A stretch of 64,000 nucleotides of DNA from Roseobacter ponti (GTDB lineage: Bacteria; Pseudomonadota; Alphaproteobacteria; Rhodobacterales; Rhodobacteraceae), in contig NZ_CP048788.1 of assembly GCF_012932215.1 (NCBI RefSeq), positions 2,790,001 through 2,854,000 on the forward strand. The letters are read 5' to 3'. The notes under the pieces were generated by a model that saw only the letters and a list, made by a program, of their open reading frames with translations, searched no databases and was not told the origin of the DNA. The position numbers and the translations under genes were made by a program. This document shows, one piece after another, positions 1-64,000 of this stretch; position 1 is the first letter of the stretch; each line of letters opens with the position of its first letter.

Positions 1-323
1 TCCATCATATCATCTGCGGACGGCACCACCTCTTCTTCATCCCCGTCGGCCTCCCGATCGTCCTGTGGCAGCGATGGTGCGGGCGCTTCGTCTGTCGGAA
101 GAGGTGCCGCTTCGGGGACGGGGTCCATGCGCTGTGCATCAGTCGCGGCAGATTCGGCCTCAGGCGCTGCTTCCGGCACGCCATCAACGGATGGATCCTG
201 CACTTCCGGGACCGGGGCGACAGTTTCTTCCACGCCGCCATCAGTTACAATCGCTTCCAGACCCTCATCGATCTTTGAGGATGATTTGAAGAGACGATCT
301 TTGAGTTTTTTGAAAAACGCCAT
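1..323 (-). CDS. ftsY: Signal recognition particle receptor FtsY, N-terminal part (runs off window)
   Basis: Reading from the ATG at 323 gives MAFFKKLKDRLFKSSSK followed by a Glu/Asp/Pro/Ala-rich stretch without domains. A short basic amphipathic N-terminus followed by a long acidic A region is typical of alphaproteobacterial FtsY, the GTPase docking SRP-ribosome complexes at the membrane. The NG GTPase domain lies outside the window, so the call rests on the N-terminus and is moderately sure. It is co-directional with, and 76 bases downstream of, the diaphorase subunit gene. Confidence 0.7.
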   Translation of the reverse strand, partial: MAFFKKLKDRLFKSSSKIDEGLEAIVTDGGVEETVAPVPEVQDPSVDGVPEAAPEAESAATDAQRMDPVPEAAPLPTDEAPAPSLPQDDREADGDEEEVVPSADDMM

Positions 324-399
324 GGCTGCGGCCCCGATACCTTAAAGCTTCTCCCCGTCTAAGGGGATTTCAGCCGGAACGGAAGGGCCGCAGGGCCGT

Positions 400-2100
400 T
401 CAGATCTCGTCGGGGAAGTGTTTCATCACATGCCGGATCGGGTTTGGCGCGGCCTGCCCCAGACCGCAGATCGAAGCATCGACCATCGCGGTGCTGAGCT
501 CTTCGAGCAGCCCCTGATCCCAGTGTTCCGCCTGCATCAGCTTGACCGCTTTTTCGCAACCCACCCGACAGGGCGTGCACTGGCCACAGCTCTCGTCCTC
601 AAAGAACCGCAGCATATTCAGCGCGGCATCGCGCGCCCTGTCTTTGTCCGACAAAATTACTACGGCAGCCGAGCCGATGAATGATCCCAGCGGCTGCAGC
701 GTATCGAAATCCAGCGGCACGTCGGCCATGCTGGCCGGCAGGATGCCGGAGGATGGCCCGCCCGGCTGATAGGCACGGAATGTATGGCCATCGCGCATGC
801 CACCTGCGGCATCAATGATGTCCGTGATCGTCGATCCGGCGGGCAGCTGGTAAACACCAGGTGCGGCCACGCGGCCCGAAACCGAGTAACTGCGCATTCC
901 TTTGCGGCCGTTTTTTTCCACTGAAGAGAGAATCTCAGGACCCTCACGACAGACCCGCGCCACCCAGTGCAGAGTTTCAACGTTGTGCACCAGCGTCGGG
1001 CGCCCGAAAACGCCGACCTGTGCCACGTAAGGAGGGCGGTGACGCGGCATCCCGCGTTTGCCCTCGATGCTCTCAATCATCGCGGACTCTTCGCCACAGA
1101 TATACGCGCCGGCACCGCGGCGCAGATCGATGAAACCGGGCTTCACGATGCCGGCCTCTTCCAGCGCACGGATCTCGCGGGCGAGGATCTCAAGCACGGC
1201 AGGGTATTCGTCGCGCATATAGATGAAGGCCGTTTCCGCCTCGACCGCCCAGGCAGCAATCAGCATGCCTTCGAGAAAGAGATGTGGCACCCGCTCAAGA
1301 TAGTAACGGTCTTTGAACGTGCCGGGCTCGCCCTCGTCCCCGTTCACGGCCAGATACCGCGGGCCGGAAGCGGCGCGCACAAAGCCCCATTTTTTCCCCG
1401 ACGGGAAACCCGCACCGCCCAGGCCGCGCAGGCCGGACGCCAGCACCTTGTCCTGTACGGCTTCCCAGTCGCCGCCTGCCCGCAGGGATTTCAACGTCTC
1501 ATAACCACCCGCGGCCGTGTAATCCGTGAAAGTCTCATACGCCGGGATAGTTGCATGTGTCGCATCCGCCCTGATGGCAGCGCGGACCTTTTCAGGCGTG
1601 GCGTGATCGATGTGGGCGTGGCCCAGTTCCAGCACGGGTGCGGTATCGCAGCGGCCCATGCAGGGCGCGCGCAGCACACGGACCTCTGCCGGGTCCAGCC
1701 CCTCCTCAAGCGCTGCTTTGAGCGTCTGCGCCCCCGCCAGTTCGCAGGAAAGCGAATCGCAGACCCGGATGGTCAGCGCGGGCGGCGGGGTCTCGCCCTC
1801 TTTAACCACGTCGAAATGGGCGTAAAACGTAGCAACCTCATAGACTTCGGCCATCGACAGGCGCATCTCTTCTGCCAGTGCGCGCAGATGCGCAGCGGAC
1901 AGATGGCCGTGTGCATCCTGGATCAGGTGCAGAAATTCAATCAGCAGATCGCGCCGGCGCGGCCGGTCACCCAGCAGAGCGCGGACCTCATTCCAGGCGT
2001 CGTCCTGCAACTGCCGGCCTTTGGTGTGGCGGCGGCCTTTGCCAGCCCCCGATTTCCACACGCCCCTGCGGTCGGATTTATCAGAATTATCCAGTGCCAT
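400..2100 (-). CDS. Fused NuoE/NuoF-type NAD-dependent diaphorase subunit (formate dehydrogenase beta-like)
   Basis: This 566-residue protein joins a 24 kDa (NuoE-like) domain to a 51 kDa (NuoF-like) domain. The first domain carries four Cys for a [2Fe-2S] cluster in CDSLSC and APCMGRC. The second has the FMN/NADH motifs GLGGAGFPSGKKW, VNGDEGEPGTFKDR and GAGAYICGEESAM, and the [4Fe-4S] ligands CGQCTPCRVGC plus a distal Cys in SICGLGQ. Such subunits pass electrons between NAD and the catalytic subunit of soluble formate dehydrogenase (FdsB type) or a related complex. No molybdenum subunit lies next to it here, so the partner is unknown. ATG 2100 is preferred over GTG 2103 because GGAG lies 7 bases upstream of it. 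Confidence 0.85.
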   Translation of the reverse strand: MALDNSDKSDRRGVWKSGAGKGRRHTKGRQLQDDAWNEVRALLGDRPRRRDLLIEFLHLIQDAHGHLSAAHLRALAEEMRLSMAEVYEVATFYAHFDVVKEGETPPPALTIRVCDSLSCELAGAQTLKAALEEGLDPAEVRVLRAPCMGRCDTAPVLELGHAHIDHATPEKVRAAIRADATHATIPAYETFTDYTAAGGYETLKSLRAGGDWEAVQDKVLASGLRGLGGAGFPSGKKWGFVRAASGPRYLAVNGDEGEPGTFKDRYYLERVPHLFLEGMLIAAWAVEAETAFIYMRDEYPAVLEILAREIRALEEAGIVKPGFIDLRRGAGAYICGEESAMIESIEGKRGMPRHRPPYVAQVGVFGRPTLVHNVETLHWVARVCREGPEILSSVEKNGRKGMRSYSVSGRVAAPGVYQLPAGSTITDIIDAAGGMRDGHTFRAYQPGGPSSGILPASMADVPLDFDTLQPLGSFIGSAAVVILSDKDRARDAALNMLRFFEDESCGQCTPCRVGCEKAVKLMQAEHWDQGLLEELSTAMVDASICGLGQAAPNPIRHVMKHFPDEI

Positions 2101-2318
2101 CACGTTTCTCCGGCTCTTTGCGCGGCCTGCGCGGCCGTGTTGTATTTCGCGTACTGATCACAGAGTAACAGCCCTGCGACGCCCTGAATAACCGCAATCG
2201 GGGGAGCCCGGACAGTCAGAAACGACAATCCCGTGTCCTATCCGAAACTTCCAGCATTAACCGCGACATCGCAGCACGCTTGGAGGTGGGCTGCGAAAGA
2301 GGTAAACAAAGGGTTAAT

Positions 2319-3389
2319 ATGACACGCTTTGCGCCCTCCGCTGTCTTCATGCTGGCCAGCCTCCTGCCCGGGGCCTGCCTGCTGGCGGGCGCCTTTCTGG
2401 GCGGCGTGTGGAGTGCGGCGGGACTTATCACGATGACACTTGTGGTCTTTTTATGCGACCGCGCGAGCTTTGCCGCGCGCGCGGGCCCCGGACTGGCCAA
2501 AGTGCAGCCCCTGCTGATCGCGGGCCTGCATTTCACGATACTTCCTGCCGTTCTGCTGGCCATCGGCATGCCGGGGCATCTGAGCGGTGCTGAAACAGTT
2601 TTACTGCTGCTGGGTGCGGGGCTTTTTTTCGGGCAGGTGTCAAATGCCTGTGCGCATGAACTCATCCACAGGCAGAGCCGCGCGGCGCGCCGCCTCGGTG
2701 CTGCAATCTATGTGTCTCTGCTCAACGGACAGCATGTTTCGGCGCATCTGCTGGTGCATCATGTACATGCCGGGACGGACAAAGACCCTAACTCAGCGCC
2801 GCTCGGCCAGAGCTTCTGGCAGTTCGCCGCCCGCGCATCGGTGACGGAATTTGCCGCCGGCTGGCGCGCCGAAACCGCGAGGCAGCGCCCCGGACAGCTG
2901 CACCCCTATGCGATCTGGCTGGGCGGTGCTGCCTTTACACTTGTCACGGCCGGGCTGCTGGCCGGAGTTGCCGGCATTGCCGCACTGATCGCGATGAGCG
3001 TTTACGCGCAACTGCAGCTCCTGCTGTCCGATTATCTGCAGCACTATGGCCTGCGCCGTCGCAGGGTGGCAGGCGGCCGCACCGAACCAATGGGACCACA
3101 GCACAGCTGGAACGCGCCGCAGCCCTGGTCTGCCGCCCTGATGCTGAACGCGCCGCTGCATTCGGATCACCACATGCACCCGGGCCGATCGTTCGATCAG
3201 CTGTACCTTGATCCGGATCGCGCGCCGGTCCTGCCACGGTCCGTGCCCGTCATGGGCGCGCTGGCCTTTGTGCCGCCGCTCTGGCGGCGCGTGATGGACC
3301 CCAGAGTACGCCGGCTGACCGGTGAAATGCCACGCAGTTCGGAACCCGACACCCGCCCTTCCGCTTCGACTGAAACATTAAGTATATGA
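2319..3389 (+). CDS. alkB: Alkane 1-monooxygenase (AlkB-type membrane di-iron hydroxylase)
   Basis: The 356-residue integral membrane protein has several long hydrophobic segments and the histidine boxes of the AlkB/fatty acid desaturase superfamily: AHELIHR, HLLVHHVHAGTDKDP, LQHYGL and HSDHHMHP. These bind the two irons that hydroxylate medium-chain alkanes at the terminal carbon using rubredoxin-supplied electrons. No rubredoxin or rubredoxin reductase is adjacent. ATG 2319 is chosen over 2280 because the extra 13 residues are polar and the hydrophobic N-terminus begins right after it. The gene is divergent from the diaphorase gene. Fatty acid desaturase is the alternative, but the box spacing favours AlkB. 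Confidence 0.85.
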   Translation: MTRFAPSAVFMLASLLPGACLLAGAFLGGVWSAAGLITMTLVVFLCDRASFAARAGPGLAKVQPLLIAGLHFTILPAVLLAIGMPGHLSGAETVLLLLGAGLFFGQVSNACAHELIHRQSRAARRLGAAIYVSLLNGQHVSAHLLVHHVHAGTDKDPNSAPLGQSFWQFAARASVTEFAAGWRAETARQRPGQLHPYAIWLGGAAFTLVTAGLLAGVAGIAALIAMSVYAQLQLLLSDYLQHYGLRRRRVAGGRTEPMGPQHSWNAPQPWSAALMLNAPLHSDHHMHPGRSFDQLYLDPDRAPVLPRSVPVMGALAFVPPLWRRVMDPRVRRLTGEMPRSSEPDTRPSASTETLSI

Positions 3390-3398
3390 GATACGATT

Positions 3399-3806
3399 AT
3401 GAATTTATTTACTAAAGGCGTGATTTTTAGCCTCGCTGTTTCGCTTGCAGCGCCAGCTGTGGCAGAGGGGGTTCTGGATGGCGAAGCCTTCGATGCATAC
3501 ACCCGGGGAAAGACATTGTTTTACGGTCAGGATGGTGCTGCATACGGGGCCGAGCGGTATTTTGCAGACCGTCGCGTGCAGTGGACGTTTCTGGACGGAG
3601 AATGCAAAGAGGGCGAGTGGTATGAACAGGCTGGCCAGATCTGTTTTGTCTATGAAGATAATCCGGACCCGCAATGCTGGACTTTCCGCAAAAACGGCGA
3701 CGGCCTGACTGCAGATTTCAAGAACGTACCCGGAATGACCGAGCTTTATGAGGCTTCGGATCTGGATGAAGAGATGATCTGCCTCGCGCCCAATCTCGGC
3801 GTCTGA
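3399..3806 (+). CDS. Small secreted protein of unknown function
   Basis: The 135-residue protein has a classic signal peptide (basic start, hydrophobic core, AVAEG cleavage region), so export is likely. The mature part is acidic and has four Cys (DGECKEGEW, QICFVYED, PQCWTF, EMICLAP), suggesting disulfides in the periplasm. It follows alkB by 9 bases and may be co-transcribed. I do not recognise a family and assign no function. Confidence 0.7.
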   Translation: MNLFTKGVIFSLAVSLAAPAVAEGVLDGEAFDAYTRGKTLFYGQDGAAYGAERYFADRRVQWTFLDGECKEGEWYEQAGQICFVYEDNPDPQCWTFRKNGDGLTADFKNVPGMTELYEASDLDEEMICLAPNLGV

Positions 3807-3809
3807 GCC

Positions 3810-5369
3810 TCAGAAAAGCGACCCCTGCCCGGGCGCTTTTGGCTTGCGCGGGGCCTTGCGTGGTGCCGCACCACCTGATGTGCCCCGCTCCAGTATCACG
3901 CGACCGTCGGCAAACTGGATCTCCAGTCGCTGCGCTTTTTCTGCGACATTACTCCGTGTCACCACGGATCCTTCACTGCGGACAACGGCAAAGCCGCGCT
4001 CCAGTGTGGCCTCATATCCCAGCGTGCGGCGTAAACGCTCCGCGCCATCGATTTTGCGCTTCCAGGCTGCGATCTGCCGCTGCCCGGCGTCAGAGAGCCG
4101 TGCCGCCACATCCCTGAGCTGGCGTTCTTTACGGCTGTTCTCGCGGGCAAAAGCGTCAGGCCGAAAACGCCGGAGTTGTGTTGCGAGCCGGTCTTTTTTC
4201 ACGGAAACGGTGCGCATCAGAGCCGGCTCCAGCCGGACGGCATGGTCTGCAAGGCGTTTGCGGTCAACCGCGACGGCACGGCGCAGCGTTGCCGGTCTCA
4301 GCGAGCCGCTGACATCCGCCAGGCGTACTTTGCGCCGCTGCACACCCGCCATCAGCGCAGGGCCGAGGCGCGCAGCACGGATATCGAGCCGCTGGCGCGG
4401 TGTTTCCAGCAGGCTGTCAGGGCGCGGCAGCGCACGGGCCAGATCACGCAGACGCTGCCCGCGTCGCGTCAGACCATTGCTCAGCGCCTGGCGCATGCGC
4501 GCGTCCTGCCCGTCGAGCCAGGCAATCAGCTCATGACGGACCGGAACAGCCAGTTCCGCTGCAGCCGTCGGCGTGGGCGCGCGATGGTCTGAGACGAAGT
4601 CGATCAGCGTGGTATCCGTTTCATGGCCCACCGCGGAAATCAGCGGGATTTCGGAAGCCGCAGCCGCCCGTGCGACGATTTCTTCATTAAAGCCCCACAG
4701 GTCCTCAACCGAGCCGCCGCCCCGTGCCACGATCAGCAGATCGGGCCGTGGCAGCGCGCCACCCGGGCTCATGGCGTTGAAACCTTCGATGGCCGCGGCA
4801 ACTTCAGGGGCGCATTTCTCACCCTGAACGGCCACCGGCCAGATCAGCACTTTGCGCGGAAAACGGTCGCGCAGCCGGTGCAGAATATCGCGGATCACAG
4901 CACCCGACGGCGAGGTCACCACACCGATCACTTCGGGCAGATAGGGCAGCGGCTTTTTGCGCGCGGCATCAAAAAGACCTTCTGCCTCCAGCGCTTTGCG
5001 GCGTTTTTCCAACAGCGCCATCAGCGCGCCCATGCCCGCGGGTTTGATGTCTTCGATGATGATCTGGTACTTCGACTGACCGCCGAATGTCGTCACACGG
5101 CCCGTGGCGATGACTTCCATCCCCTCTTCGGGCGCGGTCTGCAGACGGGCCGCCACCCCTTTCCAGATCACGCCGGAGATCACCGCGCGGTCGTCCTTGA
5201 GGTCGAGATAGATGTGGCCTGAGCGGGGCCGCGACACGCGCCCCACCTCGCCTTTGATCCGCACATGCCCAAACTCGCCCTCGATCACCCGCTTGATCGC
5301 ACCAGAAAGCTCGGTCACGGTGAATTCGGGGCTGTTGAGGCCTTCGTCGGGGCTGTCGATCAGGTCCAT
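3810..5369 (-). CDS. xseA: Exodeoxyribonuclease VII large subunit
   Basis: The 519-residue protein has the N-terminal OB-fold DNA-binding domain (about residues 15-110, with the family stretch GHIYLDLKDDRAVISGV) and the catalytic domain with GVVTSPSGAVIRDI, ARGGGSVEDLWGFNEE and SAVGHETDTTLIDFVSD. It then has a long basic, helical region and a short basic tail. It forms ExoVII with XseB, degrading single-stranded DNA to oligonucleotides in repair. The small subunit is not in this window. The gene is convergent with the small secreted protein and divergent from purD. Confidence 0.95.
   Translation of the reverse strand: MDLIDSPDEGLNSPEFTVTELSGAIKRVIEGEFGHVRIKGEVGRVSRPRSGHIYLDLKDDRAVISGVIWKGVAARLQTAPEEGMEVIATGRVTTFGGQSKYQIIIEDIKPAGMGALMALLEKRRKALEAEGLFDAARKKPLPYLPEVIGVVTSPSGAVIRDILHRLRDRFPRKVLIWPVAVQGEKCAPEVAAAIEGFNAMSPGGALPRPDLLIVARGGGSVEDLWGFNEEIVARAAAASEIPLISAVGHETDTTLIDFVSDHRAPTPTAAAELAVPVRHELIAWLDGQDARMRQALSNGLTRRGQRLRDLARALPRPDSLLETPRQRLDIRAARLGPALMAGVQRRKVRLADVSGSLRPATLRRAVAVDRKRLADHAVRLEPALMRTVSVKKDRLATQLRRFRPDAFARENSRKERQLRDVAARLSDAGQRQIAAWKRKIDGAERLRRTLGYEATLERGFAVVRSEGSVVTRSNVAEKAQRLEIQFADGRVILERGTSGGAAPRKAPRKPKAPGQGSLF
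3814..3840. terminator. Bidirectional terminator inside the 3' end of xseA
   Basis: AAAAGCG (3814-3820) and CGCTTTT (3834-3840) form a stem with a 13-base loop. Read on the plus strand it ends in a T tract just past the small secreted protein. Read on the minus strand the T tract falls at the last codons and stop of xseA, so the hairpin is coding sequence for xseA. Confidence 0.5.
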
Positions 5370-5450
5370 CTCTGCTCTGGTGTTGTTGTTTGCTCAGCCG
5401 CAGCTTAGAACGCCCGAAAACCAATTGCCATGCAGATCGGGAGCCCCGCT

Positions 5451-6713
5451 ATGAACATTCTTATCCTTGGCAGTGGCGGGCGCGAACACGCTCTGGCCTG
5501 GGCGGTGATGCAGAACCCCAAATGCGACCGTCTGATCGTGGCGCCGGGCAATGCGGGGATTGCCGATATCGCCGACTGCGCAACGCTTGATATCGAAAAC
5601 GGCAGCGCTGTGGTAAATTTCGCCGAAGAGAGTGCCATCGATTTTGTGATCATCGGCCCCGAGGCACCACTGGCCGCCGGCGTGGCCGACCGGCTGCGGG
5701 ACGCGGGCATTCTGGTCTTCGGGCCGGGTGCGGCGGCCGCACGGCTTGAGGCGTCAAAGTCCTTCACCAAGGAGATCTGTGACGCGGCGGGCGCGCCGAC
5801 GGCCGCCTGGGGCCACTTCACCGATGCAAAAGCTGCGCGTGACTATGTCCGCAAACAGGGTGCGCCGATTGTGATCAAGGCGGATGGGCTGGCGGCCGGC
5901 AAGGGCGTTATTATCGCACAAACCGCGGAAGAAGCAGACGCCGCGATTGACGATATGTTCGGCGGCGCCTTTGGCGACGCCGGTGCCGAGGTGGTGATTG
6001 AGGAGTTCATGGAGGGCGAAGAGGCATCTTTCTTTGTGCTCTGTGACGGCGAGACGGTGCTGCCCGTGGGCACGGCTCAGGACCACAAGCGCGTTGGTGA
6101 CGGCGATACCGGGCCCAACACCGGCGGTATGGGGGCTTATTCGCCCGCACCGGTGATGACGGACGCGGTTATTGAAACCACCCTTGAGACGATTGTGCGT
6201 CCGACGATGGCGGAGATGACAGCGCGTGGTATGCCCTATCAGGGTGTCCTCTTTGTGGGGCTCATGATCAGGGACGGGGTGCCGCGGCTGGTGGAGTACA
6301 ACGTCCGTTTCGGGGATCCGGAGTGCCAGGTACTTATGATGCGGCTTGGTGCTCAGGTGCTGGACCTGATGCATGCCACAGCAGAAGCGCGGCTTTCCCG
6401 GACGCGGGTAAACTGGGCGGAGGATCATGCGCTGACGGTGGTAATGGCCACGCGGGGCTATCCGGGCGCCTATGAAAAAGGCTCGGAGATCCGGGGCCTT
6501 GAGGCCCTGCCCGAGGACAGCCGCCGCATGGTTTTCCACGCCGGTACCGGGCGCACCGGGGGTAAGCTGGTCGCGCAGGGAGGTCGGGTTCTGGCCGTCA
6601 CCTGCCGGGCCGAGAGCCTGAGTGCGGCGCGCGATGCAGCTTATGCCATGGTTGACGATGTGGACTGGCCGGAAGGCTTTTGCCGCAGCGATATCGGGTG
6701 GCGCGCCCTCTGA
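5451..6713 (+). CDS. purD: Phosphoribosylamine-glycine ligase (GAR synthetase)
   Basis: The 420-residue ATP-grasp enzyme joins phosphoribosylamine to glycine in the second step of purine synthesis. Visible motifs are the N-terminal LGSGGREHALAW, IGPEAPLAAGVADRLR, the ATP-grasp lysine region IKADGLAAGKGVI, NTGGMGAYSPAPV and the metal-binding VRFGDPECQ. The start at 5451 gives the canonical MNILILGSGGRE N-terminus; the in-frame ATG at 5430 adds seven uncharacteristic residues. It is divergent from xseA with an 81-base gap. Confidence 0.97.
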   Translation: MNILILGSGGREHALAWAVMQNPKCDRLIVAPGNAGIADIADCATLDIENGSAVVNFAEESAIDFVIIGPEAPLAAGVADRLRDAGILVFGPGAAAARLEASKSFTKEICDAAGAPTAAWGHFTDAKAARDYVRKQGAPIVIKADGLAAGKGVIIAQTAEEADAAIDDMFGGAFGDAGAEVVIEEFMEGEEASFFVLCDGETVLPVGTAQDHKRVGDGDTGPNTGGMGAYSPAPVMTDAVIETTLETIVRPTMAEMTARGMPYQGVLFVGLMIRDGVPRLVEYNVRFGDPECQVLMMRLGAQVLDLMHATAEARLSRTRVNWAEDHALTVVMATRGYPGAYEKGSEIRGLEALPEDSRRMVFHAGTGRTGGKLVAQGGRVLAVTCRAESLSAARDAAYAMVDDVDWPEGFCRSDIGWRAL

Positions 6714-6733
6714 GACGGGCTGGTCTTTCCGGC

Positions 6734-7479
6734 TCAGTCTGCGCAGACCATTGCGCGGGCAAAAGCCGGGCGGCGGGTGTCGGTGCCGAGAGTACGGCCC
6801 GCTATACCTGCGCCGTCAAACCGGAGCGCCACAAGCTCTGACCAGTCTGCCGTGGCAAGGATCATCTCGGGGAAACCACCACACATGCGTATCCCACCTG
6901 CGATGTCGTGCTCTCCGATCCGGTGGTTGGTATAGCCCGCAAGCGAGGCTACCTCTGTCAGTGCGCTCTGCTCATATCGCCAGATGCGCAGGGTCTTTGC
7001 GAGATGCGGCCGGTCGATCCAGGCGATTTCCACAGTTCCGTCACCGTCCAGATCGGCCGCCCCCAAAGGAGCCAGCCAGCGAAACCGTGTGCCGATGAAG
7101 GGCGTCGCCGTGATCCGCCCGTCGCGGCCCCAGACGGCAAGCCGTGCGCCACGGGTCTGGCTGCTTTCCACCACGACGACTTCCGGTGCGCCATCGCCGT
7201 TCAGATCGTGCAACCGTGGCGCTGTATCCTCGAAAACCAGATCATCCGGCAGGCTCAGGCGACGTTCTGTTCCGTCTGAGAGCGTCAGCACCAGCGTGAT
7301 GTACTCTACCGCATCGCCCAGCACCGCATGTGCATATCGGTCGGTCGGCCCCTCATAGCGGGCGGCGTTGATGGTAACACCGGCAAAGGCCGGTCCGTGC
7401 AACAGGCACAACGCCAGCAGCGCGCGGCGCAAAGGCGCTGCCAGCAGGCGCGACAGCAGACGCCGCGCCCTGCCCCGCA

Positions 7480-7480
<1 letters not shown>
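6734..7480 (-). CDS. Secreted FG-GAP/VCBS repeat protein
   Basis: The 248-residue protein has a basic N-terminus, a hydrophobic segment and a GPAFAG cleavage region, so it is probably exported. The mature part has two calcium-loop-like repeats, HDLNGDGAPEVVV and ADLDGDGTVEIAW, as in FG-GAP beta-propeller blades. Only two clear blades are visible, so the propeller may be degenerate. Its ATG overlaps the ferredoxin stop (ATGA at 7479-7482 on the minus strand), indicating translational coupling. The role is unknown. Confidence 0.75.
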
Positions 7481-7827
<347 letters not shown>

Positions 7828-7910
7828 TCAGCTTTCTCTACCGGGGGCATATAGGACGTGCCAGCCTCTTTTGCGACCCGGAAAAAAGATGTTTGCGACA
7901 GCCAGACTTT

Positions 7911-7925
7911 GTTCTATATTTGTTC
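7911..7925 (+). promoter_or_regulatory. LexA (SOS) box GTTC-N7-GTTC
   Basis: GTTC at 7911-7914 and GTTC at 7922-7925 are separated by exactly seven bases, the direct-repeat LexA operator of alphaproteobacteria. It ends two bases before the ATG at 7928, so LexA would sit on the transcription start region. Confidence 0.75.
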
Positions 7926-7927
7926 TC

Positions 7928-8308
7928 ATGTATGTTGTCCGTCCTCCTTCCGCGCCCCGCCCGTCAGAAAGTGCTGAGACCTGGCCGCGCCCGCCATCCT
8001 GTCTGGTGGCAGAGCGCCTGCACGCGCCGCCGCTGAATGCTCGGGTCACGGTGGCCGGGCTGGTTATCCTGCGCCAGCGCCCGGGCACCGCCAAAGGCGT
8101 GATCTTTATCACGCTTGAGGACGAGACCGGCGTGGTCAATGTGATCGTCTGGCGCCATATCTACGAACGTTTCCGGCGCGCCGTGGTCGCGGGCCGCATG
8201 CTGCGCGTCACCGGCCGCCTGCAGCGGGCACATTCGGTCACCCATGTGCTGGCCGAAGAGATTGAGGACATTTCCGCCATGCTCGACAGCCTCGTCACGG
8301 TGCCCTGA
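7928..8308 (+). CDS. Orphan OB-fold protein matching the C-terminal domain of error-prone polymerase DnaE2 (ImuC)
   Basis: The 126-residue protein has a Pro-rich N-terminus, then an OB-fold with VTVAGLVILRQRPGTAKGVI, FITLEDETGVVNVIVW and LRVTGRLQR, closely matching the last ~90 residues of DnaE2. No polymerase catalytic domain lies upstream; the preceding gene is a divergent ferredoxin. It is therefore either a decayed fragment or a free-standing nucleic-acid-binding protein. A perfect SOS box lies immediately upstream, so damage-induced expression is likely. ATG 7928 is chosen because the SOS box abuts it; no Shine-Dalgarno is possible there, so translation may be leaderless. In-frame ATGs at 7820 and 7889 lie upstream of the SOS box. 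Confidence 0.7.
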   Translation: MYVVRPPSAPRPSESAETWPRPPSCLVAERLHAPPLNARVTVAGLVILRQRPGTAKGVIFITLEDETGVVNVIVWRHIYERFRRAVVAGRMLRVTGRLQRAHSVTHVLAEEIEDISAMLDSLVTVP

Positions 8309-8316
8309 GCGCGCAG

Positions 8317-8344
8317 AAAAGGCGCCCCGCGAGAGGCGCCTTTT
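8317..8344. terminator. Bidirectional intrinsic terminator
   Basis: A run of A (8317-8320), GGCGCC (8321-8326), an 8-base loop, GGCGCC (8335-8340) and TTTT form a symmetrical terminator between the convergent orphan OB gene and degP. Confidence 0.8.
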
Positions 8345-8365
8345 CCGGTTTTGTTCAGTAAGTGT

Positions 8366-9829
8366 TTACTCTGCGAGTGACAGCGCCACAAAGCGCGGAT
8401 CACCGGCACGGCGCACAAGCAGCAGCAGCGATTTACGTCCTGCTTCCTGTGCCGCCTCGACACGCTCCTGAAGTTCTGCCACGGTGCCCACCTTCTGCTG
8501 GCCCGCTTCGGTGATCACGTCACCGGCGCGCAGGCCTTTTTCAAAGGCTTCGGACGCTTCATCCACGTCTGTCACAGCAAGGCCGCTCATGTCGGTTCCG
8601 ATGCCGAGCTCTTCGCGCAGCTCATCCGTAAGCATCGTCAGCGTCAGGCCCAGCATTTCAGTTGCAACAGGCTCATCCTCTTCGTCTGGTGCCTGCGCCA
8701 CGGCCGGCACAGCACCTTCCGCTTCCTCGCGACGGCCAAGCGTCACTTTGAGCACCTGAGATTTGCCTTCGCGCAGAACGGTGACACGCACCGTTTCGCC
8801 CACAGGGCTGTTGCCTACACGGCGCACAAGTCCGCGGGTGTCTGCCACTTCCTTGCCCGCAAAGCTGATGATCACATCACCGGCTTCCATGCCCGCTTCA
8901 CGCGCAGGGCCTTCAGGTACATCCGTGACCAGAGCGCCGGCGGTGCTCTCCAGACCCATGGATTCGGCCAGATCATCGGTCAGATCCTGGATCCGTACAC
9001 CCAGCCAGCCGCGGCGTGTTTCGCCGAACTCTTTGAGCTGGTCGATGACGCGGGTAACGACGTTTGAGGCCATCGAAAAGCCGATACCGATCGAGCCACC
9101 ATTTGGCGACAGGATCGCTGTGTTCACGCCGATCACATCACCGTCCATGTTGAACAGCGGACCACCCGAGTTGCCGCGGTTAATCGCGGCGTCGGTCTGG
9201 ATGTAATCGTCATAGGTGCCGCTGAGAGCACGGTTGCGCGCCGATACGATCCCCGCGGAAACAGAGAACCCCTGCCCCAGCGGGTTGCCCATCGCGATGA
9301 CCCAGTCGCCCACGCGGGCCACATCGCTGTCACCGAAAGACACAAACGGCAGCGGAGCGTCGGCTTCCACTTTCAGCAGAGCGATATCGGTGTTGGGGTC
9401 AGTGCCGATCACTTCAGCTTTGAGTTCATCACCGTTGAAAAATTCGATAAGGATCTCATCGGCCCCTTCAATCACGTGGTTATTGGTGACCACGTAACCG
9501 TCTTCGGAAATCACAAAGCCCGATCCGAGTGCCGATGAGCGCCGCGGGCTGTCGCCGTCACCGCCACGGTCGCGGAAGAAATCCTCAAAGGGCGAACCTT
9601 CAGGCACGATTCCCTGCGGGCCGGTGGGCCGCGAGACAACTGTTGATGTTGTGATGTTGACCACGGACGGGCTGATTTTCTCCGCCAGCGGTGCAAGACT
9701 TGACTGCTGGGCCAGCGCGCTGAGCGGCTGGAACAGCATAAATACCAGCGTCAGAACCGCCAGCATGAGCACACGCATCTGCGTGGCATCGGAATTAATT
9801 TTTGACAAGGATACTGCCTTGGGCTGCAT
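8366..9829 (-). CDS. Periplasmic Do-like serine protease/chaperone (DegP/HtrA)
   Basis: The 487-residue protein has a signal sequence (hydrophobic core ending QPLSALAQQ). The trypsin-like domain has a catalytic His in YVVTNNHVI, an Asp in TDIALLKV and a Ser in GNSGGPLFN. Two PDZ domains follow (RGWLGVRIQ onward and the last ~90 residues, linked by an acidic segment). It degrades or refolds damaged envelope proteins. ATG 9829 is preferred because AGGAGG lies 7-8 bases upstream and the signal peptide follows. It is the last gene after hflK-hflC-DUF2065, a membrane quality-control group. Two 18-base direct repeats lie 50-90 bases upstream. Confidence 0.93.
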   Translation of the reverse strand: MQPKAVSLSKINSDATQMRVLMLAVLTLVFMLFQPLSALAQQSSLAPLAEKISPSVVNITTSTVVSRPTGPQGIVPEGSPFEDFFRDRGGDGDSPRRSSALGSGFVISEDGYVVTNNHVIEGADEILIEFFNGDELKAEVIGTDPNTDIALLKVEADAPLPFVSFGDSDVARVGDWVIAMGNPLGQGFSVSAGIVSARNRALSGTYDDYIQTDAAINRGNSGGPLFNMDGDVIGVNTAILSPNGGSIGIGFSMASNVVTRVIDQLKEFGETRRGWLGVRIQDLTDDLAESMGLESTAGALVTDVPEGPAREAGMEAGDVIISFAGKEVADTRGLVRRVGNSPVGETVRVTVLREGKSQVLKVTLGRREEAEGAVPAVAQAPDEEDEPVATEMLGLTLTMLTDELREELGIGTDMSGLAVTDVDEASEAFEKGLRAGDVITEAGQQKVGTVAELQERVEAAQEAGRKSLLLLVRRAGDPRFVALSLAE

Positions 9830-9877
9830 TCGTCGCCTCCTGACTCTCGTTTCAGATCCTTGAGATCTGTTTTGCAC

Positions 9878-9918
9878 ACTGCATGTGTGGTGACACACAG
9901 ACTGCATGTAGGGTGACA
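9878..9918 (-). repeat. Two direct repeats, 23-bp period, upstream of degP
   Basis: The copies at 9878-9895 and 9901-9918 match at 16 of 18 bases (core ACTGCATGT, two variable bases, GGTGACA). The period of about two helical turns upstream of the degP start looks like a binding site for a regulator dimer. CACAC-TGCAT-GTGTG (9875-9889) overlaps the first copy. Confidence 0.5.
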
Positions 9919-10029
9919 TCCGTGCAACATCCAAGATGGTTCGCGGTGTCAGAGTTTCAACAGTATGTTACCAAAGCGTGAAGAAACGGTGCGTTGATCA
10001 GAACATCGCCGGCAAAGGCATCAGAGCCT

Positions 10030-10227
10030 TCAGCCAGCACCCGTATTGACCGCGACCCAGACCAGGATCGCCCCGCTCACGACCACCAGCCAGCCGACCT
10101 GACGGACAGCACTTTCCGGCAGGCTGCGCAGCATCTCAAGCATACGCTCCACAAGCGAAGGGGCCAGCGCATAGGCCAGCCCCTCGACAATCATTACCAG
10201 CCCGAGGGCCAGCAGCACAGTGCTCAC
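10030..10227 (-). CDS. DUF2065 family small membrane protein (YjeT-like)
   Basis: The 65-residue protein has two hydrophobic segments (residues ~3-22 and ~43-62) separated by a short amphipathic region with GLAYALAPSLVERML. This matches DUF2065, a family often found beside hflKC. The start is GTG 10227, overlapping the hflC stop as GTGA. It is probably an accessory of the HflKC/FtsH complex, inferred only from context. Confidence 0.8.
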   Translation of the reverse strand: MSTVLLALGLVMIVEGLAYALAPSLVERMLEMLRSLPESAVRQVGWLVVVSGAILVWVAVNTGAG

Positions 10228-11123
10228 TGGCGCTCGCCTTCGTCTGACCGCGCACCCTGATCGGAGCGCAGATAGTTGAAGAACTCGCTGTCCGGAGACA
10301 GAACCATGCTGGAGTTGCTGCCTTTGAGCGAGCGCTCATAAGCGGTGAGCGAGCGGTAAAACTCAAAGAACTCCGGATCCGCACCAAACGCCTCGGCGAA
10401 GATCGCGTTCCGCTCCGCATCCGCCTGACCGCGGATGATGTCCGCTTCCCGCGTCGCATCCGAGGTCAGTTCGACCACAGTACGGTCGGCCAGGGCACGT
10501 ACCCTCTGGGCCGCTTCCTCACCGCGGGCGATCTCGTCTGCGGCTTCCCGTTCCCGCTCGGCCCGCATCCGCGCAAAGGTCGCATCAAGGTTCTGCTCAG
10601 GCAGGTTGGTCTGTTTGAGACGCACGTCCACCACTTCGAGGCCCAGAGGCAGCGCGCGCTGGCGGGCCTGGGTTGTGATCCGTGCCATCAGTTCAGCACG
10701 GTCCGCGGAGAGGATGGTATTCGAGGTCACACCGTCCGAGCCGAGCACCGCCCGGATCGTCGGGTTAAGAATGCCCTCAAGCCGGTCTTCGGCGGCCCGC
10801 AGGCCCCCGACACCAACGGCCTGACGGAACTGAGTGACATCCGAAATCCGGTAGCGCGCGAAAGCATCTACCACAAGCCGGCGGTCATCAGAGGGCGTTA
10901 CCTCGGTTACTTCTGTATCAAGCGCCAGAATCCGGTCGTCATAGCGTACGACTTCCTGGATGAGCGGGATTTTGAATGCCAGACCGGGGTCTTCTTTCAC
11001 AGATTTGATCTGACCGAACTGCAGCACCAGCGCCTTTTCGCGCTCGTCCACGATAAAGACAGAACTCAGCAAGCCCACGACGACAATTACAGCAATCGGG
11101 ATCAGAAATTTGGTCGCCTGCAT
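10224..11123 (-). CDS. hflC: FtsH protease modulator HflC
   Basis: The 299-residue protein has an N-terminal membrane anchor (IPIAVIVVVGLLSSVFIV) followed by an SPFH/band-7 domain (VLQFGQIKSV, YDDRILALDTE) and a long helical region rich in Arg/Glu (ARMRAEREREAADEIARG). With HflK it forms the periplasmic-facing cage around the FtsH protease and tunes membrane protein turnover. Its ATG overlaps the hflK stop (ATGA), and its own stop overlaps the DUF2065 start, so the genes are translationally coupled. Confidence 0.95.
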   Translation of the reverse strand: MQATKFLIPIAVIVVVGLLSSVFIVDEREKALVLQFGQIKSVKEDPGLAFKIPLIQEVVRYDDRILALDTEVTEVTPSDDRRLVVDAFARYRISDVTQFRQAVGVGGLRAAEDRLEGILNPTIRAVLGSDGVTSNTILSADRAELMARITTQARQRALPLGLEVVDVRLKQTNLPEQNLDATFARMRAEREREAADEIARGEEAAQRVRALADRTVVELTSDATREADIIRGQADAERNAIFAEAFGADPEFFEFYRSLTAYERSLKGSNSSMVLSPDSEFFNYLRSDQGARSDEGERQ

Positions 11124-12277
11124 CAGTTTGTACCTCCTGTGCTGCGTCGCAACTCATTGAGAGGCAGATAGGGAACGATGCCCTGTCCGCCGCCCGCACC
11201 GCCGCCACCGGCGCCGCTTTCGAGGATGATTTTGTCCACATCGCCAAGGACCCGCTCCATCGTCTCAAGATAGAGACGTTTACGGGTCACCTCGGGGGCT
11301 TTGGCGTATTCGGCCAGAACGGAGGTGAAGCGCGCTGCCTCACCTTCGGCTTCGTTGACCTGCTGGGCGCGGTAGGCTTCGGCCTGCTCAAGCTGGCTTG
11401 CAGCTTCACCACGCGCACCCGCGGTCACGCGGTTGGCATAGGCATCGGCCTGACGCTCAAGACGGTCACGTTCCTGCTCTGCCGCCTGAACTTCGCGGAA
11501 GCTGTCGATGACCTCACGCGGCGGGTCAGCCTTGTCGAGGTTAAGACGAATGATATTCACGCCGCTGTCATAGGCATCGAGCGTGCCCTGAATGAGCTGC
11601 TCGGCCTCATCTGCGATGACCTGACGGTCCCGGTTGAGAATGGGCGCCAGCTGGTTGCGGGCGATAACCTCGCGCATGGCCGATTCGGACACAGCCCGGA
11701 TTGTCGCCTGCGGCTCTGCAAGGTTGAACAGATACAGAGCAGGGTCGCTGATGTTCCAGACAACCTGGAAATCGATGTCGATGATGTTCTCATCCGTGGT
11801 CAGCATCAGGCCGCTGTCGGTGCGCGCACCGATATCTTCGGTCTGTTCGCGCGTTACCGGGAGCACCTCTGCGGTGACCAGCGGCCAGGGCGCGAAGTTC
11901 AGACCCGGGTTGCCGGTCGAGGAATACTCTCCGAGAAAGAGTTCAACCGACTGCTCTTCGGGTGCTACGGTGTAAAAGCTGGCCATCAGCCAGGCACCGA
12001 CCGCACCGATTGCAATGAGGCCGATCGTCCCGCGGGTAAAGGCAGGACCGTTGTCGCCGCCATCACCGCCTGAGCCGCCGTTGCCGCCCCTGCCGCCCAT
12101 CAGAACACGCAGGCGCTCCTGACCCTTTTTGACCAGCTCGTCGATTTCCGGGATCTGCGGGCCTTCGCCACGCGGGCCACGCGGACCGCCGCCGCCTCCG
12201 CCACCCGAACCACCGTTCGGCCTGTCACCACCCGAATTGCCGCCGCCCCCCCAGGGGCCGCCATTATTGCCAGCCAT
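11123..12277 (-). CDS. hflK: FtsH protease modulator HflK
   Basis: The 384-residue protein starts with the Gly/Pro/Asn-rich N-terminus typical of HflK (MAGNNGGPWGGGGNSGG), then one transmembrane segment (residues ~85-105). The SPFH domain includes TDENIIDIDFQVVW and a helical C-terminal region (DRLERQADAYANRV). It pairs with HflC. ATG 12277 gives the characteristic start; the ATG at 12322 adds 15 unrelated residues. It heads the hflK-hflC-DUF2065-degP run and follows gor with a 73-base gap. Confidence 0.95.
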   Translation of the reverse strand: MAGNNGGPWGGGGNSGGDRPNGGSGGGGGGGPRGPRGEGPQIPEIDELVKKGQERLRVLMGGRGGNGGSGGDGGDNGPAFTRGTIGLIAIGAVGAWLMASFYTVAPEEQSVELFLGEYSSTGNPGLNFAPWPLVTAEVLPVTREQTEDIGARTDSGLMLTTDENIIDIDFQVVWNISDPALYLFNLAEPQATIRAVSESAMREVIARNQLAPILNRDRQVIADEAEQLIQGTLDAYDSGVNIIRLNLDKADPPREVIDSFREVQAAEQERDRLERQADAYANRVTAGARGEAASQLEQAEAYRAQQVNEAEGEAARFTSVLAEYAKAPEVTRKRLYLETMERVLGDVDKIILESGAGGGGAGGGQGIVPYLPLNELRRSTGGTN

Positions 12278-12350
12278 TAAATCACTTTCCCTTCTGAACC
12301 GCGTCGCATGCGGATACTGCAAGCCATAGGTACGTTTTAACGCGCGGAAT

Positions 12351-13823
12351 TCAAGCCGTCCGGACCGGGTTCCGCATTGTCACGATCTCTTCGGACATTG
12401 TGGGGTGTACCGCAACCGTCCTGTCGAAATCTTCTTTAGTCGCGCCCATTTTGACGGCGATCCCTGCCATCTGGATCAGTTCGCCGGCATTTGGTGCGAC
12501 GATGTGACAGCCCAGAACACGGCGGGTCTCCACCGAAACGATCAGTTTCATCAGCACCCGGTCGGGCTGTCCGGCAAAGGCCGTCTGCATCGGACGGAAC
12601 GATGTGCAGTAGATCTCGACCGGTTCGCGCTCACGGGCGTCTTCTTCGCTCAGTCCCACCGTGCCCATCTCGGGCTGGGTAAAGATCGCCGAGGGGATCA
12701 GCTCATGATCAACCGCCGTCGGGTTGCCTTTAAAGACCGTTTCGACAAAGGCCATGCCTTCACGGATCGCCACCGGCGTCAGGTTCACGCGGTTGGTCAC
12801 GTCGCCGATGGCATAGATCGAGGGCACGGCTGTCTGGCTGAACTCATCAACCACGATTTCGCCCCTGCGGCCGGTTTTCACACCGACCTCGTTGAGGCCT
12901 ATATCGTGCGTATTCGGATCCCGCCCGGTGGCAAAAAGCACCAGATCGAAAACCTTTTCCGATCCGTTGGTGGCTTTGACCCAGACAGGACCGGCGCCGG
13001 CGCCCTCTGCTTTGCGCTGAGACGCCGTTTCCGCGAGCTCTCTGGCCGTGCCGCCCATCGCCGCATCGGACTCGGTTGGCCCCTGGGTCAGTGTGTGGTC
13101 CACATCCGCCGGGCCCATTTCCAGGATATTGGTGCCCACATGCACGTCGATGCCTTTTTCACGCATGGATTCGGCGACCAGACCGCGTGCCTCTTCGTCA
13201 AAGCCCCGCAGGATCTGTGCACCCCGGTAGTATTGCGTCACCTCAACGCCCAGACCGTTCATGATGCCGGCGAACTCGCAGGCGATATAGCCGCCGCCCA
13301 CGATCAGGATCGATTTCGGCAGTTCATCAAGGTGGAAGATATCATCTGAGACGATGCCCAGGTGCGCATTCACCAGATCAGGCCGCACAGGATGCCCGCC
13401 CGTAGCCACAAGGATATGTTTCGCGGTCTTTGTCCCACCGGTGCTGAGCGAGATCTCATGCGGTCCTATGATGCGGGCACGGGCGTCAAAGGTTTCGACA
13501 CCGGAGCCTGCGAGCAGATTGCGATAGACCTGTTCCAGCCTGTCGAGCTCGTCATTGAGTTTGCCGCGAAAGGCAGGCCAGTCAAAGCTGCCCTGCTGCA
13601 TGTCCCAGCCATAAGCGCCGGCTTCTGCGGTCACGCCGGCGTATTCGGAGGCGAAGACCATCAGCTTTTTGGGTACACAGCCGCGGATCACGCAGGTGCC
13701 GCCGTAGCGGTCTTCCTCTGCCAGCGCTACTTTCGCGCCCGCCTCGCCGGCGGCCACACGCGCCGCGCGCACCCCGCCCGAGCCGCCGCCGATCACAAAG
13801 AGATCATAGTCAAAGTCGCTCAT
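12351..13823 (-). CDS. gor: Glutathione-disulfide reductase
   Basis: The 490-residue FAD enzyme has the dinucleotide motif IGGGSGGVRAARVAA, the redox-active pair in GGTCVIRGCVPKK (Cys44 and Cys49), a second Rossmann motif IVGGGYIACEFAG and the FAD motif YAIGDVTNRVNLTPVA. The C-terminal HPTMSEE holds the catalytic His-Glu pair. It regenerates reduced glutathione with NADPH in the cytoplasm. An insertion of about 35 residues (around 245-285, rich in Ala/Gly/Glu) precedes VFDLVLFATGR and is longer than in the E. coli enzyme. It sits downstream of rpiA on the same strand. Confidence 0.93.
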   Translation of the reverse strand: MSDFDYDLFVIGGGSGGVRAARVAAGEAGAKVALAEEDRYGGTCVIRGCVPKKLMVFASEYAGVTAEAGAYGWDMQQGSFDWPAFRGKLNDELDRLEQVYRNLLAGSGVETFDARARIIGPHEISLSTGGTKTAKHILVATGGHPVRPDLVNAHLGIVSDDIFHLDELPKSILIVGGGYIACEFAGIMNGLGVEVTQYYRGAQILRGFDEEARGLVAESMREKGIDVHVGTNILEMGPADVDHTLTQGPTESDAAMGGTARELAETASQRKAEGAGAGPVWVKATNGSEKVFDLVLFATGRDPNTHDIGLNEVGVKTGRRGEIVVDEFSQTAVPSIYAIGDVTNRVNLTPVAIREGMAFVETVFKGNPTAVDHELIPSAIFTQPEMGTVGLSEEDAREREPVEIYCTSFRPMQTAFAGQPDRVLMKLIVSVETRRVLGCHIVAPNAGELIQMAGIAVKMGATKEDFDRTVAVHPTMSEEIVTMRNPVRTA

Positions 13824-13936
13824 AGTACCGGGCCTTTCTTAATCATGTCCTGCGGGCGGCACGTATGCTGCCGGATCATTTTACCACCGAACAGGATGCC
13901 TGAAAGCCCTCCTGCGCGATCACGGGCGCGTGCGCG

Positions 13937-14725
13937 TCAGTCGGTGAAGTCTGCGAAAATGTTTGCGCCCTCGGTCAGATCGATACGCTCGGTATCGACG
14001 GTGCCCTCGTTAATGTCGCGCAGTTCCACGCGCCCGTCGGCAAACCCCATGATGACCCGGTCGCAGATATCAATAAAGAGACCGTTTTCCACAACGCCGG
14101 GCATCTGATTGAGCACCAGTGCCAGCTGGCGGGCATTGCCGATGCGCCGCAGATGCAGATCGAGAATGTGATTGCCCTCGTCTGTGACGTAAGGAACTGC
14201 CCCGTTCATGCGCAGCGCTGTATCACGGCCCAGCACGTCCATCGACACCAGGGTCTCTTCGATCAGCGCCCGTGTCGTCTGCCAGCCGAACGGGATGACC
14301 TCAACGGGCAGCGGAAAGGCCCCCAGGGTTTCGACCTCTTTGCTCGCATCCGAGATGACGATCATCTGGTCCGACGCGGTCGCCACAATTTTCTCCTGCA
14401 GCAGTGCGCCGCCGCCGCCTTTGATCAGGTTCAGATCGCCGTCGAATTCGTCTGCCCCGTCAATCGTAAGGTCAAGCCAGCGCGCCTCATCAAGCGAGAT
14501 CACCTCGATACCAACCTGACGGGCGAGTTCAGCCGTACGTGTCGACGTCGGCACGCCTTTGATGCGCAGCCCGTCATCGCGGACCATTTCTCCCAGACAC
14601 CTGACCAGCCACGCCGCCGTCGAGCCCGTGCCCAGCCCGACCTTCATGCCGCTTTCCACAAACTGCGCGGCGCGCTTTGCAGAGATGAATTTGGCTTTGT
14701 CGATCGGTGAGAGGTCAGAGGACAT
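13937..14725 (-). CDS. rpiA: Ribose-5-phosphate isomerase A
   Basis: The 262-residue enzyme interconverts ribose 5-phosphate and ribulose 5-phosphate in the pentose phosphate pathway. Motifs visible are VGLGTGSTAAWLV, LTIDGADEFD and KGGGGALLQEKIVA, which hold the substrate-binding and catalytic Asp/Glu/Lys residues. ATG 14725 gives the usual N-terminus and has AGGAG about 8 bases upstream; the frame extends 87 codons further upstream but that part is uncharacteristic. It is co-directional with gor, 113 bases away. Confidence 0.95.
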   Translation of the reverse strand: MSSDLSPIDKAKFISAKRAAQFVESGMKVGLGTGSTAAWLVRCLGEMVRDDGLRIKGVPTSTRTAELARQVGIEVISLDEARWLDLTIDGADEFDGDLNLIKGGGGALLQEKIVATASDQMIVISDASKEVETLGAFPLPVEVIPFGWQTTRALIEETLVSMDVLGRDTALRMNGAVPYVTDEGNHILDLHLRRIGNARQLALVLNQMPGVVENGLFIDICDRVIMGFADGRVELRDINEGTVDTERIDLTEGANIFADFTD

Positions 14726-15033
14726 GGGACAGGCTCCTGAAGGGACAGTCAGCGCCTTATAGAAAACAAGTGCGACAAGCGCGAGACCCGAATCGTTCTT
14801 TTGACCAGTCCGCGGATGGCTGAGGCCGCCACTACTTTTGCGGGAAATGCTCGGGCAACAGGTGGCCGGGAAGGTGCCATTGTTTCGGTTTGCCCGACAG
14901 TGCCGGATTGTGGCGAAAATAAGGCAGCGCCCGGCGGCAGTTACGGACGATGAACGGCAAAACCCCGGCCCGTATGCTATGGTCACACCGTTGAACTGTT
15001 ATGTAACAAACACCTCAGAGAGGGGATTGAGTA
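14726..15033. other. Intergenic region between rpiA and the VPLPA-CTERM gene
   Basis: This 308-base divergent region has no convincing gene. An inverted repeat, TGTTA-TG-TAACA at 14997-15008, lies 26 bases before the start of the surface protein gene and could be an operator. GAGAGGGG at 15015-15022 is its likely ribosome site. Confidence 0.5.
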
Positions 15034-15750
15034 ATGCGTATAAAAGGTACAATTGCAGCCGCTGCGACGGCTGTTCTGATAAGCGCCAGCGGCCTGATGG
15101 CCGCAACGACCGGCATGTTTGAGGGCGAATACGATGTCTCAAATGCGGACAATGGCCAGCACGGCGTCTGGCTGAAGAACTTCATTACCGGGCATGGCGG
15201 TGCGTATAATTACTGGGGCGTCGAGCAGGGCCATCTTTCTTATCACGACGGCGAGGCCCGGCTGACAGCGACTGTTGAGAACCAGGGCGACAACTCTCTG
15301 CAGCTATATCTGGACATGGTGTTCATGACACGGCACGACTTTGCGGGTGCGCCAAAATGCGAATGGGGCGACGGATGCCCGCCCTCGGCCGCCGACTGGG
15401 AATACTTCTCGATCAGCAGCGGGACCCTTTCAGGTATCGGCAGTCTGTCGGGGCTTGAGCTGACGCTGAGCCAGTTCCCTGATCCGTCCTATGCCGATCA
15501 CCCGCCGCAGCTCGGCGTTGGCGCAAACAGCAAGTCAAAAACCGAACTGGGTTTCGCGTCCTGGCTGGCCTGGTCCGGGCTCGATGCCTCAGGCAACCAG
15601 CTTTACGATTTCGACATGCACTCGCAGGTCTACAGCGGGCAGCATGGCGACATCAATATCGCGCTCGAAGCTGTACCCCTGCCTGCCGCAGGCTGGCTGC
15701 TGTTCGCCGCTGTTGGAGGACTTGCCGCCGCGGGCCGGCGCAAAAGCTGA
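15034..15750 (+). CDS. Secreted VPLPA-CTERM sorting-signal protein
   Basis: The 238-residue protein has an N-terminal signal peptide (MRIKGTIAAAATAVLISASG) and ends in the tripartite sorting signal VPLPAAGWLLFAAVGGLAAA followed by the basic tail GRRKS. The central ~190 residues are rich in Gly, Asp and aromatic residues with two Cys (KCEWGDGCPP). VPLPA-CTERM proteins are thought to be processed by an exosortase-like enzyme and delivered to the surface or matrix. No exosortase gene is in this window. The function of the central part is unknown. A strong terminator follows. Confidence 0.85.
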   Translation: MRIKGTIAAAATAVLISASGLMAATTGMFEGEYDVSNADNGQHGVWLKNFITGHGGAYNYWGVEQGHLSYHDGEARLTATVENQGDNSLQLYLDMVFMTRHDFAGAPKCEWGDGCPPSAADWEYFSISSGTLSGIGSLSGLELTLSQFPDPSYADHPPQLGVGANSKSKTELGFASWLAWSGLDASGNQLYDFDMHSQVYSGQHGDINIALEAVPLPAAGWLLFAAVGGLAAAGRRKS

Positions 15751-15778
15751 GGCGAAGACTTTGGTTCAGAGCACAAAG

Positions 15779-15805
15779 CGCCCTCTCCGGAGGGCGTTTT
15801 TTTTT
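15779..15805 (+). terminator. Rho-independent terminator after the VPLPA-CTERM gene
   Basis: CGCCCTC (15779-15785), loop TCCG, GAGGGCG (15790-15796) and a run of nine T form a textbook terminator. Confidence 0.92.
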
Positions 15806-15909
15806 GCAACCGGTGCCATCCGGTGCGAATTTCACTGCGGTGAGCGTTTTTGGCCGCGCGGGGTCGTTTTTCGCAGGGCGCGGCACCGGATCCGGAGTAT
15901 TGAGGCCCC

Positions 15910-16599
15910 ATGACCACCGCGCTCATCCTGCATTATGCTCCTGACAATGCTTCCCTGCCCGTGCGGCTGGTGCTGGAGGAACTTCAGCTGCCGTTTGAAA
16001 CAAGGCTTGTGGATCGCGCCACAGAAGCTCAGCGGACCCCGGCCTATCTGGCGCTGAACCCGGCGGGGCTCATTCCCGCGCTGGAAACACCTGACGGGGT
16101 GATCTTTGAAACCGCAGCGATCCTGTTGTGGCTGGCCGACCGCAGTGGCCAACTGGCGCCGATGCCCGACGGGCAGGCACGCGGTAGCTTTCTGAAGTGG
16201 TTGTTGTTTGCCTCGAACACACTGCATGCAGAGCTGCGGCGGCTCTTTTATGCCGGTAACTACATCGGCGATGACCCGGATGATCAGGAACACCTGAGGC
16301 ATCACGCCCGCCGTGCGGTGCTGTCGCATCTGCGTCTGCTGGAGGATGCCCGCAGGCCGGACACACCGCTGAGCGTGCTCGATTTTTATCTGGCGGCAAT
16401 GCTGCGCTGGTGCGCGCTGTATCCGCGAGGCACGGATCACAGCTGGTTTGATCTGAAAAGCTTTCCGCAGCTGCACCGGATGGCGGCGGCGCTCGAACTG
16501 CGCGACAGTGCGAAAGCCGCGCAACAGGCCGAAGGTCTGGGCACCACTCCGTTCACCGCGCCGCACCCGCCGCAGCCACCCGAAGGGACAGCGATCTGA
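15910..16599 (+). CDS. Glutathione S-transferase family protein
   Basis: The 229-residue protein has an N-terminal thioredoxin-like domain (ILHYAPDNASLPVRLVLEEL, NPAGLIPALETPDGVIFETAAI) and an all-helical C-terminal half, as in cytosolic GSTs. The N-terminal catalytic residue is Tyr or Ser in the first loop; the substrate cannot be told. Its stop lies three bases before sdaA, so the two are probably co-transcribed. Confidence 0.88.
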   Translation: MTTALILHYAPDNASLPVRLVLEELQLPFETRLVDRATEAQRTPAYLALNPAGLIPALETPDGVIFETAAILLWLADRSGQLAPMPDGQARGSFLKWLLFASNTLHAELRRLFYAGNYIGDDPDDQEHLRHHARRAVLSHLRLLEDARRPDTPLSVLDFYLAAMLRWCALYPRGTDHSWFDLKSFPQLHRMAAALELRDSAKAAQQAEGLGTTPFTAPHPPQPPEGTAI

Positions 16600-16602
16600 G
16601 CC

Positions 16603-17976
16603 ATGTTTCTTTCCGTATTCGATATGTTCAAAGTGGGGATCGGCCCGTCTTCCTCACACACCATGGGGCCGATGGTCGCCGCTGCACGCTTTCTGGAGAT
16701 GATGCGCGCGTCACCCTTTGAGTTTCACGGGCTGCGCGCCTCACTGCACGGCAGTCTCGCCTTTACCGGCGTGGGGCACGCAACCGACCGCGCCGTTATT
16801 CTGGGACTGGCGGGGTTTGTGCCCGACACATACGACCGCGCAGAAGCCGACAGGGTGCTGGCGGAAATTGAGAACACCGGCACCATCCGCCCCGACGGCC
16901 TGCCGGAGCTGCAGTTTGCGCCCGCAAGCGATCTGATTTTTGATTATGATACGCAGCTGACGGGCCATGCGAACGGGATGATCCTGATGGCGACGGATGC
17001 GCAGGGCGATGTGACCCTGCGCGAGACCTTCTATTCTGTCGGGGGCGGTTTTGTGCTGACCGAAGCGGAACTGGCCGCCGGCAAGGACACAGACGAGGGC
17101 GCACCGGTGCCTTTTCCGTTCAAATCCGCCACTGAAATGCTCCGGATGTCATCGGCCTCGGGCAAAAGCATCGCGGCAATGAAACGCGCCAATGAGGAAA
17201 CCCGCGTTGGTGCCGACGGTTTGCGGCGCGGCACGAAACGGCTCTGGGAGGTGATGGACGACTGCATCGCACGTGGCCTGACCAGCGACGGCATCCTGCC
17301 CGGCGGGCTCAGCGTGCGACGCCGTGCGAGCGGTATTTATGACAAGCTGCAGAGCGAGCGCGGTATGAACCTGACCGCGCCTCACACGATCAACGACTGG
17401 ATGTGCGTATATGCCATGGCCGTCAATGAGGAGAATGCCGCCGGCGGCCAGGTCGTGACAGCACCCACCAATGGTGCGGCCGGGGTACTGCCGGCGACGC
17501 TGAAGTACTACCTTGAGCATGTTCCGGGCGCTTCCGAGGCGCATGTCGAGGATTTTCTGCTCACAGCCGCAGCAATCGGCGGGCTGGTCAAATACAACGC
17601 CTCAATCTCCGGCGCCGAGGCCGGGTGCCAGGCCGAGGTCGGTTCGGCGGCGGCGATGGCGGCGGCAGGGCTCTGTGCGGTGCTGGGTGGCACGCCTGGC
17701 CAGGTGGAAAACGCCGCCGAGATCGCACTTGAGCATCACCTCGGCATGACCTGTGACCCGGTCAAAGGGCTGGTGCAGGTGCCCTGCATCGAGCGCAACG
17801 GTCTGGGTGCGATCAAGGCTGTTTCCGCCGCCTCTCTGGCCCTGCGCGGCGACGGCACCCATCTGGTGCCGCTGGATGCCTGTATCGAGACCATGCGGCA
17901 GACCGGGCTGGATATGTCCGAGAAGTACAAAGAGACTTCCCTGGGTGGGCTGGCCGTCAATATACCCAATTGCTGA
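16603..17976 (+). CDS. sdaA: L-serine ammonia-lyase (iron-sulfur type)
   Basis: The 457-residue enzyme deaminates L-serine to pyruvate. The N-terminal beta domain begins [22 protein letters not shown]; the alpha domain carries cluster-associated Cys in [33 protein letters not shown] and the family Asn/Gly-rich stretch [16 protein letters not shown]. The single-chain form with both domains and about 455-460 residues is usual. It directly follows the GST gene. Confidence 0.96.
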
Positions 17977-18058
17977 TGATCCGGTCAGCACGCGACTAAA
18001 TCCGGTCAACACTCAACCTTTCCTTGCACTGCACTTCCTCTGCCCCTAGCGTCATGTC

Positions 18059-18964
18059 ATGAATTTAGACCGGCCTATGCTCGGGATCCTGCTCATGCTG
18101 GGGTTCTGCATTCTGGCGCCCGTAGGCGACGCGATTGCAAAGATCCTGAGTGAGACGGTACCCCTCGGACAACTTGTACTGGTGCGTTTCGCCATACAGG
18201 CGCTTATCCTTATTCCGCTGATCTGGTTTACCGACAGGCTCTGGCGCATGACGCCGCGCGTCTTCTGGCTGACGCTCCTGCGCACGGTGCTGCATATCGC
18301 AGGCATCGCCATGATGGTGACCGCGTTGCGCTATCTGCCGCTGGCCGATGCTGTCGCGATTGCCTTTGTCATGCCGTTTATCATGCTTCTGCTGGGTAAA
18401 TACGCGTTGCAGGAAGAAGTGGGCGTGCGACGGATCACCGCCTGTGCTGTCGGCTTTGCCGGCACGCTGCTGGTGGTCCAGCCCAGCTTTGCGGAAGTCG
18501 GCTGGCCCGCACTTCTGCCCGTCGTCGTCGCGGTGAATTTTGCGTTTTTCATGCTGGTTACGCGCAAAATCGCGCGCGAGACGGACCCGATCAGCCTGCA
18601 GGCCGTCAGCGGTGTCATGGCAGTTGTTATGCTGCTGCCTTTGTTGCTGATCTTTCAGGGGACCGCCTGGACAGAGTTGCAGATCGTGAGCGTTTCAGCC
18701 TTTGACTGGACGCTGCTGCTGAGCATCGGCCTTCTCGGCACCGTGGCACACCTGCTGATGACCTGGTCGCTGCGTTATGCGCCCTCAACGACTCTGGCGC
18801 CGATGCAGTATCTGGAGATTCCATTTGCGACGATCCTCGGATTTCTTGTTTTCGGCGACTGGCCGGACCCCATGGCGGTTGTGGGGATCCTTATAACGAT
18901 GGCGGCAGGTCTCTATGTCGTTCTGCGCGAGCGGGCCACCGCCCTTGCGCTGGCAGCTGAGTAA
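18059..18964 (+). CDS. EamA/DMT superfamily membrane transporter
   Basis: The 301-residue protein has about ten hydrophobic helices in two EamA repeats (for example VGDAIAKILSETVPLGQLVL in the first, LLSIGLLGTVAHLLMTWSLR in the second), typical of drug/metabolite or amino acid metabolite exporters. The substrate is not predictable. Its last 74 bases overlap the 3' end of the convergent thiN. Confidence 0.85.
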   Translation: MNLDRPMLGILLMLGFCILAPVGDAIAKILSETVPLGQLVLVRFAIQALILIPLIWFTDRLWRMTPRVFWLTLLRTVLHIAGIAMMVTALRYLPLADAVAIAFVMPFIMLLLGKYALQEEVGVRRITACAVGFAGTLLVVQPSFAEVGWPALLPVVVAVNFAFFMLVTRKIARETDPISLQAVSGVMAVVMLLPLLLIFQGTAWTELQIVSVSAFDWTLLLSIGLLGTVAHLLMTWSLRYAPSTTLAPMQYLEIPFATILGFLVFGDWPDPMAVVGILITMAAGLYVVLRERATALALAAE

Positions 18965-19613
18965 AAAGCGCCGCCACCGCCCCCAGAAATTCGCGCGGCA
19001 GCAGACAAAGCATTAAGGGCGCGTGCATTTCCAGTTCCAGATCTCCGGTGGCAAGATTTGACGTTCCTGCTCGTTTTCCCGGCTCAAAGCTGATCCCGGC
19101 GACCGGCCATTTCAGTCCCTGCGACCGTCCGGTGACCGGCCCCATCGGAAAGAGCGACACGCGGGTGCCGGCCTCCATCCGGAGCGACATCTGCGGTGGG
19201 CAGAGAAACACCACATCGCGTTCAGTCAGCAGAACCACCGGGCTGTCGCACCGCACCACCATGGTACTCAGGGCCGCGAGCTGATGATCGGTACGGCCGC
19301 CGGAAAACCCCACAGCGATAATCAGCGGAGCATTGATATTGCGCAGCGCCTTGTCGAAATCGGTGCTGTCCTGTTCGGTGACCGGGTGCCTGTTTTCAGG
19401 CGGGATTTGCGCAAGTCCAGCAGGTGAGATAGAGTCCATATCGCCGATAACGGCGACCGGAACGTAGCCAGCGCCAAGCGCCGCGTCAGCGCCGCCGTCA
19501 GCCGCCACGCAGACCGGTGCGAGATCGGTTGCTGCGGCCAGATCACCCGCTCCGACACTGCCACCACCGACCAGCGTCACCGGTAAATGGCTCTCTACAA
19601 TGGTATTTTTCAC
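18891..19613 (-). CDS. thiN: Thiamine pyrophosphokinase
   Basis: The 240-residue protein has the TPK motifs AADGGADAAL, VAVIGDMDSIS, DSTDFDKAL and GFSGGRTDHQLA, which bind ATP, Mg and thiamine. It makes thiamine diphosphate directly from thiamine. The start is GTG (19611-19613) with no strong ribosome site. The Arg/Pro-rich C-terminal ~30 residues are antisense to the end of the EamA gene and are not part of the usual fold. Confidence 0.88.
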   Translation of the reverse strand: MKNTIVESHLPVTLVGGGSVGAGDLAAATDLAPVCVAADGGADAALGAGYVPVAVIGDMDSISPAGLAQIPPENRHPVTEQDSTDFDKALRNINAPLIIAVGFSGGRTDHQLAALSTMVVRCDSPVVLLTERDVVFLCPPQMSLRMEAGTRVSLFPMGPVTGRSQGLKWPVAGISFEPGKRAGTSNLATGDLELEMHAPLMLCLLPREFLGAVAALFTQLPAQGRWPARAERHRDLPPSL

Positions 19614-19749
19614 CGAAGTTTAACGTCCCTGGTTGAGTAAGTCACAATGTCGCCACGAAATGATACGGAAATAATCACAGATTCGGGCCCCTTTGGCACC
19701 TGCCATCTTGGTAAATATCTTGTTGATAAAAGCAGAGGACGAGCATCCG

Positions 19750-22086
19750 ATGATCAACAATAACAAGATCCTGACAGTTTCTTATGGAACATTTTCATGT
19801 ACGCTGGAAGGTTTCGACGACAGTTTCGAAACGATGAAGGCCATTGCCGAGTATTTCCGGGATCTTGCGGCTGATGACCGCTATTTTGGAGCAGAACCGC
19901 CGCAGCCTGACGCCGATATGCTGGCCCGCATTGCCGGCCGCGAAATGTCGCGCAGGGTAGAAGCAAGCGAGCATGAAGGCCGCATCCTGCTCAAAGCGCA
20001 TGAAGAAACCGCCCGGAGCGACGCGCCCGCCGCCGAACCCGCGCCGGTGCCGCCCGTCGCTGCATCCGCCGTGGCCTCTGAAACAGCCGGATCCGCGCCC
20101 TGGCAGGGTACGTATTCGCCAGCGCCGCAGCCACCGGAGGATCCCGCCCACCTTTCCGAGGCCGAGCCGGCGCAGCCCTTTGCCATCGACACGGCTCATT
20201 CCGCGCCCGTTGGTGCCGAAGCGCCGTCAGGCGCTGATGAGTTTTTTGCGGCCGGCATTCCGGTCCCTGCTGCCGGGACCACCCCGGCAGAAACCGGGTT
20301 TGAGGACGAAGTGGACACGCCGCCGGGCCCGGTCGCTGAGACCGCCAGAGCCCCCGGCGCAGACAGCATCACGGACCGGCTTGCCCGGATCCGCGCGGTC
20401 GTTTCCCGGCAGGTCGTCGTGACCGAAACCACCGGCATCTACGACGAAGAGGAGAGTGTGCCTGCTGCAGCCTCTGCCCCGAGCTTTGAAGCGATGGGTG
20501 TTCAGGACGACGCAGAGCTGCCTCAGGACGACGGGGTGGCGGTATCAGAGGACCCTTTGTCCGCAGTCGCGCGGGACATTGAATCCGCGCTGGATGCTGA
20601 TGACCATTTACTCGAGCAGGCGGATTCTGAGGATGAAGCCGAAGAAGAGGATGACCTCAGCGCGGTTCTGAGCCGCATTGAAGCCGGCGCCACGGCAGAG
20701 AGTGACATGGCGGCCAGCGTTGACGCCTCCGATGACACCGAAGACGACAGCGCGCAGGGCGGGGAAGACCAGATCACCTTCAGCCCGCAGTTTTTTGAAA
20801 CTGCCGAAGACGACGAGACAGACCAGAACGCTCTTTACGAGGACGACCCGGAGATGGTCGAAACCGACGCGGACGGGTTCGTCCCGGCGCCTGAGGAGAT
20901 GATCAGTACGGGACGCAACGAAGATCTGATTCTCACGGAAGATGAACTTACCGAAGATGATCTGCCCGAACAGCCCGAAAATGACGACACACTGACCGCC
21001 GAAGACAGGGGTGCAGCAGAAGAACTTCACCAGGATGCTGAAGATCTGTCCGACGAGGACGATGAAGAGACGTTTGCATCAGAGCACCTGCCGGAAAACG
21101 CTTATCAGTGGGATGATACCGCTGACGACGCTCCGGATGCGGAGAATGTTTCCGACGCGGAAGAGCGGCAATCCTCAGGCGGCAGTGACGTCGACGATGA
21201 AGTTGAGGCGGGCGATCCTGCTGAAGAGCCGATTGCGGAAGATGAAGAGCCCGCCCTCACCGGTCGTGTGATGAAAGTCAGTGCCTCCGAGCTTGAAGAT
21301 GCGTTGGAAACCGGTGAACTGGAAGAACTCAGTGAAGACGACAAAGCCGGCGACGAGGCCCGCGATCAATCCGACACGGACGCCCATGGCCACGCAGGGC
21401 GTGCCAACCTGCCTGACATCAGCGGTGTCAGCGGTGATGATGTGACCCGGCTGATGGCTGAGGCCGACCAGCAGATGGAAGAACCCGAAGGGGCAACGCG
21501 GCGCAGTGCCTTTGCCCATCTGCGCGCTGCCGTCGCCGCTCGCTTTGCCGATAAAACAATGGGTTCCGATGCAGAAGCTGAAGAAACCGCAGAAGCCTAC
21601 CGCAGTGATCTTGCCGAGGTTGTGCGTCCAAGACGCCCTGTCAGCGATGGCATCGGCACGAACCGACCGACAGATAAAAGCACTGCGCCCCTGAAACTGG
21701 TCGCGGAACAGCGGGTCGATACTGATGATGCGCGCGGCCCGGTTGCCCCGCGCCGGATCGCCGCCACAGTGCATGAAGATGAAGAGCTCTCAGAGGACAC
21801 CGGCTTTGCCGCCTTTGCCTCCGAAATGGGTGCCACTTCGTTGCCGGATCTGCTGGAAGCGGCAGCCGCCTATATGTCATTTGTCGAAGGGCAGGAGGAT
21901 TTCTCGCGCCCACAGCTGATGACCCGTGTGCGCCAGGCCTCAGAAGGCTCGGAGTTCACCCGAGAAGACGGTCTGCGCAGCTTTGGTCAGCTTCTGCGGT
22001 CGGGCAAGATCGAGAAAATGAAGGGCGGACGTTTTGCGGCCTCAGAAGACATTGGCTTTAAACCGGATGCCCGAGCCGCCGGCTGA
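19750..22086 (+). CDS. Large acidic, mostly disordered protein with conserved termini
   Basis: The 778-residue protein has a compact N-terminal ~75 residues (ILTVSYGTFSCTLEGFDDSF then YFRDLAADDRYFGAEPPQ). A central region of about 550 residues is dominated by Asp/Glu with Ala, Ser and Thr, without motifs. A folded-looking C-terminal ~85 residues contains SLPDLLEAAAAYMSFVEG and EDGLRSFGQLLRSGKIEKMK, resembling a small winged-helix. I recall similar Rhodobacterales proteins with CheA-like names, but no kinase or HPt motif is visible here. ATG 19750 is chosen because AGAGGA precedes it and the conserved N-terminus begins there. Function unknown. Confidence 0.7.
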   Translation: MINNNKILTVSYGTFSCTLEGFDDSFETMKAIAEYFRDLAADDRYFGAEPPQPDADMLARIAGREMSRRVEASEHEGRILLKAHEETARSDAPAAEPAPVPPVAASAVASETAGSAPWQGTYSPAPQPPEDPAHLSEAEPAQPFAIDTAHSAPVGAEAPSGADEFFAAGIPVPAAGTTPAETGFEDEVDTPPGPVAETARAPGADSITDRLARIRAVVSRQVVVTETTGIYDEEESVPAAASAPSFEAMGVQDDAELPQDDGVAVSEDPLSAVARDIESALDADDHLLEQADSEDEAEEEDDLSAVLSRIEAGATAESDMAASVDASDDTEDDSAQGGEDQITFSPQFFETAEDDETDQNALYEDDPEMVETDADGFVPAPEEMISTGRNEDLILTEDELTEDDLPEQPENDDTLTAEDRGAAEELHQDAEDLSDEDDEETFASEHLPENAYQWDDTADDAPDAENVSDAEERQSSGGSDVDDEVEAGDPAEEPIAEDEEPALTGRVMKVSASELEDALETGELEELSEDDKAGDEARDQSDTDAHGHAGRANLPDISGVSGDDVTRLMAEADQQMEEPEGATRRSAFAHLRAAVAARFADKTMGSDAEAEETAEAYRSDLAEVVRPRRPVSDGIGTNRPTDKSTAPLKLVAEQRVDTDDARGPVAPRRIAATVHEDEELSEDTGFAAFASEMGATSLPDLLEAAAAYMSFVEGQEDFSRPQLMTRVRQASEGSEFTREDGLRSFGQLLRSGKIEKMKGGRFAASEDIGFKPDARAAG

Positions 22087-22127
22087 CATACCGCCGGTCA
22101 GGCAAAGACATGCCGCGGCGTGGAATG

Positions 22128-22149
22128 AGCCGGCCCCGGGGGTCGGCTT
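22128..22149 (+). terminator. Probable terminator after the acidic protein gene
   Basis: AGCCG and CGGCT arms (22128-22132 and 22144-22148) with GC-rich inner pairing are followed by a T-rich stretch TTGTCTGTTTC. Confidence 0.45.
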
Positions 22150-22179
22150 GTCTGTTTCATTAACTTACGGAGCGTGAGA

Positions 22180-22404
22180 TCAGGGTTGGTCCTGATCCGG
22201 ATCCGCCTGGCCTATCCCTTTGAAGACAAACTTAAAGGGGATCGCCCAGACGATACCAAGAATGACATAGACCACCAGCTCGACCAGAATGGACGGCCGG
22301 TCCAGCCAGGCGACCACGTTCACCGCAACGATGATGTAGAGTGGCAGGCCGATCAGCAGGATCAGCAGGGACAGGCGGCGGCGCGCCTTGTAACTCAGCG
22401 TCAT
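22180..22404 (-). CDS. DUF2842 family small membrane protein
   Basis: The 74-residue protein starts with a basic segment (YKARRRLSLL) and has two hydrophobic helices (LLILLIGLPLYIIVAVNVVA and LVVYVILGIVWAIPFKFVF), matching the alphaproteobacterial DUF2842 family. It lies just downstream of purA on the same strand, 19 bases from its stop, and may be co-transcribed. The role is unknown. Confidence 0.8.
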   Translation of the reverse strand: MTLSYKARRRLSLLILLIGLPLYIIVAVNVVAWLDRPSILVELVVYVILGIVWAIPFKFVFKGIGQADPDQDQP

Positions 22405-22423
22405 AAAACCTCACATTGCGCCG

Positions 22424-23719
22424 TCAGTCGGCAAATGGATCTGTCACGAGAATCGTGTCTTCCCGCTCCGGTGAGGTGGAGAGTAGAGCGACCGGGCACT
22501 GGATCAACTCCTCGACCCGCCGGACGTATTTGATCGCATTGGCCGGCAGATCTGCCCAGCTGCGCGCGCCTTCGGTGGATTCGCTCCAGCCGGGCACTTC
22601 TTCATAGATCGGGGTGCAGCGCGCCTGGTGATCCGCAGCCGTCGGCAGATAATCCATCCGGGTGCCGTCCAGCTCGTAACCCACGCAGATTTTCAACGTC
22701 TCAAACCCGTCAAGCACGTCGAGTTTCGTGAGCGCAATGCCCGTGACACCCGAAGTGGCGCAGGTCTGGCGCACCAGCACGGCATCAAACCAGCCGCAGC
22801 GCCGTTTGCGCCCGGTCACGGTGCCAAATTCGTGGCCGCGCTCGCCCAGACGCTGGCCGTCCGCGTCGTCAAGCTCCGTCGGGAACGGCCCCTCGCCCAC
22901 CCGCGTCGTATAGGCTTTGACGATTCCCAGCACATAGTTAACGGCACCCGGCCCAAGGCCCACGCCGGTCGCGGCCTGGCCTGCGATCACATTGGAGGAG
23001 GTCACGAAAGGATACGTCCCGAAATCGATGTCGAGCAGCGCACCCTGCGCCCCTTCGAACAATATCCGGCGGCCGGCTTTGCGTTTTTCGTTGAGCACCT
23101 TCCACACAGGGGCTGCGTATTCGAGGATGCCGGGTGCCACATCGATGAGCTTTGCCAGCAGAGCGTCACGGTCAACAGGCTCGATCCCCAGACCACGGCG
23201 CAGCGGGTCATGGTGCTGCAGCGCGCGGTCCACCCGCGCCTCAAGCGTCGCCGGATCACCCAGATCGGCGACCCGCACAGAACGCCTGCCGACCTTATCC
23301 TCATAAGCCGGCCCGATGCCGCGCCCGGTCGTTCCGATCTTGGTGCCCTTGCTGGCGGCCTCTTCGCGGGCACGGTCAAGCTCCCCGTGGATGGGCAGGA
23401 TAAGCGGTGTATTCTCTGCGATCATCAATGTTTCCGGCGTGATCTCAACACCCTGCGCGCGGATCGCCTCAATCTCATTCAGAAGATGCCACGGGTCCAG
23501 CACAACTCCGTTGCCGATCACCGAAAGCTTCCCGCCCCGCACCACACCCGAGGGCAGTGCGTTGAGTTTATAGACCTTGCCGTCGATCACCAGGGTATGG
23601 CCCGCATTGTGCCCGCCCTGGAACCGCGCGATTACATCGGCGCGCTCACTGAGCCAGTCAACGATTTTGCCTTTTCCTTCATCGCCCCACTGGGCGCCGA
23701 CAACGACAACATTGGCCAT
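22424..23719 (-). CDS. purA: Adenylosuccinate synthase
   Basis: The 431-residue enzyme commits IMP to AMP synthesis using GTP and aspartate. Motifs are the P-loop [18 protein letters not shown] with catalytic Asp, [10 protein letters not shown] with catalytic His, [35 protein letters not shown] and the GTP-base motif TKLDVLDG. Length and start are as expected for the family. Confidence 0.97.
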
Positions 23720-23840
23720 AGCGGGTCCTTTTCATCCGGGTTAAACCGGCGCCGGTATAACCATGGTGGTGCCGGTGTGCCATGGACATTTTGCGGCACC
23801 GGACGATATTTGCGGGCAACGCGGGGTGACAGGTACGATT

Positions 23841-24245
23841 ATGGATGCAATGGGATTTCTCACGCGGTGGCTTTTTGCCTTCGTTCTGCTGGCCGCGACC
23901 TTCAATCCGACGCAGTATAATTACGTGCAGTGGGTGCGCGATTACGGCGCCCGGAACCTCTCTGTTGCCGTGCTGGCCGGCCTGCTTCTGACAGTTGGCT
24001 ATGTGATTTATCTGCGCGCAACGCTGCGCTCCATCGGCGGGCTCGGCATGACGCTGGTTCTGGCGATCGTGGCTGCGGTGATCTGGGTTCTGCACGACAT
24101 CGGTTTTATCGATCTTGCACAGCCCGGCATGAACGTCTGGCTGGGTCTTTTTGCTCTGTCGCTGGTGCTTGGCATCGGTCTGAGCTGGAGTCATGTCCGC
24201 CGCGCGCTCTCGGGACAGGCCGATATGGACGATGTTGATGAGTGA
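23841..24245 (+). CDS. Conserved membrane protein (DUF6524-like)
   Basis: The 134-residue protein has four hydrophobic helices (residues ~5-20, 35-55, 60-80 and 90-110) and a short acidic tail (GQADMDDVDE). TFNPTQYNYVQWV is distinctive. ATG 23841 gives MDAMGFLTRWLFAFVLL, whereas the extension to 23763 is non-membrane and includes odd Cys/His residues. It is divergent from purA. I believe it belongs to the family named DUF6524 but cannot confirm this. Function unknown. Confidence 0.65.
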   Translation: MDAMGFLTRWLFAFVLLAATFNPTQYNYVQWVRDYGARNLSVAVLAGLLLTVGYVIYLRATLRSIGGLGMTLVLAIVAAVIWVLHDIGFIDLAQPGMNVWLGLFALSLVLGIGLSWSHVRRALSGQADMDDVDE

Positions 24246-24320
24246 GCCACTGTCCCGGCACCCGCGGAGGACTGGCCCTGCGCCGCGTCACATGTCAGTA
24301 TCGCAGCAAGGGAGCCTGAA

Positions 24321-24539
24321 ATGAGAGCAAAAACAGACCGGCCGGAAGATTTCCAGAAGTTCTATTATGCCAAAGTCGGCCTTGGCGAGGGCTGCGGTTG
24401 CGCCGAACGCGTGATCGACATGCATGAGTTCGACCGGCTCGCAGGCAAGCCGAAGCTGCGACTGCCGCGCCTGCCGGCCAGGGGAAGCTTCAGGCGATTT
24501 CTCAACAAAGCAGGGCTGACCTCGCGCCCGCGTCGCTAA
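24321..24539 (+). CDS. Small basic protein of unknown function
   Basis: The 72-residue basic protein has a GCGCAE motif (GLGEGCGCAERVIDM) and an Arg/Pro-rich C-terminus. CAAGGGAG about 9 bases upstream of the ATG is a good ribosome site, supporting translation. The final 4 bases overlap the 3' end of the convergent nitrile hydratase activator gene. No family recognised. Confidence 0.55.
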   Translation: MRAKTDRPEDFQKFYYAKVGLGEGCGCAERVIDMHEFDRLAGKPKLRLPRLPARGSFRRFLNKAGLTSRPRR

Positions 24540-24850
24540 TCCGCCAGCTGCACCGGTGCGCCGTGTGGCGTGCTCAGATAGGCCGCTTCCCAGCCCGCTC
24601 TGATGCGGGCGATCTCACCCGGGGCGGCCATTCCGCGGTCTGTGAGCATGCTTTCGAGGGTTTCCAACCAGGCATTGAAGTAATCCGGGCCGCCGTCGAG
24701 CTCGCGGGTCAGGCCGTGACTTTTGAGTGTCCCGCCGAAAGCCTGCGCCCAGTCGGGCCAGGTGAAATGTCCCGCTTCGCTGAGATGCACGGTCAGGGCA
24801 AAAACCTGCGCGTGCCAGGGCTCTGAAAAAGCCGGTTCAGGCGCGCTCAT
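24536..24850 (-). CDS. Nitrile hydratase activator/accessory protein (P14K-like)
   Basis: The 104-residue protein resembles the N-terminal domain of nitrile hydratase beta subunits (EPWHAQVFALTVHLSEAGHFTW, YFNAWLETLESML). This is the family of P14K-type activators that swap the alpha subunit to deliver cobalt. ATG 24850 has GGAGG 7 bases upstream and overlaps the beta subunit stop as ATGA, so translation is coupled. Order alpha-beta-activator is that of cobalt-type operons. Confidence 0.85.
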   Translation of the reverse strand: MSAPEPAFSEPWHAQVFALTVHLSEAGHFTWPDWAQAFGGTLKSHGLTRELDGGPDYFNAWLETLESMLTDRGMAAPGEIARIRAGWEAAYLSTPHGAPVQLAD

Positions 24851-25521
24851 GGGGCAACCTCCAGATAGCTCTGCCACAGATCGAGAACCACTTCGTCGCC
24901 GGGATGTTCAGGATGCGTCCAGAGCTCGGAGGCCGGGAACGCCACGGCGTAAAGCGGCTCGGCGGCATCGCCCAGATGATGTGCAGAACTGTCGGGCAGG
25001 ATATGCGTTCCGTGAAAGCGCAGAATGCGCCCGCGCGCACCGGCCGCATATGCTGGCAGCCGGGTGTGACCCCCGTCGACAAGCCGGTTACCGTTTTTCC
25101 GCCGCGTGATCACAGCGTCCCCGGGTGCGAACTGCTGCGCGATATCAGATGGCCGGTCCGCAGGCCCGCCTGTCGCAAGTACGCCTGCCACGCGGTCTGC
25201 CGTGAGCATCCTGTCGCTTGTTCCGCTCTGAACCGGTGCCTGACCGGACAATTCTTCGCGGCTCACCAGACCGGTCTCCGCCAGCAGGTCCGCAAGACCG
25301 GCCATCCATTTCTCGTAATATGAAAACCGCGCATAGTCAGTCGGCGACAGGCTTTCACGCGCGTGACGGGAGACGTCAATATTCCACTTGCCCAGCGCCC
25401 CGCAGGCCAGCGTCAGCGCCAGAGCCCGAGGATGCCAGTCAATGTGAAACACCGGCGTTTCCGGTTCCGGGATGACCGCACCGTCGCCGAAACGCCCGCC
25501 CATATCATGCGGACGGCTCAT
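24847..25521 (-). CDS. nthB: Nitrile hydratase beta subunit
   Basis: The 224-residue protein begins with the family signature HDMGGRFGDGAVIPEPETPVF-like region (residues 5-25). It continues with ALALTLACGALGKWNIDVSRHARE and a C-terminal SH3-like barrel (FAPGDAVITRRKNGNRLVDGG, GDEVVLDLWQSYLEVAP). It forms the alpha-beta dimer that hydrates nitriles to amides. ATG 25521 overlaps the alpha stop (ATGA). The frame continues upstream but the family signature begins here. Confidence 0.92.
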   Translation of the reverse strand: MSRPHDMGGRFGDGAVIPEPETPVFHIDWHPRALALTLACGALGKWNIDVSRHARESLSPTDYARFSYYEKWMAGLADLLAETGLVSREELSGQAPVQSGTSDRMLTADRVAGVLATGGPADRPSDIAQQFAPGDAVITRRKNGNRLVDGGHTRLPAYAAGARGRILRFHGTHILPDSSAHHLGDAAEPLYAVAFPASELWTHPEHPGDEVVLDLWQSYLEVAP

Positions 25522-26132
25522 GCTGCCCGTCCTGCAAGGCCGGTTCCGATCATGCTGTCGCGGGTCACAAACGCCATCAGCTCTTCTTCCGACATCCCGT
25601 CGGTGCCATCCGGGCGCTGCGGTATTACAAGATAACGGACCTCGGCTGTGGAATCCCAGACCCGCACGGCCGTGCCGGCCGGCAGTGTAACTCCGAATTC
25701 GCCCAGGACTTTGCGGGGCTCGCGCACGGCCCGGGCCCGGTAGGCATCTGATTTGTACCAGCCGGGCGGTATGCCCAGCAACGGCCACGGATAACAGCTG
25801 CAGAGTGTGCAAACGACCATGTTGTGCACCTCGTCGGTATTCTCAACTGCCACCATATGTTCTCCCTGACGCCCGTAATAGCCCATTTCGGCCACTACCG
25901 GGGTGGCGTCATCCATGAGCGCTTTGCGGAACGCGGGATCGGTCCAGGCCCTGACGACGACGCGCGCGCCGTTTCGGGGGCCGATCCTGTGAGCATAGGT
26001 ATCGATGATCTCATCCAGCGCTTTCGGATCAACCAGACCTTTGCGTGTGAGGATCGTCTCAAGGGTCCGGACCCGCAAAGCAGGATCAGAGGGCAGAAGG
26101 CTGTGCGGGTGGTCGGAATGATCATGCGGCAT
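25518..26132 (-). CDS. nthA: Nitrile hydratase alpha subunit, cobalt type
   Basis: The 204-residue subunit holds the metal centre VCTLCSCYPW (Cys108, Cys111, Ser112, Cys113). Thr after the first Cys and Tyr after the last mark the non-corrin cobalt type; iron enzymes usually have CSLCSC. Cys111 and Cys113 are expected to be oxidised to sulfinate and sulfenate. WPLLGIPPGWYKSDAYRARAV follows, as in the family. It converts nitriles to amides in the cytoplasm. No amidase or cobalt transporter is adjacent, so the physiological nitrile is unknown. Confidence 0.93.
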   Translation of the reverse strand: MPHDHSDHPHSLLPSDPALRVRTLETILTRKGLVDPKALDEIIDTYAHRIGPRNGARVVVRAWTDPAFRKALMDDATPVVAEMGYYGRQGEHMVAVENTDEVHNMVVCTLCSCYPWPLLGIPPGWYKSDAYRARAVREPRKVLGEFGVTLPAGTAVRVWDSTAEVRYLVIPQRPDGTDGMSEEELMAFVTRDSMIGTGLAGRAA

Positions 26133-26349
26133 GGCGCATCATGACAACGCGCCGCCATGAATGTCCAGCAGGGCAGACCCGATTCTGAGGGAGGTTCCGG
26201 ACCTGCCCCGTAACATGCCGCGGGACAACAAAAACAATCGCATCCGGATCTGTCTATTTCGTGCTATGATCGTCGCAGGGAAGCACATCTGTAGCGCCTC
26301 ATTTCCAGGATAAACCTCTTAGAGCATGCGCGAGAACACATTGCTTCCA

Positions 26350-26378
26350 AAAGACCGTTGCTTCGCGCGACGGTCTTT
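26350..26378. terminator. Hairpin, possible bidirectional terminator
   Basis: AAAGACCGT (26350-26358) pairs with ACGGTCTTT (26370-26378), with a further G-U and two G-C pairs inside and a 5-base loop. A tract before and TTT after fit weak termination in either direction. Confidence 0.45.
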
Positions 26379-26529
26379 CCCTGTAAAACCCTGATATTCT
26401 GCGACACGCCCCCGGCGGCAGCGTCCGGGCATCGTGCATCTGGCTGACCCTGCGGTCCGGTGCTATCTACCGGAAAAACCGGAGCAGGCAGCGCAGCACC
26501 ACCACAAGCACCCTTTGCGCATTCCTCCC

Positions 26530-26558
26530 TTGCGAGCCGGGGCAAACTTGCCTAGATA
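26530..26558 (+). promoter_or_regulatory. Predicted sigma-70 promoter for secG
   Basis: TTGCGA (26530-26535), a 17-base spacer and TAGATA (26553-26558) lie 35 bases before the secG start. Confidence 0.5.
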
Positions 26559-26592
26559 CCCCGAAAGCCCGAACCACAGCCCGAAGGTTTCC

Positions 26593-26958
26593 ATGGAAAA
26601 CGTCGTCCTGATCGTCCACCTTATTCTCGCGCTCAGCCTGATCGCAGTCGTGCTGCTTCAGCGCTCCGAAGGCGGTGGTCTGGGCATGGGCGGCGGCGGC
26701 GGTGGTGCCGTATCAGGGCGTGCCGCGGCAACTGCGCTGGGCAAGCTGACCTGGTTGCTGGCGATTGCCTTTATCTGCACCTCGATCACGCTGACGATTT
26801 TTGCAGCCGAGAATGCCTCCGGATCTTCGGTTGTGGACCGCCTGGGCGTGACCCCGCCGGCGCTGAACGAGCCCGCGTCTCCTGCAGGACCCGAAGGCGA
26901 CGATCTGCTGCCCCCGGCACCGGGTGACAATGCGCCTTTGGTGCCAACCCTCGAATAA
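26593..26958 (+). CDS. secG: Preprotein translocase subunit SecG
   Basis: The 121-residue protein has two membrane helices (VVLIVHLILALSLIAVVLLQ and LTWLLAIAFICTSITLTIF) separated by a Gly-rich loop (EGGGLGMGGGGGGAVSGRAA), the SecG signature. The C-terminal ~45 residues are Pro/Ala-rich, as in alphaproteobacteria. It stimulates SecYEG export. ATG 26593 gives the canonical MENVVLIVHL start. It precedes pyrG, a common alphaproteobacterial arrangement. Confidence 0.93.
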   Translation: MENVVLIVHLILALSLIAVVLLQRSEGGGLGMGGGGGGAVSGRAAATALGKLTWLLAIAFICTSITLTIFAAENASGSSVVDRLGVTPPALNEPASPAGPEGDDLLPPAPGDNAPLVPTLE

Positions 26959-27147
26959 AACCAACCAGACCTTGCGGCAGGCACGTAAGGCGCAACATCA
27001 TGTTGCGGTGTGGCTTGCTTTTGATATGCGAATCCTGATACCCTTAAATCCCGTGGTGCTGTGAAATTTCATGGCCCGCCCGGACGGATTTTACTGGTTT
27101 TCCAGGGTCTGCGCGGTCTCTGCTGACGACACGGGAGCTTTCAGAGC

Positions 27148-28794
27148 ATGGCACGTTATATCTTCATCACCGGCGGTGTGGTTTCTTCGCTGGGCAAAGG
27201 GCTTGCATCAGCGGCTCTGGGGGCTCTGTTGCAGGCGCGCGGGTTTTCGGTGAGGCTGCGCAAGCTTGATCCGTATCTCAACGTCGATCCGGGCACGATG
27301 TCACCTTTCGAGCACGGCGAGGTCTTTGTCACAGACGATGGCGCAGAGACCGATCTGGATCTGGGCCACTATGAGCGATTTACCGGCGTGCCCGCCCGCA
27401 TGACGGATTCGGTATCATCGGGACGGATCTATTCCAACGTGCTCGAAAAAGAACGCCGCGGCGACTACCTCGGCAAGACCATTCAGGTCGTGCCGCATGT
27501 CACCAACGAAATCAAATCCTTCCTTGATATCGGCGATGACGAGGTGGATTTCATGCTCTGCGAGATCGGCGGTACGGTGGGCGACATTGAAGGCCTGCCG
27601 TTTTTCGAAGCCATCCGCCAGTACAGCCATGATAAACCTCGCGGGCAGTGTATCTTTATGCATCTGACCCTGCTGCCATATCTGGCCGCATCGGGTGAGC
27701 TGAAAACCAAGCCGACGCAGCACTCGGTCAAAGAACTGCAATCGATCGGGATCGCGCCTGATATCCTTGTGTGCCGCTCCGAGCAGCCGATCCCGGAAAA
27801 GGAACGCGAGAAAATTGCGCTCTTTTGTAACGTGCGTAAGGAAGCCGTCGTGGCCGCCTATGACCTGTCGACGATCTATGACGCGCCACTGGCCTATCAC
27901 GCGCAGGGTCTTGATCAGGCGGTTCTGGATGCGTTTGATATTTCCCCTGCCCCGCGGCCGGATATGACCGTCTGGGATGATGTTTCCGACCGGGTTCACA
28001 ACCCGGAGGGTGAGGTCAAAGTTGCGATTGTGGGCAAATATACGCAGCTTGAGGACGCCTATAAATCGATTGCCGAGGCGCTGACACACGGGGGCATGGC
28101 CAACCGCGTTCGGGTAAAGGTCGAATGGGTGGATGCAGAAATCTTTGACGCGGCTGAGGATGTCGCGCCTCATCTGGAAGGGTTTCACGCGATCCTCGTA
28201 CCCGGCGGGTTCGGAGAACGCGGCACCGAGGGCAAGATAAAGGCGGCCGAATTCGCCCGCACCCGCAAAGTGCCCTATCTCGGTATCTGTCTGGGCATGC
28301 AGATGGCAGTCATCGAGGCAGCGCGCAATGTTGCCGATATCGCCGCGGCGGGTTCCGAGGAATTTGATCATGAAGCCGGTAAAAAGCGATTTGAACCCGT
28401 GGTCTACCACCTCAAGGAGTGGGTACAGGGTAACGCGCGGGTCAGCCGCAAAGTGGGTGACGACAAAGGGGGCACCATGCGGCTCGGGTCTTACGACGCC
28501 GTGCTGAAGGAAGGCTCGCGGGTCGCGGAAGTCTACGGGAAAACGTCCATCGATGAGCGGCACCGGCATCGCTATGAAGTCGATATCAAGTATCGCGAAC
28601 AGCTTGAGGCAGCAGGCCTGTGCTTTTCGGGCATGTCCCCGGATGGCAAGCTGCCGGAGATCGTGGAATGGTCGGATCATCCCTGGTTTATCGGGGTGCA
28701 GTTCCATCCGGAGCTGAAATCAAAACCGTTTGATCCGCATCCGCTCTTTCGAGATTTCATCCGCGCAGCCAAAGAAATCTCCCGCCTCGTTTAA
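27148..28794 (+). CDS. pyrG: CTP synthase
   Basis: The 548-residue enzyme aminates UTP to CTP. The synthetase domain begins [20 protein letters not shown] and has [20 protein letters not shown] and [20 protein letters not shown]. The class I glutaminase domain from about residue 290 has the nucleophile in [12 protein letters not shown] and the His/Glu pair in VQFHPEL. Length is standard. Confidence 0.98.
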
Positions 28795-29090
28795 GGTCCG
28801 TGACCGCGCCAATGCAGTGGCTAACAGGGCATAATTTTCTGCGCCATGAAAAGCTCTGAAACAGGGGAAGGCACCCTAAATCCGGGTCCGTCTGTATGTT
28901 TTTATCAACAATACACCTGCAGGAAAGCCCGCACCGGGGATCGGTGCAGGCGATCATTGTATTACGTAAATCATTGACCCTATTTATGTAAAAAGGTGGC
29001 AGGATATGTTCGAAAAAGACTATTTGGTTACCCTCTGATGCCTCGAATTTACTGCCATCAGGGCGGATTTTCCGTAATACTGGCTCATTT
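28795..29090. other. Intergenic region downstream of pyrG
   Basis: This 296-base gap has no supported gene. A hairpin, GCACCG (28931-28936) with CGGTGC (28942-28947), may end pyrG transcription but lacks a T run. A 10-codon frame at 29004-29036 (MFEKDYLVTL) has a plausible ribosome site but is too short to call. Confidence 0.5.
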
Positions 29091-29660
29091 TCAGCTGGCG
29101 GCTGCGTGACCGGAACCCTCGCAGGGCTTCGCACTGAATGCGTCATCCAGCGGAGTTGCCGCGATGTGGTTGGTGTAGTTTGACATCACCTCAAACGATG
29201 TACCAAGGATCACCTCCAGCATGATCCTGCGGCTGTATCAGGCGCCGAGAAACGCCTCGGCCTCCCCATCTGACGGCCAGCCACGGGTCTCGTTGATCAC
29301 CACAGCGAACCGGCAAAATGCTTCAGGCCTCGGGTCGCCGCGTTCGGTTCCTGCGCGCAGGGCCCGGATGACATCGTCCGGCGCACCCTTCCTTCCGCAA
29401 ATCGTCGTGTGGGCGACCATACAGAAGGAACACCCGGTCAGCCGGGTGTTGGTCATCAGAATGATCTGCCGCTCTGTCTCGCTCAGCTCAGCCTTTTCAA
29501 AGATCGGCGACAGGGTCGCATAGCCCTCCGCCAGCGCAGGCGCTTCAGCCATCACGGCGAGCAGACCGGGCACACATCCATTTGCCAGCTGCGCGCGTGC
29601 CGGAACCGGGCGGGCGGCGGCGGGTGCGGTCTCTGGCGCATGGGTCTGACAATCCGTCAT
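29091..29660 (-). pseudogene. AhpD-like/carboxymuconolactone decarboxylase family gene interrupted by an in-frame TGA
   Basis: Reading from ATG 29660 gives 140 residues with the AhpD redox motif GCSFCMVAHTT, ending at TGA (29238-29240). Without any frame change the same frame continues past that TGA as YSRRIMLEVILGTSFEVMSN then YTNHIAATPLDDAF, the typical C-terminal helix of these peroxidase-related proteins, to a stop at 29091-29093. The full gene would be 189 codons. A glycine codon GGA changed to TGA would explain it. Truncation removes ~48 residues of the helical core, so the product is probably non-functional unless the TGA is read through. It lies divergent from a TetR regulator that probably controls it. 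Confidence 0.75.
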
Positions 29661-29715
29661 TGGTCTCTTTCCGTCCGGGTTTATACCACTTGGTACAAAT
29701 CCAGACAGGGATAAT

Positions 29716-29733
29716 GTACCGATCGGTCTACAC
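29716..29733. promoter_or_regulatory. TetR operator-like site 1
   Basis: The perfect palindrome ACCGATCGGT (29719-29728), flanked by TGT and CTACA, resembles NemR/TetR boxes. The core CGATCGGTCTACA (29720-29732) recurs 34 bases downstream. Confidence 0.6.
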
Positions 29734-29751
29734 AGTCACTAAATCGTGTTG

Positions 29752-29767
29752 AACGATCGGTCTACAG
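29752..29767. promoter_or_regulatory. TetR operator-like site 2
   Basis: CGATCGGTCTACA (29754-29766) repeats site 1 in the same orientation and lies just before the regulator's ribosome site. Confidence 0.55.
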
Positions 29768-29799
29768 TTCTATATCAAGATACGAAGGAGAATTCTGAC

Positions 29800-30381
29800 G
29801 TGCCCTGGGAGAAGTCATTCGACATTGATGATGTGACCGATAAGGCCATCGCGATCTTTATCGACAAGGGCTACGAAGGCACGTCCATGTCTGACCTTAT
29901 CGATGGCATGGGCATTAATAAGGGCAGCCTTTACAATGCTTTCGGGTCCAAACGCGAGCTTTTTTCACGGGCTCTCCGGCGCTATGACCGGACAAACCGG
30001 GCCGCGCTGCTGAATGATCTTGCGCAGAACGACGATCCGGTTGCTGCAATCTCCTGTTTCTTTGATCACCTGATTGCCGAGGCCACCTCGGGCGCGGATT
30101 ACCGCGGATGCCTGGTGGTGAACACGGCGCTTGAACTGCCGCATCAGCCCGACAGCGTTAAAGAGATCGTGCAGGAGTCGCTTGGTGCAGTGGAGGCGTT
30201 TTTCAGCGAAATGATCCGCAGGGGCCAGGCGGAGGACCGTATCCCCCGAACGGTTGACCCCGAAGAAACCGCGACCTCTCTGATGTCACTTGTGATCGGT
30301 CTGAGGGTTCTGTCGCGCGGCACTTCTGCGCCCGGTGATCTGGCCGCAATCAGGTCCGCGGCACTGCGTCTGATCAGCTGA
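29800..30381 (+). CDS. TetR/AcrR family transcriptional regulator
   Basis: The 193-residue protein starts PWEKSFDIDDVTDKAIAIFI, then KGYEGTSMSDLIDGMGINKG and SLYNAFGSKRELF, a typical N-terminal TetR helix-turn-helix. The C-terminal half is a helical ligand/dimer domain with one Cys in DYRGCLVVNTALEL. GTG 29800 is the likely start: GAAGGAG lies about 10 bases upstream, and the in-frame ATG at 29746 would place coding sequence over operator site 2. It probably represses itself and the divergent AhpD-like gene, as NemR-type regulators of electrophile stress do. Confidence 0.85.
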   Translation: MPWEKSFDIDDVTDKAIAIFIDKGYEGTSMSDLIDGMGINKGSLYNAFGSKRELFSRALRRYDRTNRAALLNDLAQNDDPVAAISCFFDHLIAEATSGADYRGCLVVNTALELPHQPDSVKEIVQESLGAVEAFFSEMIRRGQAEDRIPRTVDPEETATSLMSLVIGLRVLSRGTSAPGDLAAIRSAALRLIS

Positions 30382-30475
30382 CCCCCTGAAGCCAGGGACA
30401 GCTACGGCAAAGCAGTCCCGGGCATCTGCTGCTGTGCACTCTTGCGCCTGTCGGATCATCCGCTACACCGGGCAG

Positions 30476-31273
30476 ATGCTGAGCTATCAACATATGTATC
30501 ACGCCGGAAACCTTGCCGATGTGCATAAACACGGGCTCCTGTCATGGATCCTCGAATACCTCACGGCAAAGGATAAACCGCTCTCCTGCATCGAAACGCA
30601 TGCCGGGCGCGGGCTTTACGATCTTGAGGATGATGCTGCCTTAAAAACCGGAGAGGCCGCTCAGGGTATTGACAGGGTTGCGGATTTCTTTCCGCCGGCT
30701 CACCCCTACAGCCGGGTGCTCGTGGCACAGCGCGACATCAGCGGTCCCCGCGCCTATCCCGGATCCCCGCTCATAGCCACGCAGCTTTTGCGGCCCGGCG
30801 ACACGCTGCACCTGGCGGAACTGCACCCCGGTGAATTTGCAGCACTGGAATATGCGACGTCGGCATCAACGGCACGATGCTATCACCGCGACGGATTTGA
30901 ACTTGCGCATTCTCTGGTCCCGCCGACACCGCGTCGGGGGATGATGATGATCGATCCGAGCTATGAGCAGAAAAGCGATTATACCGAAATCCCCGGGCAT
31001 ATTTCGCGCATCACACGTGCCTGGAACGTCGGCCTGATCGTTCTGTGGTATCCGGTCCTGACATCGGGCGCTCAGGCCGGCATGGTCCGCAGTCTGAAGA
31101 AAAGCCGGCCTGACGCCCTCTGCCATGAAGTGAGCTTCCCCCCTGCCCGCCCGGGTCACGGGATGGTCGGATCAGGGCTTTTCGTGATCAACCCGCCCTG
31201 GGGGCTGGCAGAGGAAGCCGCGCGCCTCAGCACATGTTTTGCAAAGCTGCTGAATGAGCGCAAAAAAGATTGA
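30476..31273 (+). CDS. rlmJ: 23S rRNA (adenine-2030-N6)-methyltransferase RlmJ
   Basis: The 265-residue protein begins with the family hallmark MLSYQHMYHAGNLADVHKH. It continues with IETHAGRGLYDL (SAM-binding region) and the catalytic MIDPSYEQKSDY; most members have DPPY, so Ser replaces the second Pro here. It methylates A2030 of 23S rRNA. ATG 30476 gives the conserved start; the upstream extension to 30434 is uncharacteristic. Confidence 0.9.
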   Translation: MLSYQHMYHAGNLADVHKHGLLSWILEYLTAKDKPLSCIETHAGRGLYDLEDDAALKTGEAAQGIDRVADFFPPAHPYSRVLVAQRDISGPRAYPGSPLIATQLLRPGDTLHLAELHPGEFAALEYATSASTARCYHRDGFELAHSLVPPTPRRGMMMIDPSYEQKSDYTEIPGHISRITRAWNVGLIVLWYPVLTSGAQAGMVRSLKKSRPDALCHEVSFPPARPGHGMVGSGLFVINPPWGLAEEAARLSTCFAKLLNERKKD

Positions 31274-31471
31274 CCCCGGCATCGTCCGTGGCAGGATAAG
31301 GCATGTACCTGCTGTCCGCCCCGTTTGTGCTCATAACGACCCGATGTCCGCGTGCGAAATCCACCTGTCCTCCGGCCCCGTCGCCTGCCTTACCGATCGC
31401 AAACCGGTTGCCCGCGCACCCTTTGACCGTCCCGAAAGCAGCCCTGGATTTTCAGACAGCGGAGCTCTGTC

Positions 31472-31909
31472 ATGTTTGAACGCCTCTTTCCCCGTCGCAA
31501 AAAGAGCCCTGAGCCCCTGCCGCAACCGGATGCCCAGCTGGCACTTGGCGCTTTGCTGGTGCGTGTGGCGATGGCGGACCATAACTATAAGGCATCGGAA
31601 GTTGGCCAGATCGACCGCATCCTCAGCGCCACCTTCGGGCTGAAACCGCTGGAGGCCGCAAAACTGCGGGCCACCTGCGAGGCTCTGGAACGGCACGCAC
31701 CGGGCACGCCGGAATTTGCTCAGATCCTGCGCGACGAGGTGGACTATGCGGATCGCAAATCGCTGGCGGATGCCATGTGGTCGGTGGCGCTTGCCGACGG
31801 AGCGCGCGACGATGACGAAGAGGTTCAGCTGATGGCGATCGAGACGGCCCTGGGTCTGACAGACGAAGATATTGCTGCCGCAAGGGAATCCGCTTTGCGC
31901 AAAAACTGA
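31472..31909 (+). CDS. TerB-like protein, copy 1
   Basis: The 145-residue protein has a basic N-terminal tail (FPRRKKSPEP) then a helical TerB-type domain with AMADHNYKASEVGQIDRIL and ALADGARDDDEEVQLMAIE. The paired acidic motifs correspond to the metal-binding positions of the TerB fold. Members are linked to tellurite/stress responses and metal sensing, but the specific role is unknown. Copy 2 starts 38 bases after it and shares the domain layout. Confidence 0.8.
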   Translation: MFERLFPRRKKSPEPLPQPDAQLALGALLVRVAMADHNYKASEVGQIDRILSATFGLKPLEAAKLRATCEALERHAPGTPEFAQILRDEVDYADRKSLADAMWSVALADGARDDDEEVQLMAIETALGLTDEDIAAARESALRKN

Positions 31910-31946
31910 CATTGGCGATTGCGCAAAATGCGCTAATATCCCCGCC

Positions 31947-32387
31947 ATGTTTGGAGAACTTCTGAAAAGGCTGACACAGCCTGATGACACTGAGCTGCCC
32001 GACGAGGATGCCCGTCTGGCGCTGACCGCACTGCTCGTACGGGTCGCACGCTCTGATAATGATTACTCAGACCGGGAAAAGGCGCGTATTGATGCGATTG
32101 TATCGCGGCGCTACGGGCTCGGGCCCGGCGGCACCTCGGCGCTGCGCAACGAGGCCGAAGCCCTTGAGGCGGAAGCGCCTGACACGGTCCGCTTTACCCG
32201 CGCGATCAAAGACGCCGTGCCCTATGAAGAGCGGCGCGCCGTACTGGGGGCACTCTGGGAGGTTGTACTGGCCGACGGCGACCGGGCACAGGAAGAGGAT
32301 GCGCTCGTGCGGATGGTCAGCAATTTTCTTGGCATCAGCGACCGCGATTCGGCGCTGGTCCGCCAGTCCGTCGACAACGGGACATGA
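31947..32387 (+). CDS. TerB-like protein, copy 2
   Basis: This 146-residue paralogue of the preceding gene has ARSDNDYSDREKARIDAIV and VLADGDRAQEEDALVRMVS at equivalent positions. ATG 31947 gives MFGELLKRL, parallel to MFERLFPRR in copy 1. Its stop overlaps the next ATG (ATGA at 32384-32387), so it is translationally coupled to the PhnD-like gene. Confidence 0.8.
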   Translation: MFGELLKRLTQPDDTELPDEDARLALTALLVRVARSDNDYSDREKARIDAIVSRRYGLGPGGTSALRNEAEALEAEAPDTVRFTRAIKDAVPYEERRAVLGALWEVVLADGDRAQEEDALVRMVSNFLGISDRDSALVRQSVDNGT

Positions 32388-33124
32388 CGGCCAGCCTGCC
32401 GATGTATGACACGCCTGCCACGCGACAGGCCAATGACAGGCTGTGGGCGCTGATCCGTGACCAGCTGCCCGGTGCCCCGCCGGACCTTGACCGCACAACC
32501 GACCCGCATCTGACCTGGCAGGACCCGGACCTTGTGCTGTCGCAGACCTGCGGGCTGCCGTTCCGCACGGAGCTGCACGACCGGGTGAATCTGGTTGGCA
32601 CGCCGGATCACGGGCTCACCGGATGCCCGCCAGGCTATTACCGGTCAGTTATCGTTGTGCGTAAAGACGATCCGCGTCAGTTGCTGACGGAGTTCCGGGG
32701 CGCGACACTTGCCCGCAACGACGTGCGTTCCCAGTCGGGATGGGCCGCAATCGAAGGGCATCTTGCGGAAAACAACTTTGATTTCAGCTTTGCAGACAAC
32801 GTTCTGGAGACCGGCGGGCATCTCAACTCGGCCCGCGCGGTTGCAGCCGCTGATGCCGATCTGGCCTCCCTTGACGCTGTCACCTGGACGCTGATCTGCC
32901 GGGACGAACAGGTGGCGGATGACCTGCGGGTGCTGGCCAGCACGCGACCAACCCCCGGATTGCCGTTCATCACCGGGCCCGGGCAGGATGCGGCCCGTAT
33001 GCTGGCCTGCCTCCGCAACGCTGTGGCCGGCCTTTCCGCTGCGGACCGCGACTGTCTGATGCTGCGCGATGTGGTCTTTATCCCCCCCGAGGCTTATCTC
33101 GCAGAACCTGTTCCGCCCTTATGA
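32384..33124 (+). CDS. PhnD-like (phosphonate-type) periplasmic-binding-fold protein without signal peptide
   Basis: The 246-residue protein resembles phosphate/phosphonate binding proteins of the PhnD family: SLPMYDTPATRQANDRLWAL near the start, VLSQTCGLPF, YYRSVIVVRKDD and FRGATLARNDVRSQSGWAA. No signal peptide is visible, so it may be cytoplasmic, or exported after domain loss. No phosphonate permease or ATPase is adjacent. It is coupled to the TerB pair by a 4-base overlap, suggesting a shared role. Confidence 0.7.
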   Translation: MTASLPMYDTPATRQANDRLWALIRDQLPGAPPDLDRTTDPHLTWQDPDLVLSQTCGLPFRTELHDRVNLVGTPDHGLTGCPPGYYRSVIVVRKDDPRQLLTEFRGATLARNDVRSQSGWAAIEGHLAENNFDFSFADNVLETGGHLNSARAVAAADADLASLDAVTWTLICRDEQVADDLRVLASTRPTPGLPFITGPGQDAARMLACLRNAVAGLSAADRDCLMLRDVVFIPPEAYLAEPVPPL

Positions 33125-33177
33125 CGTGCATCCGGCGCCCATATTCTTACGCAAAAGCGCCGGATCCGCATTACGCG

Positions 33178-33207
33178 TTGCAAAAGTAAGAAAACTCACT
33201 GCATATA
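33178..33207 (+). promoter_or_regulatory. Possible sigma-70 promoter of the amine-uptake operon
   Basis: TTGCAA (33178-33183), an 18-base spacer and CATATA (33202-33207) lie about 30 bases before the ATPase gene start. Confidence 0.35.
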
Positions 33208-33237
33208 CCCCATCGAAACAGAACAGAGACACCTGCC

Positions 33238-34014
33238 TTGACCACTCCAGCACCGGTTATTGAAATTCAGGGGCTTCACAAAGCCTACGGCGCGCTTGAG
33301 GTGTTAAAGGGCGTCGATATCACCGCCCCCCGGGGTCATGTGATCTCGCTGATCGGATCTTCCGGGTCAGGCAAATCGACGCTGCTACGCTGCTGTAATC
33401 TGCTTGAGGACAGCCAGGAGGGCGAGGTCATCTTCAAAGGTGAACCGGTGACCTGGAAAGGAACCGGACATAACCGCCGCCCTGCCGATGCAGCGCAGGT
33501 GCTGCGGATCAGGACGAACCTCAGCATGGTGTTTCAGCAGTTCAATCTCTGGGCGCATATGACCATTCTGCAAAACGTCATGGAGGCACCGGTGACCGTA
33601 CTCAGACGGGACCGCGACGAGGCCGAAAAGGCCGCCCGCGGTTATCTTGAGAAAGTCGGTATCGGTGACAAATGCGATTCCTATCCCGCGCAGCTTTCAG
33701 GTGGCCAGCAACAGCGGGCAGCCATCGCGCGCGCGCTCTGCATGGAGCCCGAAGCGCTTTTGTTCGATGAACCCACCTCTGCCCTGGATCCTGAGCTGGA
33801 GCAGGAAGTTGTGCGTGTCATCAAGGATCTGGCCGCCGAAGGCCGGACCATGATGATCGTCACGCATGACATGAAACTGGCCGCTGATGTGTCGGACCAC
33901 GTGGTCTTTCTGCATCAGGGTCTGATCGAAGAACAGGGCGCGCCGGCAAAGCTTTTCGGCGCGCCTTCCTCAGAACGTCTGCGGGGGTTCCTTTCGGCAA
34001 CCCAGGCAGCGTAA
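33238..34014 (+). CDS. Polar amino acid-type ABC transporter ATPase (HisP/GlnQ-like)
   Basis: The 258-residue protein has Walker A GSSGSGKSTLL, Q-loop VFQQFNLWAHMT, signature LSGGQQQRAAIARAL, Walker B ALLFDEPTSALDPE and H-loop VTHDM. It energises uptake with the binding protein and two permeases downstream. The start appears to be TTG (33238-33240): no ATG or GTG precedes the conserved IEIQGLHKAYG. TTG suggests weak initiation. First gene of the amine island. Confidence 0.93.
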   Translation: MTTPAPVIEIQGLHKAYGALEVLKGVDITAPRGHVISLIGSSGSGKSTLLRCCNLLEDSQEGEVIFKGEPVTWKGTGHNRRPADAAQVLRIRTNLSMVFQQFNLWAHMTILQNVMEAPVTVLRRDRDEAEKAARGYLEKVGIGDKCDSYPAQLSGGQQQRAAIARALCMEPEALLFDEPTSALDPELEQEVVRVIKDLAAEGRTMMIVTHDMKLAADVSDHVVFLHQGLIEEQGAPAKLFGAPSSERLRGFLSATQAA

Positions 34015-34045
34015 CCAACCCAAAAAACAAACGGGAGTATCACCA

Positions 34046-34771
34046 ATGAATAAACTTATCCTGACCACGGCAGTCCTTGCGCTGACGGCAGGCGTCGCTT
34101 TTGCGGACGGCCACGGCAAAACGATCCGTATGGGCACCGAGGGCGCCTACCCTCCTTATAACTTCATCAATGACGCCGGCGAAGTGGACGGTTTTGAGCG
34201 TGAACTGGGCGATGAACTCTGCGCCCGCGCCGAGCTGACATGTGAGTGGGTCACCAACGAGTGGGACAGCATTATCCCCAACCTCGTATCCGGCAACTAC
34301 GACACCATCATCGCCGGCATGTCGATCACCGACGAGCGTGATGAAGTCATTGATTTCACACAGAACTACACCCTGCCCGACCCTTCGGCGTATCTGGTCC
34401 TCTCGGCCGATGCTGACCTTGCCAACGGCGTCATTGCAGCACAGACCAATACCATTCAGGCCGCGTTCATTGCGGACACCGGCGCGACGCTTGTCGAATT
34501 CGCAACGCCCGAAGAAACAATCGCTGCTGTGAAAAACGGTGAGGCGGACGCGGTGCTCGCAGACAAAGCCTTTCTCACGCCGATTGAGGCTGACGACGCG
34601 GATCTGATGTTCCTTGAGCAGGAGGAAATGATCGGTGGCGGCATCGGCATGGGCCTGCGTGAAAGCGACACGGAGCTGCGTGACAAGTTTGATGCGGCCA
34701 TTCAGTCCATGAAGGATGACGGCACGCTCAACGCGCTGCTCGACAAATGGGAAATCGGCGGCGCTTTCTGA
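34046..34771 (+). CDS. ABC transporter periplasmic binding protein (polar amino acid type)
   Basis: The 241-residue protein has a signal peptide (LILTTAVLALTAGVAFADG) and the family-3 binding fold: TIRMGTEGAYPPYNFINDAG, CEWVTNEWDSIIPNLVSGNYDTI-type core (residues ~68-90), SITDERDEVIDFT and a C-terminal GMGLRESDTELRDKF. It captures an amino acid- or amine-like solute. The ligand cannot be read off; the downstream genes suggest an amine or polyamine derivative. Confidence 0.92.
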   Translation: MNKLILTTAVLALTAGVAFADGHGKTIRMGTEGAYPPYNFINDAGEVDGFERELGDELCARAELTCEWVTNEWDSIIPNLVSGNYDTIIAGMSITDERDEVIDFTQNYTLPDPSAYLVLSADADLANGVIAAQTNTIQAAFIADTGATLVEFATPEETIAAVKNGEADAVLADKAFLTPIEADDADLMFLEQEEMIGGGIGMGLRESDTELRDKFDAAIQSMKDDGTLNALLDKWEIGGAF

Positions 34772-34781
34772 TCCGCCCTGA

Positions 34782-34806
34782 CGGGGGCCGCATATTGCGG
34801 CCCCCG
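34782..34806 (+). terminator. Stable hairpin between the binding protein and first permease genes
   Basis: CGGGGGCCGC (34782-34791) pairs perfectly with GCGGCCCCCG (34797-34806) around loop ATATT. There is no T run. A hairpin here usually stabilises or attenuates message so that the binding protein is made in excess. Confidence 0.65.
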
Positions 34807-34847
34807 CGCCTGATCCTTTCCTCCGCTCAGCCGCCACGAGGTCCGCA

Positions 34848-35732
34848 ATTTTCAGCTTCTGCACAGACCCGAGCGTCCTGACGGACCTGCCATGGATGGC
34901 CTGCTACCTGACGACCGGCAAACACATGTCGATTTATACGTCTGTGTTCACCGTCCTGCTGCTTCTGGCGGTCACCGCCCCGGTGGCGCTGGGTTTCGGA
35001 TTTGCAGGGGCGTCGGCGGCACGCTCATCGGTGGCGCCGCTCAGGTGGTTCGGCAAAAGCTATATCGCGCTTGTACGCGGCGTGCCCGACATCGCGTTTT
35101 TCCTCTTTTTCGTGATCGCACTCGATCAGGGTATCGAATATCTGCGTCACAAAGCCCTTTGCCGCGACTGGTCTGAACCGATCCGCCAGGGCAACGACTT
35201 TGTCGTCTGTCAGGCGGCCAAAATGCCGCTCGGTGATGCGCCGCAATGGGTGCACGAAACCTATGGGTTTTCTCTGGCTGTTCTGACATTTTCCATTGTT
35301 TTCGGGGCCTTCGCCGCCAACGTTCTTTTTGGCGCGATGCGGGCGGTGCCCCATGCGCAACTTGAGACCGCGGGCGCCTACGGTATGACGCAGCGCCAGA
35401 TTTTCTGGCGCGTGCTGGTGCCGCAGATGTGGGTTTATGCGCTGCCCGGGCTCAGCAATCTTTGGATGGTGCTGATCAAGGCAACACCGCTTCTGTTTCT
35501 GCTCGGGATCGAGGACATCGTGTACTGGGCCCGCGAACTGGGTGGCACCAAAACCTCGCGCTTCACAGATTACCCGCACGGCGACTGGCGGATGTGGTAT
35601 TTCCTCGCATTGCTGGTGTTTTATCTCGCCTTCACGCGTGTTTCAGAGGTGGTACTGGAGCGCCTGATGCAACGCCTGACCCACGGCCAGGCCACCTCCG
35701 GCGGCGAAGCACAGCGAAAGGCCGCAGCATGA
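34848..35732 (+). CDS. ABC transporter permease 1 (HisQ/HisM-like)
   Basis: The 278-residue (from ATG 34896) or 294-residue (from ATT 34848) protein has five or more hydrophobic helices and the permease EAA-type loop LETAGAYGMTQRQIFWRVLVPQ. A long extracytoplasmic insertion of about 45 residues (CRDWSEPIRQGNDFVVCQAAKM) carries two Cys. The frame is open upstream of ATG 34896 and encodes IFSFCTDPSVLTDLPW, which looks like the real N-terminus. ATT at 34848 has GAGG 6 bases upstream, while ATG 34896 has no ribosome site, so an ATT start is proposed but unproven. Confidence 0.85.
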   Translation: MFSFCTDPSVLTDLPWMACYLTTGKHMSIYTSVFTVLLLLAVTAPVALGFGFAGASAARSSVAPLRWFGKSYIALVRGVPDIAFFLFFVIALDQGIEYLRHKALCRDWSEPIRQGNDFVVCQAAKMPLGDAPQWVHETYGFSLAVLTFSIVFGAFAANVLFGAMRAVPHAQLETAGAYGMTQRQIFWRVLVPQMWVYALPGLSNLWMVLIKATPLLFLLGIEDIVYWARELGGTKTSRFTDYPHGDWRMWYFLALLVFYLAFTRVSEVVLERLMQRLTHGQATSGGEAQRKAAA

Positions 35733-35793
35733 CCGGTACACTCCGCTACTCCGCCTGTACATTGCCTGGCCCTCTGCAGAAGGCCTTTTCCGC

Positions 35794-36600
35794 GTGAGTT
35801 GCTGGCAGACTATTCAGGATTACGGCCTGCGATCCATCGGGATTGGTGAGCGCCTGCTCCCGCGCGAAGATTTTACCCTGTGCCAGCAGTTTACGCTCAT
35901 CGGCTCCGGCATGATCTGGAACATCTATTTCGGTTTCTTTGCCCTTGCCCTGGGCTTCTTTTTCGCGACCGCACTGGCCGTGGGCAAAGCGTCATCCAAG
36001 AGGCTGGTCCGTAAACCGTCGGAATGGTTCATCTTCATCTTTCGCGGCTCACCGCTCTTTATTCAGTTTTTCTTCGGCTATTTCCTCTTTCTCAGCCTCA
36101 AATCGAATTACCCCTTCTTTGATCCGTTCACCGCGGCCTGGCTGGGCGCGCTGATTGTCCTTTTTTGCAACACCGCCGCCTACACAGGCGAGATCTTTTA
36201 CGGAGCGCTGCAGTCGATCCCGAAGGGTGACACAGAAGCAGCCGATGCCTATGGCATGTCGGGCTGGCCACGTTTTAAACGTGTCATCTGGCCCACCATG
36301 CTGCGGCTGGCCTGGCCTGCTTATACCAACGAGGCGATCTTTCTTTTTCAGTCCACAGCGCTGGTATTCTTTTCCGGCTTTCCGGCCTGGCAGCAGCGGG
36401 GCGACGCGCTCTATTACGCGAGCTATTTTGCCGACAAGACGTTCAACCCTTTCATCGCCTATCCGATCCTTGCGATGTATTTCATTCTGCTGACCCTGGT
36501 GATCGTCAGCCTGTTTGGCCTGATCAACGCCCGGCTCAACCGCCACCTGCCACAGCATACGCGCAGAAAACTGCGTGTACGGCCTAATTTCATCCGCTGA
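35794..36600 (+). CDS. ABC transporter permease 2 (HisM/HisQ-like)
   Basis: The 268-residue permease has the EAA-type loop DTEAADAYGMSGWPRFKRVI, several membrane helices and a basic C-terminus (HTRRKLRVRPNFIR). Its N-terminal SCWQTIQDYGLRSIGIGERL begins at GTG 35794, with AGAAGG about 11 bases upstream. A short out-of-frame ATG frame at 35729 is not considered real. It completes the transporter with permease 1. Confidence 0.9.
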   Translation: MSCWQTIQDYGLRSIGIGERLLPREDFTLCQQFTLIGSGMIWNIYFGFFALALGFFFATALAVGKASSKRLVRKPSEWFIFIFRGSPLFIQFFFGYFLFLSLKSNYPFFDPFTAAWLGALIVLFCNTAAYTGEIFYGALQSIPKGDTEAADAYGMSGWPRFKRVIWPTMLRLAWPAYTNEAIFLFQSTALVFFSGFPAWQQRGDALYYASYFADKTFNPFIAYPILAMYFILLTLVIVSLFGLINARLNRHLPQHTRRKLRVRPNFIR

Positions 36601-36741
36601 AAACCACCGCCCGGAAGCCTTCGGCGGCTGCAATCCGGACGGTCTCATATAATTTGATCAAATTCCTCTGGCGGTCTGCATCAGAAACGGGCATTCAGGG
36701 CGCAGGCCGCGCTGAGCGTGCTGCCTTAACACTGGTGAGAT

Positions 36742-38076
36742 ATGAAAGACTGGCTCCGCAAACACCCCGATGTCCGCACGATTCGTGTGGCCGCCTCTGA
36801 CCTGAACGGACAGGCCCGTGGCAAACGTATTCCCGCCCGCTTCGCCGATACCGTTGTAAGCAACGGCACCCGATTCCCGATGTCGGTGCTGAACCTCGAC
36901 ATCTGGGGGGAAGATATCGACGACAGCCCGCTGGTTTTTGATTCCGGCGACCGTGACGGTGTGCTGAAACCCACAGAGCGGGGGTTTATGCCCATGCCCT
37001 GGCTGGATGCGCCGACCGCGCTTCTGCCCATCTGGATGTTTCATGAGAACGGCAAACCCTATGAAGGCGATCCGCGGCATGCGCTTCGTGCGGTGCTCGA
37101 CCGGTTTAAGGCACGCGGACTGACACCGGTCTGCGCGGTTGAGCTTGAGTTTTTTCTGATCGACGATTCCGGTCGCACGCTTGAAGTGCCCGTGAGCCCG
37201 CGCTCAGGACGCCGCCGTAAGGCGGCCGAGACCCTGTCGATCCGTGCGCTCGATCAGTTCGACACCTTCTTCACCGATCTTTATGACGCCTGCGAGGAGA
37301 TGGACATTCCGGCCGATACGGCCATCTCGGAGTCTGGTCTGGGCCAGTTTGAGATCAACCTGATGCATTGTGATGACGCGCTGCGCGCCGCCGACGATGC
37401 CTGGCTTTTCAAAATGCTGGTCAAAGGACTCGCCCGCCGGCACGGGTTTGCTGCGAGTTTCATGGCCAAACCCTATGAGGATTATTCGGGCTCGGGGCTG
37501 CATGTGCATTTCTCGGTGCTGGATAAAAACGGCGATAATGTCTTTGACAACGGTGGTCCCGAGGGTACCGATATGCTGCGCTACGCGGTGGCGGGCTGTC
37601 TGAACGCAATGCCGGGCTCGGCGCTGGTCTTTGCGCCGCACGCCAACAGCTTTGACCGGATGGTGCCGGGCAGTCACGCGCCGACCGGCATTTCATGGGC
37701 CTATGAAAACCGCACTTCAGCGATCCGCATTCCCTCGGGCGCACCTGCGGCGCGGCGCATCGAACACCGTGTATCGGGCGGGGATGTGAACCCCTATCTG
37801 ATGCTGGCTGCTGTTCTGGGGGCTGCGATCAACGGTATTGAGGATGGCAAAGAGCCACCTGCCCCGATCACCGGCAATGCCTATTCGGCCGACCTTCCGC
37901 AGATACCAGGGGACTGGAAAACCGCGATCGATACCTTTGAGGGCTGTTCCGAAATCGCGCGGATTTTTTCACCGGAGCTTGTGCGCAATTTTGTTCTGAC
38001 CAAACGCCAGGAGCTGCATTATATGCAGGAACTGACACCGTCGGAGCAGGTAACCATATATCTCGATACAGTGTGA
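36742..38076 (+). CDS. Glutamine synthetase-like gamma-glutamyl-amine ligase, copy 1
   Basis: The 444-residue protein is of the GS-type gamma-glutamylpolyamine synthetase class (PuuA-like). Metal/glutamate motifs are VELEFFLIDD, SGLGQFEINLMH, GSGLHVHFSV, the nucleotide/phosphate motif ENRTSAIRIPSG and EHRVSGGDVNPYL. It lacks the adenylylation loop of housekeeping GlnA. Such enzymes activate an amine by attaching glutamate at ATP cost. It is the first enzyme after the transporter; a second GS-like ligase follows the amidotransferase. Confidence 0.88.
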   Translation: MKDWLRKHPDVRTIRVAASDLNGQARGKRIPARFADTVVSNGTRFPMSVLNLDIWGEDIDDSPLVFDSGDRDGVLKPTERGFMPMPWLDAPTALLPIWMFHENGKPYEGDPRHALRAVLDRFKARGLTPVCAVELEFFLIDDSGRTLEVPVSPRSGRRRKAAETLSIRALDQFDTFFTDLYDACEEMDIPADTAISESGLGQFEINLMHCDDALRAADDAWLFKMLVKGLARRHGFAASFMAKPYEDYSGSGLHVHFSVLDKNGDNVFDNGGPEGTDMLRYAVAGCLNAMPGSALVFAPHANSFDRMVPGSHAPTGISWAYENRTSAIRIPSGAPAARRIEHRVSGGDVNPYLMLAAVLGAAINGIEDGKEPPAPITGNAYSADLPQIPGDWKTAIDTFEGCSEIARIFSPELVRNFVLTKRQELHYMQELTPSEQVTIYLDTV

Positions 38077-38091
38077 AGACACGGAGGTGAT

Positions 38092-38772
38092 ATGAAAATC
38101 GGTGTTCTCGTCACCGGGCATCCGCCCGAAAACATGCGCGAAAACGGCGCGTATGATCAGTATTTTGCCCGCCTGCTGGAGGGTCACGGCTTTGAGATCG
38201 AAGGCTGGGCCGTCGTTGACGGGCAGTTTCCGCCCGGCATTGACGCAGCAGACGGGTGGCTGATCACCGGCTCAAAGCACGGCGCATATGAAGATCACGA
38301 CTGGATCCCCCCGCTTGAAGAGTTCATCCGCGCGGCATGGGCGGCCGGCAAGCCAATGATCGGCGTGTGTTTCGGCCATCAGATCATCGCCCAGGCGATG
38401 GGCGGCCGGGTTGAGAAATTTGCCGGCGGATGGTCGGTCGGCCGCACCGGATATCAGATGGACGGCAAAACCGTTACGATAAACGCGTGGCACCAGGATC
38501 AGGTCACCGAACGCCCCGAAATGGCCGAAGTCTTTGCCAGCACCGCCTTCTGCGAAAACGCCGGACTGCTTTATGGCGATACGTTCTGGACCATTCAGCC
38601 GCATCCCGAATATGACGCTGATTTCATTGACGGGCTGATCCGCACCCGAGGCAAAGGCGTTGTGCCGGATGATCTGCTTGAGGCCGCTTCCGCACTGCTT
38701 GACCAGCCGACCGACCGGATGGAAGTGGCCCGGACGATGGCTGATTTTTTCACGAAAGCGAGGACGCGATGA
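38092..38772 (+). CDS. Class I (type 1) glutamine amidotransferase-like hydrolase
   Basis: The 226-residue protein has the GATase nucleophile elbow PMIGVCFGHQIIAQAMGG and the C-terminal His/Glu pair in WTIQPHPEYD. In this setting it would hydrolyse a gamma-glutamyl intermediate and release glutamate. PuuD does that job in the Puu pathway but has a different length and motif spacing; this one is closer to GMP-synthase-like GATases. GGAGGTGAT lies 3 bases before the ATG. Its stop overlaps the next GS-like gene (ATGA). Confidence 0.85.
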   Translation: MKIGVLVTGHPPENMRENGAYDQYFARLLEGHGFEIEGWAVVDGQFPPGIDAADGWLITGSKHGAYEDHDWIPPLEEFIRAAWAAGKPMIGVCFGHQIIAQAMGGRVEKFAGGWSVGRTGYQMDGKTVTINAWHQDQVTERPEMAEVFASTAFCENAGLLYGDTFWTIQPHPEYDADFIDGLIRTRGKGVVPDDLLEAASALLDQPTDRMEVARTMADFFTKARTR

Positions 38773-40127
38773 GCGACTGGACCGACGGGCTGCCGGAGGC
38801 GGCGCAGGCCTATCTTGAAGGGCGCAGGCTTGATGAGGTGGAGTGTATCATTTCCGATCTGCCGGGCATTGCGCGCGGCAAGGCCGTGCCGGCGACGAAA
38901 TTTGCACGCCAGGAATACTTTCACCTGCCTGACAGCATCTTTTATCAGACCATCACCGGCGACTGGGGTGAAGCGGCCGGCGAGGACGGGTTCATCGAAC
39001 GTGATATGGTTCTGCGCCCGGACATGAGCACCGCAACTGCCGCACCCTGGACCGGTGACTGGACGCTGCAGGTGATCCACGATGCCTTTGACCGCAACGG
39101 CGAGGCTGTGGCCTGCAGCCCGCGCAATGTGCTGCGCCGCGTCTGCCAGCTCTATGAAGAAAAAGGCTGGAAGCCGGTTGTGGCGCCGGAAATGGAGTTT
39201 TTCCTCGTTGCCCGCAACACCGACCCCGGACACGACATCAAACCGATGATGGGCCGGTCGGGCCGGCCCGCCGCCGCCCGCCAGGCCTATTCTATGACCG
39301 CCGTGGATGAATTCGGCCCTGTCATCGACGATATTTATGATTTTGCCGAGGCTCAGGGTTTTGAGATCGACGGAATCACCCAGGAGGGCGGTGCCGGACA
39401 GCTTGAGATCAACCTGCGCCACGGCAATCCGGTGAAACTTGCCGATGAGGTTTTCTACTTTAAACGGCTCATCCGCGAAGCCGCACTCCGGCACGACTGC
39501 TTTGCGACGTTTATGGCCAAACCGATCGCGGACGAGCCCGGGTCGGCCATGCACATTCATCATTCGATTCTCGATGCAAAGACCGGAGAGAATATCTTTT
39601 CCGGACCGGATGACGAAGAAACCGACGAATTTTACCATTTCATCGCCGGGCTGCAGAACCACATGCCCGATGCGATGGCTGTGATTGCGCCCTATGTGAA
39701 CAGCTACCGGCGCTACGTGAAAGACAGTGCGGCACCGATCAATCTTGAATGGGCCCGGGACAACCGCACCACGGGTATCCGGGTGCCGCTGGCGAGCCCT
39801 GCCGCCCGGCGTGTCGAAAACCGGCTCGCCGGTATGGACTGCAATCCATACCTCGGGATCGCGGCAAGCCTCGCCTGCGGCTATCTCGGCCTGACCGATC
39901 AACGCAAACCAAAGCCGGAATTCAAAGGCGACGCCTATGAGGGCGATGGTGATATACCGCAGGTTCTGGGCTCTGCGCTTGATCTTTTCGAAGAGGCGCA
40001 GGCGCTGCACGCAGTGCTCGGCCCTGAGTTTGCGCGGGTCTATGCCATCGTGAAACGCGCAGAATATGAAGAGTTCCTGCAGGTGATCTCCCCCTGGGAG
40101 CGCGAACACCTGCTGCTCAACGTGTGA
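38769..40127 (+). CDS. Glutamine synthetase-like gamma-glutamyl-amine ligase, copy 2
   Basis: The 452-residue protein has the GS-fold motifs APEMEFFLVARN, GAGQLEINLRHG, GSAMHIHHSI, DNRTTGIRVPLASP and NRLAGMDCNPYLGI. It differs throughout from copy 1, so it probably has a distinct substrate or forms a hetero-oligomer with it. PuuA-like members are 450-470 residues long. It is translationally coupled to the amidotransferase, and the oxidase follows. Confidence 0.88.
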   Translation: MSDWTDGLPEAAQAYLEGRRLDEVECIISDLPGIARGKAVPATKFARQEYFHLPDSIFYQTITGDWGEAAGEDGFIERDMVLRPDMSTATAAPWTGDWTLQVIHDAFDRNGEAVACSPRNVLRRVCQLYEEKGWKPVVAPEMEFFLVARNTDPGHDIKPMMGRSGRPAAARQAYSMTAVDEFGPVIDDIYDFAEAQGFEIDGITQEGGAGQLEINLRHGNPVKLADEVFYFKRLIREAALRHDCFATFMAKPIADEPGSAMHIHHSILDAKTGENIFSGPDDEETDEFYHFIAGLQNHMPDAMAVIAPYVNSYRRYVKDSAAPINLEWARDNRTTGIRVPLASPAARRVENRLAGMDCNPYLGIAASLACGYLGLTDQRKPKPEFKGDAYEGDGDIPQVLGSALDLFEEAQALHAVLGPEFARVYAIVKRAEYEEFLQVISPWEREHLLLNV

Positions 40128-40130
40128 CCT

Positions 40131-40165
40131 GCTGCGCGGCCTGACCGCGCAGCCTCCCCCATTTT
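40131..40165 (+). terminator. Intra-operon hairpin/terminator after GS-like copy 2
   Basis: GCTGCGCGG (40131-40139) pairs with CCGCGCAGC (40145-40153); CTCCCCC then ATTTTT follow, resembling a weak terminator before the oxidase gene. Confidence 0.5.
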
Positions 40166-40184
40166 TCCAAGAGAAGGCCGTGGC

Positions 40185-41489
40185 ATGGATCTTCTGTATG
40201 CAAATGACACTCAGGGTACGTACCCGCCAAGCTGGTATGCGGCGACGGCTGACCCACCCGACGTCCGGCCTGCGCCCGACGGCGATATCACGGCAGACGT
40301 CTGTGTCATCGGCGGCGGCTATACCGGGCTTTCCGCAGCCCTGCACCTGGCGCAGGCGGGCGTGTCGGTTGTGCTGCTCGAAGCGCACCGGGTCGGCTTT
40401 GGCGCGTCCGGGCGCAATGGCGGTCAGCTTGGCAGCGGGCAGCGGATAGATCAGACAAAACTGGAAAAGATGGTCGGAGACGGCCCGGCCCGCGCGCTCT
40501 GGGATCTGGGCGAAGACGCCAAGGCGCTGGTGCGCGATCTGGTGGCAAAACATGACATTGACTGCCACCTGAAGCCGGGCATCGCCTGGACGGCGTCGAA
40601 TGCGGCGGATGTGGCTGACCTGCACGGCTATGCAGAGCATCTGCAAAAGCACTATGGATATGATCAGATCTCACCGCTTGATGCAGAGGCCTGCCACGCC
40701 ATCTGCCCGTCGCCGGATTACAAAGGGGGCACGCTGGATACGGGTGCGGGCCATCTGCATCCGCTGGCCTTTGCTCTGGGGCTCGCGCGGGCAGCGGAAG
40801 AAGCCGGCGTCCGGATTTTCGAAAACGCGCGGGTGACGGACATCCGCAAAGGCGATCCGGCGGTGGTCACCACCCGAACGGCGCGCGTAACGGCCGGCCA
40901 TGTCGTGCTGGGCTGCAACGGGTACCTGTCGGGCATTGCACCGGCTGTGACGTCGCGTGTGATGCCGATCAATAATTTCATCGTGGCGACCGAACCTCTG
41001 GGGGACGAAGCAGCGCGGGTCCTGAAACGGGATATTGCCGTGGCTGACAGCCGGTTTGTCGTGAACTACTTCCGTCTGTCGCATGACAGGCGCCTGCTCT
41101 TTGGTGGCGGCGAAAGCTATGGCTATCGGTTCCCGGAGGATATCGAAGCGACAGTGCGCAAACCGATGCACATCATTTTTCCCCATATGAAAGACGTGAA
41201 GATTGATTACGCCTGGGGCGGCACGCTGGGCATTACCATGAAACGCTTCCCCTATCTGACCCGGATCGCGCCCAACATCCTGTCCGCATCAGGGTATTCA
41301 GGCCATGGCGTCGGCACGGCCACCCATGCGGGTAAGCTCATGGCCGAAGCGATCCGCGGGCAAAATGACGGGTTTGACACGATGAGCCGGATCCCCACGC
41401 CCGCCTTTCCGGGCGGCGGCACCCTCAGGACACCACTGCTGATCCTTGCGATGACCTGGTATGCAATGCGCGACAGACTGGGCATCTGA
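40185..41489 (+). CDS. FAD-dependent oxidoreductase, PuuB-like gamma-glutamylputrescine oxidase family
   Basis: The 434-residue protein has the FAD-binding motif DVCVIGGGYTGLSAALHLAQ, FGASGRNGGQLGSGQR (typical of the PuuB/DadA-like DAO family) and the C-terminal SGYSGHGVGTATHAGKLMAE. It begins MDLLYANDTQGTYPPSWYAA, as in PuuB. Such enzymes oxidise the amine carbon of a gamma-glutamylated amine to an aldehyde. It sits between GS-like copy 2 and the aminotransferase. Confidence 0.88.
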   Translation: MDLLYANDTQGTYPPSWYAATADPPDVRPAPDGDITADVCVIGGGYTGLSAALHLAQAGVSVVLLEAHRVGFGASGRNGGQLGSGQRIDQTKLEKMVGDGPARALWDLGEDAKALVRDLVAKHDIDCHLKPGIAWTASNAADVADLHGYAEHLQKHYGYDQISPLDAEACHAICPSPDYKGGTLDTGAGHLHPLAFALGLARAAEEAGVRIFENARVTDIRKGDPAVVTTRTARVTAGHVVLGCNGYLSGIAPAVTSRVMPINNFIVATEPLGDEAARVLKRDIAVADSRFVVNYFRLSHDRRLLFGGGESYGYRFPEDIEATVRKPMHIIFPHMKDVKIDYAWGGTLGITMKRFPYLTRIAPNILSASGYSGHGVGTATHAGKLMAEAIRGQNDGFDTMSRIPTPAFPGGGTLRTPLLILAMTWYAMRDRLGI

Positions 41490-41568
41490 CGCGGTCACAA
41501 AAGATTCACTTGTCGGTTGCAGCCATGTCATTTATTATTTCCAAAACTTAGATTAAGGAAATGCAAAT

Positions 41569-42762
41569 ATGACACTGCCGGATATGCATACTGCCGAGCC
41601 GATCCCCGAGGCTGCGCGGTCCGAAATCGACCGCCTTCTGCAGACCGGAGATCTCTTTCGCTATACTGCGGCGGCGGACGCTCCGGTCTCATTGCTGGAA
41701 AGTGAATTTGCACAGATGATGGGCAGCAGATACGCGCTTGCGGTGTCTTCCTGTTCGGCAGCATTGTTTCTGTCACTTAAATCGCTGGGACTGACGCCGG
41801 GTGCGCGGGTGCTGATCCCCGGGTTTACCTTTGCGGCGGTCCCCTCCTCTGTCGTGCACGCCGAATGTGTGCCCGTGCTCTGCGAAGTTGGCGAAAACTA
41901 CCGCATTGATCTGACTGATTTCGAAGCCCGTCTGAAAGACAACATCAGCGCTGTGATCATCAGCCACATGCGCGGGCATACCTCCGACATGGGTGCGATC
42001 ATGGCGCTGTGCGACGCGGCGGATATTCCGGTCATCGAGGACGCTGCACACTCGCTGGGCACCGTCTGGCGGGGTCGGAAAATTGGTACCATTGGCCGGG
42101 TCGGATGCTTTTCCTTTCAGTCCTATAAGATGGTCAACGCAGGCGAAGGCGGCATTCTGATCACTGACGATGCCGATCTTGTGGCACGGGCCATCATTAT
42201 GTCGGGCGCTTATGAACATAACTGGAAGAAACACCCGGTTCTGCACGACGCTTTTGCCCGCTGGCAGAACCAGCTGCCGCTTTACAATTTGCGCCTGAAC
42301 AACCTTTCCGCCGCGCTGATCCGCCCGCAGCTTGACGCCCTGCCACAGCGGGTCGCGGACGGCAGGCGCAATCATGATTACGTTGCCGCAAGGTTGAATG
42401 CCGCGCGCTATTTCGACGTGCCGGACCCTTTGCCCGGCGAAGAGCGCGCGCCTGACAGCATACAGTTCAATATTCAGGAGCTCAGTGACGCGGAAATCCG
42501 CGCTTTTGCGACGGCGGCTGATGCTGCCGGCGTCAAGGTCCAGGTCTTCGGCCAGAGCACGGATAACGCGCGCGCCTTCTGGAACTGGAAATTCGTGCCG
42601 GATCTGCCGGAGCTGCCAAAGACCCGGTCCATGCTGATGCGCGCCTGCGATGTGCGCCTGCCCGTGCGGCTGACCCGCGACGAGCTTGATGCCGTCACCA
42701 GTGTTCTGATCAGCGCGATGAAATCAGTTACGTCGTCTCAGCCTGCCAGCAAAGTCGCCTGA
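41569..42762 (+). CDS. DegT/DnrJ/EryC1/StrS family PLP-dependent aminotransferase
   Basis: The 397-residue fold-type I protein has the substrate/PLP motifs LAVSSCSAALFLSLKSL, PGFTFAAVPSSVVHAE, VIEDAAHSLGTVWRGRKIG and the PLP lysine in FQSYKMVNAGEGG. The family usually aminates sugar nucleotides, but no sugar genes are nearby. At the end of the amine island it may transaminate an aldehyde or keto product instead. AAGGAA lies 9 bases upstream of the ATG. Its place in the operon is inferred from direction and the 79-base gap. Confidence 0.85.
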   Translation: MTLPDMHTAEPIPEAARSEIDRLLQTGDLFRYTAAADAPVSLLESEFAQMMGSRYALAVSSCSAALFLSLKSLGLTPGARVLIPGFTFAAVPSSVVHAECVPVLCEVGENYRIDLTDFEARLKDNISAVIISHMRGHTSDMGAIMALCDAADIPVIEDAAHSLGTVWRGRKIGTIGRVGCFSFQSYKMVNAGEGGILITDDADLVARAIIMSGAYEHNWKKHPVLHDAFARWQNQLPLYNLRLNNLSAALIRPQLDALPQRVADGRRNHDYVAARLNAARYFDVPDPLPGEERAPDSIQFNIQELSDAEIRAFATAADAAGVKVQVFGQSTDNARAFWNWKFVPDLPELPKTRSMLMRACDVRLPVRLTRDELDAVTSVLISAMKSVTSSQPASKVA

Positions 42763-42772
42763 GCAGGCAGGG

Positions 42773-43342
42773 TTATTTCAGCCGGGACAGTTTGTCCTGC
42801 AGTTCCGACAGCTGTTTCTTGATTGCATCGAGGTCTTCGCCACCGGCCTCTTCTTCGGTGCCGGCAGCAGCCTCGCCCTGTTCGGACCAGCCCGTGCTGC
42901 CGGGTGTAAGACCACCCGTCATTGCCTTCATGAAGGCTTTCTGCTGCGCCTGCATCAGCTCGAAACCGGGCATTTTTGCCATCGGGTTCATGGCGTTCAT
43001 TTTGTCCATCATCTGGCTCTGACCATCGCGCAGCATCTCAAAAGAGGCCTGAAGAAACTGCGGCACGACACTCGCGCCCGGCGTCATATAGCTGCGCACC
43101 AGATCGTTGAGTACATCCACCGGCAGGACACTTTCGCCCCGGCTTTCGTGTTCTGCGATGATCTGCAGAAGATACTGGCGGGTCAGATCGTCACCGGATT
43201 TCAGATCAACGATCTGGACCTCACGTCCGCCGCGGATGAAACCTGCGATATCGTCCAGCGTGACATAATCGCTGGTTTCGGTGTTATACAGGCGCCTGCT
43301 GGCGTATCGCTTGATCAGCAATGGTTTTTCTTGATCCGCCAC
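42773..43342 (-). CDS. phaR: Polyhydroxyalkanoate synthesis repressor PhaR
   Basis: The 189-residue protein has the PhaR DNA-binding N-terminus (IKRYASRRLYNTETSDYVTL and DDIAGFIRGG), the PHB accumulation regulatory domain (GGREVQIVDLKSGDDLTRQY), a Met-rich middle (DKMNAMNPMAKMP) and a coiled-coil tail. It binds PHA granules and represses phasin and its own gene when granules are absent. The start is GTG 43342 with GGGAGAAAG upstream. A perfect CTGC-N3-GCAG operator lies 24 bases upstream. Confidence 0.93.
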   Translation of the reverse strand: MADQEKPLLIKRYASRRLYNTETSDYVTLDDIAGFIRGGREVQIVDLKSGDDLTRQYLLQIIAEHESRGESVLPVDVLNDLVRSYMTPGASVVPQFLQASFEMLRDGQSQMMDKMNAMNPMAKMPGFELMQAQQKAFMKAMTGGLTPGSTGWSEQGEAAAGTEEEAGGEDLDAIKKQLSELQDKLSRLK

Positions 43343-43365
43343 AGGCTTTCTCCCCGGTGTGAGTG

Positions 43366-43376
43366 CTGCATTGCAG
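43366..43376. promoter_or_regulatory. PhaR operator upstream of phaR
   Basis: CTGC (43366-43369), ATT, GCAG (43373-43376) match the reported PhaR box CTGC-N3/4-GCAG and imply autoregulation. Confidence 0.65.
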
Positions 43377-43393
43377 CTTAGGGGACTGTTTTA

Positions 43394-43428
43394 CAAAAAG
43401 AAAGGGCAGGCTGTTACCAGCCCGCCCT
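43394..43428 (-). terminator. Rho-independent terminator of phaP
   Basis: Read on the minus strand, GGGCGGGCTG (43427-43418), loop GTAA and CAGCCTGCCC (43413-43404) are followed by TTTCTTTTTG. Confidence 0.88.
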
Positions 43429-43478
43429 CGAATTTTGTGCCTTTTCAGGGAGGAAGCGGCACAAAAACCGTATCGGAT

Positions 43479-43922
43479 TTACTTCGCAGTTGCTTTTTTA
43501 ACGGCGGCAGATGCGTCGTTTGTCGCTTTTTTGACAGCGGCAGTTGCGTCTTCGCTCATGTCTTTGCCGGCAGCCATCATCAGCTCAACTGTGTCCATCT
43601 GTGCTTTTTTCGCGATCTCGGCGAAAGCAGCCATGTGCTCAGCAGCGGACTCGGAGTATGCGGAAGCGAAATCGGTCATCGCTTTTGCGTAATCAACCGG
43701 CTCTTTTTTCGCTTTTGCCATGTCGGCCAGCTTCGCCAGTGTTTCCTGGGTCCATTTGCTGGAGATCTCGGTGGATTTCTCAGCAGCTGTCAGCGCAACG
43801 CCGGACAGTTTCTCGTTCAGAGTTGCGGATGTTTTGAAGGCATCTTCAAATGCGGCTGTGTCAACCGGGAATGCGCCCATTACGTCTTTGAATACTGCGG
43901 TCATGTCAGGTGTCTTGCTCAT
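43479..43922 (-). CDS. phaP: Phasin (PHA granule-associated protein)
   Basis: The 147-residue protein is helical and Ala/Lys-rich, with ALTAAEKSTEISSKWTQETL and AAEHMAAFAEIAKKAQMDTV typical of alphaproteobacterial phasins. A C-terminal repeat AAVKKAT occurs twice before the end (AAVKKATAK). It coats PHA granules and controls their size. GGAAAGGA lies upstream of the ATG. Two PhaR-type boxes lie 66-105 bases upstream and a strong terminator follows, as expected for a highly expressed PhaR-repressed gene. Confidence 0.9.
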   Translation of the reverse strand: MSKTPDMTAVFKDVMGAFPVDTAAFEDAFKTSATLNEKLSGVALTAAEKSTEISSKWTQETLAKLADMAKAKKEPVDYAKAMTDFASAYSESAAEHMAAFAEIAKKAQMDTVELMMAAGKDMSEDATAAVKKATNDASAAVKKATAK

Positions 43923-43987
43923 GTCTTTTCCTTTCCTCGCATCTTCGGGATCATCCCGTTTTTCTGCGTCTGCAAACTATATAGATG

Positions 43988-44027
43988 CCGCAGCGCAGCA
44001 TTACAAGGATATTTTTCTGCAGTGCAG
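43988..44027. promoter_or_regulatory. PhaR operators upstream of phaP
   Basis: A perfect box, CTGC-AGT-GCAG (44017-44027), and a one-mismatch box, CCGC-AGC-GCAG (43988-43998), are 29 bases apart in the phaP promoter region. Confidence 0.65.
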
Positions 44028-44060
44028 CAAAAAAATCCGATCAGGGAAAAGTATTTAAAA

Positions 44061-45866
44061 TCAGCTGGTTGCTTTGATGGCTACGTATGTACCGGGCGCT
44101 TCGCAGAGCACGGGATGGGTCGAATCGCCTGGTATCCGGGCCTGAATCATCGTCCCGGAGCGCTTTTTCAGCCACTTTTCCCACCGCGGCCACCATGAGC
44201 CTTCGGTGAAATCTGCGGCCTTCAGCCAGTCGGCGTGGTCAGGGCTCATGTCAGCGTTGGTGTAATGGCCGTATTTCTTTTTGCTCGGCGGATTGACGAT
44301 CCCGGCGATGTGGCCGGATTCCGTGACAATAAAGGTTTTGTCTTTTGAACCCATCTTCTGCACGCCACGATAACAGTCTTTCCAGGCTGCAATGTGGTCG
44401 GTTTCGCAGGCAACAGAACAGACCGGCACGTCAATATCCGTCAGCTGCAGCCTGTGCCCCATCAGATCAAAACCGCCCTGAGCAAGCTCGTTGCGCTGGC
44501 AGAGCCCGCGCAGATACTGTTTGGCCATTTTGCCAGGCAGGTTGGCCCCGTCCCCGTTCCAGTAGAGCAGATCAAAGGCGGGCGGCGTTTCACCCATCAT
44601 ATAGCTGCGGATGGCAGGCGAGTAGATCAGGTCATTCGAGCGCAGAAACGAAAAGGTCCGCGCCATGATCACCGAAGGCAGAATGCCCTTGTCATCGATC
44701 TCCTCTTCGATCCCGTCGATGAAATCATTGGTCAGGAAGGGCGCGAATTCGCCCTGGTCCGAGAAATCCGTGAGGGCGGTGAAGAAGGTTGCCGATTTAA
44801 CAGATTTGTCGCCACGCTGTTTCATCAGCGACAGGGTCAGCGACAGTGTTGTGCCGGCGATGCAGTATCCGACAACATTGACCTGCTTCTCGCCGGTGAT
44901 CTTTTTTACCTCGCCGATCGCGGTCAGGTACCCCTGCTCTATATAGTTCTCAAGCCCGATGTCGCTGTAAGTTGCGTCCGGGTTGATCCAGGACACCATG
45001 AAGACGGTGTAGCCCTGATCGGCCAGCCACTTCACCAGGCTGTTCTGCGCCTTCAGATCGAGGATGTAGAATTTGTTGATCCAGGGTGGAAAGATCACAA
45101 GCGGGATTTTGTGCACTTTTTCGGTGGTCGGTGTGTACTGGATTATCTCCATCATCGGGTTACGGAAGACAACCGAGCCGGGGCTCGTCGCTATATTGCG
45201 CCCGAGTTCAAAGGCCTGCTCATCGGCCAGTTTGACCACCATCTCGCCGTTGTTGGCTTCCAGATCGCGGATCAGATTTTCAAGCCCCTGAACGAGGCTC
45301 TGGCCTTCTGTCTCGATCGCCTTTTCCAGCGCATCCGGATTTGTGGCCAGAAAATTCGTGGGCGACATCATGTCGATAATCTGCTGCGAGAAATACTTCA
45401 GCCGGTTTTTCTCAGCGGGTTCCATATCGGTCACATCGCTCACCGCCTGAGAAAGGGCGCTCGCGTTGATCAGGTACTGCTGCTTTACAAAATTGAAATA
45501 CGGATGCGTATCCCAGAGCGGGTTGGCGAACCTGCGATCGCGCGGGCCTGCATCCTGAGGGGCTTCGAGTTTGCCCCTCGCCAGCGTCTGCTGCGCCTCA
45601 ACAAAATGCTTCATCGTCTCAGACCAGTAATCCATCTGATGCTCAAGCACTTTGGCGGGGTTGTTAACCATTTCAGACCAGTAGGCCTGGGCTGCCTTTC
45701 CAAAAAGTTCCTGATTCGGAGCGTCGAGTGACGGATTATGTCCCTTTCGGTTCGTCATAACGCGATGCAGGCGCTCTGAGAGTTCCTCAACTTTCTTAAG
45801 GTTTCGGGTCATACGCTCCAGGTTTTCGATACCGGGAGTCTCATCAAGATCAGTTCTTGTTGTCAT
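44061..45866 (-). CDS. phaC: Class I polyhydroxyalkanoate synthase
   Basis: The 601-residue protein has the PhaC N-terminal domain (LGAAAQAYWSEMVNNP-like region, residues ~60-100) and the alpha/beta hydrolase core with the lipase box VVGYCIAGTTLSLTLSLM, where Cys replaces Ser as nucleophile. The catalytic Asp lies in SVACETDHIAAWKDC and the His in TESGHIAGIVNPP. It polymerises hydroxyacyl-CoA at the granule surface. It is divergent from phaZ and upstream of phaP. Confidence 0.96.
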   Translation of the reverse strand: MTTRTDLDETPGIENLERMTRNLKKVEELSERLHRVMTNRKGHNPSLDAPNQELFGKAAQAYWSEMVNNPAKVLEHQMDYWSETMKHFVEAQQTLARGKLEAPQDAGPRDRRFANPLWDTHPYFNFVKQQYLINASALSQAVSDVTDMEPAEKNRLKYFSQQIIDMMSPTNFLATNPDALEKAIETEGQSLVQGLENLIRDLEANNGEMVVKLADEQAFELGRNIATSPGSVVFRNPMMEIIQYTPTTEKVHKIPLVIFPPWINKFYILDLKAQNSLVKWLADQGYTVFMVSWINPDATYSDIGLENYIEQGYLTAIGEVKKITGEKQVNVVGYCIAGTTLSLTLSLMKQRGDKSVKSATFFTALTDFSDQGEFAPFLTNDFIDGIEEEIDDKGILPSVIMARTFSFLRSNDLIYSPAIRSYMMGETPPAFDLLYWNGDGANLPGKMAKQYLRGLCQRNELAQGGFDLMGHRLQLTDIDVPVCSVACETDHIAAWKDCYRGVQKMGSKDKTFIVTESGHIAGIVNPPSKKKYGHYTNADMSPDHADWLKAADFTEGSWWPRWEKWLKKRSGTMIQARIPGDSTHPVLCEAPGTYVAIKATS

Positions 45867-45886
45867 ATTTACTTTTCCCTCGTATG

Positions 45887-45898
45887 TTGCACCTGCAG
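45887..45898. promoter_or_regulatory. Imperfect PhaR operator between phaC and phaZ
   Basis: TTGC-ACCT-GCAG (45887-45898) matches CTGC-N4-GCAG with one mismatch, 21 bases before the phaC start in the divergent region. Confidence 0.45.
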
Positions 45899-45974
45899 CA
45901 TTTGGTCGTTGGCTTCAGGGGGCGAAGCGACTGCGTGTTCCGGTGCGCCCGGATTATCATCAAGGAGACCCCTC

Positions 45975-47255
45975 ATGCGCTATATGGCCACTTACGACTT
46001 AATGGAAACGGTTCGCAATACGAACCAGTGGCTTGGCGCATCGGCCCTTGCGATGGCATCATATCCTGCCTTCTCCCTCATTCCAAACCCTGCAATCGCC
46101 TGGACACGCGCCTGGGGCGAGGTAACTGAGCGCACGTTTCAGCGGATGATTGTGAAACCTGACTGGAACATCCCCCCCGTGCCCAGCGATGACGGGCAGG
46201 ACCATGTTGTCACAACCGAAGCCGTAATTGAACGGGACTTCGGCGATCTGCTCCATTTTGTGGTTCAGGGCCGCCCCACGCCGAAACGCAAAGTTCTGCT
46301 GGTCGCGCCGATGTCCGGCCATTATGCAACTTTGCTGCGGTCCACCGTGATCAGCATGCTGCCTGATGCCGACCTCTACATCACCGACTGGCACAATGCG
46401 CGCGATATTCCGGTCAGCGCGGGCAAGTTCGATATCGAGGATTACACGCTCTATCTGGTCGACTTCATGCGCGAAATGGGCCCGGATACACATGTGATCG
46501 CGGTCTGCCAGCCTGCCCCGCTCACGCTGGCGGCAACCGCCTATCTGGCCGAAGAAGACCCCGACGCACAGCCGCGCAGCCTCACGCTGATCGGCGGCCC
46601 GATTGACCCCAACGCGACACCGACCGACGTGACTGACTTTGGCCACCGGGTTACGATGGGTCAGCTTGAAGAGCTGATGATCCAGCGGGTCGGTTTTAAA
46701 TACCCCGGTGTGGGCCGCATGGTTTACCCCGGTCTGCTGCAGCTGAACTCTTTTATTTCAATGAACTTCGAGACCCATTTCCGGGCTTTCCGCGACCAGA
46801 TCGCCCGCGTGGCGCAGAACGACGCTCAGGAACATGACAAGCACAACAAGTTTTATGACGAATACCTTGCGGTCATGGATATGACTGCTGAGTTTTATCT
46901 GTCCACGGTCGAGCGCATTTTCAAAAACGGCGAGATCGCGCGCAACGAATTCGTTGTGGCGGGCAAGAAAGTCGACATCGGGAAAATCACGACCGTCGCG
47001 GTGAAAACGGTCGAAGGCACGAAAGACGACATCTCAGCACCCGGCCAGTGTGTTGCGGCTCTCGCACTCTGCACGGGCCTCCCGGACTCCAAAAAGGCCA
47101 GCCATCTTGAGGAAGGTGCAGGTCATTACGGGATTTTTGCGGGTAAAAGCTGGCGGCGGAATATCCGCCCGCTCGTGCTGGATTTCATCGATGCCAACAG
47201 CCCGAAACCTCAGGCGAAAACGCGAAAACCTGCCAACCGAAACTCAGCGGCCTAA
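45975..47255 (+). CDS. phaZ: Intracellular polyhydroxyalkanoate depolymerase
   Basis: The 426-residue protein begins MRYMATYDLMETVRNTNQWL, typical of intracellular PhaZ. It has the Cys-type nucleophile elbow HVIAVCQPAPLTLAATAYL and the C-terminal hydrolase region GAGHYGIFAGKSWRRNIRP with the catalytic His. It mobilises stored PHA. ATG 45975 has AAGGAGA 7 bases upstream; the frame from 45909 adds 22 unlikely residues. Its last bases overlap the end of the convergent hydrolase gene. Confidence 0.94.
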   Translation: MRYMATYDLMETVRNTNQWLGASALAMASYPAFSLIPNPAIAWTRAWGEVTERTFQRMIVKPDWNIPPVPSDDGQDHVVTTEAVIERDFGDLLHFVVQGRPTPKRKVLLVAPMSGHYATLLRSTVISMLPDADLYITDWHNARDIPVSAGKFDIEDYTLYLVDFMREMGPDTHVIAVCQPAPLTLAATAYLAEEDPDAQPRSLTLIGGPIDPNATPTDVTDFGHRVTMGQLEELMIQRVGFKYPGVGRMVYPGLLQLNSFISMNFETHFRAFRDQIARVAQNDAQEHDKHNKFYDEYLAVMDMTAEFYLSTVERIFKNGEIARNEFVVAGKKVDIGKITTVAVKTVEGTKDDISAPGQCVAALALCTGLPDSKKASHLEEGAGHYGIFAGKSWRRNIRPLVLDFIDANSPKPQAKTRKPANRNSAA

Positions 47256-47962
47256 CGCAGCACCAGCGGCTGCGCGAGCCACTCGCGCAGGGCGGCCGTG
47301 GTCTCTTCAGGCTCTTCAAGCGGTGGAAGATGCCCGGAGTTTTCCAGCACGCGCAGTGTGGCGCCCGGGATCAGTTCTGACATGAATTCGTGGCGCCTTA
47401 CCGGGCAGAGCGTATCATGTGCGCCGCAGAGCACCAGTGCAGGCACCTTGCACAGGCGCAGCGTTTTCTGCTGATCCCGCCGTCTTTGCAAGGCGCGTGA
47501 CTGGCGTACAAACACGTCCGGTCCCAGTGCAGCGGCCATGTCCATCACCAGATCCAGCACCTCGGCACGACCCGGACCCGGCGCAAGGTACTTCGGTTTC
47601 ATCTCTTCTCGCATGACATCCAGCATTCTGCCGGAACGTGCCGCGACGATCTGCGGTTCGCGGGCGGCGGCAATCTGAGGTGTTTCGGGCAGCGGGTTTG
47701 TGTCCATCAAGGCGATGCGGCTGACCCGTTCGGGCGCGCGGCGCAACAGTTCCATCGCCACGATGCCGCCCATGCTTAGCCCTGCCAGTGCGAAGCGGCG
47801 CGGCAACTGATCAAGCAGGCCCGAGGCAATCTCTTCCATCCGGTCACCGCGGGTGATCGGTGCACAGATGACAACGGTATCAGATGAAAGCGCCGCGATC
47901 TGAGGTGCAAAAAGGCGCGCATCACACATCATTCCAGGCAGCAACACGAGTGGTTCTGTCAT
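47252..47962 (-). CDS. Alpha/beta hydrolase
   Basis: The 236-residue protein has the lid-less hydrolase core: oxyanion region VLLPGMMCDARLF, nucleophile elbow LAGLSMGGIVAMELLRR, the acid Asp in LVLCGAHDTLCPVRR and the catalytic His in VLENSGHLPPLEEPE. The substrate is unknown. It is convergent with phaZ (4-base overlap) and might act on PHA-derived esters, an inference only. Confidence 0.85.
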   Translation of the reverse strand: MTEPLVLLPGMMCDARLFAPQIAALSSDTVVICAPITRGDRMEEIASGLLDQLPRRFALAGLSMGGIVAMELLRRAPERVSRIALMDTNPLPETPQIAAAREPQIVAARSGRMLDVMREEMKPKYLAPGPGRAEVLDLVMDMAAALGPDVFVRQSRALQRRRDQQKTLRLCKVPALVLCGAHDTLCPVRRHEFMSELIPGATLRVLENSGHLPPLEEPEETTAALREWLAQPLVLR

Positions 47963-48079
47963 GACACATGCGCCTTCAGACTGTTTAACGGATAGTCAAC
48001 TACGACAGGTCATTCTTAGCGCCGCGCACACCGGAGAGCCAGCGGCAAAATCGCGCGCGCCTCTCCCACGACCCCTCCG

Positions 48080-48886
48080 TCACTGCCTGATCTCATCCCA
48101 GTAGAGCCCCAGATGCCGCTCGATGATCCCGGCATATCTGCCGGATTCGCGCAGCCGCGCAAGCCCGGCATTCAGACGGTAAAGATGCGCCGTGGCCCGC
48201 CAGTGGGACCGTGAGATCACCACGTGCAGGCTCTGCTCCGAGAGCGGTCGCGGCAGGGGGACAACGGACTCGGTCAGATCCTCCCGGAAAAGCTCATTCA
48301 CGCCGCGGAATTCATCCAGCGCCACCGCATCCACCGCGCCGTCCATCAGCATTTCAAAGCAGTCTGCCGCGCGGGGCGGCTGTTTCAGCGTGATCAGATC
48401 ACGGCTCAGCCAGCGCCGGTCCGGGCGTTCGAGATCATGGGTGAACAGGCCGGCGGGGCGGCACAGGACCCGACCGTGAAGATCGGCATCCTTTTCAAAG
48501 TCAAACTGCCTGTCGGTCCGGGTGAAGAGCAGCACAACGACCTGGGCCAGAGCGTCGGAGAAATGGTACGTGCGACAGTGCTCGTTATCGTGCTGCTGCC
48601 CGTCGCAATCGGGGCGCGCCCAGGCAAATCCCATGTCGGTCTGTGCACGCGCCACCCGGGCCGCGCCGGCCGCACGGTCGCTTTCCCAGAGGATGTCGAA
48701 CGGCAACGGATCGGGCGCATTGCTGAGCGCTGTTTCGATAATTTCCGTGACCATGCCACGCCCGGGCCAGTCGGGATCCGCGAAAGGCGCATCATCGGGC
48801 GAGGCGACCAGCGTTATGCCGGCTCCGGACGCAGCTGCCGCCGTGCACGCGAAGTACAGCCCGGCTACTGCGGCGCGCCCCTTCAC
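48080..48886 (-). CDS. Periplasmic binding-protein-fold (SBP_bac_3-like) protein
   Basis: The 268-residue protein has a signal peptide (ACTAAAASGAG) and a transport-binding-like fold: DILWESDRAAGAARVARA, MGFAWARPDCDGQ, FSDALAQVVVLLFTR and a C-terminal YAGIIERHLGLYWDEIRQ. It resembles the adjacent LysM protein in several conserved stretches, including the CRPAG site and the AVALDEFRGVNELF region. Start GTG 48886 overlaps the partner stop (GTGA). No permease or ATPase is adjacent, so a sensing or enzymatic rather than transport role is possible. Confidence 0.75.
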   Translation of the reverse strand: MKGRAAVAGLYFACTAAAASGAGITLVASPDDAPFADPDWPGRGMVTEIIETALSNAPDPLPFDILWESDRAAGAARVARAQTDMGFAWARPDCDGQQHDNEHCRTYHFSDALAQVVVLLFTRTDRQFDFEKDADLHGRVLCRPAGLFTHDLERPDRRWLSRDLITLKQPPRAADCFEMLMDGAVDAVALDEFRGVNELFREDLTESVVPLPRPLSEQSLHVVISRSHWRATAHLYRLNAGLARLRESGRYAGIIERHLGLYWDEIRQ

Positions 48887-49944
48887 AATCCGGCCCAGAC
48901 GGCGGCCATGTGCCGCTCAAGAATATCCTGAAACGCGCCGGTCGCCCGGATATCGCGCAGCCCTGAGTTAAAAGCGCTTATCACGTCGCGCGCCCGCGGG
49001 GACGCTTGCGGCGCAGCCGCGTGCAGGGTCACAATGGCCACCGGTGATTTGCTGAGTGCAACGATCTCGCGTTCCCGCCCTGCGGCTGCCAGAGCCGCCC
49101 GTCCGGTGAACTCATTGAGCATCACGGTATCGACGACGCCCTCGTCGAGCAGCGCAAAACAGGCGTCCGTACCCGCGGCCCGTACGATGCTGACGAGCCC
49201 GTGGGCCAGCCAGTTTTTCCCACCGGCGTCCAGAACATGCACCGGTTGCCCTGCAGGCCGGCAGATCTTTTTGCCGCGCAGATCCGCTGCACCCGCCAGC
49301 GGCACCGGCGCGCTTTCGGGTACAAAAAACACCATGAGCATCTCAAAAAGCGGGTCTGAATAGAGGAAATCCCGGCATAGCGTGCTGAGGTCACCGGGCA
49401 GGCATTCAGGGCGGATTACAGGAAAGATCAGATCGGACACCAGAGCTGCATCAACGAGCCCGGGACCGCCGAAAATCACGTCCCGGTCGGGAAGGCCCGC
49501 GCGCAGTGCATTCCGGATGAGCTCAGTTATCATGCCACCGCCCGCCCTACGGTCATCGACAAAGGGCGGCAGGGTCGCGGTCTGTGTCACGATAAGCGGC
49601 TCAGGCGGAGCGGGCTCTGCCTCGGGTGCAACAGGGTCGGAAAGGGGGCCGGGCGCCGCATCGGCCTCGGTCAGTTCAGGTGCGCCGGCGCCCGGTTCCT
49701 CGCCGCCGAAGCATGGCAGCGACAGACGGCTACCGACAAAAATACGGTCAGGATCGGGTCCGATGACGTCACGGTTTGCCGCGTAAAGATCAGTCCACAA
49801 AAAGGCGTTGTCGTACTGGCGCGCGGCGATCACCGAGAGGCTGTCACCGGGGCGTACCTGATAGCTGGTCCCGCATGTCTGCGCTGCAGCGCCGCCGGCA
49901 AAAACCGCTATCAGAACAAACGACAGCACCAGCGCCCTGTTCAT
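48883..49944 (-). CDS. LysM domain fused to a periplasmic binding-protein fold
   Basis: The 353-residue protein has a signal peptide (FVLIAVFAGGAAAQT). A LysM domain (SYQVRPGDSLSVIAARQYDN then NRDVIGPDPDRIFVGSRLSL) is followed by a Pro/Glu/Ala linker (residues ~85-115) and a binding-protein-like domain with GGGMITELIRNAL, CRPAGQPVHVLDAGGKNWLA and DTVMLNEFTGRAALAAAG. LysM would anchor the binding domain to peptidoglycan. It forms a translationally coupled pair with its smaller paralogue. I know of no characterised member with this layout. Confidence 0.8.
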   Translation of the reverse strand: MNRALVLSFVLIAVFAGGAAAQTCGTSYQVRPGDSLSVIAARQYDNAFLWTDLYAANRDVIGPDPDRIFVGSRLSLPCFGGEEPGAGAPELTEADAAPGPLSDPVAPEAEPAPPEPLIVTQTATLPPFVDDRRAGGGMITELIRNALRAGLPDRDVIFGGPGLVDAALVSDLIFPVIRPECLPGDLSTLCRDFLYSDPLFEMLMVFFVPESAPVPLAGAADLRGKKICRPAGQPVHVLDAGGKNWLAHGLVSIVRAAGTDACFALLDEGVVDTVMLNEFTGRAALAAAGREREIVALSKSPVAIVTLHAAAPQASPRARDVISAFNSGLRDIRATGAFQDILERHMAAVWAGL

Positions 49945-50032
49945 GAATCACCCCCCTGAAACATCGGATAGTCTGCGCAAAAGGCGGCTTTAGGGTCAAC
50001 AATCAATCTACATATGGTGTAAGATTTACGAG

Positions 50033-50041
50033 TTATCCACA
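50033..50041. other. Perfect DnaA-box sequence in the LysM/M15 intergenic region
   Basis: TTATCCACA matches the consensus DnaA box. It lies alone in an AT-rich 110-base gap, with no second box nearby, so a replication origin is not supported. Confidence 0.4.
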
Positions 50042-50055
50042 AGATGACCGATATT

Positions 50056-50688
50056 TCAGGGGTATTCGATACCGCGGAGGGGCGGGAAATCCGCATAGCG
50101 CGCTTTGCGTTCCGCTCTGGTCTCACAACTTTGCGCGCCAGCGCGCAACAGCATTCCCCGGGGAGCGATATAGCTTGAAATCGTGCGATGCGGTACAGGC
50201 CGCCATGTCAGGTTGAACGCTGCGAGCTTCGGGAAAAACCATATCTCGGAATAGGGCAGATGATCGTGAATCCACCACGCCAGATCGCGCCAGTCGCGGC
50301 CCGCGGCGTATCGGTCAGCGAACCAGGGCACCACGAGAGACGTGCCCGCAATGGCCTCATCTGCTGAGCCGCGATCCCAGATGTGGCATTCCAGCGGGTT
50401 GTCGTTGCGCGCGCAGTTGAGGTTGTTTTCGTTGCCAAATCTGTTCAGAGCAGCCGAACGGTACCCTGAACGGATGGCAATGCGGCCAAAGGTTTCTTCC
50501 AGAGGATCAAGCAGTTCTGTACAGAGCCGGCGACCGTTTTCGATGGCGAGGTCAGGATCGTCTGGGATGTTCGGAATACCGTGAAAACTGCTGATCTCGG
50601 AGCACAGGAAATCGCGCATATAGAAATGCCTCGAAAGTCGCACACGCCCGAGGGTCTCGAGGCTCCACATGCTGGCCGGGCGGCGCAT
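50056..50688 (-). CDS. M15-like (D-Ala-D-Ala carboxypeptidase fold) protein
   Basis: The 210-residue protein contains GRIAIRSGYRSAALNRFGN, NPLECHIWDRGSADEAI and DHLPYSEIWFFPKLAAFN, at positions like the His-x-Asp and Glu/His zinc sites of the hedgehog/DD-peptidase fold. The H-x6-D pattern in HIWDRGSAD fits a metal site. No signal peptide is visible, so the compartment is unclear. The start overlaps the upstream VOC gene stop. Peptidase activity is inferred. Confidence 0.6.
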   Translation of the reverse strand: MRRPASMWSLETLGRVRLSRHFYMRDFLCSEISSFHGIPNIPDDPDLAIENGRRLCTELLDPLEETFGRIAIRSGYRSAALNRFGNENNLNCARNDNPLECHIWDRGSADEAIAGTSLVVPWFADRYAAGRDWRDLAWWIHDHLPYSEIWFFPKLAAFNLTWRPVPHRTISSYIAPRGMLLRAGAQSCETRAERKARYADFPPLRGIEYP

Positions 50689-51125
50689 CAGTCTGGCTCT
50701 CCGTATCCGGTCCAGCGGAACGCACCATCAGCACGCAAAGGGGAAAAGGGATTATACGCGATCTCCCATATGTGGCCCTCGGGATCAGAAAAATATCCAT
50801 GGTCCCCGCCCCAGAAGACGTCCTGGGCAGGTTTGAGGATACGCGCCCCGGCGGCTTCAGCGCGTGCCAGAAGTACCGCGACCTCGTCTTTCGCGCGCAC
50901 ATTATGTGCCAGCGTGACAGCGCCCCGGCCAAGTGTTTCGGGCGCCACGCCGATGTCTTCGGCCAGTTTGTCGATCGGATAGAGACCCAGCGTCTGTCCC
51001 GAAAGATCAAATGCGATCACGCCGTCAGGTCCCGGTGTCCTCTCCCAGCCGAGGCTTTCGTAGAACGCCGCCAGCAACGCTGTGTCTGCGGCGCCGAGGG
51101 TGATCAGGCTGATGCGCTGCTCCAT
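50688..51125 (-). CDS. VOC (glyoxalase/bleomycin resistance) family protein
   Basis: The 145-residue protein shows two beta-alpha-beta-beta-beta halves, starting RISLITLGAADTALLAAFYE and with FWGGDHGYFSDPEGHIWEIA, the typical VOC metal-fold motif with Glu in the final strand. The substrate is not deducible. It lies 11 bases downstream of an alpha/beta hydrolase gene and its stop overlaps the next gene, so the three probably form one unit. Confidence 0.85.
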   Translation of the reverse strand: MEQRISLITLGAADTALLAAFYESLGWERTPGPDGVIAFDLSGQTLGLYPIDKLAEDIGVAPETLGRGAVTLAHNVRAKDEVAVLLARAEAAGARILKPAQDVFWGGDHGYFSDPEGHIWEIAYNPFSPLRADGAFRWTGYGEPD

Positions 51126-51136
51126 TGCGATGTCTT

Positions 51137-51895
51137 TCAGGTGGCAGCTGCAAGGCGGAGTACGTCAGTCACAGCGGCCTCAATAAGACCGAGACAGGGC
51201 CCGTCGGAAAACCGGTGGTCGGCATCCTTGACCAGGAGCAACCGCATGTCCGGGCTTATCGCATGGTCCAGAAGGCGCAACGCTGTCTGCGTGCTGACCG
51301 CCGTGTCGGCTGTTCCCTGAAGGCAGCGGACGGCAAAGGGCAGATCAAGCGGTGAGCGCAGCACGAGGTTGTCGCGGCCGTCGGCGATCATGCGCTGCGT
51401 GACCACGTAGGGCTCCATGTAATCGGACGGCAGTTCGACACGCCCTTCTGACTCAAGTTGTGATTTCTGCGTATCCGAGAAGGACGCCCAGTAGCCATCT
51501 TCGGTGAAATCAGGCGCAGCTGCGATGGTGACCAGACCTGCAATTCTGTCAGGCACAGCCCGGGCCAGCAAAAGCGCCTGCCAGCCCCCCATCGACGAGC
51601 CGACAGGGGCCATGGGACCGGTGATCAGTGCACCGGTAATGGCGCGCGTATCCTCTGCCCAGTCACCGATTGCACCCTCCTCAAACGCACCGGATGAAAG
51701 GCCGTGGCCGGAGTAATCAAACCTCAGGAAGGCGCGCCCCGTCCGGCGCGCCCAGGCCTCAAGATGCAGGGCCTTTGTGCCCTCCATGTCGGACTTCAGA
51801 CCGCCCAGAAACACCACGCAGGGGCCCTCGCCCGGGGTGAGGTGATATGCCAGCCGCCTGCCCTGTGGCGTTTCAAAAGTCTCGGGTGAGGTCAT
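51137..51895 (-). CDS. Alpha/beta hydrolase (ABHD10/BAAT-like)
   Basis: The 252-residue protein has the oxyanion region VVFLGGLKSDMEG, the RFDYSGHGLSSG motif, the nucleophile elbow PVGSSMGGWQALLLAR, an acid residue near LQGTADTAVSTQ and the His in VKDADHRFSDG. It belongs to the hydrolases often annotated as ABHD10 or peptidase S9-like. ATG 51895 is supported by AAGGAT upstream; the frame continues to 51949 but those residues are uncharacteristic. Substrate unknown. Confidence 0.85.
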   Translation of the reverse strand: MTSPETFETPQGRRLAYHLTPGEGPCVVFLGGLKSDMEGTKALHLEAWARRTGRAFLRFDYSGHGLSSGAFEEGAIGDWAEDTRAITGALITGPMAPVGSSMGGWQALLLARAVPDRIAGLVTIAAAPDFTEDGYWASFSDTQKSQLESEGRVELPSDYMEPYVVTQRMIADGRDNLVLRSPLDLPFAVRCLQGTADTAVSTQTALRLLDHAISPDMRLLLVKDADHRFSDGPCLGLIEAAVTDVLRLAAAT

Positions 51896-51960
51896 GCGCG
51901 CATCCTTTTGGCAATGATGCGTCAGCACCGCGGGCAACCGCAACGTCAAACTGAAAATTT

Positions 51961-51980
51961 ACGTGACTCTATTGTCACGT
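51961..51980. promoter_or_regulatory. Palindromic operator upstream of the ArsR-SRPBCC gene
   Basis: ACGTGAC (51961-51967) and GTCACGT (51974-51980) form a perfect 7-bp inverted repeat with a 6-base spacer, 26 bases before the regulator start. This is the expected footprint of an ArsR dimer. Confidence 0.65.
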
Positions 51981-52006
51981 GACTATTAAGTAACCTATAA
52001 GGACAC

Positions 52007-52765
52007 ATGGATTCGATCTTCAAAGCTCTCGCCGATCCGGTGCGCAGACAGGTGCTTGACAGCCTGCGTGCCAGCCCCGGTCAGAGCCTTGCCGAGTTGT
52101 CTGACCAGTTCGAGATGTCGCGCTTTGGTGTGATGAAACATCTTGGTGTGCTGCAGGACGCCCGGCTGATCGCGACCTACAAAAAGGGACGGTTCAAATA
52201 CCACTACCTGAACGCCGTGCCTTTGCAGGAAATGACAGATCGCTGGATCGGGCCCCTGCTCGAACAACCGGCGGCACGAGCGGTGACTGACCTTAAAACC
52301 CAGTTGGAAGGACCACCGGACATGACCAGACCCGACTTTATGATGCAGATCTATATTCACTGTACCCAGGATGCTTTGTGGCACGCGCTTACCGACCCGG
52401 AGGCAAATGCCGCCTATAACTTCGTCGCCGGCAGCTGCGTCCGCGAAGGCAGTCAGCTGATTTTCCGAACCCCGGACAATGCGGTGATGCTGATCCTGAC
52501 CGAGACCAGGCTGACGCCTGAAACGCGTGTGGAAAGCACGTTCGAGCCACACTGGGCGGGGCCTGACGTGCCGCTGACGGCTTCACGTTTTGTTTATATT
52601 ATCGAGCCACAGGGTGAAAACTGCCTGCTAACGCTGGAGCACTATGACATTCCGGCAGGTCAGGAAGGTGTGGCCGACGGATGGCACCGCACGCTGGCCG
52701 GGTTAAAGACATGGCTGGAGACCGGGCAGACCGTCAAATTCTCGCATCAGACGGCGGAGACGTGA
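52007..52765 (+). CDS. ArsR-type HTH fused to SRPBCC/AHSA1 domain
   Basis: The 252-residue protein has an N-terminal ArsR winged helix (FKALADPVRRQVLDSLRASP, FEMSRFGVMKHLGVLQDARL). A SRPBCC/AHSA1-like domain (residues ~105-240) follows, with IYIHCTQDALWHALTDPEAN and ESTFEPHWAGPDVPL. It is a one-component regulator whose ligand-binding domain is SRPBCC. A palindromic operator sits upstream, and a MAPEG gene starts 4 bases downstream, suggesting the pair responds to a hydrophobic or electrophilic compound. Confidence 0.88.
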   Translation: MDSIFKALADPVRRQVLDSLRASPGQSLAELSDQFEMSRFGVMKHLGVLQDARLIATYKKGRFKYHYLNAVPLQEMTDRWIGPLLEQPAARAVTDLKTQLEGPPDMTRPDFMMQIYIHCTQDALWHALTDPEANAAYNFVAGSCVREGSQLIFRTPDNAVMLILTETRLTPETRVESTFEPHWAGPDVPLTASRFVYIIEPQGENCLLTLEHYDIPAGQEGVADGWHRTLAGLKTWLETGQTVKFSHQTAET

Positions 52766-52768
52766 AAC

Positions 52769-53185
52769 ATGGTTCACCACACCCTCTCAACCGAACTCGG
52801 TGTTGTCGTGCTTCTGGCTGTTCTCGCAGCGTCCCTGTGGATCCCCTACATCATCGGCGTGAATATGCATCCACAGGCGGAAAACGACGCCTTTGTGCGC
52901 CCCCCAGCGCTCAGCGGCTTTCCCGCATGGGTACACCGGGCGCATCGCGCGCATCTCAATCTGCTGGAACAGCTTTTGCCCTTTGCCATCCTGGTGCTGG
53001 TCGTTGACCGGCTGGACGGCTATTCCGCGCTCACATGGTGGGCCGCGGTCATTTTTCTGGGTCTGCGGGTTACACATGCTGCCGGCATGATCACCGGCAC
53101 TGCGCGGATGCCGCTCCGACCGTTGATCTTCACAGCCGGATGGTTGTGCTGCCTCGCGATGGCGGCGGCGGTTTTTATGGCGTAG
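52769..53185 (+). CDS. MAPEG family membrane protein
   Basis: The 138-residue protein has four hydrophobic helices and the MAPEG motifs FPAWVHRAHRAHLNLLEQLL and LGLRVTHAAGMITGTARM. Family members are glutathione-dependent membrane transferases, but in bacteria the substrate is usually unknown. It is probably controlled by the preceding ArsR-SRPBCC regulator, from the 3-base intergenic gap. Confidence 0.88.
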   Translation: MVHHTLSTELGVVVLLAVLAASLWIPYIIGVNMHPQAENDAFVRPPALSGFPAWVHRAHRAHLNLLEQLLPFAILVLVVDRLDGYSALTWWAAVIFLGLRVTHAAGMITGTARMPLRPLIFTAGWLCCLAMAAAVFMA

Positions 53186-53208
53186 CTTCCGTTACCGGCA
53201 GAACGGGA

Positions 53209-53454
53209 TCAGCCACTGACATAAGGGGTCGTGCCCGGGCGGTAGAAAACTTTCTGATTGTGGAGCCGGCCGAGCAGTTCTTCGTTTTCGCGCTGGTCGG
53301 CTTCAATTACCGACACAGACTGCAGGTCGGCCGGGTTCTCATCAGAGAGTGCCAGCCGCATCCGGCCCAGTTCGCGACCGCGGGCACGCAGCGCCTCTTC
53401 GATCAGGTCCACGTCATGAATGCTCAGCTCGAAGTTTTTGTTATAGCGCGGCAT
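53209..53454 (-). CDS. Small charged protein of unknown function
   Basis: The 81-residue protein starts MPRYNKNFELSIHDVDLIEE and contains ALRARGRELGRMRLALSDEN, a helical, highly charged segment, with a C-terminal VFYRPGTTPYVSG. Start 53454 is preferred; the longer frame to 53592 adds an unlikely N-terminus. It sits in opposite orientation between MAPEG and thrS. No family recognised. Confidence 0.6.
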   Translation of the reverse strand: MPRYNKNFELSIHDVDLIEEALRARGRELGRMRLALSDENPADLQSVSVIEADQRENEELLGRLHNQKVFYRPGTTPYVSG

Positions 53455-53645
53455 GGCAGGCTCCAGGTTCTCACCGGTACGATCCCGGTATGTCGGATTT
53501 AACATGCAAAACGTCGCAGTCAACGTATTCTTCGGTATACCCGTCCCGGCCCTGCTTGACAGCCCCGCCCCCTTGCGGCATCGAGCGGTCAAATAACCCG
53601 CAACCGGGCGTCTCGTAGGCGCCAGACCGACGAGGAGTGCCCGCG

Positions 53646-55604
53646 ATGGCCCCGAAAGACGCTGTAGTCTCTCTCACTTTTCCCGATGGCAGTTCAAGAC
53701 AGTTCGAAGCGGGTGTTACAGCCGGCGACGTTGCTGCGAGCATCTCCACCTCGCTGCGCAAAAAGGCGATCAGCGCGACCGTCGACGGTGCGCATTACGA
53801 TCTGGCATGGCCGATTGATCAGGACGCCAGCATCGCAATCCACACCATGCAGGATGATGTTCAGGCCAACGAGCTCATACGACATGATCTGGCGCATATC
53901 ATGGCCCGTGCCGTGCAGGAGATATGGCCCGACACCAAAGTGACCATCGGTCCGGTGATTAAGGACGGCTGGTACTATGATTTTGACCGGGCAGAGCCTT
54001 TTACACCCGAAGATCTCGGTCTGATCGAGAAAAAGATGAAGGAAATCATCAACAAGCGCGATCCGGTGACCACCGAAGTCTGGGACCGCGCCCGGGCGAT
54101 TAAACACTACGAGGATCTGGGCGAGCCTTACAAGGTCGAGCTGATCAACGGGATTCCCGGGGATGAGCCCTTGCGGATGTACTGGCACGGCGACTGGCAG
54201 GATCTGTGTCGCGGCCCGCATCTTCAGCATACCGGTCAGGTGCCCGGTGATGCCTTTAAACTGATGTCGATCGCCGGCGCGTACTGGCGCGGCGACAGCG
54301 ACAGGGCAATGCTGCAACGGATTTACGGCGTGGCCTTCACCGGTAAGGAAAAGCTGCGCGCGCATCTGCATATGCTGGAAGAGGCCGCCAAACGCGATCA
54401 CCGCAAACTTGGCCGCGAGATGGATCTCTTTCACATGCAGGAAGAGGCCCCGGGCCAGGTTTTCTGGCATCCCAACGGGTGGCAGATCTATACCGAACTG
54501 CAGGATTACATGCGCCGCCAGCAGCGAAAAGGCGGCTACGTCGAGGTCAACACACCGCAGGTCGTTGACCGCAAGCTCTGGGAGGCCTCAGGGCACTGGG
54601 AGAAATACCAGGAGCATATGTTCATCGTTGAGGTGGACGAAGACCACGCCCGCGAAAAGGCGGTGAATGCGCTCAAGCCGATGAACTGTCCCTGCCATGT
54701 GCAGATTTTCAATCAGGGGCTCAAATCCTATCGGGACCTGCCTCTGCGCATGGCCGAATTCGGCTCGTGCAACCGGTATGAGCCTTCGGGCGCGCTGCAC
54801 GGCATCATGCGCGTGCGCGGGTTTACTCAGGACGACGGACATATTTTCTGCTCCGAAGACCAGATCGAAGCAGAAACAGCCGTCTATATCGACTATCTGT
54901 CGACCATTTACCGCGATCTCGGCTTCGAAAAGTTCCGGGTGAAATTCTCGGACCGCCCCGAAAAGCGGTCTGGCTCTGACGCGGTGTGGGACAAGGCCGA
55001 AGCGGCCCTGCTTGCTGCGACCCGAAAGGCGGGCATTGAGCCCGAGACGAACCCCGGCGAAGGTGCGTTTTACGGGCCCAAGCTGGAGTTTGTGCTGACT
55101 GATGCCATCGGCCGGGACTGGCAGTGCGGCACTCACCAGGTTGATTTCGTGCTGCCTGAGCGGCTGGATGCGACTTATATCGGGGCGGATGGCGGCAAGC
55201 ACCGGCCGGTGATGCTGCACCGTGCCTGTCTTGGATCTTTCGAGCGTTTCATCGGCATCCTGATCGAAGAGCATGCCGGCAAGCTGCCTTTCTGGCTTGC
55301 TCCGCGTCAGGTCGTGGTGGCCTCGATCATCTCGGATGCGAATGATTACGTGGACGAGGTCGTCAGGGATCTGCGCGCCGCAGGGGTGCGCGCCGAGGCC
55401 GATACCCGCAACGAAAAGATCAACTACAAGGTCCGCGAGCATTCCGTCGGCAAAGTGCCGGTCATTCTGGCGGTCGGCGCGCGTGAAGTGGAGGAACGCA
55501 CCGTCACGGTCCGGCGTCTGGGCGAGAAACAGACCACAGTGGAGCCTCTGGAGGCTGTAACAAAGACGCTGTCACGCGACGCGACCCCTCCTGATCTGCT
55601 GTAA
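53646..55604 (+). CDS. thrS: Threonyl-tRNA synthetase
   Basis: The 652-residue class II synthetase has the TGS domain ([15 protein letters not shown]), the editing domain with [20 protein letters not shown] and [14 protein letters not shown] (zinc-like His/Cys), and the core with motif 2 region [20 protein letters not shown]. It also has the catalytic zinc Cys in [10 protein letters not shown] and a C-terminal anticodon-binding domain. ATG 53646 is preferred: CGAGGAG lies 8 bases upstream. The codon at 53637 is GTG. Confidence 0.98.
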
Positions 55605-55636
55605 CAATCCGACGCTCCGGCGCAGCACGGGGCCGA

Positions 55637-55671
55637 AAAACGGGCGGGATTGTAACAATTCCGCCCGTTTT
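55637..55671 (+). terminator. Rho-independent terminator of thrS
   Basis: AAACGGGCGG (55638-55647) pairs with CCGCCCGTTT (55661-55670), extended by an inner ATTGT-A-ACAAT stem, and is followed by T. Confidence 0.85.
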
Positions 55672-55809
55672 CGCGTGAATTACCCGGCTCCGGCTGACAG
55701 CGCACTGACGCCGGTGTGACACACAGGGACGTGAATGGTAAGTTGATCTCACACCATTTAATTTCAGGGATATCACTGCCGTAACGGCACGTAACAAGGG
55801 AAAATGACC

Positions 55810-56115
55810 ATGTCCAACACGATGAAAACAGTCGCAATCGCCAGTGCCGTCGCCGCGGCCCTGGTCGGCCAGACAACAACTGTCGCCGAGGCCGCTGCAA
55901 AAGAAAAATGCTACGGCGTATCGCTTGCGGGTGCCAATGACTGCGCCGCGGGCCCGGGCACAACATGCGCCGGCACCTCGACCGTTGACTACCAGGGCAA
56001 CGCATGGACGCTGGTTGACGCCGGTACCTGCGCAGAGATTGAACTGCCAGAAATGGCCGACGGTACACCCCGCGAAGGCTCGCTCGAAGAGCTTGAGCGC
56101 GATCTGCCGGCATAA
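55810..56115 (+). CDS. bufA: Bufferin-type RiPP precursor (DUF2282 family)
   Basis: The 101-residue precursor has a signal peptide ([20 protein letters not shown]) and a mature region with four Cys at about residues 34, 45, 53 and 74 ([34 protein letters not shown]), typical of DUF2282. In this family the adjacent MNIO enzyme oxidises Cys to thiooxazoles so the exported product can chelate copper. ATG 55810 is preferred over 55804 because ACAAGGG is then 9 bases upstream. Confidence 0.88.
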
Positions 56116-56211
56116 CCGGCCACCTTGTGAAATCCGGCCGGGCGGTTATCCATCGCCCGGCCGGGAAACCCTGAATACCCCCGGCTGAGGCTTCAGACTT
56201 CGGAGTGCCGC

Positions 56212-57066
56212 ATGCTTGATACCTCTGGGCGATATGACCACCTGCCGGATGCTCCGGGCGTTGGCTATAAACCGCAACATTTCCCGGATCTGATGCGCGA
56301 CCCGGGGCCGGTTTCCTGGCTGGAAATCCATGCTGAGAATTACATGGGGGATGGCGGACGCCCGCTGGCGCAACTGCGCGCCCTGTCGGGAAAATTTGCA
56401 GTTTCCGTACACGGTGTCGGCCTGAGCATCGGTGGCGAGGCCCGTCCCGACCCTGAGCATCTGGCGCGGCTGAAATATCTGACAGGCTGGCTGAAACCCG
56501 CGAGCTTTTCAGAGCACCTCGCATGGTCGACGCACGGGGCGGAATTTATGAACGATCTGCTCCCCCTGCCCTATACCGGTGCGACGCTGGCGCGCGTGGC
56601 CGCTCATATCGACGAGGTGCAGTCCGCCCTGGGGTACCGCATGCTGCTGGAAAACCCGTCAAGCTATCTGGCATTTGCCGAAAGCACCTGGTCGGAAACC
56701 GATTTTCTGAAAGAACTGGTGCAGCGTACTGGCTGCGGGCTGCTGCTGGACATCAATAACGTCTTTATCTCGGCGACGAACCTCGGCTACTCGCCCCAGA
56801 GCTATATTGATGCCTTCCCACTGGACGCTGTGGGTGAAATGCACGTGGGAGGGCACGATGAAGACGAGGATGATTGCGGCGCCCTGCTGCTGATCGACAG
56901 TCATGCAAAGCCGGTGGTCGATCCCGTGTGGGCGCTGTTGCGCCACACGCTTGCATCATCGGGGCCAAAGCCGGTGCTGGTGGAATGGGATAACGACGTG
57001 CCCGAATGGCCGGTGCTGCGCGATGAGGCGCTACGCGCATCCGACATTCTGCAGCCCGCAGAATGA
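56212..57066 (+). CDS. bufB: Multinuclear non-heme iron oxidase (MNIO, DUF692) of bufferin system
   Basis: The 284-residue TIM-barrel protein has the DUF692 motifs VSWLEIHAENYMGDGG, ISVHGVGLSIGG-like strand, SFSEHLAWSTHGAEFMNDLL, LLENPSSYLAF, LLLDINNVFISATNLG and VGEMHVGGHDEDEDD, which supply the His/Asp/Glu iron ligands. It modifies Cys residues of the precursor. CGGAG precedes its ATG. It overlaps bufC by ATGA (57063-57066). Confidence 0.92.
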   Translation: MLDTSGRYDHLPDAPGVGYKPQHFPDLMRDPGPVSWLEIHAENYMGDGGRPLAQLRALSGKFAVSVHGVGLSIGGEARPDPEHLARLKYLTGWLKPASFSEHLAWSTHGAEFMNDLLPLPYTGATLARVAAHIDEVQSALGYRMLLENPSSYLAFAESTWSETDFLKELVQRTGCGLLLDINNVFISATNLGYSPQSYIDAFPLDAVGEMHVGGHDEDEDDCGALLLIDSHAKPVVDPVWALLRHTLASSGPKPVLVEWDNDVPEWPVLRDEALRASDILQPAE

Positions 57067-57821
57067 CCGTCTCCGAGGCACAGTTTCACGCGGCGCTGTT
57101 TAATCCTGAGGCGCCGGTGCCCGCGGGGCTCGTATCTGCGACCGGTGCGCCGGCAGGCGCGCGGTATTCGATCTATCGCAACAATGTCACTGTGTCGCTC
57201 CGTGACGCGCTTGCCACGGCATTCCCGCTCGTCGCAAAACTTCTGGGACCGGAAAACTTTGCTGGTCTTTCAAAGCTCTATGTCCGTCAGCATCCGCCGA
57301 CCTCACAGCTGATGATGTTTTATGGCGCTGAATTCCCCCGGTTTCTGGACGGGCTTCCGTCGCTTGCGCATCTGGGCTACCTGCCCGACTGCGCTCGGCT
57401 GGATCTGGCACTGCGGCAATCCTATCACGCGGCAGATGTGGTGCCACTTGATCCGGTGGAGCTGCAGATTGATCCGGACCTGCTGGCCGGTCTGCGCCTG
57501 GCACCCGCGCCGGCCACGCGGGTGCTGCGCTCATCATGGCCTCTGTTTGATCTGTGGCGCTACAACACTGAACCCGATGCGCCCAAACCGCGCGCCGTGG
57601 CGCAGGATGTGCTGATCACCCGGCCGGAATATGACCCGGTGCCAGTGCTGCTTTTCCCCGGCGCCGCGGTCTGGTTTGAGGCACTTGCCCGCGGCATGAC
57701 ACTCGGAGAGGCCCATGACTCGGCCCTCGGTGACTCCGCCGGTTTCGACCTCTCAGGGGCTCTTGCGACAGCCCTGCAAAGTAAGTCGCTCAGCACTCTC
57801 AAAAAGGACGAAACCCTATGA
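57063..57821 (+). CDS. bufC: DUF2063 partner protein of the MNIO enzyme
   Basis: The 252-residue protein has the DUF2063 N-terminal domain (QFHAALFNPEAPVPAGL, RYSIYRNNVTVSLRDALATA, FPLVAKLLG) and the second conserved part VVPLDPVELQIDPDLLAGL. These proteins bind the precursor leader and work with the DUF692 oxidase. Stop and start overlap neighbours on both sides, so the operon is translationally coupled. Confidence 0.9.
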   Translation: MTVSEAQFHAALFNPEAPVPAGLVSATGAPAGARYSIYRNNVTVSLRDALATAFPLVAKLLGPENFAGLSKLYVRQHPPTSQLMMFYGAEFPRFLDGLPSLAHLGYLPDCARLDLALRQSYHAADVVPLDPVELQIDPDLLAGLRLAPAPATRVLRSSWPLFDLWRYNTEPDAPKPRAVAQDVLITRPEYDPVPVLLFPGAAVWFEALARGMTLGEAHDSALGDSAGFDLSGALATALQSKSLSTLKKDETL

Positions 57822-58363
57822 TTTCCCTGTACAATGCCATCTTTGACAGGTTATCGCGCGCAGACTGGCTGCTTTCGACGCTGGCGCGGCTGATCTTCGC
57901 GGGAACGCTGCTGGTTTACTTCTGGGTTTCGGGCATGACCAAGCTCGGAGAAGGATTTGCCGGACTCTTTTCACCCTCAGTCGGCGCATATGCTCAGATA
58001 TTTCCCAAAGCAATGGAGGCCGTGACATATGATGTCACACAGCTTTCACCGTTTCACACAGCGGTTGTGCTGGCCGGAACATGGGCGGAGTTTATCCTGC
58101 CGGCTCTGATCGTGCTGGGCCTGCTGACCAGACTGTCCGCCCTCGGTATGATAGGCTTCATCATTGTGCAGTCGCTGACCGATCTTTATGGCCACGGCGG
58201 GATCGCACACAGTGAAACGCTGGGGGCGTGGTTCGACAGAATACCCGACGGGGTCATTCTCGACCAGCGCGCGTTCTGGGTGTTTCTGCTTCTGGTGCTT
58301 GTGGTCAAGGGCGCGGGGCCCCTGTCTCTCGACAATGCGCTGCGGCGCGCGCCACAGCCCTGA
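57818..58363 (+). CDS. DoxX family membrane protein of the bufferin operon
   Basis: The 181-residue protein has four hydrophobic helices (LARLIFAGTLLVYFWVSGM, ILPALIVLGLLTRLSALGMI and others), fitting DoxX. DoxX genes often close bufferin operons. The role, perhaps in redox or export support, is inferred. It overlaps bufC (ATGA at 57818-57821). Confidence 0.88.
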   Translation: MISLYNAIFDRLSRADWLLSTLARLIFAGTLLVYFWVSGMTKLGEGFAGLFSPSVGAYAQIFPKAMEAVTYDVTQLSPFHTAVVLAGTWAEFILPALIVLGLLTRLSALGMIGFIIVQSLTDLYGHGGIAHSETLGAWFDRIPDGVILDQRAFWVFLLLVLVVKGAGPLSLDNALRRAPQP

Positions 58364-58368
58364 GCGGA

Positions 58369-58686
58369 TCAGGCCACGCCCAGGGCTGTCTGAACATCAC
58401 GGGTCCATCCAAGGTACATCGTGTCACCATCGGTGATCAGCGGACGCTTCATCACTGCCGGGTGTGCCTGCAGCAAACTGAGCGGGCCTGCATCTTTCTG
58501 CAGGTCGCTCAGGCCCCTCCACGTGGCGGACCGCGTGTTGAGCAGCGCATCGCCAAAGCGCGCATGGGCTGCTTTGAGCACGTTTTCAGGCACACCGCCC
58601 GCCCGGACGTCCACAAACTCAGCATCAGGAAGTAATTTCAGCGCCTTACGGCAGGTATCGCAGTTTTTCAGCCCGTAGAGATGCAT
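58369..58686 (-). CDS. ArsC/Spx family protein
   Basis: The 105-residue protein has the thioredoxin-like start MHLYGLKNCDTCRKALKLL, with a CxxC pair, and the C-terminal HPAVMKRPLITDGDTMYLGW, typical of ArsC-like YffB/Spx proteins. ArsC-type arsenate reductases have a single Cys, so the CxxC suggests another thiol-redox role. It is convergent with the DoxX gene, 5 bases away. Confidence 0.85.
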   Translation of the reverse strand: MHLYGLKNCDTCRKALKLLPDAEFVDVRAGGVPENVLKAAHARFGDALLNTRSATWRGLSDLQKDAGPLSLLQAHPAVMKRPLITDGDTMYLGWTRDVQTALGVA

Positions 58687-58880
58687 AATAATTCCTCACT
58701 CCTGGAATAACATAGACGTGAATCAGAGAGGTTTCTGCCCGTTTTCCTTGATTTTTAGCTGCAAAAGGCAATCTCTGAAAGTACCGGGCATGCGAATTTC
58801 CGAAGTTTCGTGCCCTGAATGAAGGATGCAGTGCCGCGCATGCAGCCTGCAAAAGTTAAGTAAAAGGAGGCACGGAAAAC

Positions 58881-59087
58881 ATGCCTACTGGCACCGTGAA
58901 ATGGTTTAACACCACCAAGGGCTATGGGTTCATAGCACCTGAAGGCGGCGGATCGGACGTTTTTGTCCATATTTCCGCCGTTGAAAGATCGGGGCTTACC
59001 GGCCTCGCTGACGACCAGAAAGTGAGCTTTGAGCTTACCGAGGGCCGCGATGGCAGACAGATGGCGAGCGACCTGAAGCTGCTCTGA
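58881..59087 (+). CDS. Cold-shock domain protein (CspA family)
   Basis: The 68-residue protein has RNP1 and RNP2-like motifs: GTVKWFNTTKGYGFIAPEGG and DVFVHISAVERSG. It binds single-stranded nucleic acid. AAAGGAGG lies about 12 bases upstream. The 194-base region before it (58687-58880) holds no gene and may be a long 5' leader, as in other csp genes. Confidence 0.93.
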   Translation: MPTGTVKWFNTTKGYGFIAPEGGGSDVFVHISAVERSGLTGLADDQKVSFELTEGRDGRQMASDLKLL

Positions 59088-59178
59088 CCCGTCCGCCGGC
59101 CCGGTCCCGCACCGGAAAAACCGGTCATCCTGAACGACATGGCTGCGCGCAGATGTTACGTGCGCGGCCTGGTATCTT

Positions 59179-60402
59179 TCAGCGCTCGGACAGATCCGCA
59201 CGGAGCTCCGTAAATCCGTGAAACCGGATACGACCCCCTGGCACGCGCCTTGTTACTGCAAAGCGGGGAAATCTCTCCAGAAAACGTACAAGCGCGATGC
59301 GCGCTTCCAGCCGTGCCAGCGTCAGCCCGATACAGACATGCGGGCCCGCCGCGAATGCAAGGTGTCTGTTGGGGGAGCGGGTCATGTCGAACCGCCCGGG
59401 CGCCTTGAACACCTCCGGATCCCGGTTCGCCGCACCAATACACAGATGAAGGTTGGCGCCGGCCGGTATGCTCTGTCCGCCGAAACTGACGGCTTTGGTG
59501 GTCTGGCGGTTGCCGAACTGATTTGGCGAGCGGAACCGCAGCACCTCCTCGACAAACCCGTCGATCCGGTCCGGTGCCGCCCGCAGATCGTGGCGCGCAC
59601 TTTCATCATCGCACAGCAGCGCCAGACCGTTTCCAATCAGATTGGTGGTGGTTTCATGCCCGGCATTCAGGATAAAAATACAGTTCTGCACCAATTCTTC
59701 TTCGCTCAGAAGCCCGTCTGTTTCGCCGGCAATCAGGCGGGTCAGCACGTCGGTCTGCGGATCGCCGGGTGTCTGCCGCCGACGGGCGATCAGGTCTTTC
59801 AGGAAGGCGCTGAATTCTGTGACGGCAGCGTTCCCAGAAGCTTGCTGTTCCGTGGAAGTGACAGGCTCCAGCGCGCCCAGTATCGCAAGTGACCAGTCCC
59901 GCAACGGGCTACGCTCTGATGGCGGAATGTCCAGCAGATTGCCGATAACTTCGATCGGAATGCGGGCTGCGAAATCACTGATCAGGTCCGGGCGGACGGG
60001 CAGTTCCCCGAGCAGGCGATGCACGGACGTCTCCAGCCCCGGCTCCATCCGGGCAATCGCTTTGGGCGCGAGTGCCGACGACATGATCCGGCGGACCCGG
60101 CTGTGCAGCGGCGGGTCATTAAACACAAGGCTCGTGGTATGGTGGCGGTAAAGAGCCGAGTCCTCGCCAAACCTGGGTCCGAATACTGATTTTTTATCAG
60201 AGATATAAAGCGATGTATCCCGGTAGATCACTGACAGATCCGCGTGCCCCGAAATCACATATGAACCGTCCGGTTGCGGGCAGACGCGCGCACTGGCCAG
60301 CAGGTCGTCGTACACCGGAAACGGATCCGTGGCGAACCCGGGAGGAGGATCAGCAAGGTTAACCATGCGCAGGGCAGCAGTGAATACGGTACTGACCCGC
60401 AT
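59179..60402 (-). CDS. Cytochrome P450
   Basis: The up to 407-residue protein has the I-helix oxygen motif ILNAGHETTTNLIG, the ExxR pair in EEVLRFRSPNQ, and the heme Cys loop LAFAAGPHVCIGLTLARLEA. It is a bacterial soluble P450; the substrate is unknown. No dedicated redox partner is adjacent. The start is uncertain: ATG 60402 and ATG 60366 both lack a ribosome site, and 60366 would shorten it by 12 residues. Confidence 0.92.
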   Translation of the reverse strand: MRVSTVFTAALRMVNLADPPPGFATDPFPVYDDLLASARVCPQPDGSYVISGHADLSVIYRDTSLYISDKKSVFGPRFGEDSALYRHHTTSLVFNDPPLHSRVRRIMSSALAPKAIARMEPGLETSVHRLLGELPVRPDLISDFAARIPIEVIGNLLDIPPSERSPLRDWSLAILGALEPVTSTEQQASGNAAVTEFSAFLKDLIARRRQTPGDPQTDVLTRLIAGETDGLLSEEELVQNCIFILNAGHETTTNLIGNGLALLCDDESARHDLRAAPDRIDGFVEEVLRFRSPNQFGNRQTTKAVSFGGQSIPAGANLHLCIGAANRDPEVFKAPGRFDMTRSPNRHLAFAAGPHVCIGLTLARLEARIALVRFLERFPRFAVTRRVPGGRIRFHGFTELRADLSER

Positions 60403-60416
60403 GATTGATCATGTCG

Positions 60417-60917
60417 TCAGAACCCGCGGTCTGCGCCTGACGCGGCGCGGACCAGTTCGCGCACCTGACAGGCGGGGCTGTCCGTGCGAAGATCGAAACG
60501 CCTGAGCTCTGTCCAGTCTGACGCGTCGAACGCCGGAAAGAATGCATCGGCTTCGCCAATGGCGGTATCGACCTCAGTGATCACCATCCTGTCGGCCAGA
60601 GGCATCAGCCCCGCATAAACCGCCTCGCCGCCTACCCCGTAAATCCGGGTGTAGCCCGCGTCATAGCAATCCTGAATCGCTGTCCGGAGATCCTGGCGCA
60701 CCATATCGGCCAGGCTGTTATCGCGCGAAATCACACAGTTCAGCCGGCGCGGCAGCGGCCTTACCGGCAGGCTTTGCCATGTTCTGCGTCCCATGATCAG
60801 CGCGCCGCCAAGGGTTTCGCGCTGAAACAGCCTGAGATCCTCCGGCACGTTCCACGGAATTTCATTGTCTTTGCCGATTGCGCCGTTGCGCGCGCGGGCG
60901 ACCACAAGTGTCAGCAT
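60417..60917 (-). CDS. folA: Dihydrofolate reductase
   Basis: The 166-residue protein begins MLTLVVARARNGAIGKDNEI and has IPWNVPEDLRLFQRET, ALIMGRRTWQSLP and VGGEAVYAGLMPLADRMVIT, with active-site Asp replaced in position by the usual Glu/Asp of NVPEDL. It reduces dihydrofolate to tetrahydrofolate. ATG 60917 lies one base after the thyA stop, so it is coupled to thyA, the enzyme that makes its substrate. The frame to 60959 is less likely. Confidence 0.93.
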   Translation of the reverse strand: MLTLVVARARNGAIGKDNEIPWNVPEDLRLFQRETLGGALIMGRRTWQSLPVRPLPRRLNCVISRDNSLADMVRQDLRTAIQDCYDAGYTRIYGVGGEAVYAGLMPLADRMVITEVDTAIGEADAFFPAFDASDWTELRRFDLRTDSPACQVRELVRAASGADRGF

Positions 60918-60918
60918 T

Positions 60919-61743
60919 TCAGACGGCGACCGGGGCTTTGATTGCCGGAAGCGGGTCATAATTCAGAAACTCGAAATCTTCGTAACGGAAGTCAAAAACC
61001 GAAGATACGTCACGGGTCAGACGGAGCTCAGGCAGGGGCTGAAGATCGCGTGCCAGCTGTGTCTGCACCTGCTCCATATGATTGGAATAGATATGCGCAT
61101 CGCCCATAGTGTGCACGAAATCGCCCGGCTCATAGCCCGTGACATGCGCAAGCATTACCTGCAAAAGCGCATATGAGGCGATGTTGAACGGCACGCCCAG
61201 AAACATGTCGGCGGACCGCTGGTACAGCTGAAGATGAAGCTTGCCGCCGATGATCCGCACCTGCCAGAGCGTGTGACAGGGCGGCAGCGCCATTCTGTCC
61301 ACCTCACCCGGATTCCACGCAGATACGATGAGCCGGCGGCTGTCCGGTGTGTCGCGGATGGCGCGGATGAGGGCTTCGATCTGATCCACCTCGCCGATCA
61401 GCACCCGGGCCTCGGTATCATCTGTCCTGGTGATTTTGGGGAAATGCCGCCACTGGTGCCCATAAACAGGACCGAGGTCGCCATTTTCATCAGCCCATTC
61501 ATCCCAGATCGAGACGCCGTTTTCCTTCAGATAGCGGATATTCGTATCGCCTGACAAAAACCATAAAAGCTCGTGCACGATGGAGCGGAGATGCAGCTTT
61601 TTCGTGGTAACGAGGGGAAATCCGTCGCTGAGCGGATAACGGCACTGCAAACCGAAGTACGACGTTGTTCCGGTGCCGGTCCTGTCCGTGGAAACGGTGC
61701 CTTTCTCAAGAACGGTGCGCAGCGCGTCATGGTATTGTTGCAA
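60919..61743 (-). CDS. thyA: Thymidylate synthase
   Basis: The 274-residue enzyme methylates dUMP with methylenetetrahydrofolate. Motifs visible are [20 protein letters not shown], the catalytic Cys in [37 protein letters not shown] and the final ENLE-like [12 protein letters not shown]. The start is TTG (61741-61743), with GGAGA upstream; the protein begins [15 protein letters not shown] as expected. It is followed by folA. Confidence 0.96.
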
Positions 61744-61955
61744 GGTCAGTCTCCCCGGTTGCCGACGCAGTCACAGACTCGTTCTGTCACCAGACATATC
61801 CGCAAAGAAACGACGGCGCAAAGCGATGACTGCACAGGCGGGACCGGAAACAGCAGCACCGGGGCCAGGCCCTCACGAAACGGTGCGCCCGGGTGGTAAC
61901 CCCGCCCGGGCATGCTAGGATTACACACAAACCTCAGGAATACAGGAGTAACAGC

Positions 61956-62384
61956 GTGAGCCTTAAATATCTGCACACAATGGTCCGGGTCAAAGACCTC
62001 GACGCGTCGGTTGAATTCTACAAGCTGCTCGGGCTGGTAGAGACGCGGCGCTATGATAACGAAAAGGGGCGGTTTACGCTTTTGTTCATGGCGCCTCCCG
62101 GTCAGGAAGAGTGCCCCGTTGAGCTGACTTATAACTGGGATGGCGACGACGCCCTGCCCGATGACAGCCGCCATTTCGGGCATCTGGCCTATCGCGTGGG
62201 CAACATTTACGAAATGTGCCAGACACTTATGGACGCCGGTGTAACCATCAACCGTCCGCCGCGCGACGGACACATGGCGTTTGTCCGGTCACCCGATAAC
62301 ATTTCCATTGAGCTCCTGCAGGAAGGCGATGATCTGCCACCTGCCGAACCCTGGTCCAGCATGGAAAACACCGGGCATTGGTGA
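61956..62384 (+). CDS. gloA: Lactoylglutathione lyase (glyoxalase I)
   Basis: The 142-residue protein has the two VOC halves with LKYLHTMVRVKDLDASVEFY, VELTYNWDGDD, FGHLAYRVGNIYEMCQTL and MAFVRSPDNISIELLQEGDD; His8-like, Glu and the second His/Glu pair would bind nickel or zinc. It converts the methylglyoxal-glutathione adduct to lactoylglutathione. GTG 61956 is chosen because CAGGAG lies 7 bases upstream and MSLKYLHTM is the usual start. It overlaps the next gene. Confidence 0.93.
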   Translation: MSLKYLHTMVRVKDLDASVEFYKLLGLVETRRYDNEKGRFTLLFMAPPGQEECPVELTYNWDGDDALPDDSRHFGHLAYRVGNIYEMCQTLMDAGVTINRPPRDGHMAFVRSPDNISIELLQEGDDLPPAEPWSSMENTGHW

Positions 62385-63085
62385 TCCGGCAGGCCTGCAT
62401 TGCGGTTTTTCTGTCAGCCGGGAGTGTCGCGGCTGACGGGTGCCGGCTGGCTCTTGTTCTGGCGCTTGATGTCTCAAGCTCGGTTGATGCCGGGGAAGAC
62501 GCCCTGCAGCGGGGCGGTCTGGTTTCCGCGCTGACAGCGCCGGAAGTGTCTGCTGCATTCTTTGCAAACAGTCTGCCTGTGTCGCTTGCGGTGTTTGAGT
62601 GGTCGGGGCGCTACAATCAGGAGCTGATCCTCGACTGGACTCTGATCGACAGCCCGGCGGCGCTCGAACGCGTGGCCGGGATCGTTGCGCGGTCGGAGAG
62701 AAGCCATAACGATTTTCCTACCGCGATGGGATATGCACTGGGATATGGCGCAGGGCTGCTGGAGCGGGCGCCGCACTGTCTGTACAAGACCATTGATATC
62801 TCAGGGGACGGGCAGAACAACGAAGGCTTCAGCCCGCGTCAGGCTTATGCCGCATTTCCGTTTGACGACGTCACGGTGAACGGGCTGGTGGTCAATGGTG
62901 CAGATTATGAAGCCGAGACCGGGCTGATCGCCTTTTACAGAAGCCAGGTCATCTATGGCGCCGGTGCGTTCGTGGAGATTGCTCAGGGGTTTGAGGATTA
63001 TGAACGTGCAATGCGCCGCAAACTTGAGCGTGAACTGACCCCGCCGGTCATCGGAGCTGCGCCCGGTATGCCGCCGAAAGGATGA
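62381..63085 (+). CDS. DUF1194 secreted vWA-like protein, copy 1
   Basis: The 234-residue protein has a signal peptide (IAVFLSAGSVAADG) and a von Willebrand A-like domain with the MIDAS-type ALDVSSSVDAGED, then ISGDGQNNEGFSPR. DUF1194 family, function unknown. GTG 62381 overlaps the gloA stop (GTGA), and its own stop overlaps the next ATG. Confidence 0.85.
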   Translation: MIRQACIAVFLSAGSVAADGCRLALVLALDVSSSVDAGEDALQRGGLVSALTAPEVSAAFFANSLPVSLAVFEWSGRYNQELILDWTLIDSPAALERVAGIVARSERSHNDFPTAMGYALGYGAGLLERAPHCLYKTIDISGDGQNNEGFSPRQAYAAFPFDDVTVNGLVVNGADYEAETGLIAFYRSQVIYGAGAFVEIAQGFEDYERAMRRKLERELTPPVIGAAPGMPPKG

Positions 63086-63804
63086 CAGGGATGCGTGCCG
63101 CGATCATTGCAGCCGCCCTGTCATGCGGCCTCGCGCAGGGCGCAACAGCGCAGTGCCGGCAGGCACTGGCGCTCGGGCTCGATGTATCGGGGTCGGTGGA
63201 CCTGCGGGAATACCGGTTGCAGCTGGACGGGCTGGTTGCAGCGCTCAATGACCCTGCGGTTATGCAGGTCCTTCTGGCGCAGCCCGGCGCGCCCGTGTCC
63301 CTGCTTGTTTATGAATGGAGCGGGCCGGACGACCAGGTGGTGCTGGTGCCATGGACCGCGATAACCGATCACGATGACCTTCGTGATATCAGCCTTACCC
63401 TTGCGCAGGCGGAACGTCGGGTAACTACGCCGGGAACAGCCCTCGGCACAGCCATGCAGTTTGGCGCAACCGTTCTGGCAGTCCAGAGCCGCTGCTGGAA
63501 GCGAACGCTTGATATCTCCGGAGACGGCAAATCCAATCAGGGTCCGCGACCGCGGGACGTAAGGGATAAAGTCGCAACCGGCGACATAACGATAAACGGG
63601 CTTGTGATCGGTGCGGATGCGCCCGCCTACGGAGACAGGCGTCAGTCAGATATCGGCGAGCTCTCCTCCTATTTCAGGGCAGAGGTGATCGCCGGGCCGG
63701 AGGCTTTTGTGCAGACTGCCCTCGGGTTTGAGGATTATCAGGCCGCCATGACGCAGAAACTTCTCAGGGAGCTCAGCGTGCTGGCCATCGGCGCGCTTCA
63801 GTAA
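63082..63804 (+). CDS. DUF1194 secreted vWA-like protein, copy 2
   Basis: The 240-residue paralogue has a signal peptide (AAIIAAALSCGLAQGATAQ), the MIDAS motif GLDVSGSVDLREYR and ISGDGKSNQGPRPR. It is coupled to copy 1 by ATGA overlap. The tandem pair probably forms a heterodimer or acts together, inferred from coupling. Its 3' end overlaps the convergent MarR gene by a few bases. Confidence 0.85.
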   Translation: MTGMRAAIIAAALSCGLAQGATAQCRQALALGLDVSGSVDLREYRLQLDGLVAALNDPAVMQVLLAQPGAPVSLLVYEWSGPDDQVVLVPWTAITDHDDLRDISLTLAQAERRVTTPGTALGTAMQFGATVLAVQSRCWKRTLDISGDGKSNQGPRPRDVRDKVATGDITINGLVIGADAPAYGDRRQSDIGELSSYFRAEVIAGPEAFVQTALGFEDYQAAMTQKLLRELSVLAIGALQ

Positions 63805-64000
63805 ATGTAGCGGATCTGATCAGACCAGTAGCGTTCCATGCGTTTCAGCGAACGGGTGATGTCGTCGATACCTGTCGGTCCAAGCACGCCTTTGTCTTCA
63901 AGGCCTTCCGCGTGACGCGCGAAAAGGGCTGCCACGACATCGCGGATTTTGCATCCTTTGTCGGTGAGCTTCACGCGCACGGACCGGCGGTCAATTTCGC
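63798..64000 (-). CDS. MarR family regulator, C-terminal part (runs off window)
   Basis: The last ~67 codons of a minus-strand gene encode SVRVKLTDKGCKIRDVVAAL and a helical C-terminus ending WSDQIRYIY. The wing strand (DRRSVRVKLTDKG) and following helices are those of MarR winged-helix regulators. The N-terminus lies beyond the right edge, so the target is unknown. Confidence 0.8.
   Translation of the reverse strand, partial: EIDRRSVRVKLTDKGCKIRDVVAALFARHAEGLEDKGVLGPTGIDDITRSLKRMERYWSDQIRYIY

Follow-up and report, generated by a model that had tools for sequence, protein, structure and literature searches.

The 64,000-nt stretch of the Roseobacter ponti genome analyzed here (hereafter, the window) carries a small gene for a stand-alone OB-fold protein of 126 residues (positions 7928–8308, + strand). 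It is a real, conserved gene with an SOS box in front, and its nearest match is the C-terminal end of the error-prone polymerase DnaE2. The only DnaE2 found in the same genome is devoid of exactly this OB domain, and the stand-alone form tracks truncated DnaE2 proteins, suggesting that the missing part is supplied in trans. Our preferred reading, to which we give a probability of about three in four, is a split error-prone polymerase DnaE2, whose OB domain was detached by gene fission and would work in trans by interacting with the truncated core, as judged from sequence comparisons.

The stand-alone OB-fold gene and its SOS box

The ATG at 7928 opens an intact frame of 126 codons, the stop codon of which ends at 8308. 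A direct scan with the DnaE2 family profile NF004225 gave an E-value of 3.6e-31 for profile positions 942–1039 of 1047 only, and residues 40–115 matched the OB-fold family PF01336 (E 1.3e-13; 51.1 bits against a curated cut-off of 27). The earlier note, made from the sequence alone, had taken the body of the frame for the last domain of DnaE2, and both profiles agree with that assignment. The product is not a DnaE2 in its own right, as the PHP, catalytic Pol3, and (HhH)2 regions are absent. The OB-fold domain proper (8045–8272, + strand) was modeled with AlphaFold2 from 34 sequences (mean pLDDT 73.6) and has a β-β-β-α-β-β arrangement; this OB topology and the score over the cut-off identify it as an OB-fold nucleic-acid-binding domain. 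The nearest solved folds retrieved by Foldseek are those of Stn1, RPA, aminoacyl-tRNA synthetases (LysRS), and SsbA, with TM-scores of approximately 0.4 to 0.6. No DnaE-type polymerase was present among the best 50 Foldseek rows, and the OB profile matched no sequence of a solved structure at an E-value of 0.01. For eight congener pairs, the dN/dS of the OB part ranged from 0.019 to 0.091, indicating strong purifying selection, far from the value of about 1 against which the earlier note had set its view of a living gene.

The stand-alone proteins also carry a short motif in front of the fold. In the window it reads WPRPP (residues 19–23; 7982–7996, + strand). Of 124 distinct stand-alone frames, 118 have W-P-x-P-P (or W-I-x-P-P) no more than 45 residues ahead of an RQRPG stretch. 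Its tryptophan and three prolines are invariant in 34 aligned stand-alone OB proteins, and the linkers of 49 full-length DnaE2 proteins contain no WPxPP at all. Six frames do not show it: a dnaE2 fragment in G003 (L023), a piece of a full-length gene in G196 (L269), a frame cut by a contig edge (L247), one that reads WHRPP (L250), the frame of G101 (L277), and L254. The frame of G101, which was counted as present, lacks a perfect box, WPxPP, and a ferredoxin neighbor by motif. A further frame, from G255, was missed by the motif search and stands outside the 124; it is likewise without WPxPP. The motif is a candidate docking peptide of the free OB domain.

An SOS box of the LexA type, GTTC-N7-GTTC, occupies 7911–7925 on the + strand with the sequence GTTCTATATTTGTTC, 2 nt 5′ of the ATG, just as originally described. 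The number of perfect boxes inside the window (1, against 1.81 expected in shuffles) is not above chance, so the evidence for this box is its position and its conservation. Of 5000 100-nt stretches taken at random from the window, 4 hold a perfect box, and the whole genome contains 92 perfect boxes versus 21 for the reversed pattern. Several of 20 genomic boxes inspected, which had been picked for their spacers, have no gene start nearby; therefore, a box alone says little. In all 10 congeneric OB genes, GTTC-N7-GTTC lies 2 nt before the ATG, and the entire 15-mer, spacer included, is identical; upstream of it, 9 of 58 bases are invariant across the ten congeneric genomes when the box is used as the alignment anchor. 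Within the family, a perfect box precedes the OB gene in 30 of 30 loci and the first in-frame start codon follows it by 1–3 nt in 23 and by 10–48 nt in 7, these 30 OB loci, like the 30 core loci considered below, being the best-scoring ones rather than a random draw. In the genome collection, the box is perfect in 76 of 77 contigs, with L238 as the exception; the 77 are what remains of 80 contigs after two without a frame by motif and one too near the edge. The conservation of the stand-alone form with its box across Rhodobacteraceae, for which the earlier note had proposed to look, is thereby supported.

The spacer of the box, TATATTT, contains a candidate −10 element, TATATT (7915–7920), and a candidate −35 element, TTGCGA (7893–7898, + strand), lies 16 nt 5′ of it; T7893 and T7894 are among the nine invariant upstream bases. 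With the box overlapping the −10 element, repressor and RNA polymerase would compete for the site, and the transcript may well start at or near the ATG, i.e., be leaderless. The OB gene has the LexA-regulon pattern GTTC-N7-GTTC at its promoter, and the same kind of box precedes lexA (TIGR00498) and recA in this genome, with a perfect box also before uvrA; we take the latter two genes to be recA and uvrA by their sequences. Other perfect boxes of the genome stand before a putative DNA modification/repair radical SAM protein (TIGR03916; L281, G000:C1:15600-18100), which is likely a member of the LexA regulon, and, at 12 nt, before a 152-aa protein (L285, G000:C1:1165200-1167700). The latter has no NCBIfam match at an E-value of 1e-6, and to our eye it resembles MmcB. 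In the open-access literature, surveyed mostly at the level of titles and abstracts, no LexA-binding or damage-induction data on the OB gene were found. The available main text of a LexA-site study of Dinoroseobacter shibae (PMC6473078) contains neither ‘OB-fold’ nor ‘dnaE’.

The OB gene has two neighbors that lie outside the system, and, in accordance with the initial description, neither supplies a polymerase catalytic domain. A conserved gene for an ISC-type 2Fe-2S ferredoxin (7480–7803, − strand), which marks the OB site, is divergent to the OB gene here and in 30 of the 30 best-scoring family loci, and was recognized by motif in 65 of 72 contigs tested. On the other side, a Do/HtrA-family protease gene (TIGR02037) is convergent with the OB gene (8366–9934, − strand; these coordinates are those of the longest frame, and the real start may be later). 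Between the convergent genes lies a hairpin with flanking A/T runs, likely a terminator (8316–8345). Followed by its U run, it has a folding energy of −21 kcal/mol (z −2.26), and 3 of 200 shuffles were equally good. The OB gene had been credited with a terminator of its own; the strong hairpin and U run are indeed present, but given its position between convergent genes, it may serve both of them.

The truncated DnaE2 core and its co-occurrence with the OB gene

Three proteins of this genome match the DnaE2 profile: a core, a replicative-type DnaE that falls below the NF004225 family cut-off, and the product of the window gene. The comparison with the genome's own dnaE2, which had been suggested at the outset, revealed that the core (C1:196671–199556) scores over the family cut-off at profile positions 4–938 of 1047 and ends just before the OB fold. 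In the same genome search, the window gene covers positions 943–1039. The two products together thus cover the DnaE2 family profile, apart from its last eight positions, which are unmatched. Their genes lie 2.6 Mb apart on the contig, with the OB gene at 2797.9 kb and the core at 196.7 kb; downstream of the core, 90 nt separate its stop codon from the next frame, which does not encode an OB fold. Across the ten congeneric cores, mean column identity is 89%, and PDIDVDF and the region around it, which presumably holds the active-site residues, are invariant. A box of the opposite orientation (GAAC-N7-GAAT or GAAC-N7-GAAC) precedes the core and begins 25 to 52 nt 5′ of its start codon. It was found at no more than one mismatch in all 29 best-scoring core loci with upstream sequence (1 of the 30 has none), mostly with one mismatch and perfect in 4; the same tolerance yields a box in 152 of 5000 60-nt stretches drawn at random from the window. 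A split intein joining the two halves was considered and rejected, as the OB protein, scanned against Pfam and NCBIfam, and the core, scanned against NCBIfam, matched no intein family, so there is no visible route by which the chain is rejoined.

The two genes occur together with few exceptions. Among the 19 genomes of the genus, including this one, 10 combine a truncated core with a stand-alone OB gene that is always at the same ferredoxin–HtrA site, and the other 9 have a full-length DnaE2 (a frame of approximately 1100 codons or more) and the same site without an intact OB gene; the presence of the truncated core and that of the OB gene agree in 19 of 19. Two of the nine full-length congeners retain a degenerate box at the same offset, with 3 (G016) and 4 (G003) mismatches to the 15-mer. 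These may be relics, as if the locus decayed where DnaE2 is whole; a 4-mismatch match in G011 lies at another offset, which indicates that such matches also arise by chance. When kinship within the genus was taken into account, 3 independent paths with good support (6 on the best tree) showed a change in both traits at once; the p-value is 0.25, three pairs being too few to reach significance. The tree was built from DNA adjoining the OB site and may reflect the descent of the locus instead of that of the species.

Across 295 genomes sampled from the family, 116 of 120 listed with only a truncated DnaE2 carry the OB gene, versus 3 of 119 listed with only a full-length one. These counts hold among the matches listed, with full-length genes of lower score left uncounted and 55 of the 295 genomes in neither DnaE2 list; G053, which carries both forms, was excluded from the 120 and the 119, and G134 was used as a full-length genome following the profile search. 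The Fisher p-value of 5e-59 for this association ignores kinship, and common descent accounts for some of the joint occurrence. Among the isolates that have the stand-alone gene are species of Ruegeria, Roseivivax, Roseovarius, Shimia, Leisingera, Marivita, and Mameliella. In an order-level search, every listed genome belongs to Rhodobacteraceae, with 30 genomes giving no match; the result is silent on the reach of the gene beyond this family.

The exceptions run in both directions. An OB match without a whole core was obtained in ten genomes (G039, G069, G079, G086, G109, G136, G176, G196, G255, and G309). In two of them, G069 (100% complete, in 7 contigs) and G079 (91% complete), the OB gene is boxed, and a search at an E-value of 1e-200 detected no whole DnaE2 core; the orphan boxed gene of G069 is still at the ferredoxin–HtrA site (L270, G069:C4:2081000-2086500). 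G086 (76% complete) and G176 have core matches that were not scored whole, G039 and G136 are under 85% complete, and the OB match of G109 lies near a contig end. The remaining three are the full-length genomes with an OB match. That of G196 is a contig-edge piece of the full-length gene, and those of G255 and G309 are real stand-alone genes. In G255 (L267, G255:C33:515500-520500), a boxed OB gene stands beside a cassette-type full-length DnaE2, with no split-type core detected in the genome; in G309, the full-length DnaE2 is related to the split lineage and the stand-alone OB gene has no perfect box. Conversely, a core without an OB match was found in G062 (99% complete), G082, G180, and G198. 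The unpaired genomes could reflect a recent loss or replacement, incomplete draft assemblies, or an OB function beyond DnaE2. Separately, G003, whose full-length DnaE2 is elsewhere, has an extra dnaE2 C-terminal fragment with one stop in the matched part (L071, G003:C1:3740000-3752000).

Evolution of the probable split and dispersed mutasome genes

All 24 split cores included in a quick tree of 47 DnaE2 cores, with one DnaE1 as the outgroup, fall into a single clade (SH-aLRT 97) that adjoins the full-length proteins of G309, G293, and G022. G212 falls outside this clade and represents a second, local split: its core is followed by a dimethylargininase-like gene on the opposite strand and then by the OB part (L261, G212:C12:4000-12000, 1627-6370). 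The latter has its own SOS box, GTTCTTGGTATGTTC, and a C-terminal tail ending in RDFH, as in many full-length DnaE2 proteins. In G309 (L264, G309:C88; L265, G309:C6), where a full-length DnaE2 and a stand-alone OB gene coexist, the core of the full-length protein adjoins the split clade, and its OB domain groups with those of cassette-type full-length proteins in an OB tree that is weakly resolved and in which long branches meet; a re-fusion of a split-lineage core with a foreign OB domain is possible. An AlphaFold2 model of the full-length sister from G022, made from 13 sequences, was poor (mean pLDDT 57.5) and was set aside.

Divergent homologues of the DnaE2 partners in the ImuA-ImuB-DnaE2 mutasome are also present in most of the split genomes tested. 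An ImuB-like gene was found in 38 of 40, mostly with 38–43% identity to ImuB of a cassette genome, and an ImuA-like gene, a weak match, in 31 of 39 at an E-value of 0.001; the idea that split genomes are without imuA was dropped on the latter count. A perfect box precedes 20 of the 20 ImuB-like and 19 of the 20 ImuA-like genes examined. Both genes are boxed in the present genome, where the imuB-like gene starts at 223.2 kb (box at 223159), 24 kb from the core, and the imuA-like gene lies at 2214.6 kb, approximately 2 Mb from the core, with its ATG 16 nt after the box. The genome accordingly has homologues of the mutasome components under LexA-type boxes and no contiguous imuA-imuB-dnaE2 cassette. 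That order is seen in 7 of 9 full-length congeners; the other two, G014 and G016 (L063 and L062), have a boxed imuB-dnaE2 pair with no imuA in front, and their genomes contain no ImuA match.

The system thus resembles the ImuA-ImuB-DnaE2 mutasome in the sequences of its OB domain and core, in its LexA-type boxes, and in the accompanying ImuB- and ImuA-like genes. Yet, here the OB domain is separate and distant, has its own box and an added WPxPP motif, and imuA, imuB, and dnaE2 do not form one operon. Several DnaE2 sequences without an OB domain have been reported (Timinskas et al. 2013, PMC3919608) and probably are the same kind of truncated core as that described here. OB-less DnaE2 proteins were therefore already noted in print in 2013; the portion of that paper available to us names no separate OB gene, whereas the truncated cores studied here go with a conserved, boxed OB gene in their genomes. 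The same source mentions a split cyanobacterial DnaE with a split intein. As in that case, a C-family polymerase is encoded in two pieces, but the halves scanned here show no intein match, and there are no intein halves at the junction. Stand-alone ImuB-C domains occur in mutasome variants, according to the accessible part of PMC6511836; there, too, a mutasome domain is fused in some lineages and is a separate SOS-linked gene in others, the difference being that the domain is the C-terminal one of ImuB in that case and the OB domain of the polymerase here. A 2026 survey of bacterial polymerases (PMC12926913) groups DnaE2 mutasomes, and the terms ‘OB domain’ and ‘OB-fold’ are absent from its main text as available. 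A DnaE2 OB domain acting in trans was not found in the open-access literature, which was covered mostly at the level of titles and the beginnings of abstracts.

Possible roles of the free OB domain

On the preferred reading of a split polymerase, gene fission would have separated the OB domain of DnaE2, which was kept as a gene of its own. DNA damage would remove LexA, and both halves of DnaE2 would then be made along with the separately located ImuA- and ImuB-like proteins. The OB protein would join the core, perhaps via its N-terminal WPxPP peptide, and bind template ssDNA, as is thought for the fused domain in other DnaE-type polymerases. In this way, four dispersed SOS genes would together provide a split translesion polymerase. 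A bolder version, which we regard as possible though doubtful, casts the OB protein as a licensing subunit, dissociable and induced separately, that sets when and where a weak core works, so that catalysis and template holding would be timed apart and the OB protein might be exchanged between cores. This version draws on the perfect box, the likely leaderless transcript, and the candidate docking peptide of the OB protein itself; if true, it would describe a four-locus, self-assembling SOS mutasome.

Other roles were weighed against the split polymerase. The OB domain could have left DnaE2 to become an independent SOS ssDNA-binding protein, acting alone or with ImuA, ImuB, or other repair factors and not binding the core. 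Such a protein would account for the boxed OB genes that stand without a whole core in G069 and G079 or beside a full-length DnaE2 in G255, and the added N-terminal motif and the best 50 Foldseek rows, free of DnaE-type polymerases, point the same way. However, the near one-to-one linkage with cores lacking exactly the OB domain, the complete agreement in the 19 congeners, and the rarity of the gene beside full-length DnaE2 (3/119) make it unlikely. The earlier note had favored an accessory or antagonist of translesion synthesis. As an antagonist or competitor, the free OB domain would occupy ssDNA or ImuB and so restrain DnaE2, and SOS control together with similarity to the polymerase's own domain would suit this role. 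An antagonist is nevertheless expected to be common beside complete DnaE2 proteins, and only three such genomes were found, one of them through a contig-edge fragment, while split genomes hold no fused OB domain to compete against. We consider it very improbable, and the proposal that the protein counteracts or merely assists a complete DnaE2 is not borne out in a genome whose DnaE2 has no OB domain. The same note had denied that the gene is a dead fragment, rightly so. A decayed dnaE2 fragment is ruled out by purifying selection, conserved boxes, and intact frames. The broader notion of a decaying leftover or an assembly or annotation artefact might invoke the degenerate boxes at the same offset in two of nine full-length congeners (G016 and G003), yet ω values of 0.02–0.09, intact frames, and perfect boxes in many genera leave it hardly credible.

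What the OB domain does in C-family polymerases, above all in DnaE2, is hard to study because the domain is fused to the enzyme. Here it is naturally separate in more than 100 genomes, so that it could be removed, titrated, or swapped in vivo with the polymerase untouched. The split also offers an answer to the puzzle of the ‘OB-less’ DnaE2 proteins and points to a likely function for a small gene whose product could otherwise be taken for a generic OB-fold protein. Finally, it suggests that a mutasome can be scattered across four SOS loci.
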